This document shows positions 1-64,000 of a stretch of 64,000 nucleotides of DNA, piece by piece (position 1 is the stretch's first letter; every line of letters starts with the position of its first letter). A model generated the notes under the pieces. The model did not search any database. It was not told where the DNA came from and saw only the letters and a list, made by a program, of their open reading frames with translations. The translations under genes and the position numbers were made by a program. The stretch comes from Bradyrhizobium sp. 195 (lineage in GTDB: Bacteria; Pseudomonadota; Alphaproteobacteria; Rhizobiales; Xanthobacteraceae), in contig NZ_CP082161.1 in assembly GCF_023101665.1 (NCBI RefSeq), positions 3,100,001 through 3,164,000 on the forward strand, in the 5' to 3' direction.

Positions 1-28
1 CCGCGCGGTCGAATGCAACATCGGTCAT
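1..28 (-). CDS. Possible 5' end of a leftward gene cut by the window edge
   Basis: An ATG on the minus strand at 28-26 opens a frame that stays open to the window edge (nine codons, beginning Met-Thr-Asp-Val). Nothing can be said about function. The upstream stretch 29-126 holds no other gene. It contains TTAA at 42-45 followed seven bases later by GTAA, a one-mismatch CtrA-like arrangement that may be chance. Confidence 0.3.
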
Positions 29-126
29 GTCTGGACGCCCCTTAACTTTAAAGTAAGGGTATTGTCCGCGATGGATTTGAAGGCCGGATGACAACCGCCG
101 CGTGAAAACCGTTTTCCCGCCAGTAT

Positions 127-1569
127 TCAGGCGGCGCGTGCGGACTTCTTCTGCAATGACGCAGCGATCTTCAAATCTTCGACAAAGCGCTGATATTCCA
201 GCACCTTCGCCTCCGGATCGGGCAGCCGCAGCAAGTAGGAGGGGTGCACCGTCACCAAAGCCTTGCGCCCGTCGGGAAGCTCTATGAGGCGGCCGCGGGT
301 CTTGCCGATCGGGGTGATCTTGCCGAACACGCTTTGCGCCGCGGTGGCACCCATCGCCACGATCAGATCGGGCTGAATTGCCGAAACTTCCCGCTCATAC
401 CATTGCCGGCAGGCCCGGATCTCCGGCGTATTCGGCTTCTGGTGCAGGCGAATTTTTCCGCGCGGCACGAATTTGAAGTGTTTGACCGCGTTGGTGACAT
501 AGACCTTCTTGCGGTCGACACCTGCCTCCTCCAGCGCACGGTCGAGCATCTGGCCGGCCGGGCCGACGAAGGGATGGCCGGCAAGGTCCTCCTTGTCGCC
601 GGGCTGCTCGCCGACCAGCATGATGTTGGCCGATTTCGGGCCTTCGCCGAACACGGTCTGGGTCGCGTCCTTGTAGAGATGGCAGGCGCGGCAATGCGCA
701 GCTTCCTCGCGAAGCGTTTCGAGATTGTCGGCAGTAAGCTTGCGTTTCATTGGAGCCTCCGGCCGCCTCTGAGGCTTGTGCGGATCGGTTGCGGCATTGG
801 CGATCATGGCGCCGGTCATGCGCTCGGCGTCCTCGATCAGAGGCTTAATGATCGAAGCCTCGGGCAGGTTCCTCCAGTATTTCTTTGGCATCTCGGCCTG
901 CATCGCCTTCACCTTGAGCCGGGCCGGATTGAAGATGCTGGCGTAGTAACGCCGCCAGGTTTCCTCGAGCCGATCTTCGCCCGGCGCTTCGCTTTTGCTG
1001 ACACCTGAGGTGAACGTGAGCGCATGGCCGTCCCAATGCGCGCACAAATCGGGCGTCAGGATCGACCAGGGCATGTCGGCAAAGCGCCTGGCGAAGAACG
1101 GCGCGGCGAGCTCGACGATGTGATGCTCCGGCTCGAACCAGGCGACGTAATGCGCCTCGCGTTCCCGGCCGATCTCGCGGAAGCGCACGAAGGCATGCAT
1201 CTTGTGCTCGTCGCGATAGACCGCTTTCGCCATGGCCGTGACCTGCGCGACATCAGGGTCGGTCGCGACCTCGATGAGATCGTGATTGTCCTTCAGCCGC
1301 CAGAGCAGGCGATAGAGGATCGCAAAGCGCTGGCGGTCGCGGTGCAGGATTGCGGCCTGGGCGAGTTCGACGAATTTTGCGGATACGCTGAAGGTGCCGT
1401 CGTTCACCTCGAGGATCGGAGACGGCGCGGGCGGCGCGAACAACTCGGCTTCGCCACCCTGCACGGCCCAGATGACATCGGTGGGCTTCACATGATGAAG
1501 CACGAGTGTCCGCGCGGCATTGCGCCAGCCGTCGAAATCGGTTTCGGTGTCGAGGGTGACGTACTGCAT
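127..1569 (-). CDS. DUF4130 (TIGR03915-type) / UdgX uracil-DNA binding fusion protein
   Basis: A 480-residue two-domain protein. Residues 1-255 match the TIGR03915/DUF4130 family, a DNA-metabolism protein of unknown activity that is linked to a radical SAM partner. Residues 278-475 are a UdgX-type uracil-DNA glycosylase domain with GEQPG at 320-324, a KIRLH loop at 372-376 and HPS at 442-444. In UdgX the loop histidine attacks the abasic sugar and leaves the protein covalently bound to DNA; His376 is the equivalent here. Cys293, Cys296 and Cys387 are candidate iron-sulfur ligands, and I do not see a fourth nearby cysteine. The start ATG shares one base with the stop of the radical SAM gene upstream, so the two are translationally coupled. 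The operon is probably SOS-controlled through the LexA box at 2887-2901. Confidence 0.88.
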   Translation of the reverse strand: MQYVTLDTETDFDGWRNAARTLVLHHVKPTDVIWAVQGGEAELFAPPAPSPILEVNDGTFSVSAKFVELAQAAILHRDRQRFAILYRLLWRLKDNHDLIEVATDPDVAQVTAMAKAVYRDEHKMHAFVRFREIGREREAHYVAWFEPEHHIVELAAPFFARRFADMPWSILTPDLCAHWDGHALTFTSGVSKSEAPGEDRLEETWRRYYASIFNPARLKVKAMQAEMPKKYWRNLPEASIIKPLIEDAERMTGAMIANAATDPHKPQRRPEAPMKRKLTADNLETLREEAAHCRACHLYKDATQTVFGEGPKSANIMLVGEQPGDKEDLAGHPFVGPAGQMLDRALEEAGVDRKKVYVTNAVKHFKFVPRGKIRLHQKPNTPEIRACRQWYEREVSAIQPDLIVAMGATAAQSVFGKITPIGKTRGRLIELPDGRKALVTVHPSYLLRLPDPEAKVLEYQRFVEDLKIAASLQKKSARAA

Positions 1570-2804
1570 CAGAAGCCAAACCCCAGTTGCGTTGCCTTCG
1601 GCTTGAACCGCTCGACCAGCCGCGCTTCGTCGAGACGATGCGGTGAGGGGCGGTGATCGCTGAGGACGATGAACGGCAGCGCCTTGTTGCGGGGGACGTG
1701 CAGCCGTGCGAGATCGGTGAGGCGGATCGTGGTGGTGCGGCGTGTCGCGATGATGCGTTCAACCGTCCTGGTGCCGAAGCCCGGCACGCGCAGAAGCTCC
1801 TCGCGGCTGGCGCGGTTGACGTCGAGCGGGAAGCGGTCGCGATGACGCAGCGCCCAGGCCAGCTTGGGATCGATGTCGAGCGGCAGCATGGCGCTGTCGT
1901 CGACGATCTCCGCAACGTCGAAGCCGTAGAACCGCATCAGCCAGTCGGCCTGGTAGAGCCGATGCTCGCGCAGCAAGGGCGGCTGTACCAGAGGCAAAGC
2001 GCGGCTCGCGTCAGGGATCGGGCTGAAGGCGGAATAGTAGACGCGCCGGAGCCGGTAGGCGCCGTAGAGATTGGCGCTGGTGTGGAGAATGGTATGGTCG
2101 GAGGCCGCGTCGGCGCCGACGATCATCTGTGTGCTTTGTCCGGCGGGTGCGAAGCGTTGCCGCTTTACTTTCGTTTTCGCGTTGCGGTCTTCCTCGGCTT
2201 CGTCGAGCTTCAGCCGCAACCGGCCCATGGTGCGGCGGATCGCACGCACGTCCTTTTCCGGCGCGAATTGCTGCAGGCTGGTTTCCTCGGGCATCTCGAT
2301 GTTGATGGAGAGACGATCGGCATATTTGCCGGCTTCCGCGATCAGTGTGTCGTCAGCCTCGGGAATGGTCTTCAGATGAATGTAGCCGCGGAAGTGATGC
2401 TCCTCGCGCAATTTGCGCGCGACGCTGACCACCTGCTCCATGGTGTAGTCGGGGCTGCGGATGATGCCGGAGGAGAGGAACAGCCCTTCGATGTAATTGC
2501 GACGGTAGAAGTCGAGCGTCAGCTTGACCAGTTCGTCGATGGTGAAGCGGGCGCGCGCCACGTTCGAGGAGGCGCGGTTGACGCAATAGAGGCAATCGTA
2601 ATTGCAGGCGTTGGTCAGCAGCACCTTGAGCAGGGAGATGCAGCGTCCGTCGGGCGCGTAGGAATGACAAATTCCCATGCCGGGCGCGGTCGAGCCCATG
2701 CCCTTGCCGTCGCTGGAATCCCGCTTTTCCGTGCCGCTGGAGGCGCAGGACGCGTCGTACTTGGCGGCGTCCGCGAGAATTTCCAGCTTGCGTTGTACGT
2801 CCAT
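1569..2804 (-). CDS. Putative DNA modification/repair radical SAM protein (TIGR03916-type)
   Basis: A 411-residue radical SAM enzyme. The iron-sulfur motif CNYDCLYC lies at residues 67-74. An N-terminal cysteine-containing segment precedes it, as in the TIGR03916 family. The C-terminus holds a helix-hairpin-helix segment (VPGFGTRTVERI) that suggests DNA contact. The start at 2804 gives the family's usual beginning, Met-Asp-Val-Gln; the frame is open further upstream, but that part runs through the LexA site and into imuA. It forms an operon with the DUF4130-UdgX gene, the known partner of this family. The reaction and substrate are unknown; a role in DNA damage processing is inferred from the partner and the operator. 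Confidence 0.87.
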   Translation of the reverse strand: MDVQRKLEILADAAKYDASCASSGTEKRDSSDGKGMGSTAPGMGICHSYAPDGRCISLLKVLLTNACNYDCLYCVNRASSNVARARFTIDELVKLTLDFYRRNYIEGLFLSSGIIRSPDYTMEQVVSVARKLREEHHFRGYIHLKTIPEADDTLIAEAGKYADRLSINIEMPEETSLQQFAPEKDVRAIRRTMGRLRLKLDEAEEDRNAKTKVKRQRFAPAGQSTQMIVGADAASDHTILHTSANLYGAYRLRRVYYSAFSPIPDASRALPLVQPPLLREHRLYQADWLMRFYGFDVAEIVDDSAMLPLDIDPKLAWALRHRDRFPLDVNRASREELLRVPGFGTRTVERIIATRRTTTIRLTDLARLHVPRNKALPFIVLSDHRPSPHRLDEARLVERFKPKATQLGFGF

Positions 2805-2886
2805 GTTGGAATCCCTTTGATTCAACTCATGAATCCCTAGGCGCGCCAATTTGATTGACTCTTCTGGCGCCGTTAGCTTTATATTA

Positions 2887-2901
2887 GAACATATCATGAA
2901 C
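2887..2901. promoter_or_regulatory. LexA (SOS) operator shared by two divergent operons
   Basis: GAAC-N7-GAAC, which reads GTTC-N7-GTTC on the other strand, is the alphaproteobacterial LexA box with both half-sites perfect. It lies 64 bp before imuA and 82 bp before the radical SAM gene, in the only intergenic space between the divergent operons. One bound LexA dimer could therefore repress both sides. Confidence 0.85.
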
Positions 2902-2965
2902 AAATGAGCCAGCCGCTGGTTCTTCTTTTGAAGACCACGGCCCCAATTTCTGAGGAGCGGCGAGC

Positions 2966-3754
2966 ATGAGCGGCGCACGTAGCAGCGCGCTTGCGATCCT
3001 GCGCGGCCAGATCGAGCGCATCGAGACGGCGGAGGTCGTGCATCAGTATGATCGCGTCGCACTCGGCCACGGCGAGGTCGACACCGCCCTGAAGGGCGGG
3101 CTCGCGCGCGCGGCGATCCACGAGGTGTTTTGCGAGGGGCGGCAGGGGACGGCCGCAACGGGGTTTGTCATGGGGCTTGCGAGCCGCGTGACGGCACGCA
3201 AGCCGCTGCTGTGGGTGCGGCAGGATTTCTCGGAAGTGGAGACGGGCGCGCTGTCGATGAGCGGGCTCGCCGAGCTCGGCCTCGATCCGCGCCGCGTGGT
3301 GATGGTGCGCGCGGCCGACGTGGAGAGCGCGCTGCGCACCTCGGCCGACGCGCTTGCTTGCGATGCATTGGGCGCCGTCGTCCTCGAGCTCTGGGGCGAG
3401 ACCAGGCAGTTCGATCTCGTGGCGAGCCGCAAGCTGACGCTGGCCGCGCAAGGCTCCGGCGTCACCGGCCTGATGCTGCGCATGGCCGCGCAGCCTTTGC
3501 CGTCGACCGCGGAGACGCGATGGATGCTGCGCGCGGCGCATTCGCCGCCAAGCCCGGGGTGGAGCATCTGGGGCGCGCCGCGCTTCGATGCCGAGCTGTT
3601 GCGCAATCGTCATGGCCCGTGCGGCCGGTGGATCATGGAATGGAAATGTGATGAGTGCCAGTTCAGTGAGCCGTCGACGTATTCTCAGCCTGTGGCTGCC
3701 GCGCCTGCCTATCGACCGGATCCAGCGGTTCCTTGGCAGCGCCGGACTGGGTAA
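2966..3754 (+). CDS. imuA: ImuA, SOS mutasome accessory protein
   Basis: A 262-residue RecA-fold-like protein of the ImuA family, which acts with ImuB and DnaE2 in error-prone translesion synthesis after DNA damage. The central region (HEVFCEG, LWVRQDF, GLAELGLDPRRVVMVRA) is typical of alphaproteobacterial ImuA. It is the first gene of the operon, 64 bp after the LexA box. The ATG is preceded by GAGGAGCGG, a good ribosome site. Its last 104 bases overlap imuB in another frame. Confidence 0.92.
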   Translation: MSGARSSALAILRGQIERIETAEVVHQYDRVALGHGEVDTALKGGLARAAIHEVFCEGRQGTAATGFVMGLASRVTARKPLLWVRQDFSEVETGALSMSGLAELGLDPRRVVMVRAADVESALRTSADALACDALGAVVLELWGETRQFDLVASRKLTLAAQGSGVTGLMLRMAAQPLPSTAETRWMLRAAHSPPSPGWSIWGAPRFDAELLRNRHGPCGRWIMEWKCDECQFSEPSTYSQPVAAAPAYRPDPAVPWQRRTG

Positions 3755-5243
3755 ATCCACTCATCCGAGCATCGTCGTCATCAAGGACAACAATGCGCTG
3801 GTGATCCATGCGTTGGACGAGGCCGCCGAGCGCCTCGGCCTGTACATCGGCCAGCCTCTGGCCAATGCGCGGGCGATGTGTCCGGATCTAAAAGTGTTCG
3901 ATGCCGATACCGTCGCCGATGCGAAGACGCTCAGCGATATCGCCGATTGGTGCGACCGCTTCACGCCGCTGGTGGCGCTCGATCCGCCGCACGGGTTGTT
4001 CCTCGATATCACCGGCTGCGCACATCTGTTCGGCGGCGAGGCTGCGCTGCTAACGACGCTGGTTCGTGCGCTTGCCCGCCAGGGCTTTGCCGTCGGCGCG
4101 GCGATCGCCGGCACGTCGGTCTGTGCGCGTACGCTGACGCGGCAGGCATCTAGCAGCATCGTCCCCGATGGCGGAGAGGCGGCGGCGATCGACCGGTTTC
4201 CGGTGTCTGCGCTCGGCGCGGGCGAGGCCATCACCACCGGCCTGCGCCGCGCCGGCCTGAAGACCATCGGGGACGTCGCCGCGCGCTCGCCGGGCGAAAT
4301 CACGGCGCGGTTCGGCGCGCGGTTCTCCACACTGCTCGCCCATGCGCTGGGGCAGGGCGATGCCCCGATCAATCCGCGCAAGCCGCTGCCCGATTACATT
4401 GTGGAGAAGCGCTTTGCCGAGCCGATCGCAACCGACACCACGATCGCGATGACGCTGTCGCGGCTCGCCGACACGTTGATCGCCTCCATGGAGAAACAAG
4501 GCAAGGGCGCGCGCCGGCTCGAGGCGGCGTTCTTCCGTACCGACGGCGTGGTGCGCACGATCATGGTCGAGACCGGTCGTCCGGTGACGCGAAGCGCGGT
4601 GATCGACCGCCTGTTCCGCGAGCGCCTCGATGCGCTCGCAGATCCCCTCGATCCCGGCTTCGGCTTCGATATGGTGCGGCTGTCGGCGAGCCGCACCGAG
4701 ATCGTGGTGCAGGAGCAGCGCGATCTCGACGCCCATGTCCACGACAATGACGAGCTTGCCGCGTTGATCGATCGCATCGCCGCCCGTATCGGCGGAAAGC
4801 GCGTCGTCGTGCACCTGCCGCAGGATACCCATATCCCCGAATGTGCGGCGATGGCCGCGCCGGCGCAGCATCATCTCGCTGCCGCCATGCAGGCCGAATG
4901 GCCCGCACGTGTCGAGAGCGAGCCGCCGCTGCGTCCCTTGCGGCTGTTCGACAAGCCGGAGCCGATCAAGGTGCCGTTCGCGAGCGTGCCCGACGGGCCG
5001 CCGCATCAATTCACCTGGCGCCGCGCGTTGCATGCGGTGGTGCGGGTGGAAGGGCCCGAGCGCATCGCAATGGAATGGTGGCGGCAGGACGGCAAGCAGC
5101 TGACCAGGGATTATTTCCGCATCGAGGATGCCGAAGGCCTGCGCTTCTGGATTTTTCGCGACGGTCTTTACGAGGGGGAGTGCTTCGATGCCGAGGGCAA
5201 GCCCACCCCTCCGGGCTGGTATGTGCACGGTCTCTTCGCATGA
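3651..5243 (+). CDS. imuB: ImuB, catalytically inactive Y-family polymerase-like protein
   Basis: A 530-residue Y-family polymerase homologue. The start chosen gives Met-Ser-Ala-Ser-Ser-Val followed by the family opening RRRILSLWLPRLP. Where active Y polymerases have a catalytic aspartate near the N-terminus, this protein has LSLWLPRLP, as expected for ImuB, which serves as a scaffold bridging the beta clamp, ImuA and DnaE2. Its C-terminus (GLYEGECFDAEGKP, then WYVHGLFA) is typical. The stop overlaps the dnaE2 start in an ATGA arrangement. The frame also opens earlier, at 3588, but that would deepen the overlap with imuA. Confidence 0.92.
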   Translation: MSASSVSRRRILSLWLPRLPIDRIQRFLGSAGLGKSTHPSIVVIKDNNALVIHALDEAAERLGLYIGQPLANARAMCPDLKVFDADTVADAKTLSDIADWCDRFTPLVALDPPHGLFLDITGCAHLFGGEAALLTTLVRALARQGFAVGAAIAGTSVCARTLTRQASSSIVPDGGEAAAIDRFPVSALGAGEAITTGLRRAGLKTIGDVAARSPGEITARFGARFSTLLAHALGQGDAPINPRKPLPDYIVEKRFAEPIATDTTIAMTLSRLADTLIASMEKQGKGARRLEAAFFRTDGVVRTIMVETGRPVTRSAVIDRLFRERLDALADPLDPGFGFDMVRLSASRTEIVVQEQRDLDAHVHDNDELAALIDRIAARIGGKRVVVHLPQDTHIPECAAMAAPAQHHLAAAMQAEWPARVESEPPLRPLRLFDKPEPIKVPFASVPDGPPHQFTWRRALHAVVRVEGPERIAMEWWRQDGKQLTRDYFRIEDAEGLRFWIFRDGLYEGECFDAEGKPTPPGWYVHGLFA

Positions 5244-8200
5244 ACACATCAGCTTATGCCGAGATCGGCATCACCACCAACTTCTCTTTCCTGCGCGGCG
5301 GTTCGGATCCACGCGCCTATGTGCATCAGGCGAGCAAGCTCGGCCTTCCCGCGATCGGCATCGCCGATCACAACACGCTGGCCGGCGTGGTGCGGGCCTG
5401 GAATGAGCTCGACAATGACGAGGTGGTGCACAAGCCGAAGCTCCTGATCGGCGCACGCATCGTCTTCGTCGACGGCACCCCCGACATTTTCGTCTATCCG
5501 CGCGACCGTGCGGCCTATGGCCGGCTCTGTCAGCTCCTCACCCGGGGCAAGCGCGGCGACGACATCACGCGCATCGAGAAGGGTGAGTGCCGTCTCACCT
5601 TCGCCGATCTTCTGGAGTTTTCCGAAGGCCAGCTCCTGGTCCTGACGCTGCCGCATCGCTTCGAGCCGGCGCAGGCCCTGGATGTCCTTGCCAAGCTGAA
5701 GGCGAGCCGCGCCGAGGGCGTGTGGCTGGCGGCGAGCCTGATCTATCGCGGTGATGACCGGCGCCGCCTGGCGGGGCTCGATGATCTCGCGGCAAAGGCA
5801 AAAGTGCCGCTGCTCGCGACCAACGAGGTGCTTTATCATCATCCCGCGCGCCGTCCGCTTCAGGACGTGCTGACCTGTATCCGGGAAAAGACCACGATCG
5901 AGGCGGTCGGACGGAAGCTGGTATCCAATGCCGAACGGTTCTTGAAGACGCCGCGGGAGATGGCCCGGCTGTTCCGCGATTTCCCTGAAGCGATCGCGGA
6001 GACCATGCGCTTTGCGGGCAAGATCGACTTCTCGCTCGACCAGCTCAAATACCAATATCCGGACGAGCCGGTGCCGCCGGGAAAGACCGCCCAAGGGCAT
6101 CTGGAGGATTTGACCTGGGCGGGCGTCGACAAGTATTTCGGCGGCGAGATCGACGACAAGCTGCGCGCGACGCTCAAGAAGGAGCTCGCGCTGATCGCCG
6201 AGCTGAAATACGCGCACTATTTCCTCACCGTGCATGACATCGTGCACTATGCGCGCAGCCAGAACATTTTGTGCCAGGGGCGGGGATCGGCGGCGAATTC
6301 GGCCGTGTGCTACGTGCTCGGCATCACCTCGGTCGATCCGACCAAGGTCGATCTGTTGTTCGAGCGCTTCATCTCCAAGGAGCGGCTGGAGCCGCCCGAT
6401 ATCGACGTCGATTTCGAGCATTCGCGGCGCGAGGAGGTGATGCAATATGTCTATCGCCGCTACGGCCGTCACCGCGCCGCGATCATCGCCACCGTCATCC
6501 ATTATCGCCCGCGCAGCGCCATCCGCGACGTCGGCAAGGCGCTGGGCCTGACCGAGGACGTCACCGCCGCGCTCGCCGACACCGTCTGGGGAAGCTGGGG
6601 CAAGGGCCTCAACGACATGCAGGTCAGGCAGGCCGGCCTCGATCCCAACAATCCCATGATCAACCTCGCTGTCGAGCTTGCGACCGAGTTGATCGAATTC
6701 CCCCGCCATCTCTCCCAGCATGTCGGCGGCTATGTGCTGACGCAGGACCGGCTCGACACCTATGTTCCCATTGGCAACGCCGCGATGGACGACCGCACCT
6801 TCATCGAATGGGACAAGGACGACGTCGACGCGCTTCATATGATGAAGGTCGACGTGCTCGCGCTGGGCATGCTGACCTGCATCCGGAAATGTTTTGATCT
6901 GATCGCGGACCACAAGGGCGAGCGTTTCGTGCTGGCGAGCGTTCCTCAGGACGATCCCGAGGTTTACGACATGCTGTGTGCCGGGGAGTCGCTCGGTGTC
7001 TTCCAGGTCGAGAGCCGCGCCCAAATGAACATGCTGCCGCGGCTGAAACCGCGGACCTTCTACGATCTCGTCATCGAAGTCGCGATCGTGCGGCCGGGGC
7101 CGATCCAGGGCGACATGGTGCATCCGTATTTGCGGCGGCGGAATGGTCTGGAGGAGGTTCGTTATCCCTCGCCATCGCCCGAGCATGGCCCTGCAGACGA
7201 ACTCTACAAGGTGCTGCACAAGACGAAAGGCGTACCCCTGTTCCAGGAGCAGGCGATGCGAATTGCCATCGAGGCAGCAAAATTCACCTCCGAGGAAGCC
7301 AACGGCCTGCGCCGCTCGATGGCGACCTTCCGCAATGTCGGCACTATCGGCCAATACGAGGAGAAGCTGATCGGCAACATGGTAGCGCGCGGCTACGATG
7401 CCAACTTCGCCAGGAGCTGCTTCGACCAGATCAAGGGGTTTGGCTCCTACGGCTTTCCGGAGAGCCATGCCGCAAGCTTCGCGCAGCTCGTCTACATCTC
7501 GTCATGGCTGAAGTATCATCACCCCGATGCCTTCTGCTGCGGGCTCCTCAACTCGCAGCCCATGGGCTTTTACGCGCCGGCGCAGATCGTCGGCGATGCC
7601 CGTAAGAACGGCGTCGAGATTCGCGACATCGACGTGTCCTACAGCTTTGCGCAGAACACGCTGGAGAGTACTGAAGGAAAATGCTGCGCCGTCCGCCTGG
7701 GTTTCCGCCAGATCGACGGTTTCCATTGGCTGGATGAAGATGAGGAGCGGCTGAAGCGCTCCCAGCCGTCATTCCGGGGCGCGCGTAGCGCGAGCCCGGA
7801 ATCCATCGGGCCGCATGCGCTTGGCGGAATGGATTCCGGGTTCGACGCTGACGCGTGGCCCCGGAATGACAATGCGGAGAAATCACAAGACTGGGCCGAC
7901 CGCATCGTCGCTGCCCGCAACCGCCGACCCTTCACCTCGCTCGAGGATTTCGCTCGCGATACCGGCCTGCCCAAGCGCGCGCTGATCCTGCTGGCGGATG
8001 CCGACGCGTTTCGCTCGCTCAGTCTCGACCGCCGCGAAGCACTGTGGCAGGTGCGGCGGCTGCCCGACGACGTGCCGCTGCCGCTGTTCGAGACGGCGAC
8101 CGCCCGCGAGCAGCCGGATGAGCATGCAAAGCCGCTGCCGCTGATGCCGCCCGCCGAGCAGGTGGTCGCGGACTACCAGACCATCCGGCTCTCGCTCAAG

Positions 8201-8701
8201 GGCCATCCGATGGAATTTTTACGCGAGATGTTTTCGCGCGAGCGGGTGGTGGCCTGCAAGGCCATCAGCCATGAGAACGAGCGGCGCCGCGTCCGCTGCG
8301 CCGGCGTGGTGCTGGTGCGGCAACGACCGGGCAGCGCCAGCGGCGTCGTATTCATGACGCTGGAGGACGAAACCGGCATCGCCAATGTCGTGGTGTGGCC
8401 CAAGATCATGGAGCAGTACCGTAAGGAGGTGATGGGCGCGCGCCTCATCCTGGTCGAGGGCTATATCCAGAGCAGCCCCGAGAAGGTGACACATCTCATC
8501 GCCCAGCGCATGGTCGACCGCTCACACGATCTGGTCGGATTGGCCAACGATGCCCTGGGCCGCAAGCATCCGGTGCCGGCAGGCGCCACATTGGTCGAGC
8601 CCTTCAACGAAGACCCTCGCGCGCTCGCGGACATGCCAGCGCAGAAACTCCGCCACCCCCGCAACGTCCGCATCCTGCCGCCGTCGCGGGATTTTCATTG
8701 A
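5240..8701 (+). CDS. dnaE2: DnaE2 error-prone DNA polymerase III alpha-type subunit
   Basis: A 1153-residue C-family polymerase that carries out the mutagenic synthesis step of the ImuA-ImuB-DnaE2 mutasome. An N-terminal PHP domain (EIGITTNFSFLRGG, residues 8-21) is followed by the polymerase core with PDIDVDF; Asp387 and Asp389 match the paired catalytic aspartates, and Asp538 in KVDVLALG is the likely third. Helix-hairpin-helix and OB-fold parts follow (NVVVWPKIMEQY). The protein is longer than typical DnaE2 because residues about 843-877 are encoded by a palindromic repeat element (7768-7870), placed between the polymerase core and the helix-hairpin-helix region. The frame remains open through it. 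Start and imuB stop overlap by four bases. Confidence 0.95.
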   Translation: MNTSAYAEIGITTNFSFLRGGSDPRAYVHQASKLGLPAIGIADHNTLAGVVRAWNELDNDEVVHKPKLLIGARIVFVDGTPDIFVYPRDRAAYGRLCQLLTRGKRGDDITRIEKGECRLTFADLLEFSEGQLLVLTLPHRFEPAQALDVLAKLKASRAEGVWLAASLIYRGDDRRRLAGLDDLAAKAKVPLLATNEVLYHHPARRPLQDVLTCIREKTTIEAVGRKLVSNAERFLKTPREMARLFRDFPEAIAETMRFAGKIDFSLDQLKYQYPDEPVPPGKTAQGHLEDLTWAGVDKYFGGEIDDKLRATLKKELALIAELKYAHYFLTVHDIVHYARSQNILCQGRGSAANSAVCYVLGITSVDPTKVDLLFERFISKERLEPPDIDVDFEHSRREEVMQYVYRRYGRHRAAIIATVIHYRPRSAIRDVGKALGLTEDVTAALADTVWGSWGKGLNDMQVRQAGLDPNNPMINLAVELATELIEFPRHLSQHVGGYVLTQDRLDTYVPIGNAAMDDRTFIEWDKDDVDALHMMKVDVLALGMLTCIRKCFDLIADHKGERFVLASVPQDDPEVYDMLCAGESLGVFQVESRAQMNMLPRLKPRTFYDLVIEVAIVRPGPIQGDMVHPYLRRRNGLEEVRYPSPSPEHGPADELYKVLHKTKGVPLFQEQAMRIAIEAAKFTSEEANGLRRSMATFRNVGTIGQYEEKLIGNMVARGYDANFARSCFDQIKGFGSYGFPESHAASFAQLVYISSWLKYHHPDAFCCGLLNSQPMGFYAPAQIVGDARKNGVEIRDIDVSYSFAQNTLESTEGKCCAVRLGFRQIDGFHWLDEDEERLKRSQPSFRGARSASPESIGPHALGGMDSGFDADAWPRNDNAEKSQDWADRIVAARNRRPFTSLEDFARDTGLPKRALILLADADAFRSLSLDRREALWQVRRLPDDVPLPLFETATAREQPDEHAKPLPLMPPAEQVVADYQTIRLSLKGHPMEFLREMFSRERVVACKAISHENERRRVRCAGVVLVRQRPGSASGVVFMTLEDETGIANVVVWPKIMEQYRKEVMGARLILVEGYIQSSPEKVTHLIAQRMVDRSHDLVGLANDALGRKHPVPAGATLVEPFNEDPRALADMPAQKLRHPRNVRILPPSRDFH
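7768..7870. repeat. Double palindromic element inserted in the dnaE2 reading frame
   Basis: The 103-bp segment has perfect 13-bp terminal inverted repeats (GTCATTCCGGGGC at 7768-7780 and its complement at 7858-7870) and a perfect 12-bp inner inverted repeat (CCCGGAATCCAT at 7795-7806 and its complement at 7829-7840). It looks like an intergenic palindromic element of the kind found in this genus, but here it is read through as about 34 residues of DnaE2 without a stop. Confidence 0.85.
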
Positions 8702-8726
8702 GTGGATTCCCGCCGACAATCTCTCA

Positions 8727-8857
8727 CCGTCACCCTGAGGTGGCCGCTTCTTCAGCGGCCCTCGAAGGGCGACGGCCCCGCTGCATCCGGGCCGCTCATC
8801 CTTCGAGGCTCCTCATGAGACGCTGCGCGTCCCATGCCTCGCACCTCAGGATGACGG
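8727..8857. repeat. Intergenic palindromic repeat, family A (GTCAYCCTGAGG type)
   Basis: The ends are inverted repeats: CCGTCACCCTGAGGTG at 8727-8742 and CACCTCAGGATGACGG at 8842-8857, matching at 15 of 16 positions. A strong inner hairpin, GGCCGCTTC then AGCGGCC, lies at 8742-8760. It is almost identical at its left end to the copy at 44648-44777. It sits between the convergent ends of dnaE2 and the SDR gene and could act as a terminator for both. Confidence 0.8.
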
Positions 8858-8880
8858 GGTGAGATGCGATTGCGGCCCCC

Positions 8881-9651
8881 TCAAAAATTCACCCGGTTCG
8901 AGATCGCGCCGTCCACGACGAGATTCGATCCCGTGGTGAACCCTGACACCGGGCTCGCCAAAAACACCGCCGCGTTCGCGATGTCCTGCGGCGTTGCCAT
9001 GCGTCCGGTCGGATTGCGCTTCATCGCGTCGTTGTAGCGCTCGGGCATGTTCTTCTCGATCATCTCCCAGACGCCGCCCTTGAAATAGACGGTGCCGGGC
9101 GAGACCACGTTGATGCGGATCTTCTTCTTTGCATGTTGTCGCGCGAGGCCCTTGGCCATGTGGATCAGCGCGGCCTTGATCGGACCGTAGGAACTGGCCG
9201 TGTCCGCTTGCGCCGCGGAGATCGACGAGATGATCACAAAGGCGGCATCGCCGCTGCTCTCGCCGCTGGCCTCGAGGAACGGACGGGCGGCATCGAACGC
9301 ATGCACGGCGCCGAGCACGTCGAGCTGGAAATTCTGCTGCCAGGATGCGGCGTCGTGGCCTTGCGCCATCGCGCCGGCATTGGAGAACAGCATGTCGATG
9401 CCGCCGAGCTCCTTTGCAGCATTCTCGATCCAGGCTTTCAGCGCCGCGCCCTCCGTGACGTCGACCGGGCTGCCGGTGGCGCGAACGCCGCTCGCCTTCA
9501 GCTCCGCGACCGTTGCCGCAACCTGATCGGCATTGCGCGCGCACACCGCAACATTGGTGCCTTCACCGGCCAGCGTCGCCGCAATCGCCCGCCCGATGCC
9601 GCGCGTGCCGCCGAGCACGATGGCGTTCTTTCCTTTGAGACCGAGATCCAT
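8881..9651 (-). CDS. SDR-family NAD(P)-dependent oxidoreductase
   Basis: A 256-residue short-chain dehydrogenase/reductase. The cofactor loop GGTRGIG is at 14-20, NAG at 91-93, and the catalytic Ser142/Ser143, Tyr155 and Lys159 follow (SSYGPIK). The C-terminus has the usual GSNLVVDGA. The start at 9651 follows AAAAAGGAGCC, a strong ribosome site; the frame is open further upstream, but that extension would run into a palindromic repeat. The substrate cannot be told from sequence. No close operon partner is visible. Confidence 0.88.
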   Translation of the reverse strand: MDLGLKGKNAIVLGGTRGIGRAIAATLAGEGTNVAVCARNADQVAATVAELKASGVRATGSPVDVTEGAALKAWIENAAKELGGIDMLFSNAGAMAQGHDAASWQQNFQLDVLGAVHAFDAARPFLEASGESSGDAAFVIISSISAAQADTASSYGPIKAALIHMAKGLARQHAKKKIRINVVSPGTVYFKGGVWEMIEKNMPERYNDAMKRNPTGRMATPQDIANAAVFLASPVSGFTTGSNLVVDGAISNRVNF

Positions 9652-9717
9652 TGTTTGGCTCCTTTTTGTGATGCAGAGAATGTAGCTGTTTCGGCAGGAA
9701 TGCTGAACTATACAATT

Positions 9718-9805
9718 CGTCATTGCGAGCATAGCGAAGCAATCCAGAAATGCATCTGCGGCAACGGTCTGGATTGCTTCGTCGCAAGGGCTCCTCGCAA
9801 TGACG
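9718..9805. repeat. Intergenic palindromic repeat, family B (CGTCATTGCGAG type)
   Basis: Perfect 12-bp inverted ends, CGTCATTGCGAG at 9718-9729 and CTCGCAATGACG at 9794-9805. An inner pair, AAGCAATCCAGA and TCTGGATTGCTT, also matches. A second copy lies at 59770-59856. Confidence 0.85.
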
Positions 9806-9817
9806 TGGAGGGAGTCC

Positions 9818-10105
9818 TCACTCCGGCGCCGCCCCCACCGGTGGGCCGCCGGGCGGGCGGTGCAGGAAGGTCAGCGAGACGTAGGCGCCGGCCCAGGAGC
9901 CGATCGCGGCGAAGGCGACATAGAAGGCGTTTTCGGTGTAGCTGATCACGGCGTAGGAGGAGAGCATGTACCAGACCGCGCTCCAGTTCGCGGCTGACAT
10001 GCGCTTGCGCGCGATCACGGCCGAGGTGAACATCACATAGACCGCGTCGGTGGCCGCCGTTGCAACGAACACGGCGCCTGCGGTGAGGGGATCGATGGCG
10101 GCCAT
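9818..10105 (-). CDS. Small membrane protein of unknown function
   Basis: A 95-residue protein with about three hydrophobic segments: residues 8-30, 40-58 and 62-80. The C-terminus is proline/glycine-rich. The start at 10105 is preceded by AAAGGATTGC, a reasonable ribosome site. It is divergent from the CoA-transferase gene, with 57 bp between the two starts. The fold resembles small hypothetical membrane proteins common in rhizobia, but I recognise no named family. Confidence 0.65.
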   Translation of the reverse strand: MAAIDPLTAGAVFVATAATDAVYVMFTSAVIARKRMSAANWSAVWYMLSSYAVISYTENAFYVAFAAIGSWAGAYVSLTFLHRPPGGPPVGAAPE

Positions 10106-10162
10106 TGCAATCCTTTCTGTGATCGTGGGATGGTCAGGAAAACTAAAGGGAGAGAAGCGGCC

Positions 10163-11575
10163 ATGCAAAGCCCCGCCGACATTCTCAAGGGCATCTGGAC
10201 CTCTGCAGGCGGTGACACCGCCGCCCTCGACCGCGTGCGGTTGACGGGCGAGGAGCCTCAAATCCCGTCCTCGTTTCGTGTCGCGGTCACCGGGCAGACG
10301 ACCATCGCCGCGGCGGGTCTCGCCGCCGCTGAAATCTGGCGACTGCGCAGTGGCGAGACGCAGCAAGTTTCCGTCGACATTTGCCACGCCGTCGCCGAAT
10401 GCCGCTCCGAGCGCTATTTGCGTCTCGATGACAAACCGCCGCCGCCGGCATGGGACGCCATCGCCGGCGTCTACAGGACCGGCGACAACCGCTTCGTTCG
10501 CTGCCACACCAACTTTCCGCATCACCGCGACGCCGTCTGCAGCGTGCTCGGCTGCGAGGCCGAGCGCGACAAGGTGCAGGCGGCGCTGATGCAATGGAAG
10601 GGAGAAGATTTCGAGACTGCGGCTTACGCGGCTGGCGGCGTCGTTGCCCTGATGCGGAGCTACGACGAATGGTCCGCATCGCCACAGGCGCGTGCGCTGG
10701 CGCAATTGCCGCTGATCTCCATCGAGAAGATCGGCGAAGCCCCGCCAAAGCCGTGGCCGCAGAGATCATCGAACAACGATCGTCCGCTCTCGGGACTTCG
10801 CGTGCTCGATCTCTCCCGCGTCATCGCAGGACCTGTCGCGGGCCGCACGCTTGCCGCGCATGGCGCGGATGTGCTGCTGGTGTCAGGGCCGGAGCTGCCC
10901 GCCATTGACTGGCTCACCATCGACACCGGCCGCGGCAAGCTCACCACCTTCATCGAGCTGAAGAGCGAGACGGGCAGGGCACGATTGCGCGAACTGCTAG
11001 AGGATGCCGACATCTTCTCGCAAGGCTATCGCCCGCGCGCGCTTGCCGCCCTCGGCTTCGCGCCGGAGGATGCAGCGAAGATCAATCCCGGCATTGTCTA
11101 TGTGACGCTGTCGGCCTATGGCCACACCGGCCCCTGGGCCGAGCGACGCGGCTTCGATTCCCTGGTGCAGACCACGACCGGATTCAATCACGCCGAGGGG
11201 CGCGCTGCCGGCCTCGATGGTCCCAAGGAATTGCCGGCGCAAATGCTCGACCACGCCACCGGCTATCTGATGGCGTTCGGCGCGATGATGGCCAGGGCGC
11301 GTCAGGCCCGCGACGGCGGCAGCTGGCACGTGCGCGTGTCGCTGGCGCAGACCGGGCGTTGGCTTTGGAATCTCGGCCGGCTCGACGGCGGATTGAATAC
11401 CCCGGATCTTACGGGGGAGGCCGTACATGCTGCATTCATCGAGAGCATGCCATCTGGCTTCGGCATGTTGAAGGCGGTGCGCCATTCGGCGCTGCTGTCG
11501 AACACGCCGGCGCAATGGAGTCGTCCGGCGATGCCGCTCGGCAGTCATCTGGCACAATGGCCGGCGCGAAGCTGA
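10163..11575 (+). CDS. CaiB/BaiF (class III) CoA-transferase
   Basis: A 470-residue class III CoA-transferase. The segment RVLDLSRVIAGPVAGRTLA and the later LSAYGHTGPW are hallmarks of the family, which moves CoA between carboxylic acids. The first about 190 residues form a less typical extension seen in some large members. The start at 10163 is preceded by AAAGGGAGAG. The frame also opens at 10130, but that start has no ribosome site. The substrate is unknown. Confidence 0.85.
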   Translation: MQSPADILKGIWTSAGGDTAALDRVRLTGEEPQIPSSFRVAVTGQTTIAAAGLAAAEIWRLRSGETQQVSVDICHAVAECRSERYLRLDDKPPPPAWDAIAGVYRTGDNRFVRCHTNFPHHRDAVCSVLGCEAERDKVQAALMQWKGEDFETAAYAAGGVVALMRSYDEWSASPQARALAQLPLISIEKIGEAPPKPWPQRSSNNDRPLSGLRVLDLSRVIAGPVAGRTLAAHGADVLLVSGPELPAIDWLTIDTGRGKLTTFIELKSETGRARLRELLEDADIFSQGYRPRALAALGFAPEDAAKINPGIVYVTLSAYGHTGPWAERRGFDSLVQTTTGFNHAEGRAAGLDGPKELPAQMLDHATGYLMAFGAMMARARQARDGGSWHVRVSLAQTGRWLWNLGRLDGGLNTPDLTGEAVHAAFIESMPSGFGMLKAVRHSALLSNTPAQWSRPAMPLGSHLAQWPARS

Positions 11576-11720
11576 CATGAAGCTGACACGTCGCAAAATT
11601 TTAATGCAAACCGAAAGGCGCCCAGCGTTTTTTAGGTTGTTTGAAATCGCAATTCGGCACTATTAGCGCGACCGATAAGGCAGGCGTCTGCCAAGATCGT
11701 CGCAGACACGACCGGGCTCC

Positions 11721-12965
11721 ATGGTAGTTGAAAATACCAAGCGATTGCAGGTGTTTACAAAACAACGGGTGATCACATCCGTAGTTTTACTAGCTCTTGT
11801 CGGCGCCGGTGCCTACGGCTCCCTCTCTTCGGGGGGCAAGGAAAAGAAACATTCCGAGATCTCCAGCCAGTCGCGCAGAAATGCGCAGAACTTCACGCCG
11901 ACACCGTCCGAATGGGCGACGCTGACGATCGAGCCGGTCAAGGCCAAGAGCTTCCGGGCCGAGTATGTCACCGAGGGCAAGGTCGCCGTCGACGAGGACC
12001 GTTCGACGCCGGTGTTCTCGCCCTATGCGGGCCGCGTCACCAAGCTGCTGGCCAAGCCGGGCGAGACGCTGACGCAGGGTCAACCGCTGTTCACGATCGA
12101 GGCCGCCGACACGGTGCAGGCCCAGAATGATTTCATCGCGGCGATGACCTCGCAGAACAAGGCGAAGTCGGCGCTCGAGCTTTCCGACATCCAGTTCAAG
12201 CGCGCCAAGGACCTCTATGAGGGCCATGCCATTCCGCTGAAGGATTATCAGCAGGCGGAAGCGACCCAGGTTCAGGCGCGCAACGACATGCGCTCCTCGG
12301 GGACCGCGCTCGAAGCCGCGCGCAACAAGCTGCGCATCCTTGGCTTCACCGACGAGACCATCAAAGCATTCCAGGACAAGGGCGTCATCGATCGGGAGAT
12401 CACGATCTATTCGCCGATCGCGGGCACGGTCGTGCAGCGCAAGATCGGCCCCGGCCAGTACGTCAATTCCGGCGCCAGCGATCCGGTCTTCGTGATCGGC
12501 GACCTCTCCACCGTCTGGCTCACCGCCTTCGTGCGCGAGAGCGATGCGGCCGCGGTGTGCATCGGCCAGGACATCACCGTCAACGTGATGGCACTGCCGG
12601 GCCGGCCGCTGACCGCCAGGATCAACTACGTCGCCGCCGCGATCGACCCCAGCACCCGCCGCCTGCTGGTCCGCGCCACCATCGACAACAAGGATGGCCT
12701 GCTCAAGCCGGAGATGTTCGCCAACGTCACGATCTACTCGGCCGGCGACCGCGCCGCGCCGGCGGTGCCGAAGCAGGCGTTGATCTATGAAGCCGACAAG
12801 GTCCGTATCTGGGTCGCGCGCGAGGACAAATCGGTCGAGCTGCGTCAGATCAAGATCGGCCTCATCAACGGCAATCTCGTCGAGGTCACCAGCAATCTGA
12901 AACCCGGCGAGCAGATCGTCACCAAAGGCAGCCTGTTCATCGACCGCGCGGCGTCCGGCAGCTGA
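11721..12965 (+). CDS. RND efflux periplasmic adaptor (CusB/CzcB type)
   Basis: A 414-residue membrane fusion protein. An N-terminal membrane anchor or signal (residues 18-36) is followed by a lipoyl/barrel-sandwich half (FSPYAGRVTKLLAKPGE), an alpha-hairpin (QNDFIAAMTSQNKAKSALE onward) and the second lipoyl half (IYSPIAGTVV). The C-terminal part has the usual MFP beta-barrel sequences. It lies 29 bp before the RND transporter gene and should link that pump to an outer-membrane channel. There is no HxxMH-type metal motif that I can see, so the substrate is open. Confidence 0.9.
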   Translation: MVVENTKRLQVFTKQRVITSVVLLALVGAGAYGSLSSGGKEKKHSEISSQSRRNAQNFTPTPSEWATLTIEPVKAKSFRAEYVTEGKVAVDEDRSTPVFSPYAGRVTKLLAKPGETLTQGQPLFTIEAADTVQAQNDFIAAMTSQNKAKSALELSDIQFKRAKDLYEGHAIPLKDYQQAEATQVQARNDMRSSGTALEAARNKLRILGFTDETIKAFQDKGVIDREITIYSPIAGTVVQRKIGPGQYVNSGASDPVFVIGDLSTVWLTAFVRESDAAAVCIGQDITVNVMALPGRPLTARINYVAAAIDPSTRRLLVRATIDNKDGLLKPEMFANVTIYSAGDRAAPAVPKQALIYEADKVRIWVAREDKSVELRQIKIGLINGNLVEVTSNLKPGEQIVTKGSLFIDRAASGS

Positions 12966-12994
12966 TCGACGACCCAAGAAAATTGAAGACCTGA

Positions 12995-16111
<3,117 letters not shown>

Positions 16112-16114
16112 CTA

Positions 16115-17077
16115 TTAGAACCCGTAGAGCCGCGCCGGGTTGTCGACCAGGATCTTCTTGCGCACGCTCGCGTCCGGCGCCCATACCGGAAGCTGATTGA
16201 GCAGGCGCCCGTCGTCGATCTGGTAGAGCGGCGCGATGTCGGTTGCCTTGCGTCCCTCGACGCGGCTCGAATCCGGATGCGGCCAGTCGGTGCCCCAGAC
16301 GATGCGATCCGGGTTGGCCGCGATCAGGGCCTGCGCGTACGGCACCATGTCCTGATAATCTGGCGCGAGCTTCGACGAACGGTAGGCGCCCGAAATCTTG
16401 ACATAGGCCTTGCCGGACTTCACCAGCGCGACGAGATCGGAGAAGCCCGGCTGCTCCACGCCGTGCGATGCTTCGAGGCCGCCGAAATGGTCGAACACGA
16501 CGGGCACCGGCGCGGTCTCGACGAGGTCCTTGATCGCCGAGATCATGGCAAGCGTGGTGTAGAGCTGCACGTGCCAGCCGCGCGCCTTCATGCGCTCGAC
16601 TGCGGCGGTGAAGCGCGGTCGTCCGACATTGGGGTCGTTGACGCCGCCGGTCGCGAGATTGAGGCGGGTGCCGCGGAAACCGTCCTGATGCATCGTGTCG
16701 AGCGCGCTCTCCGGCGTCTTGTCGTCGATCACGGCGACGCCGCGTGCAGTCGCGCCGCGGGCTTTCATGCCGAACAGGGTCGATGAATTGTCGGTGCCGT
16801 AAACGCTGGGGGTAACGATGACCACGCGTTCGACATGCAGCGCCTTGTGCAGTGCGGCCATCTCCTCCGGAGAGGCCGGCTCGGGCGTGTAGACGCGTCC
16901 AGCGAAGAACGGAAACTTTTCGGGATCGCCGTGGATATGGGTGTGGCAGTCGCAGGCGTGCGGCGGGACGTCGAAATTGACCGGTGTCGCAGGCTGCACG
17001 GCCCGGGCGTGGGCTCTGTTGGTCATGGCTACTCCGGCGGCGAGGGAGGCAAGCAGGACGCTGCGTCGGTTGAGCAC
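16115..17077 (-). CDS. Exported amidohydrolase-family protein (TIM-barrel)
   Basis: A 320-residue metal-dependent hydrolase of the amidohydrolase 2 type, like 2-pyrone-4,6-dicarboxylate lactonases. The metal motif His45-Thr-His47 lies in CDCHTHIHGD. Later signatures include VVFDHFGG and the aspartate of WGTDWPHP. An N-terminal twin-arginine-like signal (NRRSVLLASLAAG, then AHARA) points to export. Its stop lies three bases past the convergent RND gene. The substrate is unknown. Confidence 0.85.
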   Translation of the reverse strand: MLNRRSVLLASLAAGVAMTNRAHARAVQPATPVNFDVPPHACDCHTHIHGDPEKFPFFAGRVYTPEPASPEEMAALHKALHVERVVIVTPSVYGTDNSSTLFGMKARGATARGVAVIDDKTPESALDTMHQDGFRGTRLNLATGGVNDPNVGRPRFTAAVERMKARGWHVQLYTTLAMISAIKDLVETAPVPVVFDHFGGLEASHGVEQPGFSDLVALVKSGKAYVKISGAYRSSKLAPDYQDMVPYAQALIAANPDRIVWGTDWPHPDSSRVEGRKATDIAPLYQIDDGRLLNQLPVWAPDASVRKKILVDNPARLYGF

Positions 17078-17128
17078 GATTTCTCTCCCTGCTTTTGTTG
17101 TTTGGCAGTGGAGCCGGAAAGTATCACA

Positions 17129-17686
17129 TCAGCCAGGCAGCCGCTGTGCCTCGTTGCATAGCTGCTCGACAAGGTCGGCAAGCAGGCGTGAGCCGTCAAC
17201 GCGCACGACCGGGCAGGGCAGGCCCGCGAGCCACGCTTCATCTTTTGAGAGACTGCGGCCCTCTCGATCGCCGGCTTCGTAGTGTGAAGCCCATCCGACA
17301 AAGGCTTCGGTCTCCTCATGGCGCCAGCCGCCCGGCGCTACGGCATCTGCCCCGAAATGTGCAGCTTCGCGAGCACGCAGGCGCTGCATGCGAAGTTCGC
17401 GCGGTGTCGTCACGAAGACAACAAGATCAAATAACGGGACGAGCTCGTCGCCCCAGCCGGTGACGGTTCCACTCAGCACCCAGTCGAGACGCGGCAGGAA
17501 CATCTCGCGCATCAGGCGCAGGCGGTCGGCGGCCGGGCGCGTCGTCTGGTAGGGCGGCACGGTCGGCAGCCAGAAATAATCGTCGCTGTCGTGATGCGGC
17601 AGCGCAAGCCGGCCCGCCAGCGCGCGGCCGAGCGTCGTCACGCCGGAGCCGGAGGCGCCCATCAGGTGGATGCGGCGGCTTTTCAT
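17129..17686 (-). CDS. P-loop nucleotide-binding protein, adenylate-kinase-like
   Basis: A 185-residue P-loop NTPase-fold protein. The Walker A region is GASGSGVTT at residues 10-18; the usual lysine is replaced by valine, a departure shared by a family of small kinase-like proteins that read GASGSGTTT. The sequence HHDSDDYFW that follows fits a nucleotide or small-molecule kinase. It lies 18 bp after tolC on the same strand, so the two may be co-transcribed. Confidence 0.75.
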   Translation of the reverse strand: MKSRRIHLMGASGSGVTTLGRALAGRLALPHHDSDDYFWLPTVPPYQTTRPAADRLRLMREMFLPRLDWVLSGTVTGWGDELVPLFDLVVFVTTPRELRMQRLRAREAAHFGADAVAPGGWRHEETEAFVGWASHYEAGDREGRSLSKDEAWLAGLPCPVVRVDGSRLLADLVEQLCNEAQRLPG

Positions 17687-17704
17687 CGGCCAGAGGATTG
17701 AAAA

Positions 17705-19135
17705 CTACTGCCCCGACGGCGTGCGCAGGCCGTGCCAGGCATCGCGGACCTGGTGGTAGTGCACCTCGGGCAGGTAATCCGGCGTGTTCAGGCTCAGTGT
17801 CTTGACATCGAGATGGCCGGTGGCGCTGAGCAGCGTGTAGGAGGCGATGACGCGGTCGCGCAGCGCGCCGATCAGGCGGGCCTTGGCCTGGATCAAATCG
17901 GCCTGCGAGTTCAGCACGTCCACCGTCGTGCGCTGACCGCCGGCGGCCTCGCGCTGCACGCCCTGGAGGGCGACGGTCGCGGCTTTCACCTCGGACTCCG
18001 AAGCCGAGACCGTGATCTTGGCGCCCTCATTGGCAACCCAGGCGCTGACCGCCGCCGTGCGCGCCTGGTTGCGCACTTGGTCGAGTACGAGCCGGCTCTG
18101 CGCCGTGATCTCCTTGGCCTGCCGGGTCTGCGCCGCGGCCTGGCCGCCGTCGTAGATCGGCGCGGTGACGTTGGCGACGATCGAGGCCTGATCCTCGGCG
18201 AAGGTGCCGAGCGTCGGGTCGTTGTTGCGGCTCTTGCTGGCGCTGCCCTGGATGGTGGCGCTCGGCAGCAGCGCACCTTCGGCGATGCGGATGTTGGTGG
18301 AGGCGACATCGACGTCGAAGCTGGCGGCCATCACCGCCGGATGCTGGCGGATCGCCATCGTCATGGCGTCTTCGCGGCTCTTCGGCAGATAACGGTCGAC
18401 GACCTCGGCGGGCCGAAGCTGCGACGGTGAATTGCCGATCACTTGCGCATAGATCGCCTGGCTGACGGCAAGCGCGACTTCGGCGGCGTTGAGATCGGCA
18501 AGGCCGCGGTTGAGGCGCGCCTCGGCCTGCGCGCTGTCGGTCGGCGTGACATCGCCGGCGTTGAGACGGCGCTGGGTGACCGAGAGCGTCTCGCGCAGGA
18601 AGGCGACGTTGGAACGCTGCGCCTCGACCAGCGACTGGTTGGCGAGCACGTTGGTGTAGGCGGTCACCGCGTCGAGCAGGACGCCCTGGCCGACATTGCG
18701 CAACGCCTCACGGCCCGACTGCACCTGCAGTTCGGCCGCCCGCACGTTGTTGGCGGTGCGGAAGCCGTTGAACAGGGTCTGCGTCACGGTGACGCCGATG
18801 ATCCACGGCTTCAGGTTGCCGGTCTGGATCGTGTTGTCGGGCAGCAGATTGCGCACCGATTGCAGGCCGGCGCTGAGGCTCGCGACGATCTGCGGCCGGT
18901 AACCGGCAAGGGCCTGCGGCACGTTCTCATCCGTGGCGCGTTGGCGCGCGCGTTCGGCATTGAGCTGCGGATTGGTCTGGTAGGCTTTGGCCAGCGCCTC
19001 CGGCAGGGCTTCGGCCCAGGCGGCGGAGGGCAGCGCGCAACAGAGCGCCAGCGTGGTCCACGTCGCAAGCACAGGACCTACGCCCGATCGATGCCGCGTC
19101 ATCACGCGACCAGCTCTGGCGGTACGTCCAATCAT
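17705..19135 (-). CDS. tolC: TolC-family outer membrane channel protein
   Basis: A 476-residue outer-membrane efflux protein with a signal peptide ending in AWA before EALPEALAKAYQTNPQLNAE, the classic TolC opening. The paired repeats of coiled-coil and strand residues (LNAGDVTPTDSAQAEARL and GGQRTTVDVLNSQADLI) are present. An alternative start at 19102 (Met-Thr-Arg-His) gives a shorter signal. It would serve type I secretion or RND pumps, perhaps the one at 11.7-16.1 kb. Confidence 0.9.
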   Translation of the reverse strand: MIGRTARAGRVMTRHRSGVGPVLATWTTLALCCALPSAAWAEALPEALAKAYQTNPQLNAERARQRATDENVPQALAGYRPQIVASLSAGLQSVRNLLPDNTIQTGNLKPWIIGVTVTQTLFNGFRTANNVRAAELQVQSGREALRNVGQGVLLDAVTAYTNVLANQSLVEAQRSNVAFLRETLSVTQRRLNAGDVTPTDSAQAEARLNRGLADLNAAEVALAVSQAIYAQVIGNSPSQLRPAEVVDRYLPKSREDAMTMAIRQHPAVMAASFDVDVASTNIRIAEGALLPSATIQGSASKSRNNDPTLGTFAEDQASIVANVTAPIYDGGQAAAQTRQAKEITAQSRLVLDQVRNQARTAAVSAWVANEGAKITVSASESEVKAATVALQGVQREAAGGQRTTVDVLNSQADLIQAKARLIGALRDRVIASYTLLSATGHLDVKTLSLNTPDYLPEVHYHQVRDAWHGLRTPSGQ

Positions 19136-19322
19136 GTAATCCCGCTTAACCCGACTGTCCGCCCCCGCCGACGGTGGCCTCTTAACTGTTTAACCAGCCG
19201 AGGTCCCGCAGGCAAACTGCCGCGGGGAAAACCCCCATGTAATCCGTGCTTGTTGCAGCTTCGTCACAGGGGGATGCGGGAACGCGGCAGAGCCTTACAC
19301 CAGCCTGACCGTTCGCCGAACG

Positions 19323-20102
19323 TTACCGGTTCTTGTTCACCGGCTTGCGCTTCTCGATGAACGCTGCCATGCCCTCGGAGCGGTCCTCCAGCGCGAAGGT
19401 CGAGTGGAACAGGTTGCGCTCGACGCTCATGCCCTCGGCGAGCGTGGTCTCGAAGGCGCGGTTCACCGCTTCCTTGGCCATCGCGGTTGCGGGGCGCGAC
19501 ATCGACGCGATCTTCTCGGCTGCCGCCATCACTTCGTCCATCAACTTGTCAGCGGGAACAATGCGGCTGACGAGGCCTGAGCGCTCGGCTTCCGCCGCAT
19601 CCATCATGCGACCGGTGAGGCACAGGTCCATGGCCTTGGACTTGCCGATCGCGCGCGTCAGGCGCTGGGTGCCGCCGATGCCGGGAATCGTGCCGAGCGT
19701 GATCTCGGGCTGGCCGAACTTTGCGGTGTCGGCGGCGATGATGAAATCGCACATCATGGCGAGCTCGCAGCCGCCGCCGAGCGCATAACCGGCAACCGCC
19801 GCAATCGTCGGCTTGCGGCAGCGCGCGACGCGGTCGCCGCCGATCGCGGCAAAATCTTCGGAGAACATGTCGATGAAGCCCTTCGGCTGCATCTCCTTGA
19901 TGTCGGCGCCGGCGGCAAAGGCCTTCTCGCTGCCGGTCACTACGATGCAGCCGATGGTCTCATCGGCCTCGAGATCGTCGACGGCAGCTGCGATCTCGCG
20001 GAAGACTCCGAAGGAGAGCGCGTTGAGCAGCTTCGGCCGGTTCAGCTTGATGATGCCGACCGCACCGATGCTTTCGACGATGATGTGTTCGAACGTGCTC
20101 AT
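19323..20102 (-). CDS. Enoyl-CoA hydratase
   Basis: A 259-residue crotonase-fold enzyme that hydrates trans-2-enoyl-CoA in fatty-acid beta-oxidation. Both catalytic glutamates are in place, Glu113 ([11 protein letters not shown]) and Glu133 (GQPEITLG). The oxyanion-hole loop [11 protein letters not shown] is at 61-71. Length is normal for a monofunctional short-chain hydratase. It stands alone, with no beta-oxidation partner next to it. Confidence 0.93.
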
Positions 20103-20212
20103 GCTCCACCCACGCTTTTGATTGGGCGTGCAATGTGCCCGTTGACGCGGTGGGCTTCAAGGGGGCCGGGGACGCAGGACGCGCGGGCCGCGCATCCTGC
20201 CGGAACCGGCAA

Positions 20213-20878
20213 TCAGGCCATGAACATGCGTGCGGCCGAGGCCAGGGTCAGCAGCGTCCCGACGCCGATGAAGATCTTGCCGATCAGGGAGCTCTGGTCC
20301 CAGGCCGAACTCTGCTGGCTGCTCGCCATCACCGGTGCCGGCCGGGGCTGCGCCTCGGTTGCGGCAATCACCGCCTTCTGCGCCGGCGGGTTGTCCTGTT
20401 GCACGGCGCGGTCGATGTCGTTGAGCTGATCGGGCGCGACAACTTGGCCCTCGGCAGCCGCGGCGTTGGTGTTGTCGGCCGCTGCCTGGACATTGCCGTT
20501 GGCGCGGTCCGTCATCGCAGAGGCGGCAGCCGCAGTCGGCGTATCGGCTGCGGCGAGCTGCGCATTGGCATTGGCGACCGCCGGCGGCATCTGGCTCGAG
20601 GCCGGCATGTCGTTGACGGCCTTGTTGTCGGCCTTCGGCTCCTCGGCCTTGGCCGGGGCGTCGTTCTTGTTGTCGGATTTCTGTGCCGTCTTGCTGCTAT
20701 TGGTGCGGCGCGATTCATGGCGCCGGTGCTTGCTCGGCTTGGCCGCGTCAGCCTGTTTGCCCGCGCTGTCCGAATTGCCGCTTGTGGCTTGGTCGGGCGC
20801 TGCCTGTGCAACGCCTCCGAACAGCACGAAAAGGCCGGCAAGAAGGATCAACGCCGAGCGCCCGCTGGCTTTCATCAT
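20213..20878 (-). CDS. Exported Ala/Pro-rich protein with C-terminal membrane segment, function unknown
   Basis: A 221-residue protein. A signal peptide spans residues 1-27 (LILLAGLFVLFGG, then AQA). A long low-complexity, charged and alanine-rich stretch follows, with a basic patch (KHRRHESRR). A hydrophobic segment near residues 200-220 (IGKIFIGVGTLLTLASA) may anchor the C-terminus in the membrane. I recognise no domain. It is divergent from the ecfF-osrA operon, 290 bp away. Confidence 0.7.
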   Translation of the reverse strand: MMKASGRSALILLAGLFVLFGGVAQAAPDQATSGNSDSAGKQADAAKPSKHRRHESRRTNSSKTAQKSDNKNDAPAKAEEPKADNKAVNDMPASSQMPPAVANANAQLAAADTPTAAAASAMTDRANGNVQAAADNTNAAAAEGQVVAPDQLNDIDRAVQQDNPPAQKAVIAATEAQPRPAPVMASSQQSSAWDQSSLIGKIFIGVGTLLTLASAARMFMA

Positions 20879-21123
20879 GTTGACGATCTCCCCAATTCCG
20901 CCCGTCCCGGGAACGAACAGAGACCCTGGGGCGTGACGACAGCGGGGCAGAAAAGGGGAATCTTCGCGCTACACCGGGCGAAAACGGGGCAAAGCGGGGC
21001 GACGCACCCGGCCGCCGGGTGCGGGGCGAGCCGAACGGTGTTATGAGCCGTCGCAGACGTTTCCGGCCGTATCGGTTGCGAGTTCCGGCGTTGATCACGA
21101 ATTCGTGATCTTGAGGCGCCCGC

Positions 21124-21148
21124 GTAACAAATTGAACGAACGGCCGAA
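21124..21148 (+). promoter_or_regulatory. Candidate EcfF/SigF-type autoregulatory promoter
   Basis: GTAAC at 21124-21128 and CGAA at 21145-21148 are separated by 16 bases, close to the GTAACC-N16-CGAA pattern I recall for SigF/EcfF-type sigma factors. It lies 20 bp before the ecfF start, so transcription would begin very near the gene. Confidence 0.4.
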
Positions 21149-21168
21149 TTGCATGGTGAGGGGCGCGC

Positions 21169-21714
21169 GTGCGCGGACGTGAGGACGAATGGACCGGCCT
21201 GATGCGGTCGGCCATGGCAGGCGATGATGCGGCGTATCATCGCCTGTTGAGGGCGGTCACGCCGGTGCTGCGCGCCGCGGCGAGGCGTGGCTTGGCGCGG
21301 GCCGGGCAACCTCCGGACCAGGCCGAGGATATCGTGCAGGAGATACTGTTGGCGGTGCACCTGAAGCGGCACACATGGGACAGCGAGGCCCGCTTTGCGC
21401 CCTGGCTGTTCGCGATCGGCCGCAACAAGCTGATCGATGCGCTCAGGCGACGCGGCAAACGCATCTTCGTCAACATTGACGATTTCGCCGAGACGCTCCC
21501 GGGCGAGGCGCCGCAGGAGACGGCCTCTGCGAGCGAGGTCGCAACCCAGCTCGGCACGCTGCCGCAGCGCCAGCGCGACGTGCTGCAGTCGATCGCGGTC
21601 GAGAGCGCCTCGATCAAGGACACGGCGGCGAAGTTTTCGATGAGCGAAGGCGCGGTGCGGGTCGCACTGCATCGCGGACTTGCGGCACTGACTGCCAAAC
21701 TGCGGGACCACTAG
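21169..21714 (+). CDS. ecfF: ECF sigma factor, EcfF/SigF type
   Basis: A 181-residue ECF sigma factor. Region 2 (DIVQEILLAVHLKRHTW, APWLFAIGRNKLIDALRRR) and region 4 (LPQRQRDVLQSIAVESASIKDTA, AVRVALHRGL) are both present. It begins with GTG preceded by GAGGGG. The next gene, two bases later, encodes a DUF1109 anti-sigma factor, the arrangement known for EcfF-OsrA of Bradyrhizobium and SigF-NrsF of Caulobacter, which respond to oxidants or metals and control genes for repair of oxidised methionine. The name rests on that pairing. Confidence 0.85.
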   Translation: MRGREDEWTGLMRSAMAGDDAAYHRLLRAVTPVLRAAARRGLARAGQPPDQAEDIVQEILLAVHLKRHTWDSEARFAPWLFAIGRNKLIDALRRRGKRIFVNIDDFAETLPGEAPQETASASEVATQLGTLPQRQRDVLQSIAVESASIKDTAAKFSMSEGAVRVALHRGLAALTAKLRDH

Positions 21715-21716
21715 TC

Positions 21717-22355
21717 ATGGATACCGATCAACTCATTCGCTCGCTCGCTGCCGACAACGCCCATCGCGTGCCGCGCGTCGGCGCCGTGCTGACCATGGCG
21801 CTGCTGGTGGCCGCGCCCTTGTCGATCCTGATCTTCGCGACGTTCCTCGGCGTGCGTCACGACGTGATGAGCGCGATGCGCAACCCGTTCTTCGACATGA
21901 AGTTCGCGGTCACGCTATCGCTTGCGATCCCCGCGATCATCGTCAGCCTGCATCTGTCGCGTCCGGAAGCCTTGTTGCGCGGCTGGGGCTGGCTGTTGCT
22001 GCTTCCGGTCGGACTGCTTGCGGTTGCGATCGGCAGCGAGGCGATGATGGCGCCGGCCATGCCGATGACGATGCGGCTGATGGGCAAGAATTCGAGGGTG
22101 TGCCTGTTCGCGATTCCCGCTATGTCGCTGCCGTTGCTCGCGGGCGCGCTGTTCGGCCTGCGCCATGGCGCGCCCTCGCGCCCCGCGCTCGCCGGCGCGC
22201 TCGCCGGCCTGGTGTCGGCCGGCCTCGCCGCGACGCTCTATGCCTCGCACTGCACCGACGATTCCCCGCTGTTCGTCGCGACCTGGTACACGATCGCGAC
22301 CGCGCTGGTGACGGCGATCGGCGCAGTGGTGGGATCCAAAGTCCTGCGCTACTAG
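21717..22355 (+). CDS. osrA: OsrA/NrsF-type anti-sigma factor (DUF1109)
   Basis: A 212-residue integral membrane protein with six predicted helices, of the DUF1109 family that holds its partner ECF sigma factor at the membrane. Its two cysteines of interest fall at residues 129 (NSRVCLF) and 179 (YASHCTDD), the same numbers I recall as essential for stress sensing in Bradyrhizobium OsrA. It follows ecfF by two bases. Confidence 0.87.
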   Translation: MDTDQLIRSLAADNAHRVPRVGAVLTMALLVAAPLSILIFATFLGVRHDVMSAMRNPFFDMKFAVTLSLAIPAIIVSLHLSRPEALLRGWGWLLLLPVGLLAVAIGSEAMMAPAMPMTMRLMGKNSRVCLFAIPAMSLPLLAGALFGLRHGAPSRPALAGALAGLVSAGLAATLYASHCTDDSPLFVATWYTIATALVTAIGAVVGSKVLRY

Positions 22356-22365
22356 CGAGCCGGCA

Positions 22366-23469
22366 TCAGGCCGCCGGAATCGTGCTCTGTTGCATACGGT
22401 GGAAGCGCAGCACCTGCTGTGCGGTCGAGCTGCGGAGCGCCTCGTAAGCGTCGCGCAGCGTCAGCATGTCGGTCTGCGAACCGCCTGAAAGCTTCTCGCG
22501 CATGGCGATGATGGCCCGCACGCTCGGCCAGGACATGCCCGCAGCCTTGGCGAGGATCATCACGCCCTCGGTGCGGCTTTCGATCATCATGGTCTCGGCG
22601 GCCTCGACCGCGACGCCCGCGAGCGCCGCGAGCCCCGCATTGGTTTCGTCGAACTTGCCCTGCTCGGCGAACGCGGTGACCTGGAATTCGTTGAGACGGC
22701 CGTCCTCGTGCAGCGACTTCACCAGCGCACGGGCCATCTCGGTTTGCCTCGTCATGGCGGCGGCGCGGACCCGCTGGGCCGCTTCCTGGACCACGCTCGA
22801 CACCTCGTCCACAAGCTCCGGATGGGCGGCCTCAAGCTTTTTGCGCACGCTGGAGGATGCCTTGGCGACCAGCCTCAAATAGTGATGACGCGGCAGGTCC
22901 GGCCGCAGGCCGATGCAGGTGGCGAGGTCGTCGTCGCGTTCGGCACGTGTGACGAGATCGGTGAGGCTTCCCTCGGAGAGCCGCGCACCGGGATTGCTGA
23001 CGGTCGACTGCACCACGTCCTCGTTGCCCCGCGTCACCAGCACGTCGGTCAGCGCCTCCGACAGCATCCGTCGCAGCGAGATCGCCTTGAGATGCGCCTG
23101 GCCCCTCGTGCGCGCGATTTCGATCAAAGTCGTCTCGTCCAGCCGTTCCGATTTCGACAGCACCGGGCCGGAGACCTCGACGACCTCGTCGAGCGCGAGC
23201 GTGCGGATGATGTTCGGCGGGGCGGCCGCGATCGGTGCGAGGCGGTCGGCGAGCAGCGCCCTGGCTGACGTCTCGATCTGCTCGATCAGGCACTGGAACA
23301 CGTCGTCGAACACGCGAATGTGGTCATCGGAATAATCCACCGCGTTGCCCACGAAGAGATCGGTCACGCGGCGCAGCGTCTCGACCCGGCGCGCGACGGT
23401 GCCGTGCGAAAGCGCAGCCTGCAATTCCTCGAGCAGATTCTCGGATGATTTCGCGGATTTGGATCTCAT
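22366..23469 (-). CDS. DUF2336 domain protein
   Basis: A 367-residue alpha-helical, repeat-like protein of the DUF2336 family. Its opening segment (RVETLRRVTDLFVGNAVDYSDD) matches the family. It follows the GGDEF gene by 63 bp on the same strand, so the two are probably one operon, which suggests but does not prove a link to cyclic-di-GMP signalling. It ends ten bases from the convergent osrA. Function is unknown. A second DUF2336 gene is at 59907-60884. Confidence 0.85.
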   Translation of the reverse strand: MRSKSAKSSENLLEELQAALSHGTVARRVETLRRVTDLFVGNAVDYSDDHIRVFDDVFQCLIEQIETSARALLADRLAPIAAAPPNIIRTLALDEVVEVSGPVLSKSERLDETTLIEIARTRGQAHLKAISLRRMLSEALTDVLVTRGNEDVVQSTVSNPGARLSEGSLTDLVTRAERDDDLATCIGLRPDLPRHHYLRLVAKASSSVRKKLEAAHPELVDEVSSVVQEAAQRVRAAAMTRQTEMARALVKSLHEDGRLNEFQVTAFAEQGKFDETNAGLAALAGVAVEAAETMMIESRTEGVMILAKAAGMSWPSVRAIIAMREKLSGGSQTDMLTLRDAYEALRSSTAQQVLRFHRMQQSTIPAA

Positions 23470-23532
23470 AGCCCTGTCCTGGAGCGTTCGGTCCGGAGGC
23501 AGCTTCTGCCCTGCCGGGAGAAAATGGATTGG

Positions 23533-24690
23533 TCAGCTCGTTGCAATACGGTTGCGCCCTTGCGCCTTGGCGGAATAGAGCGCGCAGTCGGCGCGCGCGA
23601 GAAACGTGTCGGCAGTATCGACGTCGCGCAGCGTCACGACGCCCGCAGAAATGGTTACGTGCATGCCCGGGGAGAATGCGCTCCAGTCGAGATCGGCGAC
23701 GATGCTGCGCAAGCGCTCGAGCATGCGCTGCGCGGCATCGCCCGACGTGTCCGGCAGCAGCAGCAGGAATTCCTCGCCGCCATAGCGGCCGAAGCTGTCG
23801 GCCGGCCGGATGTTGGCGAACATGGTGATCGCGAAGGTGCGCAGCACCTCGTCGCCGACGGGATGGCCGTGGGCGTCGTTGATGCGCTTGAACCAGTCGA
23901 GATCGATCAGCGCGATCGCGCACGGCGTCGATGTTTGCCGCGACTTTTCGATCTCGACGTCGAGAAGGCGCATGATGCAGCGGCGGTTGTAGGAGCCGGT
24001 GAGTTCGTCGAGCTCGGCCAGTTCCTCGATGCGTTGATAGGCGGCCTTCAGTTCGATGCTGCGCCGGTACAGAATCTTGCGCAGGGTGGCGCCGAACAGG
24101 CCGAGGAAGGCGCACTGGCCGATCACCAGCACGAAGCAAAGCATCGAGGCGGTTCGCTCCAGGCGGGTCGTAACCGGCAGTCCGATCGGCAGGTCCGAGC
24201 CCAGGAAGACCAAGCCAAGCCCGCAGGTGGCAAGGCCCCAGGTGACCATCGCCTGGCTCGAAGTCATCCGCAGCGTGCCAAACGCGAAGATCAGAAACAG
24301 CACGGCGAGGAACGCGACCCCGACCGTCGGCACTGCGAGCAGAAACACCAGCTGCAGCGCCATATGCGCCGAGATCTGGAAGACGGTGAGATAATGATCC
24401 TGGAACCGGTCCCCGAAGCCGGCTTCCGACAGCACGGTGAAGGTGCCGATGATCAGGAGGCCGCCGAGCCAGAACAGCGATGGGACGGCCATCGAGACCG
24501 CCCCGCCATAGGCGTAGAGCAGCAGGACCGAGGCGCCCAGCGAGTAGCTCGCCACTTGGCCGATATACATCTGGCGGCGCTGGCGGACCCGCCGCGCCAG
24601 AACGTCGGGGGTCGCTGCCTCGGGCGTGAGGACGAGATCCGCGACCTCAGCGGCATTCCTCTCGGGAAGGGACGTCGCAGCCGTGCTCAT
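23533..24690 (-). CDS. Membrane-bound diguanylate cyclase (GGDEF)
   Basis: A 385-residue protein with about six N-terminal membrane segments (residues 45-205) and a C-terminal GGDEF domain. The active-site motif is GGEEF at 304-308, and an RxxD inhibitory site is present at 295-298, exactly five residues upstream. It should make cyclic-di-GMP from GTP and be subject to product inhibition. It lacks a recognisable sensor domain apart from the membrane part. Confidence 0.93.
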   Translation of the reverse strand: MSTAATSLPERNAAEVADLVLTPEAATPDVLARRVRQRRQMYIGQVASYSLGASVLLLYAYGGAVSMAVPSLFWLGGLLIIGTFTVLSEAGFGDRFQDHYLTVFQISAHMALQLVFLLAVPTVGVAFLAVLFLIFAFGTLRMTSSQAMVTWGLATCGLGLVFLGSDLPIGLPVTTRLERTASMLCFVLVIGQCAFLGLFGATLRKILYRRSIELKAAYQRIEELAELDELTGSYNRRCIMRLLDVEIEKSRQTSTPCAIALIDLDWFKRINDAHGHPVGDEVLRTFAITMFANIRPADSFGRYGGEEFLLLLPDTSGDAAQRMLERLRSIVADLDWSAFSPGMHVTISAGVVTLRDVDTADTFLARADCALYSAKAQGRNRIATS

Positions 24691-25127
24691 GGTCCCGCCA
24701 GTGGTGGATCTCAGCGTAAAAATCTACGTGGCAAGCCTTTAGGTTTGGTATCCTTGGAAACCGAATCCGAACCGTGCAGCACGGAACAAGGTCATAGGCC
24801 GGCGAAGGAATTTTTACCGGTGATCAGGCATCCGTTGCGATGCGATCGAGCCAAAGGCCGGCTTGGCGAGACATATGTCGTGCAGGGCTGCTATGGAACC
24901 GGGTGAGGCTGGCCGCCTGTGCCGGACAGGCACTCCGCAGGGAAGTATCTCAGTATTATGTTACCGATCTGGATCGTGGCGGCCGATGGCTGCGGGTGGG
25001 ACAAGAAAAATGCGCCTATGTGGGGTGGATCACACACGCGCCTGTACGACTGCGGTAGCCTGAACAATTTTGCCCCCCGCGTCGAACCGTCCGCCGTATC
25101 GACCCGACCAATTTTGCGAGACGGCCT
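24691..25127. other. Intergenic region between divergent GGDEF and ECF sigma genes
   Basis: These 437 bases hold no gene I can support. They should contain promoters for both neighbours. A GGAAC-like motif is present at about 24895, but no convincing partner -10 element follows, so I call no promoter. GC content looks lower than in the flanking genes. Confidence 0.5.
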
Positions 25128-25697
25128 TTGAGCGTGACACAGGCGGCTTCGGACGAGGTCCTCATCGCCAGGATCGCCCAAGGTGACCGGCTCGCCATGC
25201 AGGTGCTGTACGGGCGGCACCATGTCAGGGTTTACAGGTTCGGTCTCAGGCTCGTGCGGGACGAGCAGGCGGCGGAAGACCTCATCAGCGAGGTATTTCT
25301 AGACGTCTGGCGTCAAGCCGGGAAGTTCGAGGGCCGATCCGCCGTTTCCACCTGGCTGCTGGCAATCACCCGATTCAAGGCCCTGTCTGCGCTCCGGCGC
25401 AGGAAGGATTTCGAGCTGGACGAAGAGGCCGCCAACGCGATCGAGGATACGTCCGACGATCCGGAAACGGTGGTGCAGAAAAAGGATACCAGTGAGGCGT
25501 TGCGGGAGTGTCTGACGGGCCTCTCGCCCGACCATCGGGAAATCGTCGATCTCGTCTACTACCACGAGAAGTCCGTGGAAGAGGTGGCCGAAATCGTCGG
25601 GATACCGGAGAACACCGTGAAGACGCGCTTGTTCTATGCGCGCAAGAAACTGGCCGAACTGCTGAAGGCAGCCGGCATTGAGCGAGGCTGGCCATGA
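25128..25697 (+). CDS. ECF sigma factor, RpoE-like
   Basis: A 189-residue ECF sigma factor with region 2 (EQAAEDLISEVFLDVWRQA, STWLLAITRFKALSALRRR) and region 4 (LSPDHREIVDLVYYHEKSVEE, ENTVKTRLFYARKKL). The start is uncertain: TTG at 25128 or GTG at 25134. Its stop overlaps the start of the next gene, a membrane-anchored anti-sigma candidate, and a secreted protease gene follows; the three look like one operon. Confidence 0.88.
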   Translation: MSVTQAASDEVLIARIAQGDRLAMQVLYGRHHVRVYRFGLRLVRDEQAAEDLISEVFLDVWRQAGKFEGRSAVSTWLLAITRFKALSALRRRKDFELDEEAANAIEDTSDDPETVVQKKDTSEALRECLTGLSPDHREIVDLVYYHEKSVEEVAEIVGIPENTVKTRLFYARKKLAELLKAAGIERGWP

Positions 25698-26389
25698 TGG
25701 CTTTGAGCAAGAAGATGCTGGAGCAAGAGCCCAGTGAAATTGAACTGCTGCTGCCGTGGCACGCCGCCGGCACGCTGAATGCGCGTGACGCGCGCCGTGT
25801 CGAGGAAGCGCTGGCGCGCGATCCCGCGCTTGCCAAGCAATATGCTGCGATCCGCGGCGAGTACGAAGAGACCATCCATCTGAACGAGAGCCTGGGTGCT
25901 CCGTCGACGCGTGCGATGCAGAAGCTGTTCGCCGAGATCGACGCCGAGCCGGCGCGGGCGAGCGGCTCGCTGCCGCTGTCGGCGCGCATCGCGACCTTCT
26001 TCGCGAGCCTGTCGCCGCGCACGCTGGCCTGGTCGGCGAGCCTTGGCGCCGTCGTGCTCATGCTGCAGGCCGGAATCATCGGCGCCGTGCTGATGAAGAA
26101 CCAGCCGGCGACCTTCCAGACCGCTTCGCTCTCGACCAGCGCGCCGATCACGCGCGAGCTTGGCAGCACGGCTGCGCCGGCGCGCGCGCTGGTGCGCTTC
26201 ACGCCCGAGGCGCGCATCGCCGACATCACCGGGCTGCTCGACAGCTACCACGCCTCGATCGTCGATGGGGCCAAGGGCGGCATGTTCCGCCTCCAGTTCG
26301 ACAAGGCCATGAGCCAGGACGAGCTCGCTTCGCTGCTCGGCAAGATGCAGCGCGAGAAGTTCGTCAACCTCGCCGTCGCGGCGCCCTAG
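25694..26389 (+). CDS. Putative membrane-anchored anti-sigma factor
   Basis: A 231-residue protein. The N-terminal part (ELLLPWHAAGTLNARDARRVEEAL) resembles anti-sigma domains that clasp the sigma factor, without the HxxxCxxC zinc motif. One membrane helix lies near residues 112-135 (WSASLGAVVLMLQAGIIGAVL), and a periplasmic domain of about 95 residues follows. It overlaps the ECF sigma gene by four bases (ATGA), a strong sign of a sigma/anti-sigma pair. The assignment rests on context and the N-terminal pattern. Confidence 0.75.
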   Translation: MMALSKKMLEQEPSEIELLLPWHAAGTLNARDARRVEEALARDPALAKQYAAIRGEYEETIHLNESLGAPSTRAMQKLFAEIDAEPARASGSLPLSARIATFFASLSPRTLAWSASLGAVVLMLQAGIIGAVLMKNQPATFQTASLSTSAPITRELGSTAAPARALVRFTPEARIADITGLLDSYHASIVDGAKGGMFRLQFDKAMSQDELASLLGKMQREKFVNLAVAAP

Positions 26390-26405
26390 GCGCGCCGCTA
26401 AGCCG

Positions 26406-28121
26406 ATGACAGGCAAGTCCGAGAGCAGGGTGCGTGCCAGGGCCTACGCTTCATCGGTCGGCGCTGTGCTTCTGATCGCCGCCGGTCTCGGCGTCGAGGT
26501 TGCGCAGGCGCAGGCGATTATGCGCACGCCCACGATCAGCGTGCCCTCGCGTACGCCGACCATCTCTCCGAGCATCGCCCCGCGTATCACCCCCAGTATT
26601 GCCGCCCGTGCGGTCAGTGTCGACCGTGGCCCGCGGACGATGGCGGCCATCCCCCACACCACGACGTCGCGCATACGGCCGACGACGCCGGTGCTGCCCT
26701 ATGCGCGCTATTCGCCGAACCTCTACCCGGCCTGCAGCGCACCCTATCGTGATGCTGACGGCGAGTGCACGGGGCAGCCGATCGCAGGCGGCCAAGGCAC
26801 TGGAAAATCTGGCAAGAAAAGCGCCGGCAAGGGGCGTGGTAACAACACCCCGGTTGCGGTCACCTCGCGCAGCTTTGCCAACGAATTCGTCGCCGAGATC
26901 GATGGTGCGCTGTCGCCCGGCGATGCCGACGAGCTGGCCCGCCGGCACGGCCTGGCGCGCGTCTCTTCGGAGAGCTTCCCGCTGATCGGGGCCACGTTCG
27001 GTCTGTTCCGCATCACCGACGGCCGGCCCTACGAGACGGTGCGGCGCGAATTCGCGGCCGACGGCAGCGTGCGCTCGGTCCAGCCGAACTTCCGTTATGC
27101 CCTCCAGGACCAGAAATCGGCGACCCCGAGCGAGGGCGATCCCGCGCAATATGCACTGGTCAAGCTCCGCCTGCCGCAGGCCCATACGCTGGCGCACGGT
27201 GCCAACGTCACGGTTGCCGTGATCGACTCCGGCATAGACGCCAAGCATCCCGAGCTTGCCAATTCCGTCGCCGACAATTTCGATGCGCTCGGCAGCGCCG
27301 AGGGGCCGCACATCCACGGCACCGGCATCGCCGGTGCGATCGTGGCGCATGACCGGCTGATGGGCAGCGCGCCCGAGGCGCGCATCATCGCGATCCGTGC
27401 CTTCGGCGGCACCAACGGCGGCGCCGAGAGTTCGTCCTACATCATCCTGCGCTCGCTGAATTACGCCGCCGAGCACGGCGCGCAGATCGTCAATATGAGC
27501 TTTGCCGGCCCAAAGGACGCGGTGATCGAGCGCGCCATCGCGGCGACCGCCGCGCGCGGCCTCGTGCTGATTGCGGCCGCCGGCAATGCCGGCGCCAAAT
27601 CGCCGCCGCTCTATCCGGCCGCCAATCCCAACGTGATCGCGGTCAGCGCGACCGACCAGCAGGACAGGCTGTTCACCGCGTCCAACCGTGGCAACTACAT
27701 CGCCGTCGCAGCGCCCGGGGTCGACATCTTCCTGCCGGCGCCGGACGGCAAATATCAGATGACGTCGGGAACCTCGTTCTCGGCCGCCTATGTCTCCGGC
27801 GTCGCGGCGTTGCTGCTCGAGCGCAATCACGCCTTGAAGCCGGAGGCGCTGCGCATGACCCTGGCGAAGACCGCGCGCGATCTCGGCTCCCCCGGGCGTG
27901 ACGAGCTTTTCGGCGACGGCCAGACCGATGCGTTCGCCGCGGTCATGGCTATTCCCGCCGACAGCGCGACGCCGGTGGCGGCTGCGTCCGGTACAACAAA
28001 ACGTGAAGATGCCGGAACGCGTCGCGACGCGCCCGGCAGCCGCGCGATCGAACAGCCCTCGCTGTCGAGTGCCGAGGATAAATCCACGATTTCTCAGGCG
28101 GATAGGCCGGCGGCGCGATAA
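26406..28121 (+). CDS. Secreted S8-family subtilisin-like serine protease
   Basis: A 571-residue subtilase. A signal or anchor segment lies at residues 15-37, followed by a low-complexity Thr/Pro/Ile stretch (40-70), an I9-like propeptide at about 155-235, and the catalytic domain with Asp274 (VIDSGID), His304 (PHIHGTG), Asn394 (AAGNAG) and Ser457 (SGTSFSA). The C-terminal about 60 residues are charged and unstructured. It is the third gene of an ECF sigma/anti-sigma operon; the protease could be a regulated product or could act on the anti-sigma protein. Confidence 0.92.
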   Translation: MTGKSESRVRARAYASSVGAVLLIAAGLGVEVAQAQAIMRTPTISVPSRTPTISPSIAPRITPSIAARAVSVDRGPRTMAAIPHTTTSRIRPTTPVLPYARYSPNLYPACSAPYRDADGECTGQPIAGGQGTGKSGKKSAGKGRGNNTPVAVTSRSFANEFVAEIDGALSPGDADELARRHGLARVSSESFPLIGATFGLFRITDGRPYETVRREFAADGSVRSVQPNFRYALQDQKSATPSEGDPAQYALVKLRLPQAHTLAHGANVTVAVIDSGIDAKHPELANSVADNFDALGSAEGPHIHGTGIAGAIVAHDRLMGSAPEARIIAIRAFGGTNGGAESSSYIILRSLNYAAEHGAQIVNMSFAGPKDAVIERAIAATAARGLVLIAAAGNAGAKSPPLYPAANPNVIAVSATDQQDRLFTASNRGNYIAVAAPGVDIFLPAPDGKYQMTSGTSFSAAYVSGVAALLLERNHALKPEALRMTLAKTARDLGSPGRDELFGDGQTDAFAAVMAIPADSATPVAAASGTTKREDAGTRRDAPGSRAIEQPSLSSAEDKSTISQADRPAAR

Positions 28122-28619
28122 CGGCTGCGACAAAGATGCGCGCGGTCCGAAGGTCAAAAAAGCAAACGCCGCTTTGAACGTTCAGCCAGCTGCCACGACC
28201 AAATTATGTGGGAGCGGTCATCCCTCCCCATCAGTCATATTAGGCGCGAGCGCCCATCCACCCCAAGCGCCCATATGGCTCGACCCGTCCGGTTGTCCCC
28301 CCGGACGGGTCTTTTCTTTTTGGGGCCATCCGATTTGGCATCCGCTTTTTGAGGCTTCGCGCTCGTTCAGCTTGCGGTTGAGGGATCGCAGCTGCGTTCG
28401 TCGTGACCGCTCGCCCGGCACGCCGCAAGCCCGTTATGCTTGTGCGAAGCTTGACTCGAAAACACAGCAAATATCCGCACGACTACGGTGATTGATGACG
28501 AAAGCCGTGTCGTTGCTGGACAGGACAAAACTTTTCCACAAAATATTCATGTCGCGTCTAAATTGATTCGTGTGCGTTGCGTCCCCCCGCGTCCGTGTTT
28601 TCCCCTGACGGGCTGGTCC
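28122..28619. other. Intergenic region with terminator and possible small RNA
   Basis: No protein gene is supported here. The first part (28195-28282) is unlike coding sequence and contains CATCCCTCCCC, a ribosome-site-complementary type of run. It ends in the strong terminator at 28282-28322, so a short RNA or a long 3' untranslated region of the protease operon is possible. The rest, 28323-28619, should hold the promoter of the next gene; ACAAAACTTTTCCACAAAAT at 28525-28544 is A/T-rich. Confidence 0.4.
28282..28322 (+). terminator. Strong intrinsic terminator
   Basis: A perfect 11-bp stem (GACCCGTCCGG at 28282-28292, CCGGACGGGTC at 28301-28311) with an eight-base loop is followed by TTTTCTTTTT. 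It is on the plus strand, 160 bp after the protease gene, and is the best intrinsic terminator in the window. Confidence 0.92.
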
Positions 28620-29390
28620 ATGACACATCGCCAAGAGTCTGATTTCGCGTCGGTCCGTGCCGTGGCTGTTGGCCGCGACGTCGCGGCACGCTGGTGCGCT
28701 CTCGCCGAGCAGCGCCTGCACCATCTCTCCGAAATGTTCGAGACCGGCCGCTGGCGCCGTTATCATTCCGAGATCGCATTCCTCGAAAACATCCAGGAAG
28801 CCAAGCGGGCCGTCCAGACCTGGCGCGCCCTTGCAACCGGCGGGGACGTCGCCGAGGCGGCTGCGAGCGTGACGCCCGCATTCGGTTGGTCGCCGGCGAC
28901 GATGCCCCGCGTGTTTCCGCGCGAGCAGCAGGCGCAGACCGTGCAGCCCAAGACCCTGCAGCCAAAGGCCGTCCACATCGCCCCCGAGACCGCCGTGCCG
29001 GTCAGGTTCGATCCGAAGCCGGACGTTCTGGCGGAGATCACCGAAGCCCCGATCGTGCCGTTCGCCACGCCTGCACCGCTCGCGGCGCCTGCCGCGATGG
29101 CCTCGTTCACTGCGCCTGCCGAGATTCCGCCGCTGAGGGCCCCCGCGGCGAGGGCACCGTTCACCGCACCCGCCGTGAGGTCACCGCTCGCCCCGCCCGC
29201 GACAATGGCGCCACTCACCGCGCCTGTTGTGAGGCCGCCGGTCGCCGCGCCCGGTGCAATGGCAGCGCTCCTGCCCCAGTTCGCCCCGCCCGCGGCCGAA
29301 ATCGTCGCAGCCCCCGACCGCGTCGTCGAATTCACCCTCAGCCTGGACGGGCTGGAAGCCAAGTACCCGCTGCTCAGGAACGCGTTCTAA
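28620..29390 (+). CDS. TIGR03809-type protein with repetitive Pro/Ala C-terminus
   Basis: A 256-residue protein. The N-terminal about 70 residues (VAARWCALAEQRLHHLSEMFETGRWRRYH) match the TIGR03809 family, found in Bradyrhizobium and relatives, of unknown function. The rest is rich in proline and alanine with imperfect repeats of an about 12-residue unit (such as FTAPAVRSPL, LTAPVVRPPV). The frame is open upstream to 28488, but the family start is the Met-Thr-His at 28620. A TIGR03808-type protein is encoded nearby at 30019-31389. Confidence 0.72.
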   Translation: MTHRQESDFASVRAVAVGRDVAARWCALAEQRLHHLSEMFETGRWRRYHSEIAFLENIQEAKRAVQTWRALATGGDVAEAAASVTPAFGWSPATMPRVFPREQQAQTVQPKTLQPKAVHIAPETAVPVRFDPKPDVLAEITEAPIVPFATPAPLAAPAAMASFTAPAEIPPLRAPAARAPFTAPAVRSPLAPPATMAPLTAPVVRPPVAAPGAMAALLPQFAPPAAEIVAAPDRVVEFTLSLDGLEAKYPLLRNAF

Positions 29391-29424
29391 GTCGGCGAGG
29401 GCAGAGGCCGCCACCCCTCTCGTT

Positions 29425-29495
29425 CCGTCATCCTGAGGCGCGAGTGATGGGGCGCATCGCGCCCCATCGGGAGCCTCGAAGTGATGCACGGCCCG
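29425..29495. repeat. Palindromic repeat, family A (half-element)
   Basis: It begins CCGTCATCCTGAGGCGCGAG and ends GCCTCGAAGTGATGCACGG. A strong hairpin, GATGGGGCGC with its complement GCGCCCCATC, is inside. It follows the TIGR03809-type gene and could end its transcript. Confidence 0.7.
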
Positions 29496-29514
29496 TCTGC
29501 TGCCGCATCAACGC

Positions 29515-29823
29515 TCACTTCTCCCGCCGAGGCGCCCCCGCCCGACGCCGCGCAAACTGGCTCACCGCCTTCCAATCGGAACGGATCAGCGCTTCCTTCT
29601 TGGCGCGGCTCCATCCCTTGAGCTGCCGCTCGGCGGCAATGCCATCGGTGATGCGATCGAAATATTCGGACCACACCAGGACGACTGGCCGCCTCGAATA
29701 AGTATATCCGGGATGAGCTCCGGCGTTGTGCTCATCGACGCGCTTTGACGTGTCCTCGCCGGTCGCGCTTCCAATGTAGAACGAGCCATCCGCGCATCGC
29801 AGCATGTAGATATAGATGCCCAC
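29515..29823 (-). CDS. GIY-YIG nuclease-fold protein
   Basis: A 102-residue single-domain GIY-YIG protein (UPF0213/YhbQ-like). The motifs are GIYIYML at residues 2-8 and YIGS about ten residues later, with a conserved arginine in SKRVDEH and a glutamate in AAERQLKGW. The start is taken as GTG at 29823, which directly precedes the GIY motif; an ATG further upstream would add 14 residues encoded entirely by the repeat at 29828-29889. The GAAGGAT that precedes the GTG lies in that repeat and may serve as the ribosome site. The gene is enclosed by family A repeats on both sides. Confidence 0.85.
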   Translation of the reverse strand: MGIYIYMLRCADGSFYIGSATGEDTSKRVDEHNAGAHPGYTYSRRPVVLVWSEYFDRITDGIAAERQLKGWSRAKKEALIRSDWKAVSQFARRRAGAPRREK

Positions 29824-29827
29824 GACA

Positions 29828-29889
29828 TCATCCTTCGAGGCTCCCCACGTGGCGCGTTGCGCCACGTGTCTCGCACCTCAGGATGACGG
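29828..29889. repeat. Palindromic repeat, family A
   Basis: It runs from TCATCCTTCGAGGCT to CACCTCAGGATGACGG, with an inner perfect hairpin CACGTGGCGC / GCGCCACGTG. It abuts the start of the GIY-YIG gene and contributes its upstream sequence. Confidence 0.75.
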
Positions 29890-29934
29890 CAGTGTTTGGG
29901 CTGTCAAGTTTTGATGCGACAACCTCAGGGTATC

Positions 29935-30005
29935 CCGTCATCCTGAGGTGCGAGTTTCGCGGTGCAGAGCACCGCGGAGCGAGCCTCGAAGGATGCACGG
30001 CCCGG
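29935..30005. repeat. Palindromic repeat, family A
   Basis: It begins CCGTCATCCTGAGGTGCGAG and ends GCCTCGAAGGATGCACGGCC. The inner hairpin is GCGGTGC / GCACCGC. It is inverted relative to the copy at 29828-29889, 45 bp away. Confidence 0.75.
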
Positions 30006-30018
30006 CTGTTAGCCGCGC

Positions 30019-31389
30019 CTACCGCCGCACGGCATTCCCGCCGAGCACCACCTGCGCAAACCGTTGCGCGCCGTCTGCTGACAGATCCGAGGTCACTGCA
30101 CGGGCGTGATCGAGGCCGACCACGGCGCCGCGCGGGGTCTCCGAGATCATGTTGTTGTTGACCAGCGCGATGCCGGCGCCCGGAACGACGGAGACGCCGA
30201 CACCCGCCAGGGCCTTGCGGATCACGTTGCCCGTGATCGCGACGTCGCGCAGATATTTACCCCAGCCGGCGACGATGCCGTAGGATGGCGCGTTCTCGAT
30301 CACGTTGCCGGTCACCGATGAATCGGCCTCGATGTAGATGCCGACGCCGGCGTCGTCGTCCGGCGCGGTGCCGATCGGGCGCTTCGGGATCAGATTGCGG
30401 ATGATATTGCCCTGAACCACCGCGATGCGGCCGCCTTCGTTGAAATTGCAGACGGAGACGCCGACGGCGGCGCCATCCACGGTGTTGTTGGCGATCACTG
30501 CCGCCGCGAAGGCGAACTCTGAATACAGCGCGACCTCGCGCACGTCGCTGACGCTGTTGCCTGTTATGTGGATGTTCGAGGCGGAGTTGCCGCGCACCGC
30601 CGAGTAATCACAGTTCCTGATGCGGTTGCCGCGCACGATCACGTTGCCGGCACGGAAGGCGTTGATGGCGTTGCCGTACTGACCGGAGCCGCCGGGCCCG
30701 GCCTTGATGTTCTCGATGCGGTTGTCAGTGACCAGCGTGCCGTCGTCGCCGATCGCGGTGCGCAGGATCTCGATGCCGTTGTCGTTGGTACCGATGATGG
30801 TGTTGCGGGAGACGTTGAGGCCTTTGGCATCGAACGACACCACCGCCGTCACCGCGATGTCAGTGAAGATATTGCCGGAGATCTCGCCGGATACCTGCTC
30901 AAGCCAGATCCCGCTGCCGCCCGCGCTCATGATCTCGCAATCGGCGATGCGGACGTCGCGTCCGCCGAGAACGTGAATCAGTCCGCGCCGCGTCGGCAGC
31001 GGAATGCTGCCGCCGTCGAAGGTGATGCCGGTGAGGCCGATGGAGCCAGAGCCGTCGCTCTGGATCGCCGAGGCGCCGCCGGTGAAGAGAATCTTCGTCG
31101 CTCCGCGCACACCGATCAGTTGTGCGCCGTTCGGCAGCCGCAGCAGCCCGCTGCGATAAACGCCGGGCGGCAACGCCAGCGGCATCTGCGCCCGCGCGGC
31201 CTCATCGATTGCACGTTGGAGCGCGCGAGTCTGATCTTCGCTGCTGCCGGGCCTGACGCCGTATTGCGTGGCATCGCGGCCGAGCAGGGACGTCAGCGGC
31301 GCGGCGCGCGCGGCGTCGGCCGGCATGGCGAGCGCGCCGGCGATGCCGGCGGTGGAAGCTCCGATGAGATGGCGGCGATTGAGGTCCAT
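30019..31389 (-). CDS. Tat-exported right-handed beta-helix protein (TIGR03808-type)
   Basis: A 456-residue protein. A twin-arginine signal (NRRHLIGASTAGIAGALA) ends near residue 29. The rest is a repetitive parallel beta-helix with recurring N-x-I and G-N-x-I units (SGNIFTDI, SRNTIIGTNDNGIEI, VRGNRIRNC, ITGNVIRKA), as in pectate-lyase-like folds. It matches the TIGR03808 family of Tat-exported proteins. Such folds bind or cut polysaccharides, but no catalytic site can be named. Cofactor-independent secretion through Tat is inferred from the signal. Confidence 0.83.
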   Translation of the reverse strand: MDLNRRHLIGASTAGIAGALAMPADAARAAPLTSLLGRDATQYGVRPGSSEDQTRALQRAIDEAARAQMPLALPPGVYRSGLLRLPNGAQLIGVRGATKILFTGGASAIQSDGSGSIGLTGITFDGGSIPLPTRRGLIHVLGGRDVRIADCEIMSAGGSGIWLEQVSGEISGNIFTDIAVTAVVSFDAKGLNVSRNTIIGTNDNGIEILRTAIGDDGTLVTDNRIENIKAGPGGSGQYGNAINAFRAGNVIVRGNRIRNCDYSAVRGNSASNIHITGNSVSDVREVALYSEFAFAAAVIANNTVDGAAVGVSVCNFNEGGRIAVVQGNIIRNLIPKRPIGTAPDDDAGVGIYIEADSSVTGNVIENAPSYGIVAGWGKYLRDVAITGNVIRKALAGVGVSVVPGAGIALVNNNMISETPRGAVVGLDHARAVTSDLSADGAQRFAQVVLGGNAVRR

Positions 31390-31499
31390 GACGCGTCCTC
31401 CGGCGGACGCGGGCGTCCGCGCGGATTAGGTAGCGTAGCGCGGCCGGGGTCGTGAGGATTGTTCGCGGTAGGGTTAAATGTTTACGCAGACAGAGGTGC

Positions 31500-31592
31500 C
31501 GTAGGGTGGGCAAAGCGAAGCGTGCCCACGATTTGAAGGCAGATGGAACGAGATGGTGGGCACGGCGCAAGGGCGCCTTTGCCCACCCTACG
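31500..31592. repeat. Palindromic repeat, family C (CGTAGGGTGGGC type)
   Basis: Perfect 12-bp inverted ends, CGTAGGGTGGGC at 31500-31511 and GCCCACCCTACG at 31581-31592. The right end overlaps the stop codon of the pyroglutamyl peptidase gene. Other copies are at 50626 and 55345, and a related one is at 50736. Confidence 0.85.
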
Positions 31593-32244
31593 AAACCTGC
31601 GCATTCCGCCGCTTCCGTGCCAACTGCACCATCTCCATCAGCATGGCCTCGCCCGCATCCACCAGCTCCTCCAGCGTGATGCGCGGCGCCCCCTTGCGGC
31701 GCACGGCGCCGCTGCGTGCGAGCAGGGGAATATGGATGAACGCCGCAAGCTGCGGACCACCCGCCTTCACGTTCTCGATCGCGCGCCAGCTTAGGTAGTT
31801 GCAGAGATAGGCGCCGGCATCGCGCGAGGGTCGTGCATCGATGCCGGTCAGGCGCGCGGCGCGCAGCAGTCTTGCCGTGTGCGGGCCGAACGTCATTGCG
31901 TCCGCATGGCCGGCAATACCGCGCTTGCTGGAGCGGGTGTTGGCGGCATCGGGCCAGAGCATGGTGACGGCGTTGCGCGCGCGGGTCTCGATCCGCAGGT
32001 GAGGCGTGCGCGCAGCGAGGCCGAACATCAGAACCGCATCCGGCCTCACTTTCGCGAGCACCTCCGGCAATTGCCGGTCGACCGCGGCGTAGGTGACCGG
32101 GAAGATGTGGCTGGAGATCGCGACATCGTCGAGCGCCGGACGGCGCAGTTGCGCAAGCCGCGCGACCAGCGGCTGGGTCGGATTATAGGGCGCGCCGGGA
32201 AACGGCCCGAAGCCGGTGAGGAGAATGCGGAGTCTTTCGCTCAT
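31588..32244 (-). CDS. pcp: Pyroglutamyl-peptidase I (peptidase C15)
   Basis: A 218-residue cytoplasmic cysteine peptidase that removes N-terminal pyroglutamate from peptides. The catalytic Glu86 (LRIETRARN), Cys148 (AYLCNYL) and His171 (AFIHIPL) match the family's 81/144/168 triad. The start overlaps the meaB stop by four bases, so the two are coupled. The TAG stop lies inside the end of the palindromic repeat at 31500-31592, which therefore supplies the stop codon. Confidence 0.9.
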   Translation of the reverse strand: MSERLRILLTGFGPFPGAPYNPTQPLVARLAQLRRPALDDVAISSHIFPVTYAAVDRQLPEVLAKVRPDAVLMFGLAARTPHLRIETRARNAVTMLWPDAANTRSSKRGIAGHADAMTFGPHTARLLRAARLTGIDARPSRDAGAYLCNYLSWRAIENVKAGGPQLAAFIHIPLLARSGAVRRKGAPRITLEELVDAGEAMLMEMVQLARKRRNAQVS

Positions 32245-33230
32245 TGCAGCAACTCCAACATCTGCTCGGCGGCAAGGGCCGGCGTGAGATGGCCGTCGGC
32301 GACCTCAGCCTCGATCTTCCGGACTTTCGTCCGCACCGACGCCTCGCTGCGCAATCGTGCCAGCGTCCGCTGCTCCAGCATCGACCACATCCACTTCACC
32401 TGCTGCTCGCGCCGGCGCGCGGCGAAATCGCCGGAGGCGTTCATCGCCTTGCGGTGATCCAAAACCTTCTGCCAGATTTTCGCGATGCCATCGCCGGTGA
32501 GCGCCGAATAGGTCTCGACCGGCGGATGCCAATGCTCGGACCGCGGGCTGAGGATGTGCAGCGCGCTTCGATAATCCGCGGCGGTGATCTTGGCGCGCTT
32601 GAGGTTGTCGCCGTCGGCCTTGTTGATCGCGATCATGTCGGCGAGCTCGACCAGGCCCTTCTTGATGCCTTGCAGTTCATCGCCGCCGCCGGGCAGCATA
32701 AGTGCGAGGAAGAAATCGGTCATGTCGCAAACGGCCGTCTCGGACTGGCCGATGCCGACGGTCTCCACCAGCACGACGCCGAAGCCGGCGGCTTCGCACA
32801 AGAGCATCGCCTCGCGCGTCTTGGCCGCAACGCCGCCGAGCGTGCCCGAGGACGGTGAGGGACGGATGAACGCATCATTGGAGGCGGACAGCCGCGCCAT
32901 CCGCGTCTTGTCGCCCAGGATCGAGCCGCCGCTGCGCGCCGAGGACGGGTCGACCGCGAGCACGGCGACCTTGTTTCCCTGTTCGATGAGGTAAGTGCCG
33001 AGCGCATCGATGGTGGTGGATTTGCCGACGCCCGGCGATCCCGTGATACCGACGCGAAACGCCTTGCCGGTGTCGGGCAGCAGCAACTGCACCAGCTCGC
33101 GCGCCAGCGCCTGATGGTCGCCGCGCCGGCTCTCCACCAGCGTGATGGCCCGGGCGAGAGCCGCGCGACTGCCGGCGCGAAGCTCCTTGGCGAGGGTCTT
33201 GATGTCCAGCGAGGCCTTCTTCTCAGTCAT
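32241..33230 (-). CDS. meaB: MeaB, methylmalonyl-CoA mutase chaperone GTPase
   Basis: A 329-residue G3E-type GTPase with the P-loop GSPGVGKS at 64-71, followed by VLAVDPSS and a base-recognition NKAD. MeaB loads and protects the adenosylcobalamin of methylmalonyl-CoA mutase. The mutase subunits are encoded 5-10 kb away at 38074-42768 rather than next to it. It overlaps the pcp gene downstream. Confidence 0.92.
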   Translation of the reverse strand: MTEKKASLDIKTLAKELRAGSRAALARAITLVESRRGDHQALARELVQLLLPDTGKAFRVGITGSPGVGKSTTIDALGTYLIEQGNKVAVLAVDPSSARSGGSILGDKTRMARLSASNDAFIRPSPSSGTLGGVAAKTREAMLLCEAAGFGVVLVETVGIGQSETAVCDMTDFFLALMLPGGGDELQGIKKGLVELADMIAINKADGDNLKRAKITAADYRSALHILSPRSEHWHPPVETYSALTGDGIAKIWQKVLDHRKAMNASGDFAARRREQQVKWMWSMLEQRTLARLRSEASVRTKVRKIEAEVADGHLTPALAAEQMLELLQ

Positions 33231-33281
33231 GCCCTGCTTTACAACGCCGAGGCGAGGCAGGCGAGACCCGCCCGCCCGATA

Positions 33282-34793
33282 TCACCGGGATGCTGCCGCC
33301 GCCGTCTGCGGCTGTTTCACCTTGCGCCACACCCACACCATCACCGGCCAGAGCAGGGCGCCGATCGCCATGGCGGCGAGGATGGCTGCGACCGGACGTT
33401 CGAAGAACGGCAGGATGCTTCCGTCCGACTTGATCAGAGAGGTGACAAAGGCCTGCTCGACCATGGTGCCCATGACGATGCCGAGCACCATGGCGGCGAC
33501 GGGATAGCCGTTCGCCTCCATGACGTAGCCGATCACGCCGAAGGCGGCGACGGTGACGACGCCGAACATGTTGTTGCCGATCGCGAACGAGCCGACCGCG
33601 CAGCACAGCATGATGATCGGCATCACGGTCGAGCGCGGCGCCAGCAGGATATAGGCTGCGACGCGGATCATGGCGATGCCGAGCGGGATCATCATGATGT
33701 TCGCGATGATGAACATCAAATAGATCGCGTACATGCTCGACGCCTTCTCGGTGAACAGCGTCGGGCCCGGATTGAGACCCTTCATGTAGAGCACGCCGAT
33801 CGCGATCGCGGCGATGGTGTCGCCGGGGATGCCGAACAGCAACGAGGGCACCCAGCCCGAGGCAATGCTGGCGTTGTTGCTAGCGCCGGCCTCGACCAGG
33901 CCCTCGACATGGCCGGTGCCGAACTTTTCGGGCTCCTTGGAGAAGCGTTTCGACATCGCGTAGGAGACCCAGGCGGCCATGTCGGCACCGGCGCCCGGCA
34001 GCACGCCGATGATGATGCCGACGATGTTCCCGCGCGTCATCTGCCAGTGATACAGCTTGGTCAGCCTCCACTGGCCGGCCATGATGCTTCCGAATTTTCG
34101 CCGCGGCAGCGGCGGCGGCTCGGGCGTCAGCATTGCGCGCATCACCTGCGCCACCGCGAACACGCCGACCAGCGCCGGGATTGGCTCGATGCCGCCGAAC
34201 AGATCGGTGAGGCCGAAGGTGAAGCGCGGGATGCCGCCGGGGTTTTCGATGCCGACGCAGGAAACCAAGAGGCCGAGGAACATGCCGGCGATCGCCTTCA
34301 CCGGCGAGGAGCGCGCGACCAGAGTGGCACACATCAGGCCGAGCAGCGCCAGCCAGAAATACTCGTAGGTCGAGAACGACAGCGCGATCTCGGCAAGGGG
34401 CGGCGCCAAAATCATCAGCGACAGCACCCCGGCGATGCCGCCGACGGCGGAGAACCACACGCCGGCGCCGAGCGCGAGCTCGGCCTGGCCCTTGCGGGTC
34501 ATGGCATAGGCCTCGTCGGCATAGGCGGCGGAGGCGGGCGTGCCGGGAATGCGCAGCAATGCGCCCGGAATGTCACCGGAGAAGATCGCCATCGAGGACG
34601 CCGCGACGATGGTCGCGATGGCCGCGATCGGCGACAGATAGAAGGTCACGGGGACGAGCAGGGCGGTCGCCATCGTTGCCGACAGGCCCGGCAGCGAGCC
34701 GATCACGAGGCCGTACACGGAGGCTGCGAACATCGCGATGATGACCTCCCAGGTGGAGATCAGCGCGAACGCGTCAAGCAGGGTTTTCAGCAT
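33282..34793 (-). CDS. tctA: TctA-family tripartite tricarboxylate transporter, large permease
   Basis: A 503-residue permease with about twelve membrane helices. The two family signatures, SLPGLSATMATALLVP near the start and GVLPGAGADMAAW later, are present. With TctB and the binding protein TctC it takes up carboxylates such as citrate using a sodium or proton gradient. It starts four bases after tctB ends. Confidence 0.93.
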   Translation of the reverse strand: MLKTLLDAFALISTWEVIIAMFAASVYGLVIGSLPGLSATMATALLVPVTFYLSPIAAIATIVAASSMAIFSGDIPGALLRIPGTPASAAYADEAYAMTRKGQAELALGAGVWFSAVGGIAGVLSLMILAPPLAEIALSFSTYEYFWLALLGLMCATLVARSSPVKAIAGMFLGLLVSCVGIENPGGIPRFTFGLTDLFGGIEPIPALVGVFAVAQVMRAMLTPEPPPLPRRKFGSIMAGQWRLTKLYHWQMTRGNIVGIIIGVLPGAGADMAAWVSYAMSKRFSKEPEKFGTGHVEGLVEAGASNNASIASGWVPSLLFGIPGDTIAAIAIGVLYMKGLNPGPTLFTEKASSMYAIYLMFIIANIMMIPLGIAMIRVAAYILLAPRSTVMPIIMLCCAVGSFAIGNNMFGVVTVAAFGVIGYVMEANGYPVAAMVLGIVMGTMVEQAFVTSLIKSDGSILPFFERPVAAILAAMAIGALLWPVMVWVWRKVKQPQTAAAASR

Positions 34794-34797
34794 GGGA

Positions 34798-35289
34798 TTA
34801 CCAGGGCGTCGGCAACAGGCCGGCGGGCAGCGGCACGCGGAGCAGCTTGCCGAAGATGAGGTGAATGGCGAACGGCGAGAGCGCGGCGATCGGCAGCGCC
34901 AGCTTCCACTTGGCCCCTAACGCGGTCGAGGTGATGTAGACCATGATCGCCGCGGTGATGATGAAGCCGAGCCGGTCGGCGGCGGCCACGTAAAACAGCA
35001 GCAGCGCCGGCGGCAGCAGGGCGCGCAAGCCGTAGAGTTTGCCCTGCGGCGGCGGCGCGGCTGCCTGGCCGTCCTCCAGCGGAATCAGTTCTTCCTCCTC
35101 CTCGAAGGAATGGCCGATGCCGAACACGATCGCGAGCCCGCACAGCGCTAGCCCCGTGCCGATCACCAGCGGAAACACGTTGGGGCCGACCGGCTGGCCC
35201 GGCACCGGCGGCAAGATCCAGCCGCCATAGGCAGCCGCCGCGCCGAGCGCGACGAGAAACGATCCCGTGACGGAGTCGGGAAGACGCAT
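34798..35289 (-). CDS. tctB: TctB-family small permease subunit
   Basis: A 163-residue protein with about four membrane helices, of the length usual for TctB. It carries an acidic cytoplasmic loop (SFEEEEELIPLEDG). It is the small membrane subunit of the transporter. A 273-bp gap carrying repeats separates it from tctC upstream. Confidence 0.88.
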   Translation of the reverse strand: MRLPDSVTGSFLVALGAAAAYGGWILPPVPGQPVGPNVFPLVIGTGLALCGLAIVFGIGHSFEEEEELIPLEDGQAAAPPPQGKLYGLRALLPPALLLFYVAAADRLGFIITAAIMVYITSTALGAKWKLALPIAALSPFAIHLIFGKLLRVPLPAGLLPTPW

Positions 35290-35376
35290 GGAGAAAAGTC
35301 CTGTCAGAATTCCGGGGGAAGCGCTCCCTCTCCCCGCGTGGGTCGGGTTAGCGCATGTGCCGAAAGTGCTTGGCCT

Positions 35377-35490
35377 GCATGGTTCGAGACGCCCGCTCTC
35401 GCGGGCTTCTCACCATGAGGGTCTGATATCTCGCCGCAAGAAGCGACCTCATCCTGAGGGCCCGCCGGAGGCGGGCGTCTCGAAGGATGG
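35377..35490. repeat. Palindromic repeats between tctC and tctB (family A, two arms)
   Basis: Two related segments, GAGACGCCCGC with GCGGGCTTCTC at 35383-35411 and CCTGAGGGCCC with GAGGCGGGCGTCTC at 35453-35481, can each form a hairpin. The CTGAGG and GGTTCGAGACG end sequences mark them as family A. Confidence 0.65.
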
Positions 35491-35562
35491 GCTGCAAGCG
35501 AGCTACTCGCCACCTTCTTCTTCATAAGCGATAGCCCGCCGCACGCGAGGAGGGGTGAACAA

Positions 35563-36555
35563 TCACGCCTTGCTCAGGCCCGCCGCTTTCATCGCTTCGC
35601 CCATCTGGGCGTCGCCCTTGTCCATGAAGCCTGCGAACTGGGTGGCATCGCCCCAGACAGTGCCGAAGCCGCGATTGCTCATGAAGTCCTTGAACTCGGC
35701 GGATTCGTAAACCTTCTTCAGCGCCGCCGTGAGCTTGGTTGCGATCTCCGGCGGCAGGTTCTTCGGTGCGCCGATGCCGCGCCAGGCGCCGGTTGCGTAG
35801 TCGATGCCCATCGCCTCCTTCAGCGTCGGCACGTCCTTGAACACCGGATTGCGCGCGGGGGCCATGATGGCGAGGCTCTTCGCCTTGCCCGCCTCGATGA
35901 TGGCACGCGCCTCCGGCACCGAGCACGTGGTGAGGTCGAGGCCGCCGGCGGCGAGATCCTGCATCGCTGGCGCTGCGCCGTTCGACGGCACCCAGGCGAC
36001 CTGGTTGGCGGGCAGGCCCATCGCCTGCATCCAGCCGACCAGCGCCAGATGCCAGATGCCGCCCTGGCCGGTGCCCGAAGCCTTGAACTTGCCGGGAGGG
36101 GCGGCCTTGATCGCCTCGGCGAGCTCCTTGACCGTCTTGTAGGGCGAGGATGAGGAGACCTGGATGCCCGGGGGGTCCTCGTTCATCAGGGCCAGCGGCG
36201 TGTAGCTCTTCGGCGTCAGCTCGGTGAGGCCCTGCCAGTGCATCATCGAGATTTCGACGGTGAGCATGCCGATGGTGTAGCCGTCGGGCTGTGCGGTCGC
36301 GATCGCGCTATGGCCGACCACGCCGGAGCCGCCGGTGCGGTTGACCACGTTGAAGGGCTGGCCGAGGTCCTTTTCCAGCAGCGCAGCGACAATGCGCGCG
36401 GTCGCATCGGTTCCGCCGCCAGCGCCCCAGGGAACGATCACGGTGACCGGACGGGCCGGATAGGCTTGCGCGAGCGCGGGCTTGAACCCGAATGCGGCGG
36501 ATGCCGCGACTGCGGCCGTTGAAGCCGCAAAAGTGCGGCGCGAAATCTTGGACAT
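35563..36555 (-). CDS. tctC: TctC/Bug-family periplasmic substrate-binding protein
   Basis: A 330-residue extracytoplasmic solute receptor. The signal carries a twin-arginine pair (KISRRTFAAS) and ends near residue 30 (ALAQA), followed by the Bug opening YPARPVTVIVPWGAGGGTD. Later signatures include QPDGYTIGML. It delivers carboxylates to TctA/B. Gene order tctC-tctB-tctA is the usual one. Confidence 0.92.
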   Translation of the reverse strand: MSKISRRTFAASTAAVAASAAFGFKPALAQAYPARPVTVIVPWGAGGGTDATARIVAALLEKDLGQPFNVVNRTGGSGVVGHSAIATAQPDGYTIGMLTVEISMMHWQGLTELTPKSYTPLALMNEDPPGIQVSSSSPYKTVKELAEAIKAAPPGKFKASGTGQGGIWHLALVGWMQAMGLPANQVAWVPSNGAAPAMQDLAAGGLDLTTCSVPEARAIIEAGKAKSLAIMAPARNPVFKDVPTLKEAMGIDYATGAWRGIGAPKNLPPEIATKLTAALKKVYESAEFKDFMSNRGFGTVWGDATQFAGFMDKGDAQMGEAMKAAGLSKA

Positions 36556-36770
36556 TGAATGCCTCCCAGCGGCGCCCGTGACGTGGCGCTCTTGTCAATG
36601 GCGACATTCTAGTCGGCTTTGCAGCGCCGCCGCAAGGTAGCGCTACCAACGAGATCGACATGTTGTGTGAATACTGCATGCCCATTCGGATGGGCAGTCG
36701 GAAATCGGGTGGGTTTTGCCCGCACGCGCCGTCAATCTGAGCGCGTAACGAAAGCAAAGGCAAGCCATCG

Positions 36771-37238
36771 ATGACCCAAGCCTATTACAGCGCCGTGCTG
36801 GACCGCCCGCTCCACGAAGTCTGGTCGCTGATCCGCGATTTCAACAATTATCCCGCTTATATCGACGGCGTGAGCGAGAGTGTGATCGAAGACGACAAGC
36901 GCGGCGATGAAGTCGGCGCCATCAGACGCTTCTGCTATCTCGGAAACTGGATCCGCCAGCGCCTGGTCGATCACTCGGACCGGCAGCACACCTTGACCTA
37001 TGCCGGTCTCGAAGCGCTGCCGTATCCGCAGGATGACGGAAGCCAGAGGACGGCGCCAGCACGCTATCAAGGCACCATGCATCTGCGTCCGATCACCGAG
37101 GGTGACCGTACCCTGATCGAATGGTCGGTCGCGCTCGATACCGAACCTGCGGACGCCGATCGCTGGCAAGCTCTGTTTGCGTCCTGGATTCCCGGTTGGG
37201 CGGATTCGCTTGCGCGGACGCTGGCTCGGGCCAGTTAG
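36771..37238 (+). CDS. SRPBCC-family (polyketide cyclase/START-like) protein
   Basis: A 155-residue helix-grip protein. The opening PLHEVWSLIRDFNNYPAYIDGV is the classic start of this lipid- or small-molecule-binding fold. It stands alone, divergent from tctC with 215 bp between. That interval contains only a small hairpin (GCCCAT, TTCG, ATGGGC at 36690-36705). The ligand is unknown. Confidence 0.82.
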   Translation: MTQAYYSAVLDRPLHEVWSLIRDFNNYPAYIDGVSESVIEDDKRGDEVGAIRRFCYLGNWIRQRLVDHSDRQHTLTYAGLEALPYPQDDGSQRTAPARYQGTMHLRPITEGDRTLIEWSVALDTEPADADRWQALFASWIPGWADSLARTLARAS

Positions 37239-37245
37239 CCATCGC

Positions 37246-38037
37246 TCACTGCTCTTCCGCGTCGCCCTTCGGCCGCGCGCCGCCGAAGATGCGCGTGCCT
37301 TCCGCGGTGAGGTAAGGCTTCAGCATCTCCCACGGCACGAATGCCACATACTCGCCCTCGGCGTAGGGACCGACGGCGTAGGGCGGGTAGTGGAAGGTGA
37401 GGCCGGAGCTCTTGCCCGCTTCGGTCGAGGGCACGAGCGTCACCGCGCCGACCTTCATCAGGCTCGGCTTCAGCTCCTTGAACCATTCGTCAGTCACGGT
37501 TTCGCCGGCGCCGCGCTTCTTCTTCTCGGCCGTCAGCGAGACGATGATGGCCTTCACCATCGCCTTCATGGTCGCGCCGTTGTCGGCGGTCTCGGTGAAG
37601 AACGGCCGGATCGAGATGCGCTTGTTGTCGGCCTTGTCCCACAGGATCGTGTTCACGTCCGAGTTGGGATGCGCGCCGCGGGTGTTCATGTAGTCGTTGC
37701 GGAGGACGCTGACGTAGCGGTCAGCGACCACCGAGCGGATCTCATATTTGCGCTCGAAGTCCCAGCCGCCTTCTTTAAAGAATTGCGGATCGGCTTTGCG
37801 CGAGGCGGCAGCTTCGGCCGCGTTCTTGTCGAGCCATTTCTTGCCTTCGGCAAGGCAGTCCGCCGCGAGCGCCGCATCCGCCTTGATCCTGTCGTCGAGG
37901 AAGACGCGGGCGTCGATGCTCTTGGTCTTGATGACGGCGTCGGGCTTGGGGTCGGCTGCGTGGGCGGAGCCAAACAGCGCACTGCAAACCGTTGCGACAG
38001 CGAGCGCGCGCATGAACGTTGGCGCGAGACACATCAC
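37246..38037 (-). CDS. Exported RsiV/DUF3298-like protein
   Basis: A 263-residue protein with a signal peptide ending at AHA before ADPKPD. The later part (WEMLKPYLTAEG after YAEGEYVAFVP) resembles the DUF3298 domain found in RsiV and lysozyme-binding proteins, without the anti-sigma part. A second ATG at 38013 would give a shorter signal. It is the last gene on the leftward strand after the mutase operon, 36 bp after the large subunit. Confidence 0.72.
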   Translation of the reverse strand: MMCLAPTFMRALAVATVCSALFGSAHAADPKPDAVIKTKSIDARVFLDDRIKADAALAADCLAEGKKWLDKNAAEAAASRKADPQFFKEGGWDFERKYEIRSVVADRYVSVLRNDYMNTRGAHPNSDVNTILWDKADNKRISIRPFFTETADNGATMKAMVKAIIVSLTAEKKKRGAGETVTDEWFKELKPSLMKVGAVTLVPSTEAGKSSGLTFHYPPYAVGPYAEGEYVAFVPWEMLKPYLTAEGTRIFGGARPKGDAEEQ

Positions 38038-38073
38038 GCAAAATCCTTCTTGTCGGAAGATCGACGGCGACGG

Positions 38074-40230
38074 CTACTCCGCCGCCTCGCTATGCCCAAG
38101 CCGCGCATTCAGCTTGCGGATCAGCTCCTCCGCGGCCTCCGCGATCACGGTGCCCGGCGGGAATATCGCCTCGGCGCCGGCGGCATAGAGCGCATCGTAA
38201 TCCTGCGGCGGCACCACGCCGCCGACGATGATCATGATGTCGTCGCGGCCCTGCTTCTTCAGCGCGGCCTTCAACTCGGGCACTGCGGTAAGGTGCGCTG
38301 CCGCGAGCGAGGAGACGCCGAGGATGTGCACGTCGTTCTCGACCGCCTGCCGTGCCGCTTCATCCGCGGTCGCAAACAGCGGCCCGATGTCGACGTCGAA
38401 GCCGATGTCGGCGAAGGCGGACGCAATCACCTTCTGGCCGCGGTCGTGGCCGTCCTGGCCGATCTTGGCGACCAGGATGCGCGGGCGGCGGCCTTCGGCC
38501 TCCTCGAAGGCGTCGATCAGCGCCTGAACCTTCTCGACCTGGTTGCCCATGCTGGACGCCTCCCGCTTGTAGACGCCGGTGATGGATTTGATCTCGGCGC
38601 GGTGCCGGCCGAACACCTTCTCCATCGCGTCCGAAATTTCGCCGACGGTTGCTTTCGCCCGTGCCGCGTCGATGGCGAGCGCGAGCAGATTGCCATTGCC
38701 TTCGCCGGCCGAACGCGTGATGGCCGCGAGCGCGGCATCGACGTCCTTCTGGTTGCGCTCGCTCTTCAGCCGCGTCAGCTTGTCGATCTGCAAGCGCCGG
38801 ACATTGGTGTTGTCGACCTTCAAAATATCGATCGGCACCTCGTCGGTCGGCTTGTACTTGTTGACGCCGATCACCGCCTGCTTGCCGGCATCGATGCGGG
38901 CCTGGGTCTTGGCGGAAGCTTCCTCGATGCGCAGCTTCGGCAGGCCGGCCTCGATCGCCTTGGCCATGCCGCCGAGCTCCTCGACCTCCTGGATGTGGCC
39001 CCACGCCTTGGCGGCGAGGTCACGCGTCAGCCGCTCGACGTAATACGAGCCGCCCCAGGGATCGATGATGCGGGTGGTGCCGCTCTCCTGCTGCAGGAAC
39101 AGCTGGGTGTTGCGGGCGATGCGCGCCGAGAAATCGGTCGGCAGCGCCAGCGCTTCGTCGAGCGCGTTGGTGTGCAGCGATTGGGTGTGGCCTTGGGTGG
39201 CCGCCATCGCTTCCACCGTCGTGCGCATCACGTTGTTGAAGACGTCCTGCGCGGTCAGCGACCAGCCCGAGGTCTGGCTGTGCGTGCGTAGCGAGAGCGA
39301 GCGCGGATCCCTAGGGTTGAACGGCTTCAAGAGCTTGGCCCAGAGCAGGCGCGCGGCGCGCAGCTTGGCGACTTCCATGAAGAAGTTCATGCCGATCGCC
39401 CAGAAGAACGACAGGCGCGGCGCGAAGCGGTCGACATCGAGACCGGCGGCAAGACCGGCGCGCAAATATTCGACGCCGTCGGCGAGCGTATAGGCGAGCT
39501 CGAGGTCCTGCGTCGCGCCGGCCTCCTGCATGTGATAGCCGGAGATGGAAATAGAGTTGTACTTCGGCATCTTCGTGGAGGTGTAGGCGAAGATGTCCGA
39601 GATGATCCGCATCGAAGGCGCCGGCGGATAGATGTAGGTGTTTCGCACCATGAACTCTTTCAGAATGTCGTTCTGAATGGTGCCCGACAGCTTCTCCGGC
39701 GGCACACCCTGTTCGCCCGCGGCGGCGACATAGAGCGCGAGGATCGGCAGCACCGCGCCGTTCATGGTCATGGACACGCTCATCTGGTCGAGCGGAATGC
39801 CCGCAAACAGCGTGCGCATGTCGTAGATGGAATCGATGGCGACGCCGGCCATGCCGACGTCGCCGCCGACGCGTGGATGGTCGCTGTCATAGCCGCGATG
39901 GGTGGCGAGATCGAAGGCGACCGAGAGGCCCTTCTGTCCTGCCGCCAGGTTGCGGCGGTAGAACGCGTTGGAATCCTCCGCTGTGGAGAAGCCGGCATAT
40001 TGCCTGACGGTCCAGGGCTGGTTGACATACATGGTCGGGTAGGGGCCGCGCAGGTAAGGCGCGATGCCAGGATAGGTCTCGAGGAAGTCGAGCCCGGCAA
40101 GATCAGCCTCGCCATAAGCGGGCTTCACCAGAATGCCCTCCGGCGTCAGCCATGGCTCGGCGCTGCCTGACGGCGGGGCGGCGGCAGTGCGCTCGAAGGC
40201 GACGTCGGCGAAATTGGGAATGCGGCTCAT
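38074..40230 (-). CDS. mutB: Methylmalonyl-CoA mutase, large (catalytic) subunit
   Basis: A 718-residue adenosylcobalamin enzyme that interconverts methylmalonyl-CoA and succinyl-CoA, feeding propionate carbon to the TCA cycle. The TIM-barrel part opens with [17 protein letters not shown]. The C-terminal cobalamin domain carries Asp593-x-His595-x-x-Gly598 (DGHDRG), whose histidine ligates cobalt. The start overlaps the stop of the 57-residue ORF upstream. The small subunit is at 40897-42768. Confidence 0.96.
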
Positions 40231-40400
40231 TCCTTGGATTCCTCAAACTTACGGTTTCGTTCGATCAGTTCCTGAACCGGATGGCGGAGGGGCCTGATCA
40301 TGAGCCTCACCATTCTAGTGATAAGCCACATCACTGCGTGGAACAGCAGGACTAACAAATCGAGCAGAAAGAACGCCAAGAAGGCTAACACCAACTGCAT
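40227..40400 (-). CDS. Candidate 57-residue membrane protein upstream of the mutase
   Basis: ATG at 40400 opens a 57-codon frame that ends in a TGA overlapping the mutase start (ATGA). Residues 3-28 are strongly hydrophobic ([20 protein letters not shown]), then a basic tail follows ([23 protein letters not shown] in part). Its codons (TTA twice, AGA, ACT) are unlike those of the GC-rich neighbours. The ribosome site is weak. I recognise no family. The translational overlap favours a real gene; the composition is the argument against. Confidence 0.45.
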
Positions 40401-40435
40401 CGCGGCCTAATCCCGGTTTCATGCTCCAGATTATG

Positions 40436-40900
40436 CTAATCATGATCCGGATGCTGATGGCTGACGATCGTCGCCATCTTCTCCGGCCCGTAATTCTGCT
40501 GCGTGGTCTGGCTCGGCAGGTTGGCGATTCCGACGACCCAACCGAGCCGGGATTCAGTTCCGTATTGCCGCGTTGGCACCACGTGGTCGGGGCGGTCGAA
40601 CGCGCCGGTCATGATCTCGATCCGCTCGCCGTCGATGCGGCCAAAACTCAGCGGCGTGCCGCAGGCGGCGCAATAGCCGCGCTCGGCGATCGTGGAGGAG
40701 CGGAAGAACGACGGCTTTCCCTTGGTCCAGGCAAAGTCCGTCTTGTTGATGTCGGCAAAGGAGGCGAACGGCGCGCCGCTGGCCTTCTGGCACATCCGGC
40801 AGTGGCAGATCGACACCTTGTTCGGTGTAGCCGTCAGCGCAAAGCGGACCGTGCCGCATTGGCAGCCGCCGGTGAGAACGGGTTTACCTGCTTCCGTCAT
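40436..40900 (-). CDS. GFA-family (glutathione-dependent formaldehyde-activating-like) zinc protein
   Basis: A 154-residue protein of the GFA/DUF636 fold. The zinc-binding cysteines are in GGCQCGTV, CHCRMCQK and CAACGTPL, all present. The founding member was linked to formaldehyde and glutathione, but most relatives have no proven reaction. It overlaps the small mutase subunit by four bases (ATGA) and lies between the two mutase subunits, so it is almost certainly co-transcribed with them. Confidence 0.87.
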   Translation of the reverse strand: MTEAGKPVLTGGCQCGTVRFALTATPNKVSICHCRMCQKASGAPFASFADINKTDFAWTKGKPSFFRSSTIAERGYCAACGTPLSFGRIDGERIEIMTGAFDRPDHVVPTRQYGTESRLGWVVGIANLPSQTTQQNYGPEKMATIVSHQHPDHD

Positions 40901-42768
40901 GGCTGCTCCATCCGAAGGTAGGCGCCCTGCAGCGTCGCAAGCGCATCGCCCCCGGCGAAAACAAAACCCGTGACGCCGGCGGCCCGCTGTGCCGCCTCGG
41001 CCTCAGCCGGACGGCCTGCCAAATAGATATGTCGCGCGCCCGCCCTTTGCAGGGCCTTCGCCGCAGCTTCCGCGTGTTCCGCATAGACCTTGTCGCTGGA
41101 ACAAAGGCAGGCAAGCGCCGCGCCGGACGCCTTGAAGGCGGCAGCCAGCTTGGCCGGATCGGCAAAGCCCTCGCTGCCCGTGGCCTCGATACCGCCGGCC
41201 TCGAAGAAGCTCTTGGCGAAGGTCGCGCGCGCGGTGAAATCGGCGGGCGTGCCGAGATTGGCCAGAAATACTTTTGGCCGCGTGCCGCGCGACTTGAGCG
41301 CCGCATCGGACTTGTCACGCAGCGCCTCGAACGGTTGCGCAAGCCGGATCGGCGGCAGCGCATCGAACTTGTATTTCTGCTCACCGTACGGTGTCAGCGC
41401 AACCGGCGTCGCCTTGAGCACCCTCGTTTCACTCTCGTGCAGGTTGGGAAACTCGCTGGCGCCGGTCAGCACGTCTCGGCGTTTGGCGATGTTGGCGTCA
41501 CGCGCCTTTCGCGCGGCTGCGACCTTGCTCTGAAACAGGCCTTGCTGAAGCGCGGCGAAGGCGCCGCCGGCTGTCTCGCTCTCCCGGAACAGCGCCCACG
41601 CGGCATCGCAAAGCTGCGCGGTCAGCGTCTCGATGCCGCCCGCGCCCGCCGCGGGATCGCTGACCTTGCCGAGGTTGCTTTCCTCCAGCAGCAGGGCTTG
41701 CGTGTTGCGCGCCACGCGCCGCGCGAACGGATCGGGCAGGCCGAGTGCCAGCGTGTGCGGCAGCACGGTGATCGCGTTGGCACCGGCGAGTCCCGCCGCA
41801 AACGTCGCGATGGTCGCGCGCAGCATGTTCACGTAGGGGTCGCGCTGCGTCAGCATGCGCCAGGCCGTATCGGCGGCAATGAACAGCGGTTTTGGCGTCA
41901 GCCCGCAGGCCGTCTCGATGCGTGCCCACAACAGCCGCAGCGCGCGGAATTTGGCCATGGTCAGGAACTGGTCGGCATCGGCGGCAAGCCGCGCATAGAC
42001 CATGCCCTGCGCCTGTTCCAGGGGAATGCCGGCGCCTTCGATCGCGCGCAGGTAAGCAACGCCGCAGGCGAGCACGAAGGCAAGCTCCTGCACCTCCGAG
42101 CCCCCGGCGTCGTGGATCACGCGTCCGTCGGCAGACGCGAACGGTCCCCTAAAGCCGAGCCCGGCGAGCCCCTTGATGGCGCCGGTGACGGCCGGAGCAA
42201 TCTCCTCCCAGGTATAAGGACTGTGGCCCCACACCGCGCCGGCCGCGAGCGGATCGAGCCCGAAGCGAATGTCGCAGGCGGCGGGATCCAGGCCCTTGCT
42301 CTTCACATATTCCGCGACATGGATCGCCGCCATCCGCGATTGCGGTCCGATCTGGAGCTCGACGCCGATGCCGGCATCGAGATGGATGTCCTTCAAGACT
42401 TTTGCGACCGCATCGGCCGAAGGTTCCAGGCCGAACCCATGAGCGCCGCTGCCGCCGGCGAACACCAGAGCGAGCCCGGTCGCGCCGTTCTCCAGATCCT
42501 GCAATGCCTGCGCATTTGCGGCCGTCGCATCGGGATGGTCGATCCGCTGGACGATTTGCCAGGGCGCAGCTAACGGCCGCCCCAACACCGGCGCAATGCC
42601 CTTGGTGCGCGGATAGAGCGGCTCGATCTTCAGGCCGTCATAGGTCTTGCCGACTAGCTTTTCGAACGGCGCGCCCTTCAGCACGCCATCGACCAGCTTG
42701 CGCCAGTCTTCGACGGTTGCTTGGGGAAAATCCGCCGCCAGCGGCAGGTCGTCAGTCACGGAGGTCAT
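40897..42768 (-). CDS. mutA: Methylmalonyl-CoA mutase, small subunit
   Basis: A 623-residue homologue of the large subunit that lacks the cobalamin DxHxxG motif at the corresponding place (VFLANLGTPADFTARA), as expected for the non-catalytic subunit. The TIM-barrel part keeps LEEAQG-type segments such as GIPLEQAQGMVYARL. The start at 42768 (Met-Thr-Ser-Val) was chosen; the frame continues six codons upstream. Gene order is small subunit, GFA protein, 57-residue ORF, large subunit. Confidence 0.9.
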   Translation of the reverse strand: MTSVTDDLPLAADFPQATVEDWRKLVDGVLKGAPFEKLVGKTYDGLKIEPLYPRTKGIAPVLGRPLAAPWQIVQRIDHPDATAANAQALQDLENGATGLALVFAGGSGAHGFGLEPSADAVAKVLKDIHLDAGIGVELQIGPQSRMAAIHVAEYVKSKGLDPAACDIRFGLDPLAAGAVWGHSPYTWEEIAPAVTGAIKGLAGLGFRGPFASADGRVIHDAGGSEVQELAFVLACGVAYLRAIEGAGIPLEQAQGMVYARLAADADQFLTMAKFRALRLLWARIETACGLTPKPLFIAADTAWRMLTQRDPYVNMLRATIATFAAGLAGANAITVLPHTLALGLPDPFARRVARNTQALLLEESNLGKVSDPAAGAGGIETLTAQLCDAAWALFRESETAGGAFAALQQGLFQSKVAAARKARDANIAKRRDVLTGASEFPNLHESETRVLKATPVALTPYGEQKYKFDALPPIRLAQPFEALRDKSDAALKSRGTRPKVFLANLGTPADFTARATFAKSFFEAGGIEATGSEGFADPAKLAAAFKASGAALACLCSSDKVYAEHAEAAAKALQRAGARHIYLAGRPAEAEAAQRAAGVTGFVFAGGDALATLQGAYLRMEQP

Positions 42769-42849
42769 GCGGCGAGGGGCTCCCAAACGTCTCGTTATTC
42801 GCAGGCGAATTTGCCACGGCGGACCGTCCCTGCAAACGGTCGTTTTTGG

Positions 42850-43341
42850 TTAACCGGTATCCGGAAGCCGCTCAATGCCTTGCGTCGAGACGCTGGCGAG
42901 CCCGTCACGCACACGAATACCCGAGATCACGCGGTCCGGCGCGATTTCGGCCAGCGGCACCAGCACGAAGGCGCGCTCGAACAGGCGCGGATGCGGCAAG
43001 GTCAGGTCCGGCTTCTGCAACGAGACATCGTCATAGGCGATCATGTCGAGATCGAGCGTGCGCGGTCCCCAGCGCCGTTCCTTGTCACGCGTGCGACCGA
43101 ATTTCTGCTCGACTTTCTGCAGCACGAACAGCAGCGCATGCGGATCGAGGTCGGTCTCGATCTCGACGCAGGCGTTGATGAAGGGGGCCTGATCCTCGTC
43201 GCCCCAGGGCGGCGTCGCATAGTCCGAGGAGCGCGCGATCAGCGCGGCTTGCGCCATGCCGCAGATATGGGCGATCGCCTTGCCGAACGTCGCGCGGACA
43301 TCGCCGACATTGCCACCGAGTGCGATCAGGACGCTCGCCAT
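42850..43341 (-). CDS. folK: FolK, 6-hydroxymethyl-dihydropterin pyrophosphokinase
   Basis: A 163-residue enzyme of folate synthesis that activates 6-hydroxymethyl-dihydropterin with ATP. Signatures are LIALGGNVGD at the start and RWGPRTLDLDMI, which binds ATP and magnesium. The start shares one base with the folB stop. The mutase small subunit begins 81 bp further on, so read-through into it is possible. Confidence 0.95.
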   Translation of the reverse strand: MASVLIALGGNVGDVRATFGKAIAHICGMAQAALIARSSDYATPPWGDEDQAPFINACVEIETDLDPHALLFVLQKVEQKFGRTRDKERRWGPRTLDLDMIAYDDVSLQKPDLTLPHPRLFERAFVLVPLAEIAPDRVISGIRVRDGLASVSTQGIERLPDTG

Positions 43342-43709
43342 CAGGGATGCCGTGAGCGCGTCAGCATGATGCCGACATCGTCGAAGATCGCGGCGATCGG
43401 CGCATGCGGCTTGTGCACGGTGATCTTCACGGCGCGGATGCGCGGGAAGTTGGACAGGATGGCGTCGGCCACTGCGCCTGCGGCGCGCTCCAAGAGTTTG
43501 TAATTGGTGTTCTTGAATGCCGCCGTCGTGGTCGCGACGACGTCGGCATAGGACACCGTATCCGCGAGCCGATCGCTGCGCGAAGGCTCCGACAGGTCGG
43601 TATAGAGTTCGAGATCGATGACGAAGCGCTGGCCGACTTCGGTCTCGTGGTCCATCACGCCGTGGCGGGCGTGGATCGACAGGCCGGTGACGAAGATCGT
43701 ATCGGTCAT
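43341..43709 (-). CDS. folB: FolB, dihydroneopterin aldolase
   Basis: A 122-residue enzyme that splits dihydroneopterin to 6-hydroxymethyl-dihydropterin and glycolaldehyde. The opening IFVTGLSIHARHGVMDHETEVG carries the family's conserved HxGV/E residues, and the catalytic lysine region KITVHKPHAP is present. It overlaps folP by one base (TAATG) and folK by one base. Confidence 0.94.
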   Translation of the reverse strand: MTDTIFVTGLSIHARHGVMDHETEVGQRFVIDLELYTDLSEPSRSDRLADTVSYADVVATTTAAFKNTNYKLLERAAGAVADAILSNFPRIRAVKITVHKPHAPIAAIFDDVGIMLTRSRHP

Positions 43710-44578
43710 TACGTGTTCTCTGGCTTGCCCTCGATTGCGTTCGCGACCCGCAGGGCCTGCAAGGTCTCGGCGACGTCATGGGTCCGGATGATTTTTGCGC
43801 CGCGCTGCGCGGCGATCAGATGCGCGGCGATCGAGCCGGCGAGCCGTTCTTTCGGCTCCGACGGCGACACCGAGGCGATGAAGCGCTTGCGCGAGGCACC
43901 GACCAGGATCGGCAGGCCGAACATCTCGAATTCGCGTAAGCGCGCCAGCGCGGTCATGCTCTGCTCGGCAGTCTTGCCGAAGCCGATGCCGGGATCGAGC
44001 ACGATCCTGTCGCGCGCGATGCCGGCCTTTGCGGCGATGTCCAGCGAACGCAGGAAGAACGTCTTCATGTCCGTGATGATGTCGATGGCGGGATCGGCGT
44101 CGTCGCGGTTGTGCATGACGATGACGGGGACGCCTTTCGCGGCCACCAGTGGAGCCATCGCGGCGTCGCGCTGCAGGCCCCAGACGTCGTTGGGGATCGC
44201 CGCGCCCTGGTCGAGCGCGAAGGCCACCACCTCGGCCTTCATGCTGTCGATCGAGACCGGCACGCCGAGTGCAACCACGCCCGCCAGCACCGGCTTCAAC
44301 CGGGCAAGCTCGTCATCCGCCGTGACTGCCTTGGCGCCCTTGTAGGGCCGGGTGGACTCGGCGCCGATATCGATGATGTCGACGCCGTCCGCAATCATTG
44401 CCCGCGCCCGCGCGAGCGCCTGCTCGGGCGCGATGAACTCGCCGCCATCGGAAAAGGAGTCCGGGGTGATGTTGAGCACGCCCATCACCGCCGGAATGGG
44501 CCGTTCCAGCAGCGTCCGCAGCGCATCTAGCCCGGCCGAGCCGGCCGGCGGGACGGATGGGGAGGGCGAGGCATTCAT
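43709..44578 (-). CDS. folP: FolP, dihydropteroate synthase
   Basis: A 289-residue TIM-barrel enzyme that condenses the activated pterin with p-aminobenzoate; it is the sulfonamide target. Signatures: GVLNITPDSFSDGG, DIGAESTRP, LDPGIGFGKT and GASRKRF. In NDVWGL a tryptophan replaces the more usual small residue. It is the first gene of folP-folB-folK, and a family A repeat lies upstream. Confidence 0.95.
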   Translation of the reverse strand: MNASPSPSVPPAGSAGLDALRTLLERPIPAVMGVLNITPDSFSDGGEFIAPEQALARARAMIADGVDIIDIGAESTRPYKGAKAVTADDELARLKPVLAGVVALGVPVSIDSMKAEVVAFALDQGAAIPNDVWGLQRDAAMAPLVAAKGVPVIVMHNRDDADPAIDIITDMKTFFLRSLDIAAKAGIARDRIVLDPGIGFGKTAEQSMTALARLREFEMFGLPILVGASRKRFIASVSPSEPKERLAGSIAAHLIAAQRGAKIIRTHDVAETLQALRVANAIEGKPENT

Positions 44579-44647
44579 GCGCGTGGCTTTGCGCGGTCAG
44601 GGAGAGGGAGTCAAGCGGGGAGGGGGTGGATGAGCAGCCCTCTAGCA

Positions 44648-44777
44648 CCGTCACCCTGAGGTGGCCGCTTCTTCAGCGGCCCTCGAAGGGCGACGGCCCG
44701 GCTCTCTCCATGCCGATGTGGCTGTGGCCGTGCATCCTTCTAGGCTCGCCGAAGAGGCGAGCACCTCAGGATGACGG
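44648..44777. repeat. Palindromic repeat, family A
   Basis: Inverted ends at 44648-44663 and 44762-44777 match at 15 of 16 positions, as in the copy at 8727-8857. The first about 50 bases of the two copies are identical. It lies between the DUF4332 gene and folP. Confidence 0.82.
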
Positions 44778-44790
44778 AGAGGGAAGTGGG

Positions 44791-45198
44791 CTAGTACGTG
44801 ATCTTCGGCTGCAGCTTCTTCGCCTGGGCGATGATGTCGCCGACCGACTTCTCGGAAGGCAGGATGCGGAGCAGCTTCTTCTTCTCGTTGGCGTCACGCA
44901 TGCTCTGGGCGAGCCTTGCCGGATTCCGATAGGCGAGCTCACGCACGGTGGTGACGCCGGCGGCGCGGACCAGGCCGACCTTGGCGCGGCCCATGCCGGG
45001 GATACGCATGTAGTCGGAGACGTTGGCCCATTCCAGCAGCAGCTGCTCGCTGATGCCGGTCTTGGCGGAAAGCGCCTTGCGGCCCTTCACCGTGCCGGCC
45101 GCCTCGAGCAGCGCATCGGTGGTGCGGATGCCCTGCGCCTTCAACTTGTTGGCGGCAAAGACCGACAGGCCCTCAATCTCGGAGATCGGATATGTCAT
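44791..45198 (-). CDS. DUF4332 helix-hairpin-helix protein
   Basis: A 135-residue protein with two helix-hairpin-helix-like segments (ISEIEGLSVFAANKLKAQGI and YMRIPGMGRAKVGLVRAAGV), as in the DUF4332 family. These folds commonly bind DNA, but no role is known. It follows the next gene upstream by 26 bp, so the two may be an operon. Confidence 0.82.
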   Translation of the reverse strand: MTYPISEIEGLSVFAANKLKAQGIRTTDALLEAAGTVKGRKALSAKTGISEQLLLEWANVSDYMRIPGMGRAKVGLVRAAGVTTVRELAYRNPARLAQSMRDANEKKKLLRILPSEKSVGDIIAQAKKLQPKITY

Positions 45199-45224
45199 GA
45201 TACTCGATATGAAATGCCAAGGCC

Positions 45225-45590
45225 TCAGGCGAACTGGCTGAGGCCCGGCGTCCCCGCAACGATCCTGCCCATCTGATCTGCTCCGATTTTGTCTCGGCCG
45301 AAGCGGAAAAGTTCACGCGCGACGTTTTGAATCTCGGACATGCCAAGTCCCAGGCCCATCAGGCGCGTGCCGACCGCCATCAGGCCGCCGCCCATCAGCC
45401 GCGACAGTCCGCCGCCGCTCCTGGACGCCTCGATCGCGGCTTCCGCTCCGGGGATCTGATCGATCAGGGCCTGCACGCTGTCGGAAGGACCCTCACTGCG
45501 GAGGAAGCCCAGGATGATGCCGACGGTCTTTTCAGCGACAGCACCATCTATGCTGGCGTTTGTCGCCAGCCGCCCGATCAGCTCGTCCAT
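45225..45590 (-). CDS. Small conserved protein (DUF2267-like)
   Basis: A 121-residue protein: a helical N-terminus (DELIGRLATNASIDGAVAEK), a glycine-rich middle with GGGLMAVGTRLMGLGLG, and a helical C-terminus (EIQNVARELFRFGRDKIG). I associate it with the DUF2267/DUF2780-like group, without certainty. Function unknown. Confidence 0.65.
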   Translation of the reverse strand: MDELIGRLATNASIDGAVAEKTVGIILGFLRSEGPSDSVQALIDQIPGAEAAIEASRSGGGLSRLMGGGLMAVGTRLMGLGLGMSEIQNVARELFRFGRDKIGADQMGRIVAGTPGLSQFA

Positions 45591-45934
45591 AAGGCCCGCC
45601 CCTCAGCCGGTTTGCTTGCCGGAATATTGCTTTCGAAAACGATCTTGAGCCGGTGTGATGTGAAATACAAGCGATGAACGCAGCCGTCGTCGCGATTCAC
45701 CTTCGAACGCGCGAGAAGTGTTGCAGCGGTGCAAGAGCGGAGATGGAATCGGCGAAAAATTGCCGCGTTGCGAACGCCGCGTTCCTACTTTCGGCTGATG
45801 TCGTGCACCTATCCGACAATGTCGCAGGTCGGGCGCTTTGAATGGTTTCAATGGACGTGGGACATGCATTAAACTACGGAACTGCCGCCTTTGAGTTTCA
45901 ATACGCGAAACCGGCAGAGAGATCAGAGAGAATA
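45591..45934. other. Intergenic region between divergent genes
   Basis: I see no gene in these 344 bases. The region should hold promoters for the leftward DUF2267-like gene and the rightward HerA-like gene. An inverted pair, GCGAACGCCGCG and GTTCC nearby at about 45770-45785, is weak. The frame of the HerA-like gene is open back to 45842, but that part has no ribosome site. Confidence 0.45.
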
Positions 45935-47557
45935 ATGACCGCACAGGACAGCAAGCTCGGCGATACCGACGACAAGATCTTCGTCGGCAAGGGAGACGAG
46001 CAGGCCTGGCTGACGCTGGCGCTCGCCAATCGCCACGGCCTCGTCACGGGAGCAACCGGAACCGGCAAGACGGTGACGCTGCAGGTGATGGCGGAAGGAT
46101 TTGCGCGTGCCGGTGTTCCGGTCTTCGCGGCCGACATCAAGGGCGATCTCTCCGGCATCTCCGAGATCGGTGTGCCCGCGGACTTCATCCTCAAGCGCGC
46201 CACCGAGATGGGGCTGACATTCCAGCCCGACCACTTCTCGACGGTGTTCTGGGATGTGTTCGGCGAGCAGGGCCATCCGGTGCGGGCGACCGTCACGGAA
46301 ATGGGGCCGCTTCTGCTCGCGCGCATGCTTGACCTGAACGACGTGCAGGAAGGCGTGCTCAACGTCGCCTTCCGCGTCGCCGATGACGCCGGACTCACCC
46401 TCATCGATATGAAGGATCTGCGCGCGCTGCTCGATGCCATCGTGCCGGATACCGGCAAGAAGGGTGCGGATGCCGAAGAGAGCCCGCTGGCCGACGTCAA
46501 GAAGGCCGCGCAGGGGTTCGGCAACGTCACCAAGGCCACCGTCGGCACCATCCAGCGCCAGCTCCTGGTGTTGGAGAACCAGGGCGGCACCAAATTCTTT
46601 GGCGAGCCGGCGCTGACACTGAAAGACTTCATGAAGACCGACCGCGATGGCCGCGGCATGGTCAACATCCTGGTCGCCGACAAGCTGCTCCAGAACCCCA
46701 GGCTTTACGCGACATTCCTGTTGTGGATGTTGTCGGAGCTGTTCGAGGAGCTGCCCGAGGCCGGCGATCTGCCGAAGCCAAAGCTCGTGTTCTTCTTCGA
46801 CGAGGCGCATCTGTTGTTCAACGACGCGCCCAAGGCGCTGATGGACAAGATCGAGCAGGTGGTCCGCCTGATCCGCTCTAAGGGCGTCGGCGTCTACTTC
46901 GTGACTCAGAACCCGATCGACGTGCCCGACCGCGTGCTCGGACAATTGGGCAACCGGGTGCAGCACGCGCTGCGCGCCTTCACCCCGCGCGACCAGAAGG
47001 CGGTCGCCGCTGCGGCCCAGACCTTCCGGCCCAACCCGAAGCTCGACACTGCCAAGGTGATCATGGAGCTTGGCAAGGGCGAGGCGCTGGTGTCCTTCCT
47101 CGAGGGTAACGGCACGCCTGCGATGGTGGAGCGGGTGATGATCCGGCCGCCCTCGGCCCGCATCGGGCCGATCACGCCGGATGAGCGCAAGGCGATCATG
47201 GCTGCAAGCCCCGTCAAGGGCAAATACGACACCGCCGTCGATGCCGAGTCCGCCTATGAGATCCTTCAGAAGCGCATCGCCGGCACGGCGGTAACGGTGG
47301 ACGGCCCGGCCGGCGCAAGCGGCGGCGGTATCCTCGGCCAGATCGGCTCGATCGTCGGCACCATCTTCGGCACCAACGTCAAGCGGGGCCGCCTGTCGGC
47401 CGGCCAGGTCATTGCGCGGGACGTGACGCGATCGGTCACCAACCAGGTGATCGGCGGGATGGCCGCCAATATCGGCAAGTCGGTGGGCGGCCAGCTCGGC
47501 GGCTCGATCGGTCGCACGCTGGTCCGCGGCGCGCTCGGCGGATTGCTGCGGCGCTAG
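45935..47557 (+). CDS. HerA-like P-loop ATPase (DUF853)
   Basis: A 540-residue ATPase of the FtsK/HerA superfamily. Walker A is GATGTGKT at 39-46, and Walker B is [12 protein letters not shown]. The C-terminal 80 residues are glycine-rich and hydrophobic ([25 protein letters not shown]), typical of DUF853 proteins. The start at 45935 follows GAGAGAATA. No NurA nuclease is encoded beside it, so this is probably the housekeeping YjgR-type protein and not a DNA-end resection or defence system. Confidence 0.88.
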
Positions 47558-47601
47558 GCAGAACGCCGTGTTTTGGGCAATTCCGCTTGACCCCAAAAGG
47601 T

Positions 47602-47726
47602 CGTCATGCCCGGGCTTGTCCCGCCTGCGCGGCCGAAGCCGCTTCGGCGAGGCGAAGGCCCGGGCATCCACGTTCTTCGTGCTGCGATAAAGGTCGTGGA
47701 TGGCCGGGACAAGCCCGGCCATGACG
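47602..47726. repeat. Palindromic repeat, family D (CGTCATGCCCGGGC type)
   Basis: The left end CGTCATGCCCGGGCTTGTCC and the right end GGACAAGCCCGGCCATGACG form an inverted pair with one mismatch. It lies between the HerA-like gene and the glycosyltransferase gene. An open frame runs through it into the latter. Confidence 0.82.
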
Positions 47727-47863
47727 CTGTGGAAGCTCAAGCACTTTGCTCGTCACCTCATGTGCCGTCGCCCGAGGTCACCACCGCAACAATTTCAGGT
47801 GAGGGGCTCTCCAAGCCTGCGCCGGTCTGCTACGTCCTGTTCGCCGCCGCACAGGACCACTCC

Positions 47864-49204
47864 GTGACCTCGCCCGCCCCGTTAGCCAAGCCTGACGCGC
47901 CCAGACGCCTATCGCTGCGCGCCCCGCTGGACCTGCTATTTCTGCTCTGCTGCGTCCTGCTAACCGCCGACGTGCTCGTCCCCGAGATCTTCGGCAGCGG
48001 CAAGACCAAGGATTACCCGCTGTGGTACTGGGCCGGGCAGCAGGTCTTGCAGGGTGAGCCATTCTATCCCGCCACGGCCATCGAGTATTTCGACTTCATC
48101 TATCCACCGCTCCCGGCGATCCTGCTGGCGATCCCGAGTTGGTTCGGCAAGATCCCGCTCTATCTCGTCCTGTCGATCCTGAATGCTTTGGCGTGGTGGT
48201 ACGCCGGAACGTACTCCCACGTCATGACCGGCTCGGACCGCAAGCCAGGTCCCTGGCTGGAAGCGCTGCCTGCTGTCGTCACCGTGCCCTTCGTGTTCGA
48301 TATGTTCGACCTCGGCCAGCCCAACCTCGTCCTGCTGGCGATGATGCTCTACGGTTTCTGGAGCTTGCGGTATCAGCGGTCATTGCTCGCCGGCTTCATG
48401 TTCGCGCTCGCCGCCGCCATCAAGGTGTTTCCAATTGCGGTGCTGCCTTATCTGATCTGGCGGCGCAAGTGGGAGGCCGTCGTCGCTACGGTCGCCTTCA
48501 CCGGCATCCTTCTCTATGTCGTGCCGGCGCCGATCCGCGGCTTCGAGCGCAACGCGGCCGAGCTTGCGCTCTGGTACCAGGGCATGGTCGGAACGAGCTC
48601 GGAAAAGGGCTTTGGCCAGCGTGACGAGCAGAACTGGTCGGGGGTCAACCAGTCGCTGATCGCCGTCACGCACCGCCTGGTCCGCCCGATCAACTACAAT
48701 CAGGACAGTCCCAACAAGCCGGCGCGCACGATGAATATCATCGACGTCGACTACAGGACGGCAAACTGGATCGTGCTGGCGTTGTCCGCATTGCTAGGGC
48801 TCAGCTTCGTCGCGATCATGCCGCGGCAAGCGCAGCGAACGGCGCGCTCGGATGCCGAGGAGCTCGGCATCCTGTTCTGCCTGATCACGGTGGCCTCGCC
48901 CCTGGCGCGGCAATACTACTTCATGTGGCTGTTCTTCCCGATGACGGTGTTGATGCATCGCGCCGCCTTCGACGAGCGGGCGGAGGTGCGCCTCGGAACC
49001 TGGCTGGCCCTCGGCGCTGCCGGCATTCTCATGCTGCTGGCGCTGCCGTGGTTTCCAACTGCGCTCCAGGCCTGGGGCAACAACCTCGCTGCGACCGCCG
49101 TTCTTGCGGGTACGCTCGCATGGCACATCCGCCATCCGCCGGTTGCGGCTGGCTCCCAGCCTGCGACGGCGCTAAAACCCAAGCATCTCGAAATGTCGCC
49201 TTGA
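47864..49204 (+). CDS. GT87/DUF2029-family membrane glycosyltransferase
   Basis: About 446 residues with ten or more membrane helices. It matches the DUF2029/GT87 polyprenol-phosphate-mannose-dependent transferase group: an early acidic motif region (DYPLWYWAGQQVLQGEPFY) and FPIAVLPYLIWRRKW. The GTG at 47864 is the chosen start; an upstream ATG would add 86 residues that are mostly repeat-encoded. The M20 peptidase gene follows 23 bp later. The sugar acceptor is unknown. Confidence 0.75.
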   Translation: MTSPAPLAKPDAPRRLSLRAPLDLLFLLCCVLLTADVLVPEIFGSGKTKDYPLWYWAGQQVLQGEPFYPATAIEYFDFIYPPLPAILLAIPSWFGKIPLYLVLSILNALAWWYAGTYSHVMTGSDRKPGPWLEALPAVVTVPFVFDMFDLGQPNLVLLAMMLYGFWSLRYQRSLLAGFMFALAAAIKVFPIAVLPYLIWRRKWEAVVATVAFTGILLYVVPAPIRGFERNAAELALWYQGMVGTSSEKGFGQRDEQNWSGVNQSLIAVTHRLVRPINYNQDSPNKPARTMNIIDVDYRTANWIVLALSALLGLSFVAIMPRQAQRTARSDAEELGILFCLITVASPLARQYYFMWLFFPMTVLMHRAAFDERAEVRLGTWLALGAAGILMLLALPWFPTALQAWGNNLAATAVLAGTLAWHIRHPPVAAGSQPATALKPKHLEMSP

Positions 49205-49227
49205 GACTCAAATTCAGGAATCCGACC

Positions 49228-50622
49228 ATGGCCAATGCGCAGCTTCAATCCGTGCTCGACCACATCGACAAGGATTTCGACAACAGCCTGGAGCGCCTGT
49301 TCGCGCTGCTCCGGATCAAGTCGATCTCCGCGGATCCGGCCTTTGCCGGGGACTGCAAGGCGGCGGCTGAGCATCTCGCGAAGGACATCGCGAGCCTCGG
49401 CGTTGCCACCGAGGTGAGACCGACCGCCGGCCATCCCGCCATCGTCGGCAAGACCGGGGCGGGCGGACGGCCGCACGTGATCTTCTACGGCCATTATGAC
49501 GTGCAGCCGGTCGATCCGCTCGATCTCTGGCACCGCCCGCCGTTCGAGCCCGTCGTCACCGATCATGCCGACGGCCGCAAGATCATCGTCGCGCGCGGCG
49601 CCGAGGACGACAAGGGCCAGGTGATGACCTTCGTCGAAGCCTGTCGCGCCTGGAAGAAGGTGACGGGCTCGCTGCCGATCGACATCACCTTCCTGATCGA
49701 AGGCGAGGAGGAGGTCGGCTCGAAGAACTTCGTGCCGTTCATCGAGGCCAACAAAGACGAGTTCAAAGCCGATTACGTGCTGGTTTGCGACACCGGCATG
49801 TGGGACCGCAACACGCCGGCGATCACGACCTCGCTGCGGGGCCTGCTCTATGAAGAGCTGAAGATCACCGCCGCCAATCGCGACCTGCATTCCGGCGTGT
49901 TCGGCGGCAGCGCGATGAATCCGATCCGGCTGCTCACGAAAATTCTGGGCGGTCTGTTCGACGACGACAACCGCATCACCATTCCCGGCTTCTATGACGG
50001 GATAAAGGATCTGCCGCCCGACATCCTCGAGCAATGGAAGAAGCTCAACCTGACGCCGGAGATGTTTTTGAAGCCGATCGGCCTGTCGATCCCGGCCGGC
50101 GAGAAGGGGCGCCTCCTGATCGAGCAGGCCTCCTCGCGCCCGACCTGCGACGTCAACGGCATCTGGGGCGGCTATATCGGCGAGGGCTCCAAGACGGTGA
50201 TCCCCTCGCATGCCTCGGCAAAGGTCTCGTTCCGCCTGGTCGAAGGGCAGGACCCGCAAAAGATCCGCAAGGCTTTTCGCGATTACGTGACGGCGCGCAT
50301 TCCCGGCGACTGCAAGGTCGAGTTCGGCGACCATTCCGCCGCGCCCGCGGTCGCACTCGACTGGAACATGAAGCCGCTTGCCGCCGCCAGCAAGGCGCTC
50401 ACCGACGAATGGGGCAAGGAGACCGTGCTGATGGGCTCCGGTGCCTCGATCCCGATTGTCGCCGACTTCAAGCGCACGCTCGGCCTCGACTCGCTGCTGG
50501 TCGGCTTCGGCCTCGACGACGACAACATCCACTCGCCGAACGAGAAGTACGACCTCCGCAGCTTCCAGAAGGGGATCCGCTCCTGGGCAAGGATCCTCGC
50601 GGCGCTGGCGGAGGTGAAGTGA
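49228..50622 (+). CDS. M20-family metallopeptidase (dipeptidase-like)
   Basis: A 464-residue zinc peptidase. Metal ligands and catalytic residues are His89 and Asp91 (YGHYDVQP), the RGAEDDKG segment at 123-130, and the glutamates of EGEEEVGS at 158-165. Length and sequence fit the M20/ArgE-CPG2 dipeptidases. The ATG at 49228 starts a normal N-terminus. It ends just before a family C repeat. Confidence 0.92.
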   Translation: MANAQLQSVLDHIDKDFDNSLERLFALLRIKSISADPAFAGDCKAAAEHLAKDIASLGVATEVRPTAGHPAIVGKTGAGGRPHVIFYGHYDVQPVDPLDLWHRPPFEPVVTDHADGRKIIVARGAEDDKGQVMTFVEACRAWKKVTGSLPIDITFLIEGEEEVGSKNFVPFIEANKDEFKADYVLVCDTGMWDRNTPAITTSLRGLLYEELKITAANRDLHSGVFGGSAMNPIRLLTKILGGLFDDDNRITIPGFYDGIKDLPPDILEQWKKLNLTPEMFLKPIGLSIPAGEKGRLLIEQASSRPTCDVNGIWGGYIGEGSKTVIPSHASAKVSFRLVEGQDPQKIRKAFRDYVTARIPGDCKVEFGDHSAAPAVALDWNMKPLAAASKALTDEWGKETVLMGSGASIPIVADFKRTLGLDSLLVGFGLDDDNIHSPNEKYDLRSFQKGIRSWARILAALAEVK

Positions 50623-50625
50623 CTT

Positions 50626-50716
50626 CGTAGGGTGGGCAAAGGCGCAACGCGCCGTGCCCACCATCTCTCAGTGATCGTGAAAGAACGTGGGCACGCTGCG
50701 CTTTGCCCACCCTACG
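50626..50716. repeat. Palindromic repeat, family C
   Basis: CGTAGGGTGGGC at 50626-50637 and GCCCACCCTACG at 50705-50716 are perfect inverted ends. It starts three bases after the M20 peptidase stop. Confidence 0.85.
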
Positions 50717-50735
50717 AGACCTTTATCCGCGGTGC

Positions 50736-50851
50736 CGTAGGGTGGATTAGCCGAAGGCGTAATCCACCAACTTTGTCCTGCATTCGCGGATACATGGTGG
50801 ATTACGCCAGCGGACTGCGCTTCGCGCAGCCGCGGGCTAATCCACCCTACG
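50736..50851. repeat. Palindromic repeat, family C variant (GGTGGATTAG type)
   Basis: CGTAGGGTGGATTAG at 50736-50750 and CTAATCCACCCTACG at 50837-50851 are perfect 15-bp inverted ends. It shares the CGTAGGGTGG outer end with family C but has a different inside. Confidence 0.83.
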
Positions 50852-50865
50852 AAGCCCCAAAATAA

Positions 50866-50893
50866 AAACGCCGCCCGGAATTGGGCGGCGTTT
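50866..50893. terminator. Bidirectional intrinsic terminator
   Basis: An 11-bp perfect stem, AAACGCCGCCC at 50866-50876 and GGGCGGCGTTT at 50883-50893, has a six-base loop. It is followed by T-rich sequence on both strands (better on the minus strand, as CGTTTTTATT). It lies between the convergent peptidase and aldolase genes. Confidence 0.87.
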
Positions 50894-50950
50894 CATTCCA
50901 AAAGGCGTAGAGGTTAGTTGGACACTACCCTACACCAAATCGGCAAAATC

Positions 50951-51730
50951 TCAAGACCGGTAACCCGGCAACTCGCGGTCGAGCTTGCGCAGCAGCGGCG
51001 GCCACACGAGGTTGGTGGCGCGCAGCTCGGCGCGATCGCGGTTGGCGAGCAGCTCGGTGTTCTTCTCGATCGCAATCTCCTCGACCGGATAGACCGGCGT
51101 GCCGAGTGCGCGCGTGCGCACCTGCATCGAGCAGGCGCGCTCGAGGTGATACATGCGCTCGAAGGCGGAGGCGACCGAGCGGCCGACGGTCAGCGTGCCG
51201 TGGTTGCGCAAGAGCATGTGGTTGTGGTCGCCGAGATCCTTCTGCAGCCGCGGCCGCTCGTCGTGGTCGAGCGCGATGCCTTCGTAGTCGTGATAGGCAA
51301 GGTCGTGGGTGACGAGCTGGGCGGTCTGGTTCAGCGGCAACAGGCCTTCCGCGCTGCTCGACACCGCGGTGCCGTCGAGGGTGTGGAGATGCAGCACGCA
51401 GATCGCGTCCTCGCGCACCTCGTGGATCGCCGAATGGATGGTGAAGCCGGCCGGGTTGATGGTGTATTCGCTCTCGGACAGCTGATTGCCGTGCAAATCG
51501 ACCTTGACGAGGCTCGACGCGGTGATCTCGTCGAACATCAGCCCATAAGGGTTGATGAGAAAGTGATGCTCGGGGCCCGGCACGCGCGCGGAGATATGGG
51601 TGTCGACCAGATCGTCCCAGCCGTACAGCGCGACCAGGCGATAGCAGGCGGCGAGATTGACCCGTTGCTGCCACTCAGCCTCCGTCATATCAGACGGCAC
51701 TTCCTTCAGGCGCGCTTCCGCTGGCGACAT
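50951..51730 (-). CDS. Class II aldolase/adducin-family protein
   Basis: A 259-residue zinc-dependent fold. The metal ligands are His114 and His116 (VLHLHT) and His177 (LLRNHG). Such enzymes cleave or epimerise sugar phosphates or act as decarboxylases; the substrate is not clear, and the family's catalytic acid is not obvious to me. The start at 51730 gives the family N-terminus (TEAEWQQRVNLAACYRL); the frame is open for 29 codons upstream. Confidence 0.85.
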   Translation of the reverse strand: MSPAEARLKEVPSDMTEAEWQQRVNLAACYRLVALYGWDDLVDTHISARVPGPEHHFLINPYGLMFDEITASSLVKVDLHGNQLSESEYTINPAGFTIHSAIHEVREDAICVLHLHTLDGTAVSSSAEGLLPLNQTAQLVTHDLAYHDYEGIALDHDERPRLQKDLGDHNHMLLRNHGTLTVGRSVASAFERMYHLERACSMQVRTRALGTPVYPVEEIAIEKNTELLANRDRAELRATNLVWPPLLRKLDRELPGYRS

Positions 51731-51818
51731 GGCTGATCTCTCCGAACATCGTTGTTGCGGGAGGGAGCCTAGTCTTGGGCGGGGCTGGCAGCAAGGCGCG
51801 GGAAGCGCGGCAGTCAAG

Positions 51819-51905
51819 CGTAGCCCGCATGAGCGAAGCGAGATGCGGGGCCGCTCTGAGAGGGGACCCGGATTTCGCTGCGCTCCATCCGGCTACGAGG
51901 CTACG
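51819..51905. repeat. Palindromic repeat, family F (CGTAGCCCG type)
   Basis: It begins CGTAGCCCGCATGAGCGAAG and ends TCCGGCTACGAGGCTACG. The ends are loosely inverted, with shared GTAGCC/GGCTAC. It is the weakest of the repeat calls, being only partly symmetric. Confidence 0.5.
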
Positions 51906-51920
51906 ACTCCAGAGAAAATT

Positions 51921-53570
51921 CTACGGCGCCGGGATCGACAGCAGGCTGGAAATGCTGCGGCCGCGGATGTCGTAGACGCGGGCGAACACCACGTCGTCGC
52001 GCTTGATCTCGACCATCACGGGCGCGGTAAGGCCCTTGCAGTAGAACTCGCCGAGCGTCATCGCGAAATCGGCCGCGTTGGAATCCCAGCCGATGGTGAA
52101 GTCGGGCCCGAGCGCGACCTGGGCCGGGCGCTGCGGACCGCAGACGGCGACCTTCCATTTGCGATTGGTCGGCGGCACCTCCTGGCGCTCGACGATCTGC
52201 TCGCGCAATTCGTCCGAGGCCTGCTTCAGCGCGAGACCCCAATAGTCCAGCATGAAGCGGTCGTCGGCGCCGCGCACCGTACCGGCGATGTGGTTGAAGT
52301 GGGTGTATTGATAGGGATGCAGCCGGATCATCTCGGCGAGCGACAGCGCAAGGCCGAAGCAGAAGGTGGCGAGCACGACGGGCTGCCAGGTGCGGTGATT
52401 GGCGCGCAGGCGCTCCATGGCCCAGCCGAACGCGACGCCGCCGAGCACCGCCATCGGCGGAATCACGAATACGAAATGGCGGATGCCGTTGTACAGCGCC
52501 GGCCGCTTCACCATCGCGATCGCCAGCGGCAGGGTCGCAGCTAACGTCAGCATCAGCAGGATGGTCTTGCGCCGCGCCGGAACCTCGCGTCGCGGCAGCA
52601 TGGCGAAGGTGCTGACCACCGCGCCGCCCATCAGCACCAGCATCACCTCGGGCAGCTGCAGCGCGAACAGCGTCGGCAGGTAGGACCAGGGCATGTCCGG
52701 CACCGACACGATCGCGCCGTCGAACATCTCTTTCCAGGGCTTCTCGAAGAAATGCGAGAAGTAGGTCAGCGCCTCGAAGGGATTGCCGGGCTCCATGATC
52801 GACCACGGCCAGATCAGCCCCATCACGAGATAGCCGAACGCGAGGCCGGGCAGCAGCACGTAGACGACATGGGCGAAGCGGCGGACCGATTCGCGCAGGC
52901 CCTCGCTCCGCAGTTCCTCCAGGAACAGGGGCAGGAAGCCGAGCACGGCGTAGACCAGCGCGAGCCCGCCGAGAACGCGGCAGCCGAGCGAGAGGCCCGC
53001 GCCGAGCCCGACGATCAGGATCGTGCGCGGCGACGGCTGCGGATATTCCTCGGCGAGGCGGACGAGGCCGAGCATCAGGATGATCATGGCCACCGCGAAG
53101 GGCGCGTCCTTCGGATTCATGAACATGTGGCCGTAGAAGATCGGGCACAGCGCGAGCAGCAGGAGTGAGGCAAGACCGGCAAGGGGGCCGCCGATGCGGC
53201 GGCCGAGCCGCCACGTCACCGCAAGTCCGATCACGCCGACGATGGCGCCGACCAGACGGCGCGTCTCGAACAATTCGAGCGGAATGATCTTGTGCAGGAG
53301 GGCCGCGACCATGTCGAAGCCGCCGCCATACATGTAGAGATTCGCGAAGGAGAGCGCCGCGGTGTCCTTGAAGCCGGAACCGAACATGCGCAGCAACAGG
53401 TCGGCATATTCGGCGTGGGTATAATCGTCCCAGCCGAGGCCGTAGTCGCGGAAGGTCAAGCCGGCAATGACGGCGACCGCAGCCAGCACCAGCATGGCCA
53501 GATCGTCGCAAGTCCGTTCGACCGAGCGCCGCTGAGGCGTGTCGATCGCCGAAGTCGTGATGGATGTCAT
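51921..53570 (-). CDS. Polytopic GT39/ArnT-like glycosyltransferase-family protein
   Basis: A 549-residue membrane protein with about ten helices. Its N-terminal half has the GT-C features of the dolichyl-phosphate-mannose transferase clan: an acidic loop after the first helix (FRDYGLGWDDYTHAEY) and HMFMNPKDAPFA. The C-terminal about 150 residues form a soluble periplasmic part. The donor is presumably a polyprenyl-phosphate sugar. The ATG at 53570 is taken as the start. Confidence 0.75.
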   Translation of the reverse strand: MTSITTSAIDTPQRRSVERTCDDLAMLVLAAVAVIAGLTFRDYGLGWDDYTHAEYADLLLRMFGSGFKDTAALSFANLYMYGGGFDMVAALLHKIIPLELFETRRLVGAIVGVIGLAVTWRLGRRIGGPLAGLASLLLLALCPIFYGHMFMNPKDAPFAVAMIILMLGLVRLAEEYPQPSPRTILIVGLGAGLSLGCRVLGGLALVYAVLGFLPLFLEELRSEGLRESVRRFAHVVYVLLPGLAFGYLVMGLIWPWSIMEPGNPFEALTYFSHFFEKPWKEMFDGAIVSVPDMPWSYLPTLFALQLPEVMLVLMGGAVVSTFAMLPRREVPARRKTILLMLTLAATLPLAIAMVKRPALYNGIRHFVFVIPPMAVLGGVAFGWAMERLRANHRTWQPVVLATFCFGLALSLAEMIRLHPYQYTHFNHIAGTVRGADDRFMLDYWGLALKQASDELREQIVERQEVPPTNRKWKVAVCGPQRPAQVALGPDFTIGWDSNAADFAMTLGEFYCKGLTAPVMVEIKRDDVVFARVYDIRGRSISSLLSIPAP

Positions 53571-53880
53571 GGCTATCGGTGCCCCGGAATCCCCTGTTGG
53601 CCCTGCTGGCGCGCGCGGGCCTCAACCCCGGACTCCCTATAGCGCAGTTCCATTAGCAAGTAATTGGGCATTATGGCTAAATTCCTGATGCGATGCAGCA
53701 ATTCCGGATCATTGACAGCAGCCTAGCAGTAATGGGCCGTAGCTGAAGGGAATGTGAATAAGTCCCTGATTTCCTTTTCATTAGGAACGTGGGTTGCAAT
53801 TCCCGGTTGGCCTGGAACACCGTATGACGGTATCGTGGCGTGACGGGTCGCGTGTGGATGTGCGGCCGGGGGTGAGTTCG
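53571..53880. other. AT-richer intergenic region between divergent genes
   Basis: These 310 bases lie between the glycosyltransferase and the Pro-rich membrane protein. The middle (53645-53790) is visibly richer in A and T than the flanks. TTGACA occurs at 53715, but no -10 element lies at suitable spacing. Alternative starts of the next gene at 53794 (TTG) or 53824 (ATG) would use the end of this region. Confidence 0.5.
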
Positions 53881-54741
53881 ATGACCTTGGCATTGTTGAT
53901 CGCGGGGATTTTCGCCGTCGTGGCGGGCCTCCTTTCGATCCTATTTGGCTTCTCCGTCAGGGAGTTCAGCCTCGGCAGCCCCGTCATAATCTCGGGCACG
54001 ATCGGCGTCTGCACCGGGATGTTACTGGTCGGTCTCCATGTCGTGGTCATGGAGCTGAAAGGCATCGCGCGCCGGCTGGCTGGAGCTCCGTCCGAGGTTC
54101 GGGTCAGGCCCGTGCTGCCGGGCCTCGCCGTGCCTGCCGCCGCTGCGCCCGAGCTGATGACCGCCTCGGCCCCAAGGACCGAGCCGCCACCGCCACCACC
54201 CACCGCAGGCCCGCCGCCGTGGCAGAGCGAAGCCGCCGCGCGCGAGCGTCCGCGTGTCGAGGTGCCGCCGGAGCCGGAAGCCCCGACGCCGCCGGCAAGT
54301 CCGGAAGCGCCGCGCCGGCGCAACCTCCTGTTCGCCTCGACCTCGCGCAAGGAGCGCGAGCGCGCGGAGGCGAAGGGCGCCGAGGGGGCGCCGCCGCAGC
54401 TGCCTGCGGAGCCCACTGAGGCCCTGGATAGTCCGCCAGCAAGCTTCGACGATGCCTGGCCGAAGCCGGACCGCATGCGTCCGCCGGAGCCGCCGGCCGC
54501 CTTGCGCCGCCCGCCGGCGCGCTCGCCATCGACCTTCGCGGAGGCCGCTCCGCCGCCTGCACCCGAGCCGACGCCGGCAATTGTCGAGCAGCCGCCCGTG
54601 ACCGTGCTCAAATCCGGAATCGTCGACGGCATGGCCTATTCGCTCTATTCCGACGGCTCGATCGAAGCGCAGATGCCGGAGGGCATGATGCGCTTTGCCT
54701 CGATCGACGAGCTGCGCGCCCATCTCGACCAGCGCAGCTGA
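53881..54741 (+). CDS. Membrane protein with long Pro-rich middle and conserved C-terminus
   Basis: About 286 residues. Two membrane helices at the N-terminus (LALLIAGIFAVVAGLLSILFG and the next segment) are followed by about 130 proline- and alanine-rich residues. The C-terminus (VDGMAYSLYSDGSIEAQMPEG) looks like a small folded domain. The ATG at 53881 has a GGGGGTGAG ribosome site; ATG at 53824 is possible. I know no function. Confidence 0.65.
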   Translation: MTLALLIAGIFAVVAGLLSILFGFSVREFSLGSPVIISGTIGVCTGMLLVGLHVVVMELKGIARRLAGAPSEVRVRPVLPGLAVPAAAAPELMTASAPRTEPPPPPPTAGPPPWQSEAAARERPRVEVPPEPEAPTPPASPEAPRRRNLLFASTSRKERERAEAKGAEGAPPQLPAEPTEALDSPPASFDDAWPKPDRMRPPEPPAALRRPPARSPSTFAEAAPPPAPEPTPAIVEQPPVTVLKSGIVDGMAYSLYSDGSIEAQMPEGMMRFASIDELRAHLDQRS

Positions 54742-54825
54742 GGCAGCTGCGGCCAAGGAAAGCACCACCCCTCACTTGCAATCAGCTCATCCTCGTCAGT
54801 TGTCGTATTTCGGCCGAACGTATTG

Positions 54826-54855
54826 TTGACAGGCAAGAGTTCGGCGTCGTCTATC
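54826..54855 (+). promoter_or_regulatory. Candidate sigma-70 promoter for the MucR gene
   Basis: A perfect TTGACA at 54826-54831 is followed 18 bases later by TCTATC (54850-54855), a weak -10. It ends 33 bp before the MucR start. Confidence 0.35.
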
Positions 54856-54888
54856 CCGGAAGGCGCAAGGTGGAGAGGGGGCGGGCCC

Positions 54889-55308
54889 ATGTCGGATGCC
54901 GGGGCTAAGAATTTCATCGAGCTGACCGCGAGCATCGTGTCGGCCTATCTCAGCAACAATCCGACGCCGGCCGCGGAGATTCCGAACCTGATCAGCCAGG
55001 TGCATGGCGCCCTGGTGCGGGTGTCGTCGGGCCGCACCGAGACCGCGCCGCTCGAGCCGGCGAAGCCTGCGGTCTCGCTGAAGAAGTCGATCGCGCCCGA
55101 TTATCTGGTCTGCCTGGAAGACGGCAAGCGGTTCAAGTCGCTGAAGCGCCATCTGCGCACGCAGTACAACATGACGCCGGAGCAATACCGCGAGAAATGG
55201 GGCCTGCCGGCCGACTATCCCATGGTCGCGCCGAACTATGCGGTGGCGCGTTCGCAACTGGCGAAGCAAATGGGCCTCGGGCAGCAGCAGCGGAAGAAGG
55301 GGAAGTAG
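54889..55308 (+). CDS. mucR: MucR/Ros-family transcriptional regulator with altered zinc finger
   Basis: A 139-residue regulator of the Ros/MucR family, which controls exopolysaccharide, motility and symbiosis or virulence genes in rhizobia. The zinc finger segment CLEDGKRFKSLKRHLRTQ (75-92) has Cys75, Asp78, His88 and Gln92 where Ros has Cys, Cys, His, His. So the second cysteine and last histidine are replaced. Relatives in Mesorhizobium with altered ligands still bind DNA. The start was set at 54889 because the frame before it has no ribosome site; GAGAGGGGG precedes this ATG. Confidence 0.9.
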   Translation: MSDAGAKNFIELTASIVSAYLSNNPTPAAEIPNLISQVHGALVRVSSGRTETAPLEPAKPAVSLKKSIAPDYLVCLEDGKRFKSLKRHLRTQYNMTPEQYREKWGLPADYPMVAPNYAVARSQLAKQMGLGQQQRKKGK

Positions 55309-55344
55309 TGCGGGTCGTGCGAATGGCCGCCGCTCGGGAGGCCT

Positions 55345-55436
55345 CGTAGGGTGGGCAAAGGCGCGAAGCGCCGTGCCCACGAGCTTCCTCCGATCACACT
55401 CAGAAGGTGGGCACGCTTCGCTTTGCCCACCCTACG
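55345..55436. repeat. Palindromic repeat, family C
   Basis: CGTAGGGTGGGC at 55345-55356 and GCCCACCCTACG at 55425-55436 are perfect inverted ends. It lies between the convergent MucR and SufE genes and may terminate both. Confidence 0.85.
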
Positions 55437-55457
55437 GGAGCTCCCTACGAAGCTTCT

Positions 55458-55886
55458 TTACGACGCTTCCGCCAGCGCCTCTTTCGCATCGGTCTTGATG
55501 CGCTCGACCATCGAGCGCAGGCCGTTGGAGCGCTGCGGCGTCAGATGATCGCGAAAGCCGAACTCGTTGAACACGGCGATCGCATCGGTATCGAGGATCT
55601 CCTGCGGCGTGCGGCCCGAATAGAGCGACAGCACGATCGCGACCAGCCCGCGCACGATATGCGCGTCGCTGTCGCCGCGATATTTCAGGATCGGTGCGCC
55701 ATTGCCGCGATCGACCAGCTTTTGAAGCCAGACCTGACTGACGCAGCCATTGACCTTGTTCTCGGCAGAATGTTCCGCCTCCGGCATCGGTTCCAGGGTG
55801 CGGCCAAGCTCGATGACGTACCGGTAGCGGTCGTCCCACTCGTCCAGAAGCTCGAAATTGTCCCTGATTTCGTCGATGTTGGTCAT
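55458..55886 (-). CDS. sufE: SufE-family cysteine desulfurase partner
   Basis: A 142-residue SufE protein, which takes sulfur from SufS for iron-sulfur cluster building. The active Cys48 lies in NKVNGCVSQVW. The start at 55886 gives the usual N-terminus (IDEIRDNFELLDEWDDRYRY). The frame is open far upstream, but that region overlaps DUF5330 and is not coding. No sufS is next to it. Confidence 0.94.
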   Translation of the reverse strand: MTNIDEIRDNFELLDEWDDRYRYVIELGRTLEPMPEAEHSAENKVNGCVSQVWLQKLVDRGNGAPILKYRGDSDAHIVRGLVAIVLSLYSGRTPQEILDTDAIAVFNEFGFRDHLTPQRSNGLRSMVERIKTDAKEALAEAS

Positions 55887-55954
55887 GCTAGCCCGTGTTC
55901 CCGCTTCCCGCCAATATAGGGATGCGAGGGACCGAAATCGATAGGGTTTGGGCG

Positions 55955-56398
55955 CTAATTCGCCGGCTGCGGACCGCGCCATTCCAGTGCGAGGTCGTCC
56001 TGGCTCAGCGTGTCGTGCGGCGCGTCGCTCGAGACGGCATCGCCTTCGCCGGCCATCGCGATCGAGCCGGTATGGTCGGGCGCCTTCTTGTCGTTCTTCT
56101 CGTTCTTGTCGTTCTTGTCGTTGGAGATCTGCTCTTTCTTGTCGTTGATGATCTGGTAGATCTTGCGCGCGCCGTCCTGGGCGCGCTGGCCGATGATGGT
56201 CGCGGCCTGTCCACCGACCTCGCAGGCCGCCGGCTGGCGCTTGCAGAATTGGGTCATGTCCGAGACGGCCGCGGTCGCAGCCTGCACCGCGTCGGCGGCG
56301 CCGATCTGCGGCAGCTTGTCCGATTCGGGTGTCTTGTCCCTGGGCAGGAGCACCAGCACCAGCCCGAGCCAGAATGTGATGCGAAGCAGAAAGCGCAT
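55955..56398 (-). CDS. DUF5330 protein
   Basis: A 147-residue protein. A membrane helix lies at residues 3-19 (FLLRITFWLGLVLVLL), followed by a periplasmic part with a CKRQPAACEVGG segment and a charged repeat of NDK/NEK units (56080-56130) that reflects a short DNA repeat. It matches DUF5330 of rhizobia, function unknown. ATG at 56398 is preferred over the open frame to 56458. Confidence 0.82.
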   Translation of the reverse strand: MRFLLRITFWLGLVLVLLPRDKTPESDKLPQIGAADAVQAATAAVSDMTQFCKRQPAACEVGGQAATIIGQRAQDGARKIYQIINDKKEQISNDKNDKNEKNDKKAPDHTGSIAMAGEGDAVSSDAPHDTLSQDDLALEWRGPQPAN

Positions 56399-56783
56399 CT
56401 TGCGACCTGTACGTTCGATCCCGCCCGCGGCGATCTCCGCGGAAGTCGGACCTAGCAACTCTCGATAAATCGCAAGTGATTGCCTTGAGCTTAATTCGCG
56501 GAAAATTTACGCAAAATTCTTTGGGATCGACGGTGTCGTAAATTTTCAATTGACGCCGGCGCCCGCGATTCTGCCGGCATGCGCATCCACCAATTCGAAA
56601 CCATGAGCGGGAAGGGTGAAACCCTGTGTTCACCATCCTCACTGAAGACGTCGGCAAATCGTCTAAAAAGCCCTGCGATGTCCCGGCGTCCGGCCGCACG
56701 CAGCGCCGCCTTAGCACTCGTTTAAGGTCGCTCTGACACGGTGGCTCAACGACAAGGAGGCGTTCCGGCGCGTCTTCCGACGA
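56399..56783. other. Divergent intergenic region with promoters
   Basis: A 385-bp region between DUF5330 and the histidine kinase, with no gene. It is AT-richer at 56480-56560 (AATTTTCAATTG and AAAATTTACG). It contains the near-consensus CtrA box at 56711-56725. Confidence 0.5.
56711..56725. promoter_or_regulatory. CtrA-like box (one mismatch)
   Basis: TTAG-N7-TTAA at 56711-56725 differs from the CtrA consensus TTAA-N7-TTAA at one base. It lies 58 bp before the kinase start, where a bound regulator could activate or repress it. Confidence 0.45.
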
Positions 56784-58650
<1,867 letters not shown>

Positions 58651-58658
<8 letters not shown>

Positions 58659-59355
58659 GAAGTCTGCCAAGGACGAAGCCGCACCCCGCCGCCGTGGCGC
58701 CAAAGCCGCGGTGGTCGATGTCGAGACCGAGCGCAATCCCGTCATGCGCGTGCTGCTGCACAGCCCCAAGGACACGCTGGCTGGCCTCGTCGCCGTCGCT
58801 GCGATCGGTGCGATCGTTGCCAATGCGCTGTTCCTCCAGACCGGCCGGCATCCCGCGCCGATGTTCGGCACGGTGATCAATCTTCCCGCGCCGTCCTCCG
58901 TGCCCCTGTCGAATCCCTTGCCGCGTCCGCGCCCCGTCGGCGCCGACACATCGCCGCTCGAACCGCGCGCAACGGAGTTCCGCGCCGAGCCCAAACCCGC
59001 CGAGCGCGCCGCCGAGAAGGCGCCCGAAAAACCCGTCGAAGCGACCGCCTCGACGCGCTCGAACGATCCGATGACCAATCTGGTCAAGCAAACGACGTCG
59101 ACGCCGCCGTCCGCCATGCGTCCGCCGGCCCCGATTCCCGTGCCGCAGAGCCCGGCCGCACGGCGTATCGCCGGCGTGCAGCGCGCGCTGTCCGAATTTG
59201 GCTACGGCAATTTGAAGATCACGGGCACGATGAGCGGCGAGACCCAGTCCGCGATCCAGAAGTTCGAGCGCGAGCACAAGATGCAGGTCACCGGCCAGCT
59301 CTCCGACCGCCTGCTGCGCGAGCTCGGTGCGGCGATCGGCCATCCCGTCGAATAA
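58651..59355 (+). CDS. Peptidoglycan-binding domain protein
   Basis: A 234-residue protein starting with GTG and overlapping the kinase gene by eight bases. One membrane helix lies near residues 36-56 (LAGLVAVAAIGAIVANALFL). A long Pro/Ala-rich linker follows, and a C-terminal PG_binding_1 domain (VQRALSEFGYGNLKITG, SAIQKFEREHKMQVTG) ends the protein. The overlap suggests joint expression with the kinase. Confidence 0.85.
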
Positions 59356-59412
59356 TTTCCACGCGCGTGCGACGGCTGGCGCTGACTGCGCGGCTGGCCT
59401 ATCGTTCGACTC

Positions 59413-59757
59413 ATGCGTTTGAAATCAAATATATGGGTCGCGGCCTACCTGCGCCGATGCCAGACCGAGGGCGTGTTCGGCGCGGTCCGCCGTCGCGGTG
59501 CCGAGGAGGCGGGCGCGGTGTTCGTGAAGGTGTCGCTGCTCGACGGCCATGCGATGCTCTACGTGCCGGCGCCGCAGACCGTCTATGACGATGGCCGCCC
59601 CGTCGATCGCTTCTTCGTGCCGGTCGCGCCGCAGTCCTTGCCGGAGCATACCATCGAGGAACGGCTGACCAGGGAAATCCGCTTCGATCCGGACGCCTGG
59701 ATCGTCGAGACCGAGGATCGCGCCGGGCGGCATTTTCTGGAACTGGCGAAGACGTAG
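59413..59757 (+). CDS. DUF1491 protein
   Basis: A 114-residue protein of the DUF1491 family: the N-terminus RLKSNIWVAAYLRRCQ is family-typical and the rest has RFDPDAWIVETED. It has no membrane segment. It follows the peptidoglycan-binding gene by 57 bp. Function unknown. Confidence 0.87.
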   Translation: MRLKSNIWVAAYLRRCQTEGVFGAVRRRGAEEAGAVFVKVSLLDGHAMLYVPAPQTVYDDGRPVDRFFVPVAPQSLPEHTIEERLTREIRFDPDAWIVETEDRAGRHFLELAKT

Positions 59758-59769
59758 CTGCTGCACCGT

Positions 59770-59856
59770 CGTCATTGCGAGCGGAGCGAAGCAATCCAGA
59801 ATGCTCCCGCGGAGGGACTCTGGATTGCTTCGTCGCAAGGGCTCCTCGCAATGACG
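59770..59856. repeat. Palindromic repeat, family B
   Basis: CGTCATTGCGAG at 59770-59781 and CTCGCAATGACG at 59845-59856 are perfect inverted ends. It shares its right half almost exactly with the copy at 9718-9805. It separates the convergent DUF1491 and DUF2336 genes. Confidence 0.85.
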
Positions 59857-59906
59857 AGCTTGCAGTTCGTTGCGTTCCATCCGGGCTACGGACTAAACCG
59901 TCTGCG

Positions 59907-60884
59907 CTACCGCTCCGATGATCCGTCGGTGCCGGTGCGGCGCGGCGGCATCGCACCGGGCTGCACGCCCGGCCGCGTCTGGCTCGCGCCGGCGCGGGCG
60001 CGCTGGCGTTCGCCGTCGTGCAGCGAGGGCTGATACTTGGCCCGCGTCACCGCGAGCGTCGAGCCGCGCCAGGCCGCCAGCATCACCAGCGCCGAGCGGT
60101 CGCTGAGGCGGTCGTAGAGTCGCGACAGCCGGTACACCTCGTTCACGGACGTGCCGATCGCTGGCTTGAAGAACAGCAAAATGCGCTGGAAGTTCGGGCT
60201 CGGCATGTCGATCGCGCGCGCCGCGACCGCGAGCGCCTCGCCACCGGCATCATCGACGATCTGGGCTGCGACGCGCGAGGGCAGGATGAGGCTGTCGCCG
60301 AGCTCCAAGGTGAAGTTCTCGGCGTCGCCCGCGATGGCTGCCATCTCCAGGATCTGGATTGCGCGCTTGGTGCGCACGGTCGGAATACGAGGTGCGGCCT
60401 TCAGCGGGGTCTGCGCCAGATTGTGCAGGATCAGCGCGCGCTCGGATGCGCCGGCGCGGAAGAACATGTCGTGGATCTCGGCGGCGTCCTTCGGCTGCAT
60501 CGCCATGTTCGAGGCCATGCGGAGCTCGGCGTCCGAGGGCGTGCGGACCGGCGCGGGCGCGGGTGCGGGAGTGGGTATCTCGCGCGCCAGTGGAACCCTG
60601 CGACCTTCCTGCGCGGCGACCAGTCCGAGCTTCTGCAGCACCGGGACGGGCGTCTGTGGATAGATCGCGAGCTTGGCCTTGATGGCCGCGCGCGTCGCAT
60701 CGTCGACCTGGTCGATCAGCCGTGTCGCAAGCTCGGTGAACTGACGCTGCTCGTCGTCGCTGTGGATGCGCGTCTGGACGTAAAGGTCGGTCAGCACGCG
60801 CAGCAGCGTCGGCCGAACATCGACGCCTTCGCGACGGGAGAGGGACATCAGCCCGTCGAATCCGGGAAACAGCGACTTGGTCAT
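59907..60884 (-). CDS. DUF2336 domain protein
   Basis: A 325-residue helical protein of the DUF2336 family (residues 25-75, PTLLRVLTDLYVQTRIHSDDE), with a Pro/Ala-rich linker near 105-120. A perfect CtrA box lies 54 bp before its start. It is a paralogue of the protein at 22366-23469. Function is not established. Confidence 0.83.
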   Translation of the reverse strand: MTKSLFPGFDGLMSLSRREGVDVRPTLLRVLTDLYVQTRIHSDDEQRQFTELATRLIDQVDDATRAAIKAKLAIYPQTPVPVLQKLGLVAAQEGRRVPLAREIPTPAPAPAPVRTPSDAELRMASNMAMQPKDAAEIHDMFFRAGASERALILHNLAQTPLKAAPRIPTVRTKRAIQILEMAAIAGDAENFTLELGDSLILPSRVAAQIVDDAGGEALAVAARAIDMPSPNFQRILLFFKPAIGTSVNEVYRLSRLYDRLSDRSALVMLAAWRGSTLAVTRAKYQPSLHDGERQRARAGASQTRPGVQPGAMPPRRTGTDGSSER

Positions 60885-60938
60885 GGAGAGATACGCGACC
60901 TGGGAAGGATACTCGCCGCCAGCCTATCGCAGGCTCCT

Positions 60939-60953
60939 TTAAAGGCTCGTTAA
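60939..60953. promoter_or_regulatory. Perfect CtrA-type box
   Basis: TTAA-AGGCTCG-TTAA matches the TTAA-N7-TTAA consensus of the cell-cycle regulator CtrA at every fixed base. It lies 54 bp before the DUF2336 start and 185 bp before the small rightward gene. Confidence 0.65.
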
Positions 60954-61051
60954 GGAAAACGAGGCGTGAAGCCGAACGCTCGACTTGTCGCGGTCTCGTG
61001 CCGCAACGGGACGTCGCGGCCGGCCCGTGCGGCTACGGTCCGAACGCCGCG

Positions 61052-61066
61052 TTTACACCCCGTTAA
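61052..61066. promoter_or_regulatory. CtrA-like box (one mismatch)
   Basis: TTTA-N7-TTAA, followed directly by CCAT so that TTAACCAT, a known CtrA half-motif, is present at 61063-61070. It lies 72 bp before the small protein gene at 61139. Confidence 0.4.
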
Positions 61067-61138
61067 CCATGAACTGATCTTAATGAATTGCATGTTGCAG
61101 GGGCGCGTTCGGTCGCGCGGCAATTGAAGAGAGCTGAC

Positions 61139-61327
61139 ATGGGGACCATCATTGAATTTCCGGCCGGTCGCCGGGTGGGCTCGTCGGGGGATGTCGCTCC
61201 GCGCGCGGACATGGGAACGATCCTGATCCTTCCTGTCATCCGTATCGAGCGCGAGGCAGATGAAACCAGCGGCGATCGCGGCCCTGAGCAGGGCACAGCG
61301 CCGGGGCGCCGTCGTCGCCGTCGCTGA
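61139..61327 (+). CDS. Small conserved protein of unknown function
   Basis: A 62-residue protein beginning MGTIIEFPAGRR, with a later MGTILILPVIRIERE and a basic tail. GAAGAGAGC before the ATG is a good ribosome site. I recall small rhizobial proteins with this IEFP/ILPVIRIER pattern. No function is known. Confidence 0.7.
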   Translation: MGTIIEFPAGRRVGSSGDVAPRADMGTILILPVIRIEREADETSGDRGPEQGTAPGRRRRRR

Positions 61328-61342
61328 TTTCAGGCTTATGTA

Positions 61343-62104
61343 ATGCCGGACACCATCCGCCAGATCCGGTCTGTCCTATCGGCGCTCCTGCTCGCGCTGC
61401 TGGCTGCGATGCTCGCGGCCTGTAGCGGCGGCGATTTCGGCCGCACCCGCGAGAGCATGCGCAGCGACGACATGCATCGCTGGCTGGGGGCGGAGGTCAC
61501 CTCCAGCGTCGGCCTGAAGCCTTCGCAGTTCCAGCTCACCGACGAAGAGCGCCAGCTGCGCGACCTCGCCTATCCCATGATCGAGCCGCCGCTGTCGCGC
61601 CCCGCATGGAAGAGCGTGTTCGGCGACTACAAGGCGCTGCCGTCGCCCTGGCGTCAGAAGATCGTATTCGATCGCACCATGTACGGACGCACGCTGATCG
61701 ACGAGCCGCACCGCTCGCATTCCTCGCGTTATGCGCAGCTGATCGAGGACGTGCGCAACGACATCACCCGCTTCGAGCCGTTCTTCGCCAGCGCGATCCG
61801 CGTCATCGATCTCGACAGGAAGCGTGATGCCAGCATGGCGCGCGTCTCCGCGCTCTCGCCGAGGGAGAAGGACGATGCGGTCGCGCGCATGCAGGAGAAC
61901 TCGCTGATCGTGCAGTGGGTGCAGCAATGCCTGGAGCAACGCGTCTCGTCCTACCGCTGGGCGCTGGAGCGTCTGGTGATCCAGGCGCCCGACGGCATGG
62001 CCGCCGACGCCGACCGCCTGATCGGCGAGCTCGCCGCCCAGACCGCCAATCCCCCGGTTGCGGCGCAGCCGCCGTACGGCCGCGCGGTCGTCTCGAAAGG
62101 CTGA
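61343..62104 (+). CDS. Putative lipoprotein of unknown function
   Basis: A 253-residue protein. The signal is followed by a lipobox LAAC with the modified Cys27. The mature part is helical and rich in charged residues (REKDDAVARMQENSLIVQWV). It follows the small gene by 15 bp, which suggests an operon. I recognise no domain. Confidence 0.75.
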   Translation: MPDTIRQIRSVLSALLLALLAAMLAACSGGDFGRTRESMRSDDMHRWLGAEVTSSVGLKPSQFQLTDEERQLRDLAYPMIEPPLSRPAWKSVFGDYKALPSPWRQKIVFDRTMYGRTLIDEPHRSHSSRYAQLIEDVRNDITRFEPFFASAIRVIDLDRKRDASMARVSALSPREKDDAVARMQENSLIVQWVQQCLEQRVSSYRWALERLVIQAPDGMAADADRLIGELAAQTANPPVAAQPPYGRAVVSKG

Positions 62105-62289
62105 GCGCGGGGTCCGGGCCCCTGGTCGAGCTGGGCTCCCTGGCCCGCGGCCAATCAACCTGAACCGTCTGGCAGCCGCCCCAACCCTTGAGGTCTTCGG
62201 GAACCCGATTGAATGCCCTTGTCCTTCCGGGCCGGCGGGATAGGATCGTCTCGTTTCTTCAAAGTCATTTTACTCAAAGGTCCTTCGAG

Positions 62290-64000
62290 ATGAGCTTAGA
62301 CGCCCCGCGTCCGTTCAAGAGCCGTCTGGACGTTTCCACCCGCCATCTGCTGGCACTTGCAGCTCTGCTCGGGTCCACCGGCTCCGCAGCCGCGCTGAGC
62401 CAGGAAGCGGCGATCGAGAATTGCCGGATGACGGTCGGCCGGCCGATCGTGCAGGCTTGCATGCGCGCCGGCGGAGGGCCCGCCGGCGGCGCCAATCTCG
62501 AAGCCTGCCGCGCCAAGGCAAAGCCTCAGGTCAGGGCTTGTGTGTTGGCCGCGCTGAATGCCGCCAATGGGCGTGCCAATGTCGCGGTCGAGATTCCCAA
62601 GGAAGCGGCGCCCAAGCTCGAGGCAGGTACGGCGCTGCCGAAGGAGTTCGTCGCGCCGCCGCGCAGCATTGCGGACATCACGGCGATCCTCGACGGCAAC
62701 AAGCCCGACGAGAAAATGATCGCGGAATTGAAGTCGGATGCCGACAAGGCACCGGGTGGGAAGGAGTCTCGCCAGGATCTCGCGCAGCTCTATTTCGACC
62801 GCGCCAATGCGCGCGCGCAGCTCGGCCGGCTTGGCGAGGCGATGACCGATGCCGACAAGGCCGTGGAGGTCGGGCGCGGGGCTGTCGGCCCGCTACTGCT
62901 CGGGCGGATGTTGCAGCTTCAGTCGCTTCAGCACTCTATCGCGGGCGATCCGAAGCGCGCGCTCGAGATCATGCAAAGGCTCTTGCGCGAATCGGCCAGC
63001 ATGCCGGGCGCCAAGGGCTTCCAATTCACTACGAACCGCGCGATTGCGGCCGTGCTCATCCAGATGGGCGATCTCGCACAAGCCGAAGCCTATCTCCGCC
63101 GCAGCCAGACCGCGATCCAGGAGGCGCGCACCAGCGGCCATCCCAATTGGCGAGTGACCTATGCGAAGTTCGGACAGAGCTGGGAAGGCGAGCTGGAGCT
63201 CACTCGCGCCGTGATCTTCGAGGCGCGCGGTCAGTTCGCCGACGCCGAAGCCGCCTATCGCAACGGGGAGCTGCGCAAGCGCGCAAGCACGAAGGCGATC
63301 ATGGCGTCGGAGAATGCGCCGGCCGAGACGCTTCTGCTGCAGGCGATCGACGGCACCGTCTTGAGCCAGGCGCGCATGAAGGCGAAGCAGGGCCGGCTCG
63401 CCGAGGCCGAGGTGGACGCGCGCCGCGCGCTGCTCTCGCGCCTGAAGGACACCGGCAAGTACAATTCGGTTACGCCTCGCTACGTCATGGGTTTGGCGGG
63501 GATTTTGGTCGACCAGGGCCGTTATGAAGAGGCCGAGAAGCTCGGCCGCGTCGCCCTTGAGATCAATAAGACCGTGGGTGTGCCCGAGGAGTCGCAGACC
63601 ACCGTGCAACTGCTCTCGCAGCTCGCCGGCATCCTGACGCTGCGGCGTCAGAACGCCGAAGCGAACGCGATGTTCGCGCGGATCGACAAGGCCGTGGCCG
63701 GCTGGGATGCGCAGCGTCGCCAGGTGTTCGAGCTCAATCCGTCCCGGATCCTGTCGCTCTATGGTTCCGGTCAGCTGGACGCAGGCATTGCCGCCGCCGA
63801 GCAGCTCGTGAAGAAGCAGATCGCCCGTGTCGGGGAAAATCATTTCGATGCCGCTTCGGCGCGCGGCACGCTGGCGGTCGGATTGATGCGCGCTCGGCGC
63901 GATGCCGATGCGATCAGGGAGTTCAAGGCCGCCATTCCGGTCATGATGGCGAGCGCCAACGAAAACGCCGATGACGAAAACACGAGCGTGGTGGCCGCGC
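62290..64000 (+). CDS. Large TPR-repeat protein, cut by the window end
   Basis: At least 570 codons, still open at 64000. An N-terminal signal peptide (LLALAALLGSTGSAAAL) is followed by a Cys-containing segment (NCRMTVGRP, VQACMRAGG) and then by helical tetratricopeptide-like repeats (YFDRANARAQLGRLGEAM, ILVDQGRYEEAEKLGRVAL). Proteins of this layout often end in a CHAT protease-like domain, but that part would lie outside the window. ATG at 62290 follows CAAAGGTCC. Confidence 0.82.
   Translation, partial: MSLDAPRPFKSRLDVSTRHLLALAALLGSTGSAAALSQEAAIENCRMTVGRPIVQACMRAGGGPAGGANLEACRAKAKPQVRACVLAALNAANGRANVAVEIPKEAAPKLEAGTALPKEFVAPPRSIADITAILDGNKPDEKMIAELKSDADKAPGGKESRQDLAQLYFDRANARAQLGRLGEAMTDADKAVEVGRGAVGPLLLGRMLQLQSLQHSIAGDPKRALEIMQRLLRESASMPGAKGFQFTTNRAIAAVLIQMGDLAQAEAYLRRSQTAIQEARTSGHPNWRVTYAKFGQSWEGELELTRAVIFEARGQFADAEAAYRNGELRKRASTKAIMASENAPAETLLLQAIDGTVLSQARMKAKQGRLAEAEVDARRALLSRLKDTGKYNSVTPRYVMGLAGILVDQGRYEEAEKLGRVALEINKTVGVPEESQTTVQLLSQLAGILTLRRQNAEANAMFARIDKAVAGWDAQRRQVFELNPSRILSLYGSGQLDAGIAAAEQLVKKQIARVGENHFDAASARGTLAVGLMRARRDADAIREFKAAIPVMMASANENADDENTSVVAA

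Follow-up and report, generated by a model that had tools for sequence, protein, structure and literature searches.

A putative LexA-type operator shared by imuA and a radical SAM–DUF4130/UdgX gene pair in Bradyrhizobium and its relatives

Judging from the boxes that precede it, the gene pair formed by a radical SAM protein (rSAM) and its DUF4130 partner is itself a LexA-type target in most of the carriers sampled, whether imu genes are adjacent or not. Three layers can be distinguished: SOS-type control is general in the sample, linkage to the imu genes is found in a recurrent minority, and a single operator shared with imuA occurs in the Nitrobacteraceae only. Their separation is, in our opinion, the most useful result of this work, and it presents the pair as a putative SOS effector in its own right, repeatedly coupled to the mutasome and not dependent on it. 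The explanation that we propose, and consider reasonably probable, is that of a two-gene DNA-damage module, a LexA target in most carriers and placed under the imuA operator in the Nitrobacteraceae, with a chemistry separate from that of the mutasome.

The window, that is, the whole stretch of 64,000 nucleotides analysed from the 9.14-Mb genome of Bradyrhizobium sp. 195, contains DUF4130-UdgX, rSAM, an intergenic gap, imuA, imuB and dnaE2 in this order, the first two genes on the minus strand and the last three on the plus strand; gene identities, box, conservation and active-site residues were all obtained by computation. The rSAM gene (1569–2804, 411 residues) matches TIGR03916 with 567 bits against a cut-off of 343.5, as well as PF04055 over gathering, and its stop codon overlaps the ATG of the next gene (TGATG). 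The latter encodes the DUF4130-UdgX fusion (127–1569, 480 residues), assigned by TIGR03915 (230 bits, cut-off 112), TIGR03914 (341 bits, cut-off 190), PF13566 and PF03167. On the other side of the 161-bp divergent gap, imuA (2966–3754) is weak by model (NF033429, 39.8 bits against a cut-off of 150, with matches in 43 of 61 genomes of the order) and was named from position and homology, which the gene order fits. The Y-family polymerase relative imuB runs from about 3651, a start of our choice, to 5243, overlaps the 3′ end of imuA by about 100 bp, and matches PF00817 (38.7 bits, gathering 23.2) and PF11799, both over gathering. Finally, dnaE2 (imuC; 5240–8701), for an error-prone C-family polymerase, matches NF004225 with 1564 bits against a cut-off of 939. 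The initial annotation had delimited the locus as 1569–5243, a span that is correct for rSAM, imuA and imuB and leaves the DUF4130-UdgX gene outside.

In the rSAM protein, whose closest named relatives are those of Bradyrhizobium, the CX3CX2C motif corresponds to C67, C71 and C74, invariant among 48 aligned sequences together with three more cysteines at positions 20, 46 and 55. A C-terminal helix-hairpin-helix (HhH) lies at about 327–356, with HhH models below gathering. We know of no established substrate for this protein. An analogy already in print, which we regard as highly improbable, would make it an enzyme similar to spore photoproduct lyase, undoing a UV lesion directly: the available text of PMC3765255 connects DUF4130 with radical SAM photolyases of the SplB type, and both SOS control and the HhH are compatible with a DNA substrate. 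No SplB model among the curated and Pfam models matched the window protein, and SplB is not among the structural matches listed for it.

A sample of 397 genomes of the phylum, in which rSAM was defined as TIGR03916 over cut-off, yielded the gene in 103 of them, about one quarter, and flanks were taken for 100 of these (G000, G023 and G035 were excluded, and contig ends truncate some of the flanks). The constant partner of rSAM is DUF4130, found downstream in all 100 loci (the weakest match being that of L190, with 51 bits), whereas the UDG domain is not constant, being present in 73 loci and absent from 27. In the window protein, DUF4130 occupies residues 80–237 and the UdgX-type uracil-DNA glycosylase residues 280–472, approximately. 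The UdgX part is 47–51% to structures of Mycobacterium smegmatis UdgX (MsmUdgX), shows motif A GEQPG, an R-loop with R and H, and motif B HPS, and retains E321, Q322, R374, H376 and H442; the predicted cross-linking residues are intact. For UdgX in general, the available text of PMC10359453 proposes uracil removal followed by abasic-site capping, and describes an enzyme employed in genome-wide methods whose natural role is called largely unknown. The biochemistry of the pair had been described as unknown in the initial annotation, which is true of rSAM and DUF4130 and not of UdgX. Since the UDG domain is missing in more than a quarter of the loci, capping cannot be the core function.

The site that had been noticed as a GAAC-N7-GAAC in the gap common to imuA and rSAM is indeed there: GAACATATCATGAAC, at 2887–2901 on the plus strand and pointing to imuA, is a putative LexA-type operator by pattern match, conservation and matrix score. 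It contains the direct repeat GTTC-N7-GTTC that the available text of PMC8565304 gives as the Alphaproteobacterial LexA operator. Enrichment of the bare pattern was rejected as evidence for the box, for the window contains 2 matches against 1.5 expected and the genome 199 against 239 for the reversed pattern. In the case of the narrower motif GAACRWANNNNGAAC, there are 23 sites against 2 for the reversed one, and the 22 sites other than that of the window, inspected in 20 genomic stretches, have among their neighbours recA at 92 bp, ssb at 154 bp and, with the box in reverse, uvrA at 72 bp; together, these counts and neighbours indicate that the motif is functional in this genome. The remaining sites adjoin a deformylase, a MarR-type regulator, dnaE1, a phosphoketolase, small unnamed ORFs and other or unidentified genes, and some may be there by chance. 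At the genome rates, the probability of finding the bare pattern in a 161-bp gap is about 0.0035, and that of the narrower motif about 0.0004. The window 15-mer also scores at least as high as 57 of the 58 distinct boxes preceding other rSAM genes, with a matrix that was built from those boxes and includes the same 15-mer. A second match of the bare pattern in the window, at 44046–44060, scores 15.1 against 26.2 and is probably due to chance.

Boxes were searched up to 150 bp from the rSAM start, as N7 either way or as N8 with at most one mismatch. CTGT-N8-ACAG is the LexA motif of beta- and gammaproteobacteria, and TGTTC-N4-GAACA that of Verrucomicrobia. A GAAC-N7-GAAC-type box was found in 64 of the 65 rSAM loci of the window's class (assigned by kinship, and Alphaproteobacteria to judge from the Bradyrhizobium relatives), and a CTGT-N8-ACAG-type box in 30 of the 35 outside it with at most one mismatch, 25 of them exact, so that six of the 100 loci (1/65 and 5/35, respectively) had no box of the expected type. 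When the motifs were swapped, N7 appeared in 0/35 and N8 in 2/65 loci; altered spacings and scrambles gave 0–5 of 65 and 0–4 of 35. An earlier, partly overlapping set had the box in 39 of 43 alpha representatives (controls at most 1), the exact N7 form being absent from L016, L075, L091 and L093. Among its 19 beta representatives, N8 was exact in 7 and present with at most one mismatch in 17 when the search region was extended 6 bp into the gene (controls at most 1). The gamma loci L081, L096, L099 and L105 had neither exact box type, and the Verrucomicrobia locus L089 has CTGTTCTCTAGAACAG. Outside the class, 24 of 35 rSAM genomes have DnaE2 over cut-off, 1 has it in two adjoining pieces and 10 lack it; the box, with at most one mismatch, is retained in 8 of 10 rSAM genomes without DnaE2. 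Because the boxes are near-general and persist in genomes devoid of DnaE2, SOS-type control appears to belong to the pair itself, and the clade-specific form of the boxes would make it a regular SOS effector. We take COG4277 to be the rSAM family of TIGR03916. The available text of PMC8565304 reports that a Bacteroidetes operon of UDG and COG4277 genes is under SOS control, and credits earlier reports for Verrucomicrobia and Alphaproteobacteria; general SOS control of the pair was therefore already known, and our clade-matched count is added support.

The two GTTC halves of the box occur in every one of 19 rSAM-imuA gaps that were aligned, from Bradyrhizobium (the window included), Rhodopseudomonas, Nitrobacter and relatives. 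The initial annotation was right in placing one LexA-type site in the shared divergent gap, and both gene sets probably belong to the SOS regulon. GAGTCAA is also found in 19/19 gaps, the adjacent TAATATAAAGC in most, and the remainder is variable. Read toward imuA, these blocks become TTGACT (2855–2860) and TATATT (2880–2885, or TTTATA at 2878–2883), a plausible imuA promoter at 2855–2885 on the plus strand whose −10 element is followed immediately by the box; a consensus sigma-70 scan called no promoter. With respect to rSAM, the box has the reverse orientation in 39 of 40 loci of the Nitrobacteraceae group, which include the window, two genomes twice, and L047, L053 and L058 with too little upstream sequence for imuA, whereas in 105 alpha loci elsewhere it points to rSAM in 90 and is reversed in 7 (both counts pool overlapping locus sets). 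It lies at −97 from rSAM in most Bradyrhizobium, the window included, against a median of −27 among the 90 forward boxes. In other genomes of the order, all 15 boxes found before imuA point to that gene; 13 of 28 imuA loci outside Bradyrhizobium have no box, partly owing to merely estimated starts. Orientation, distance and the conserved promoter-like blocks suggest that, in the Nitrobacteraceae, the box in the shared gap is the operator proper to imuA; most simply, the pair would have moved beside imuA and would now use that operator.

Reversed and at −97, the box makes control of the leftward operon less certain than that of imuA. It could even be that imuA alone is controlled, the Nitrobacteraceae rSAM operon having lost its own operator and using another promoter nearer its start. 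The orientation shared with the imuA boxes elsewhere and the promoter-like blocks facing imuA are in line with such a loss, as is L028, a locus of the same family where rSAM is not linked to imuA and has a box of the normal kind at −37. However, the seven reversed boxes found close to rSAM at other loci, which led us to discard a strict box-orientation rule, mean that orientation alone is not decisive, and no other conserved promoter-like block facing rSAM was seen by eye between the box and the start. We hold control of imuA alone to be quite unlikely, and control of the leftward operon, given that reversed boxes precede rSAM elsewhere too, to be likely, if short of proof.

The pair is divergent from imuA in 30 of 110 loci, all of the Nitrobacteraceae group and the window's own among them, and in 3 loci of a Methylopila-type family, with a separate box on each side; in a Hansschlegelia locus, imuA lies 6.9 kb from rSAM. 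A third arrangement is found in six genomes of an erythrobacter-type family, labelled from the names of the relatives of one of them (one rSAM of the family is 88–93% identical to proteins of Qipengyuania, Erythrobacter and Tsuneonella). Here, rSAM has a box at −26 or −50 and is followed in the same direction by the DUF4130-UDG gene, whose start falls within the 3′-terminal bases of rSAM, and then, 1–6 bp further on, by dnaE2. Five of the six stretches extend far enough to show imuA and imuB, which are found upstream in the same orientation and preceded by a box, the end of imuB being 69 bp from rSAM in one and 0.85–2.5 kb in four; the UdgX signature was found by pattern in 5/6 loci, L253 being the exception. 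In a rough model with families counted by us, three linked families of about 31 compare with about 0.14 expected (P(≥3) = 0.0004, or P(≥2) = 0.009 if two were one event).

This recurrence above chance raises the question of whether the pair operates within the mutasome pathway as a preceding step, making or preparing lesions (capped abasic sites, modified bases) that ImuABC would then copy. The UDG domain also tends to accompany DnaE2, which is present in 58 of 61 genomes with the domain and 16 of 26 without it (Fisher 0.0002, kinship ignored; 87 genomes, 16 of the order being left out and G245, with DnaE2 in two pieces, scored as positive). Against such a role, imu genes were detected within about 6 kb of rSAM in only 13 of the 100 phylum loci (7 Nitrobacteraceae, 6 of the erythrobacter-type family) and not in the other 87, and DnaE2 is lacking not only in the 10 genomes outside the class but also in 3 of the 42 rSAM genomes from other orders within it (over cut-off in 39). 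Furthermore, of 199 genomes of the window's order, 152 have DnaE2 over cut-off and only 38 rSAM. All these 38 have DnaE2 (36 with E = 0; those of G100 and G159 each contain an insertion), a co-occurrence that tells little because, by eye, DnaE2 is common in the order outside small genomes. A stricter rule, under which UdgX would always be accompanied by DnaE2, was rejected, since G216, G400 and G507 have the UDG domain and no DnaE2 over cut-off. A short DnaE2-like fragment is carried by G400. By distribution, neither the pair nor DnaE2 requires the other, and a working part of the mutasome is, in our estimate, an unlikely role for the pair. More specifically, the pair might be an auxiliary arm of ImuABC, with rSAM-DUF4130 converting a damaged base, UdgX removing the deaminated product and capping the site, and DnaE2 writing across it to give controlled mutation; we find this very unlikely, and, if it were true, the erythrobacter-type order of box, rSAM, UdgX and dnaE2 would be its clearest genomic trace. 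A direct hand-over to DnaE2 is possible, being favoured by that arrangement and not needed by the distribution. The idea that pair and mutasome act in the same damage response by virtue of a shared operator is, accordingly, retained in part: linkage in three families speaks for a common response, but since the pair has its own boxes elsewhere, also without imuA or DnaE2, and sharing is seen only in the Nitrobacteraceae, the shared operator is not what puts it in the SOS response.

All together, we propose for the separate two-gene module a model in which the pair, head to head with imuA in the Nitrobacteraceae, would have come under the imuA operator. LexA at 2887–2901 would cover the start region of imuA together with a neighbouring AT-rich segment that the leftward promoter probably uses, and its RecA-triggered cleavage would free both operons, whose products would act on the same damaged DNA by separate chemistry. 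ImuA-ImuB-DnaE2 would copy past lesions, while the rSAM-DUF4130 core may act on a damaged or modified base via 5′-deoxyadenosyl radical chemistry. The fused UdgX would remove uracil and cap the abasic site covalently via His376, the cap presumably keeping the strand from being cut there until the site is dealt with by recombination or translesion synthesis. Best supported, by sequence conservation, is LexA repression of imuA and probably also of the leftward operon; lesion copying, base processing and uracil capping are steps suggested by family knowledge. For this host, we infer LexA binding, two-way repression and all of the chemistry.

In the partially searched literature, we found no report of a LexA box shared by imuA and the pair, or of the pair before dnaE2, although Figure 1 of PMC3765255 may show such neighbourhoods. 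The proximity to dnaE2 in one family offers a way to test whether base-damage processing and induced mutagenesis are linked, and a fused, SOS-controlled UdgX is a setting in which its natural role may be sought. Compared with the M. smegmatis enzyme, the window UdgX has the same fold and equivalent residues (E52, Q53, R107, H109 and H178 for E321, Q322, R374, H376 and H442), and differs in its R-loop (KIRLH instead of KRRIH) and in sitting behind a fused DUF4130, paired with an rSAM gene. With SplB, or spore photoproduct lyase, it is rSAM that shares the condition of a radical SAM enzyme tied to the SOS response (PMC8565304 and PMC3765255, in their available text), the latter source describing DUF4130 as an enzyme with a predicted role in mutagenesis and a connection to rSAM and UDG. 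On the other hand, rSAM gave no SplB hit among the curated and Pfam models, has other best structural matches among those listed and carries extra invariant cysteines. The imuA-imuB-dnaE2 cassette is found in the window with its gene order and a LexA-type box upstream of imuA, but here a second SOS gene set uses the same operator, and in the erythrobacter-type family the rSAM-UDG set precedes dnaE2. The closest counterpart is the SOS-regulated UDG-COG4277 operon, in which a UDG-family gene and a COG4277 gene are likewise under LexA control. In the available text of PMC8565304, that operon and the imu cassette are separate LexA targets, whereas in the window the pair is divergent from imuA with one box between them; the shared operator represents a local variation on an SOS target set that was already known.

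Between the LexA-type operator GAAC-N7-GAAC (2887-2901) and imuA, the window contains a terminator-like hairpin, GAGCCAGCCGCTGGTTC, followed by a T-rich tail (2906-2922). One arm of this hairpin (GAACC, read toward the radical SAM gene) is largely kept across the 19 aligned gaps between the radical SAM gene and imuA from Nitrobacteraceae-type relatives, the window's own included, and at two loci, L045 and L054, the matching area holds a second GAAC-N7-GAAC. The element may be a leader hairpin or a decayed second operator. Further downstream, imuA and imuB share about 100 bp (3651-3754), which the two genes read in different frames, and their matches overlap repeatedly among relatives too.

In six genomes of family f60 (G343, G357, G420, G446, G460, G547), the match to the error-prone polymerase DnaE2 stops at around model position 938-955, and positions about 942-1043 are matched by another ORF located elsewhere; in these genomes DnaE2 seems to come in two parts, the C-terminal one standing alone. 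In family f18 (G100, G159, G017, G131, G064), DnaE2 has an insertion near residue 565, in window-protein numbering, that splits its match.

Elsewhere in the Bradyrhizobium genome, a 15-mer identical to the window box, GAACATATCATGAAC, occurs on the second contig (C2, 601,650 bases) at site 25011 (L159 2012-3331), 228 bp from a downstream 358-aa ORF without a match in Pfam or NCBIfam. On C1, LexA-type site 1865302 (L145 2003-3129) lies upstream of an ORF of 78 aa and of another radical-SAM-like gene, whose TIGR04471 score of 68.8 bits falls short of the cut-off. Judged by eye, small ORFs resembling the 78-aa ORF (DQAIA..GD) also follow sites in L146 and L160; they may belong to a family of small SOS proteins that recurs in this genome.

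Immediately upstream of the radical SAM gene at loci L075 and L101, GAGAACAAACGTTCT (GAAC-N4-GTTC) stands in place of the N7 box; it may serve these Rhodospirillales/Acetobacteraceae genomes as a different LexA motif.
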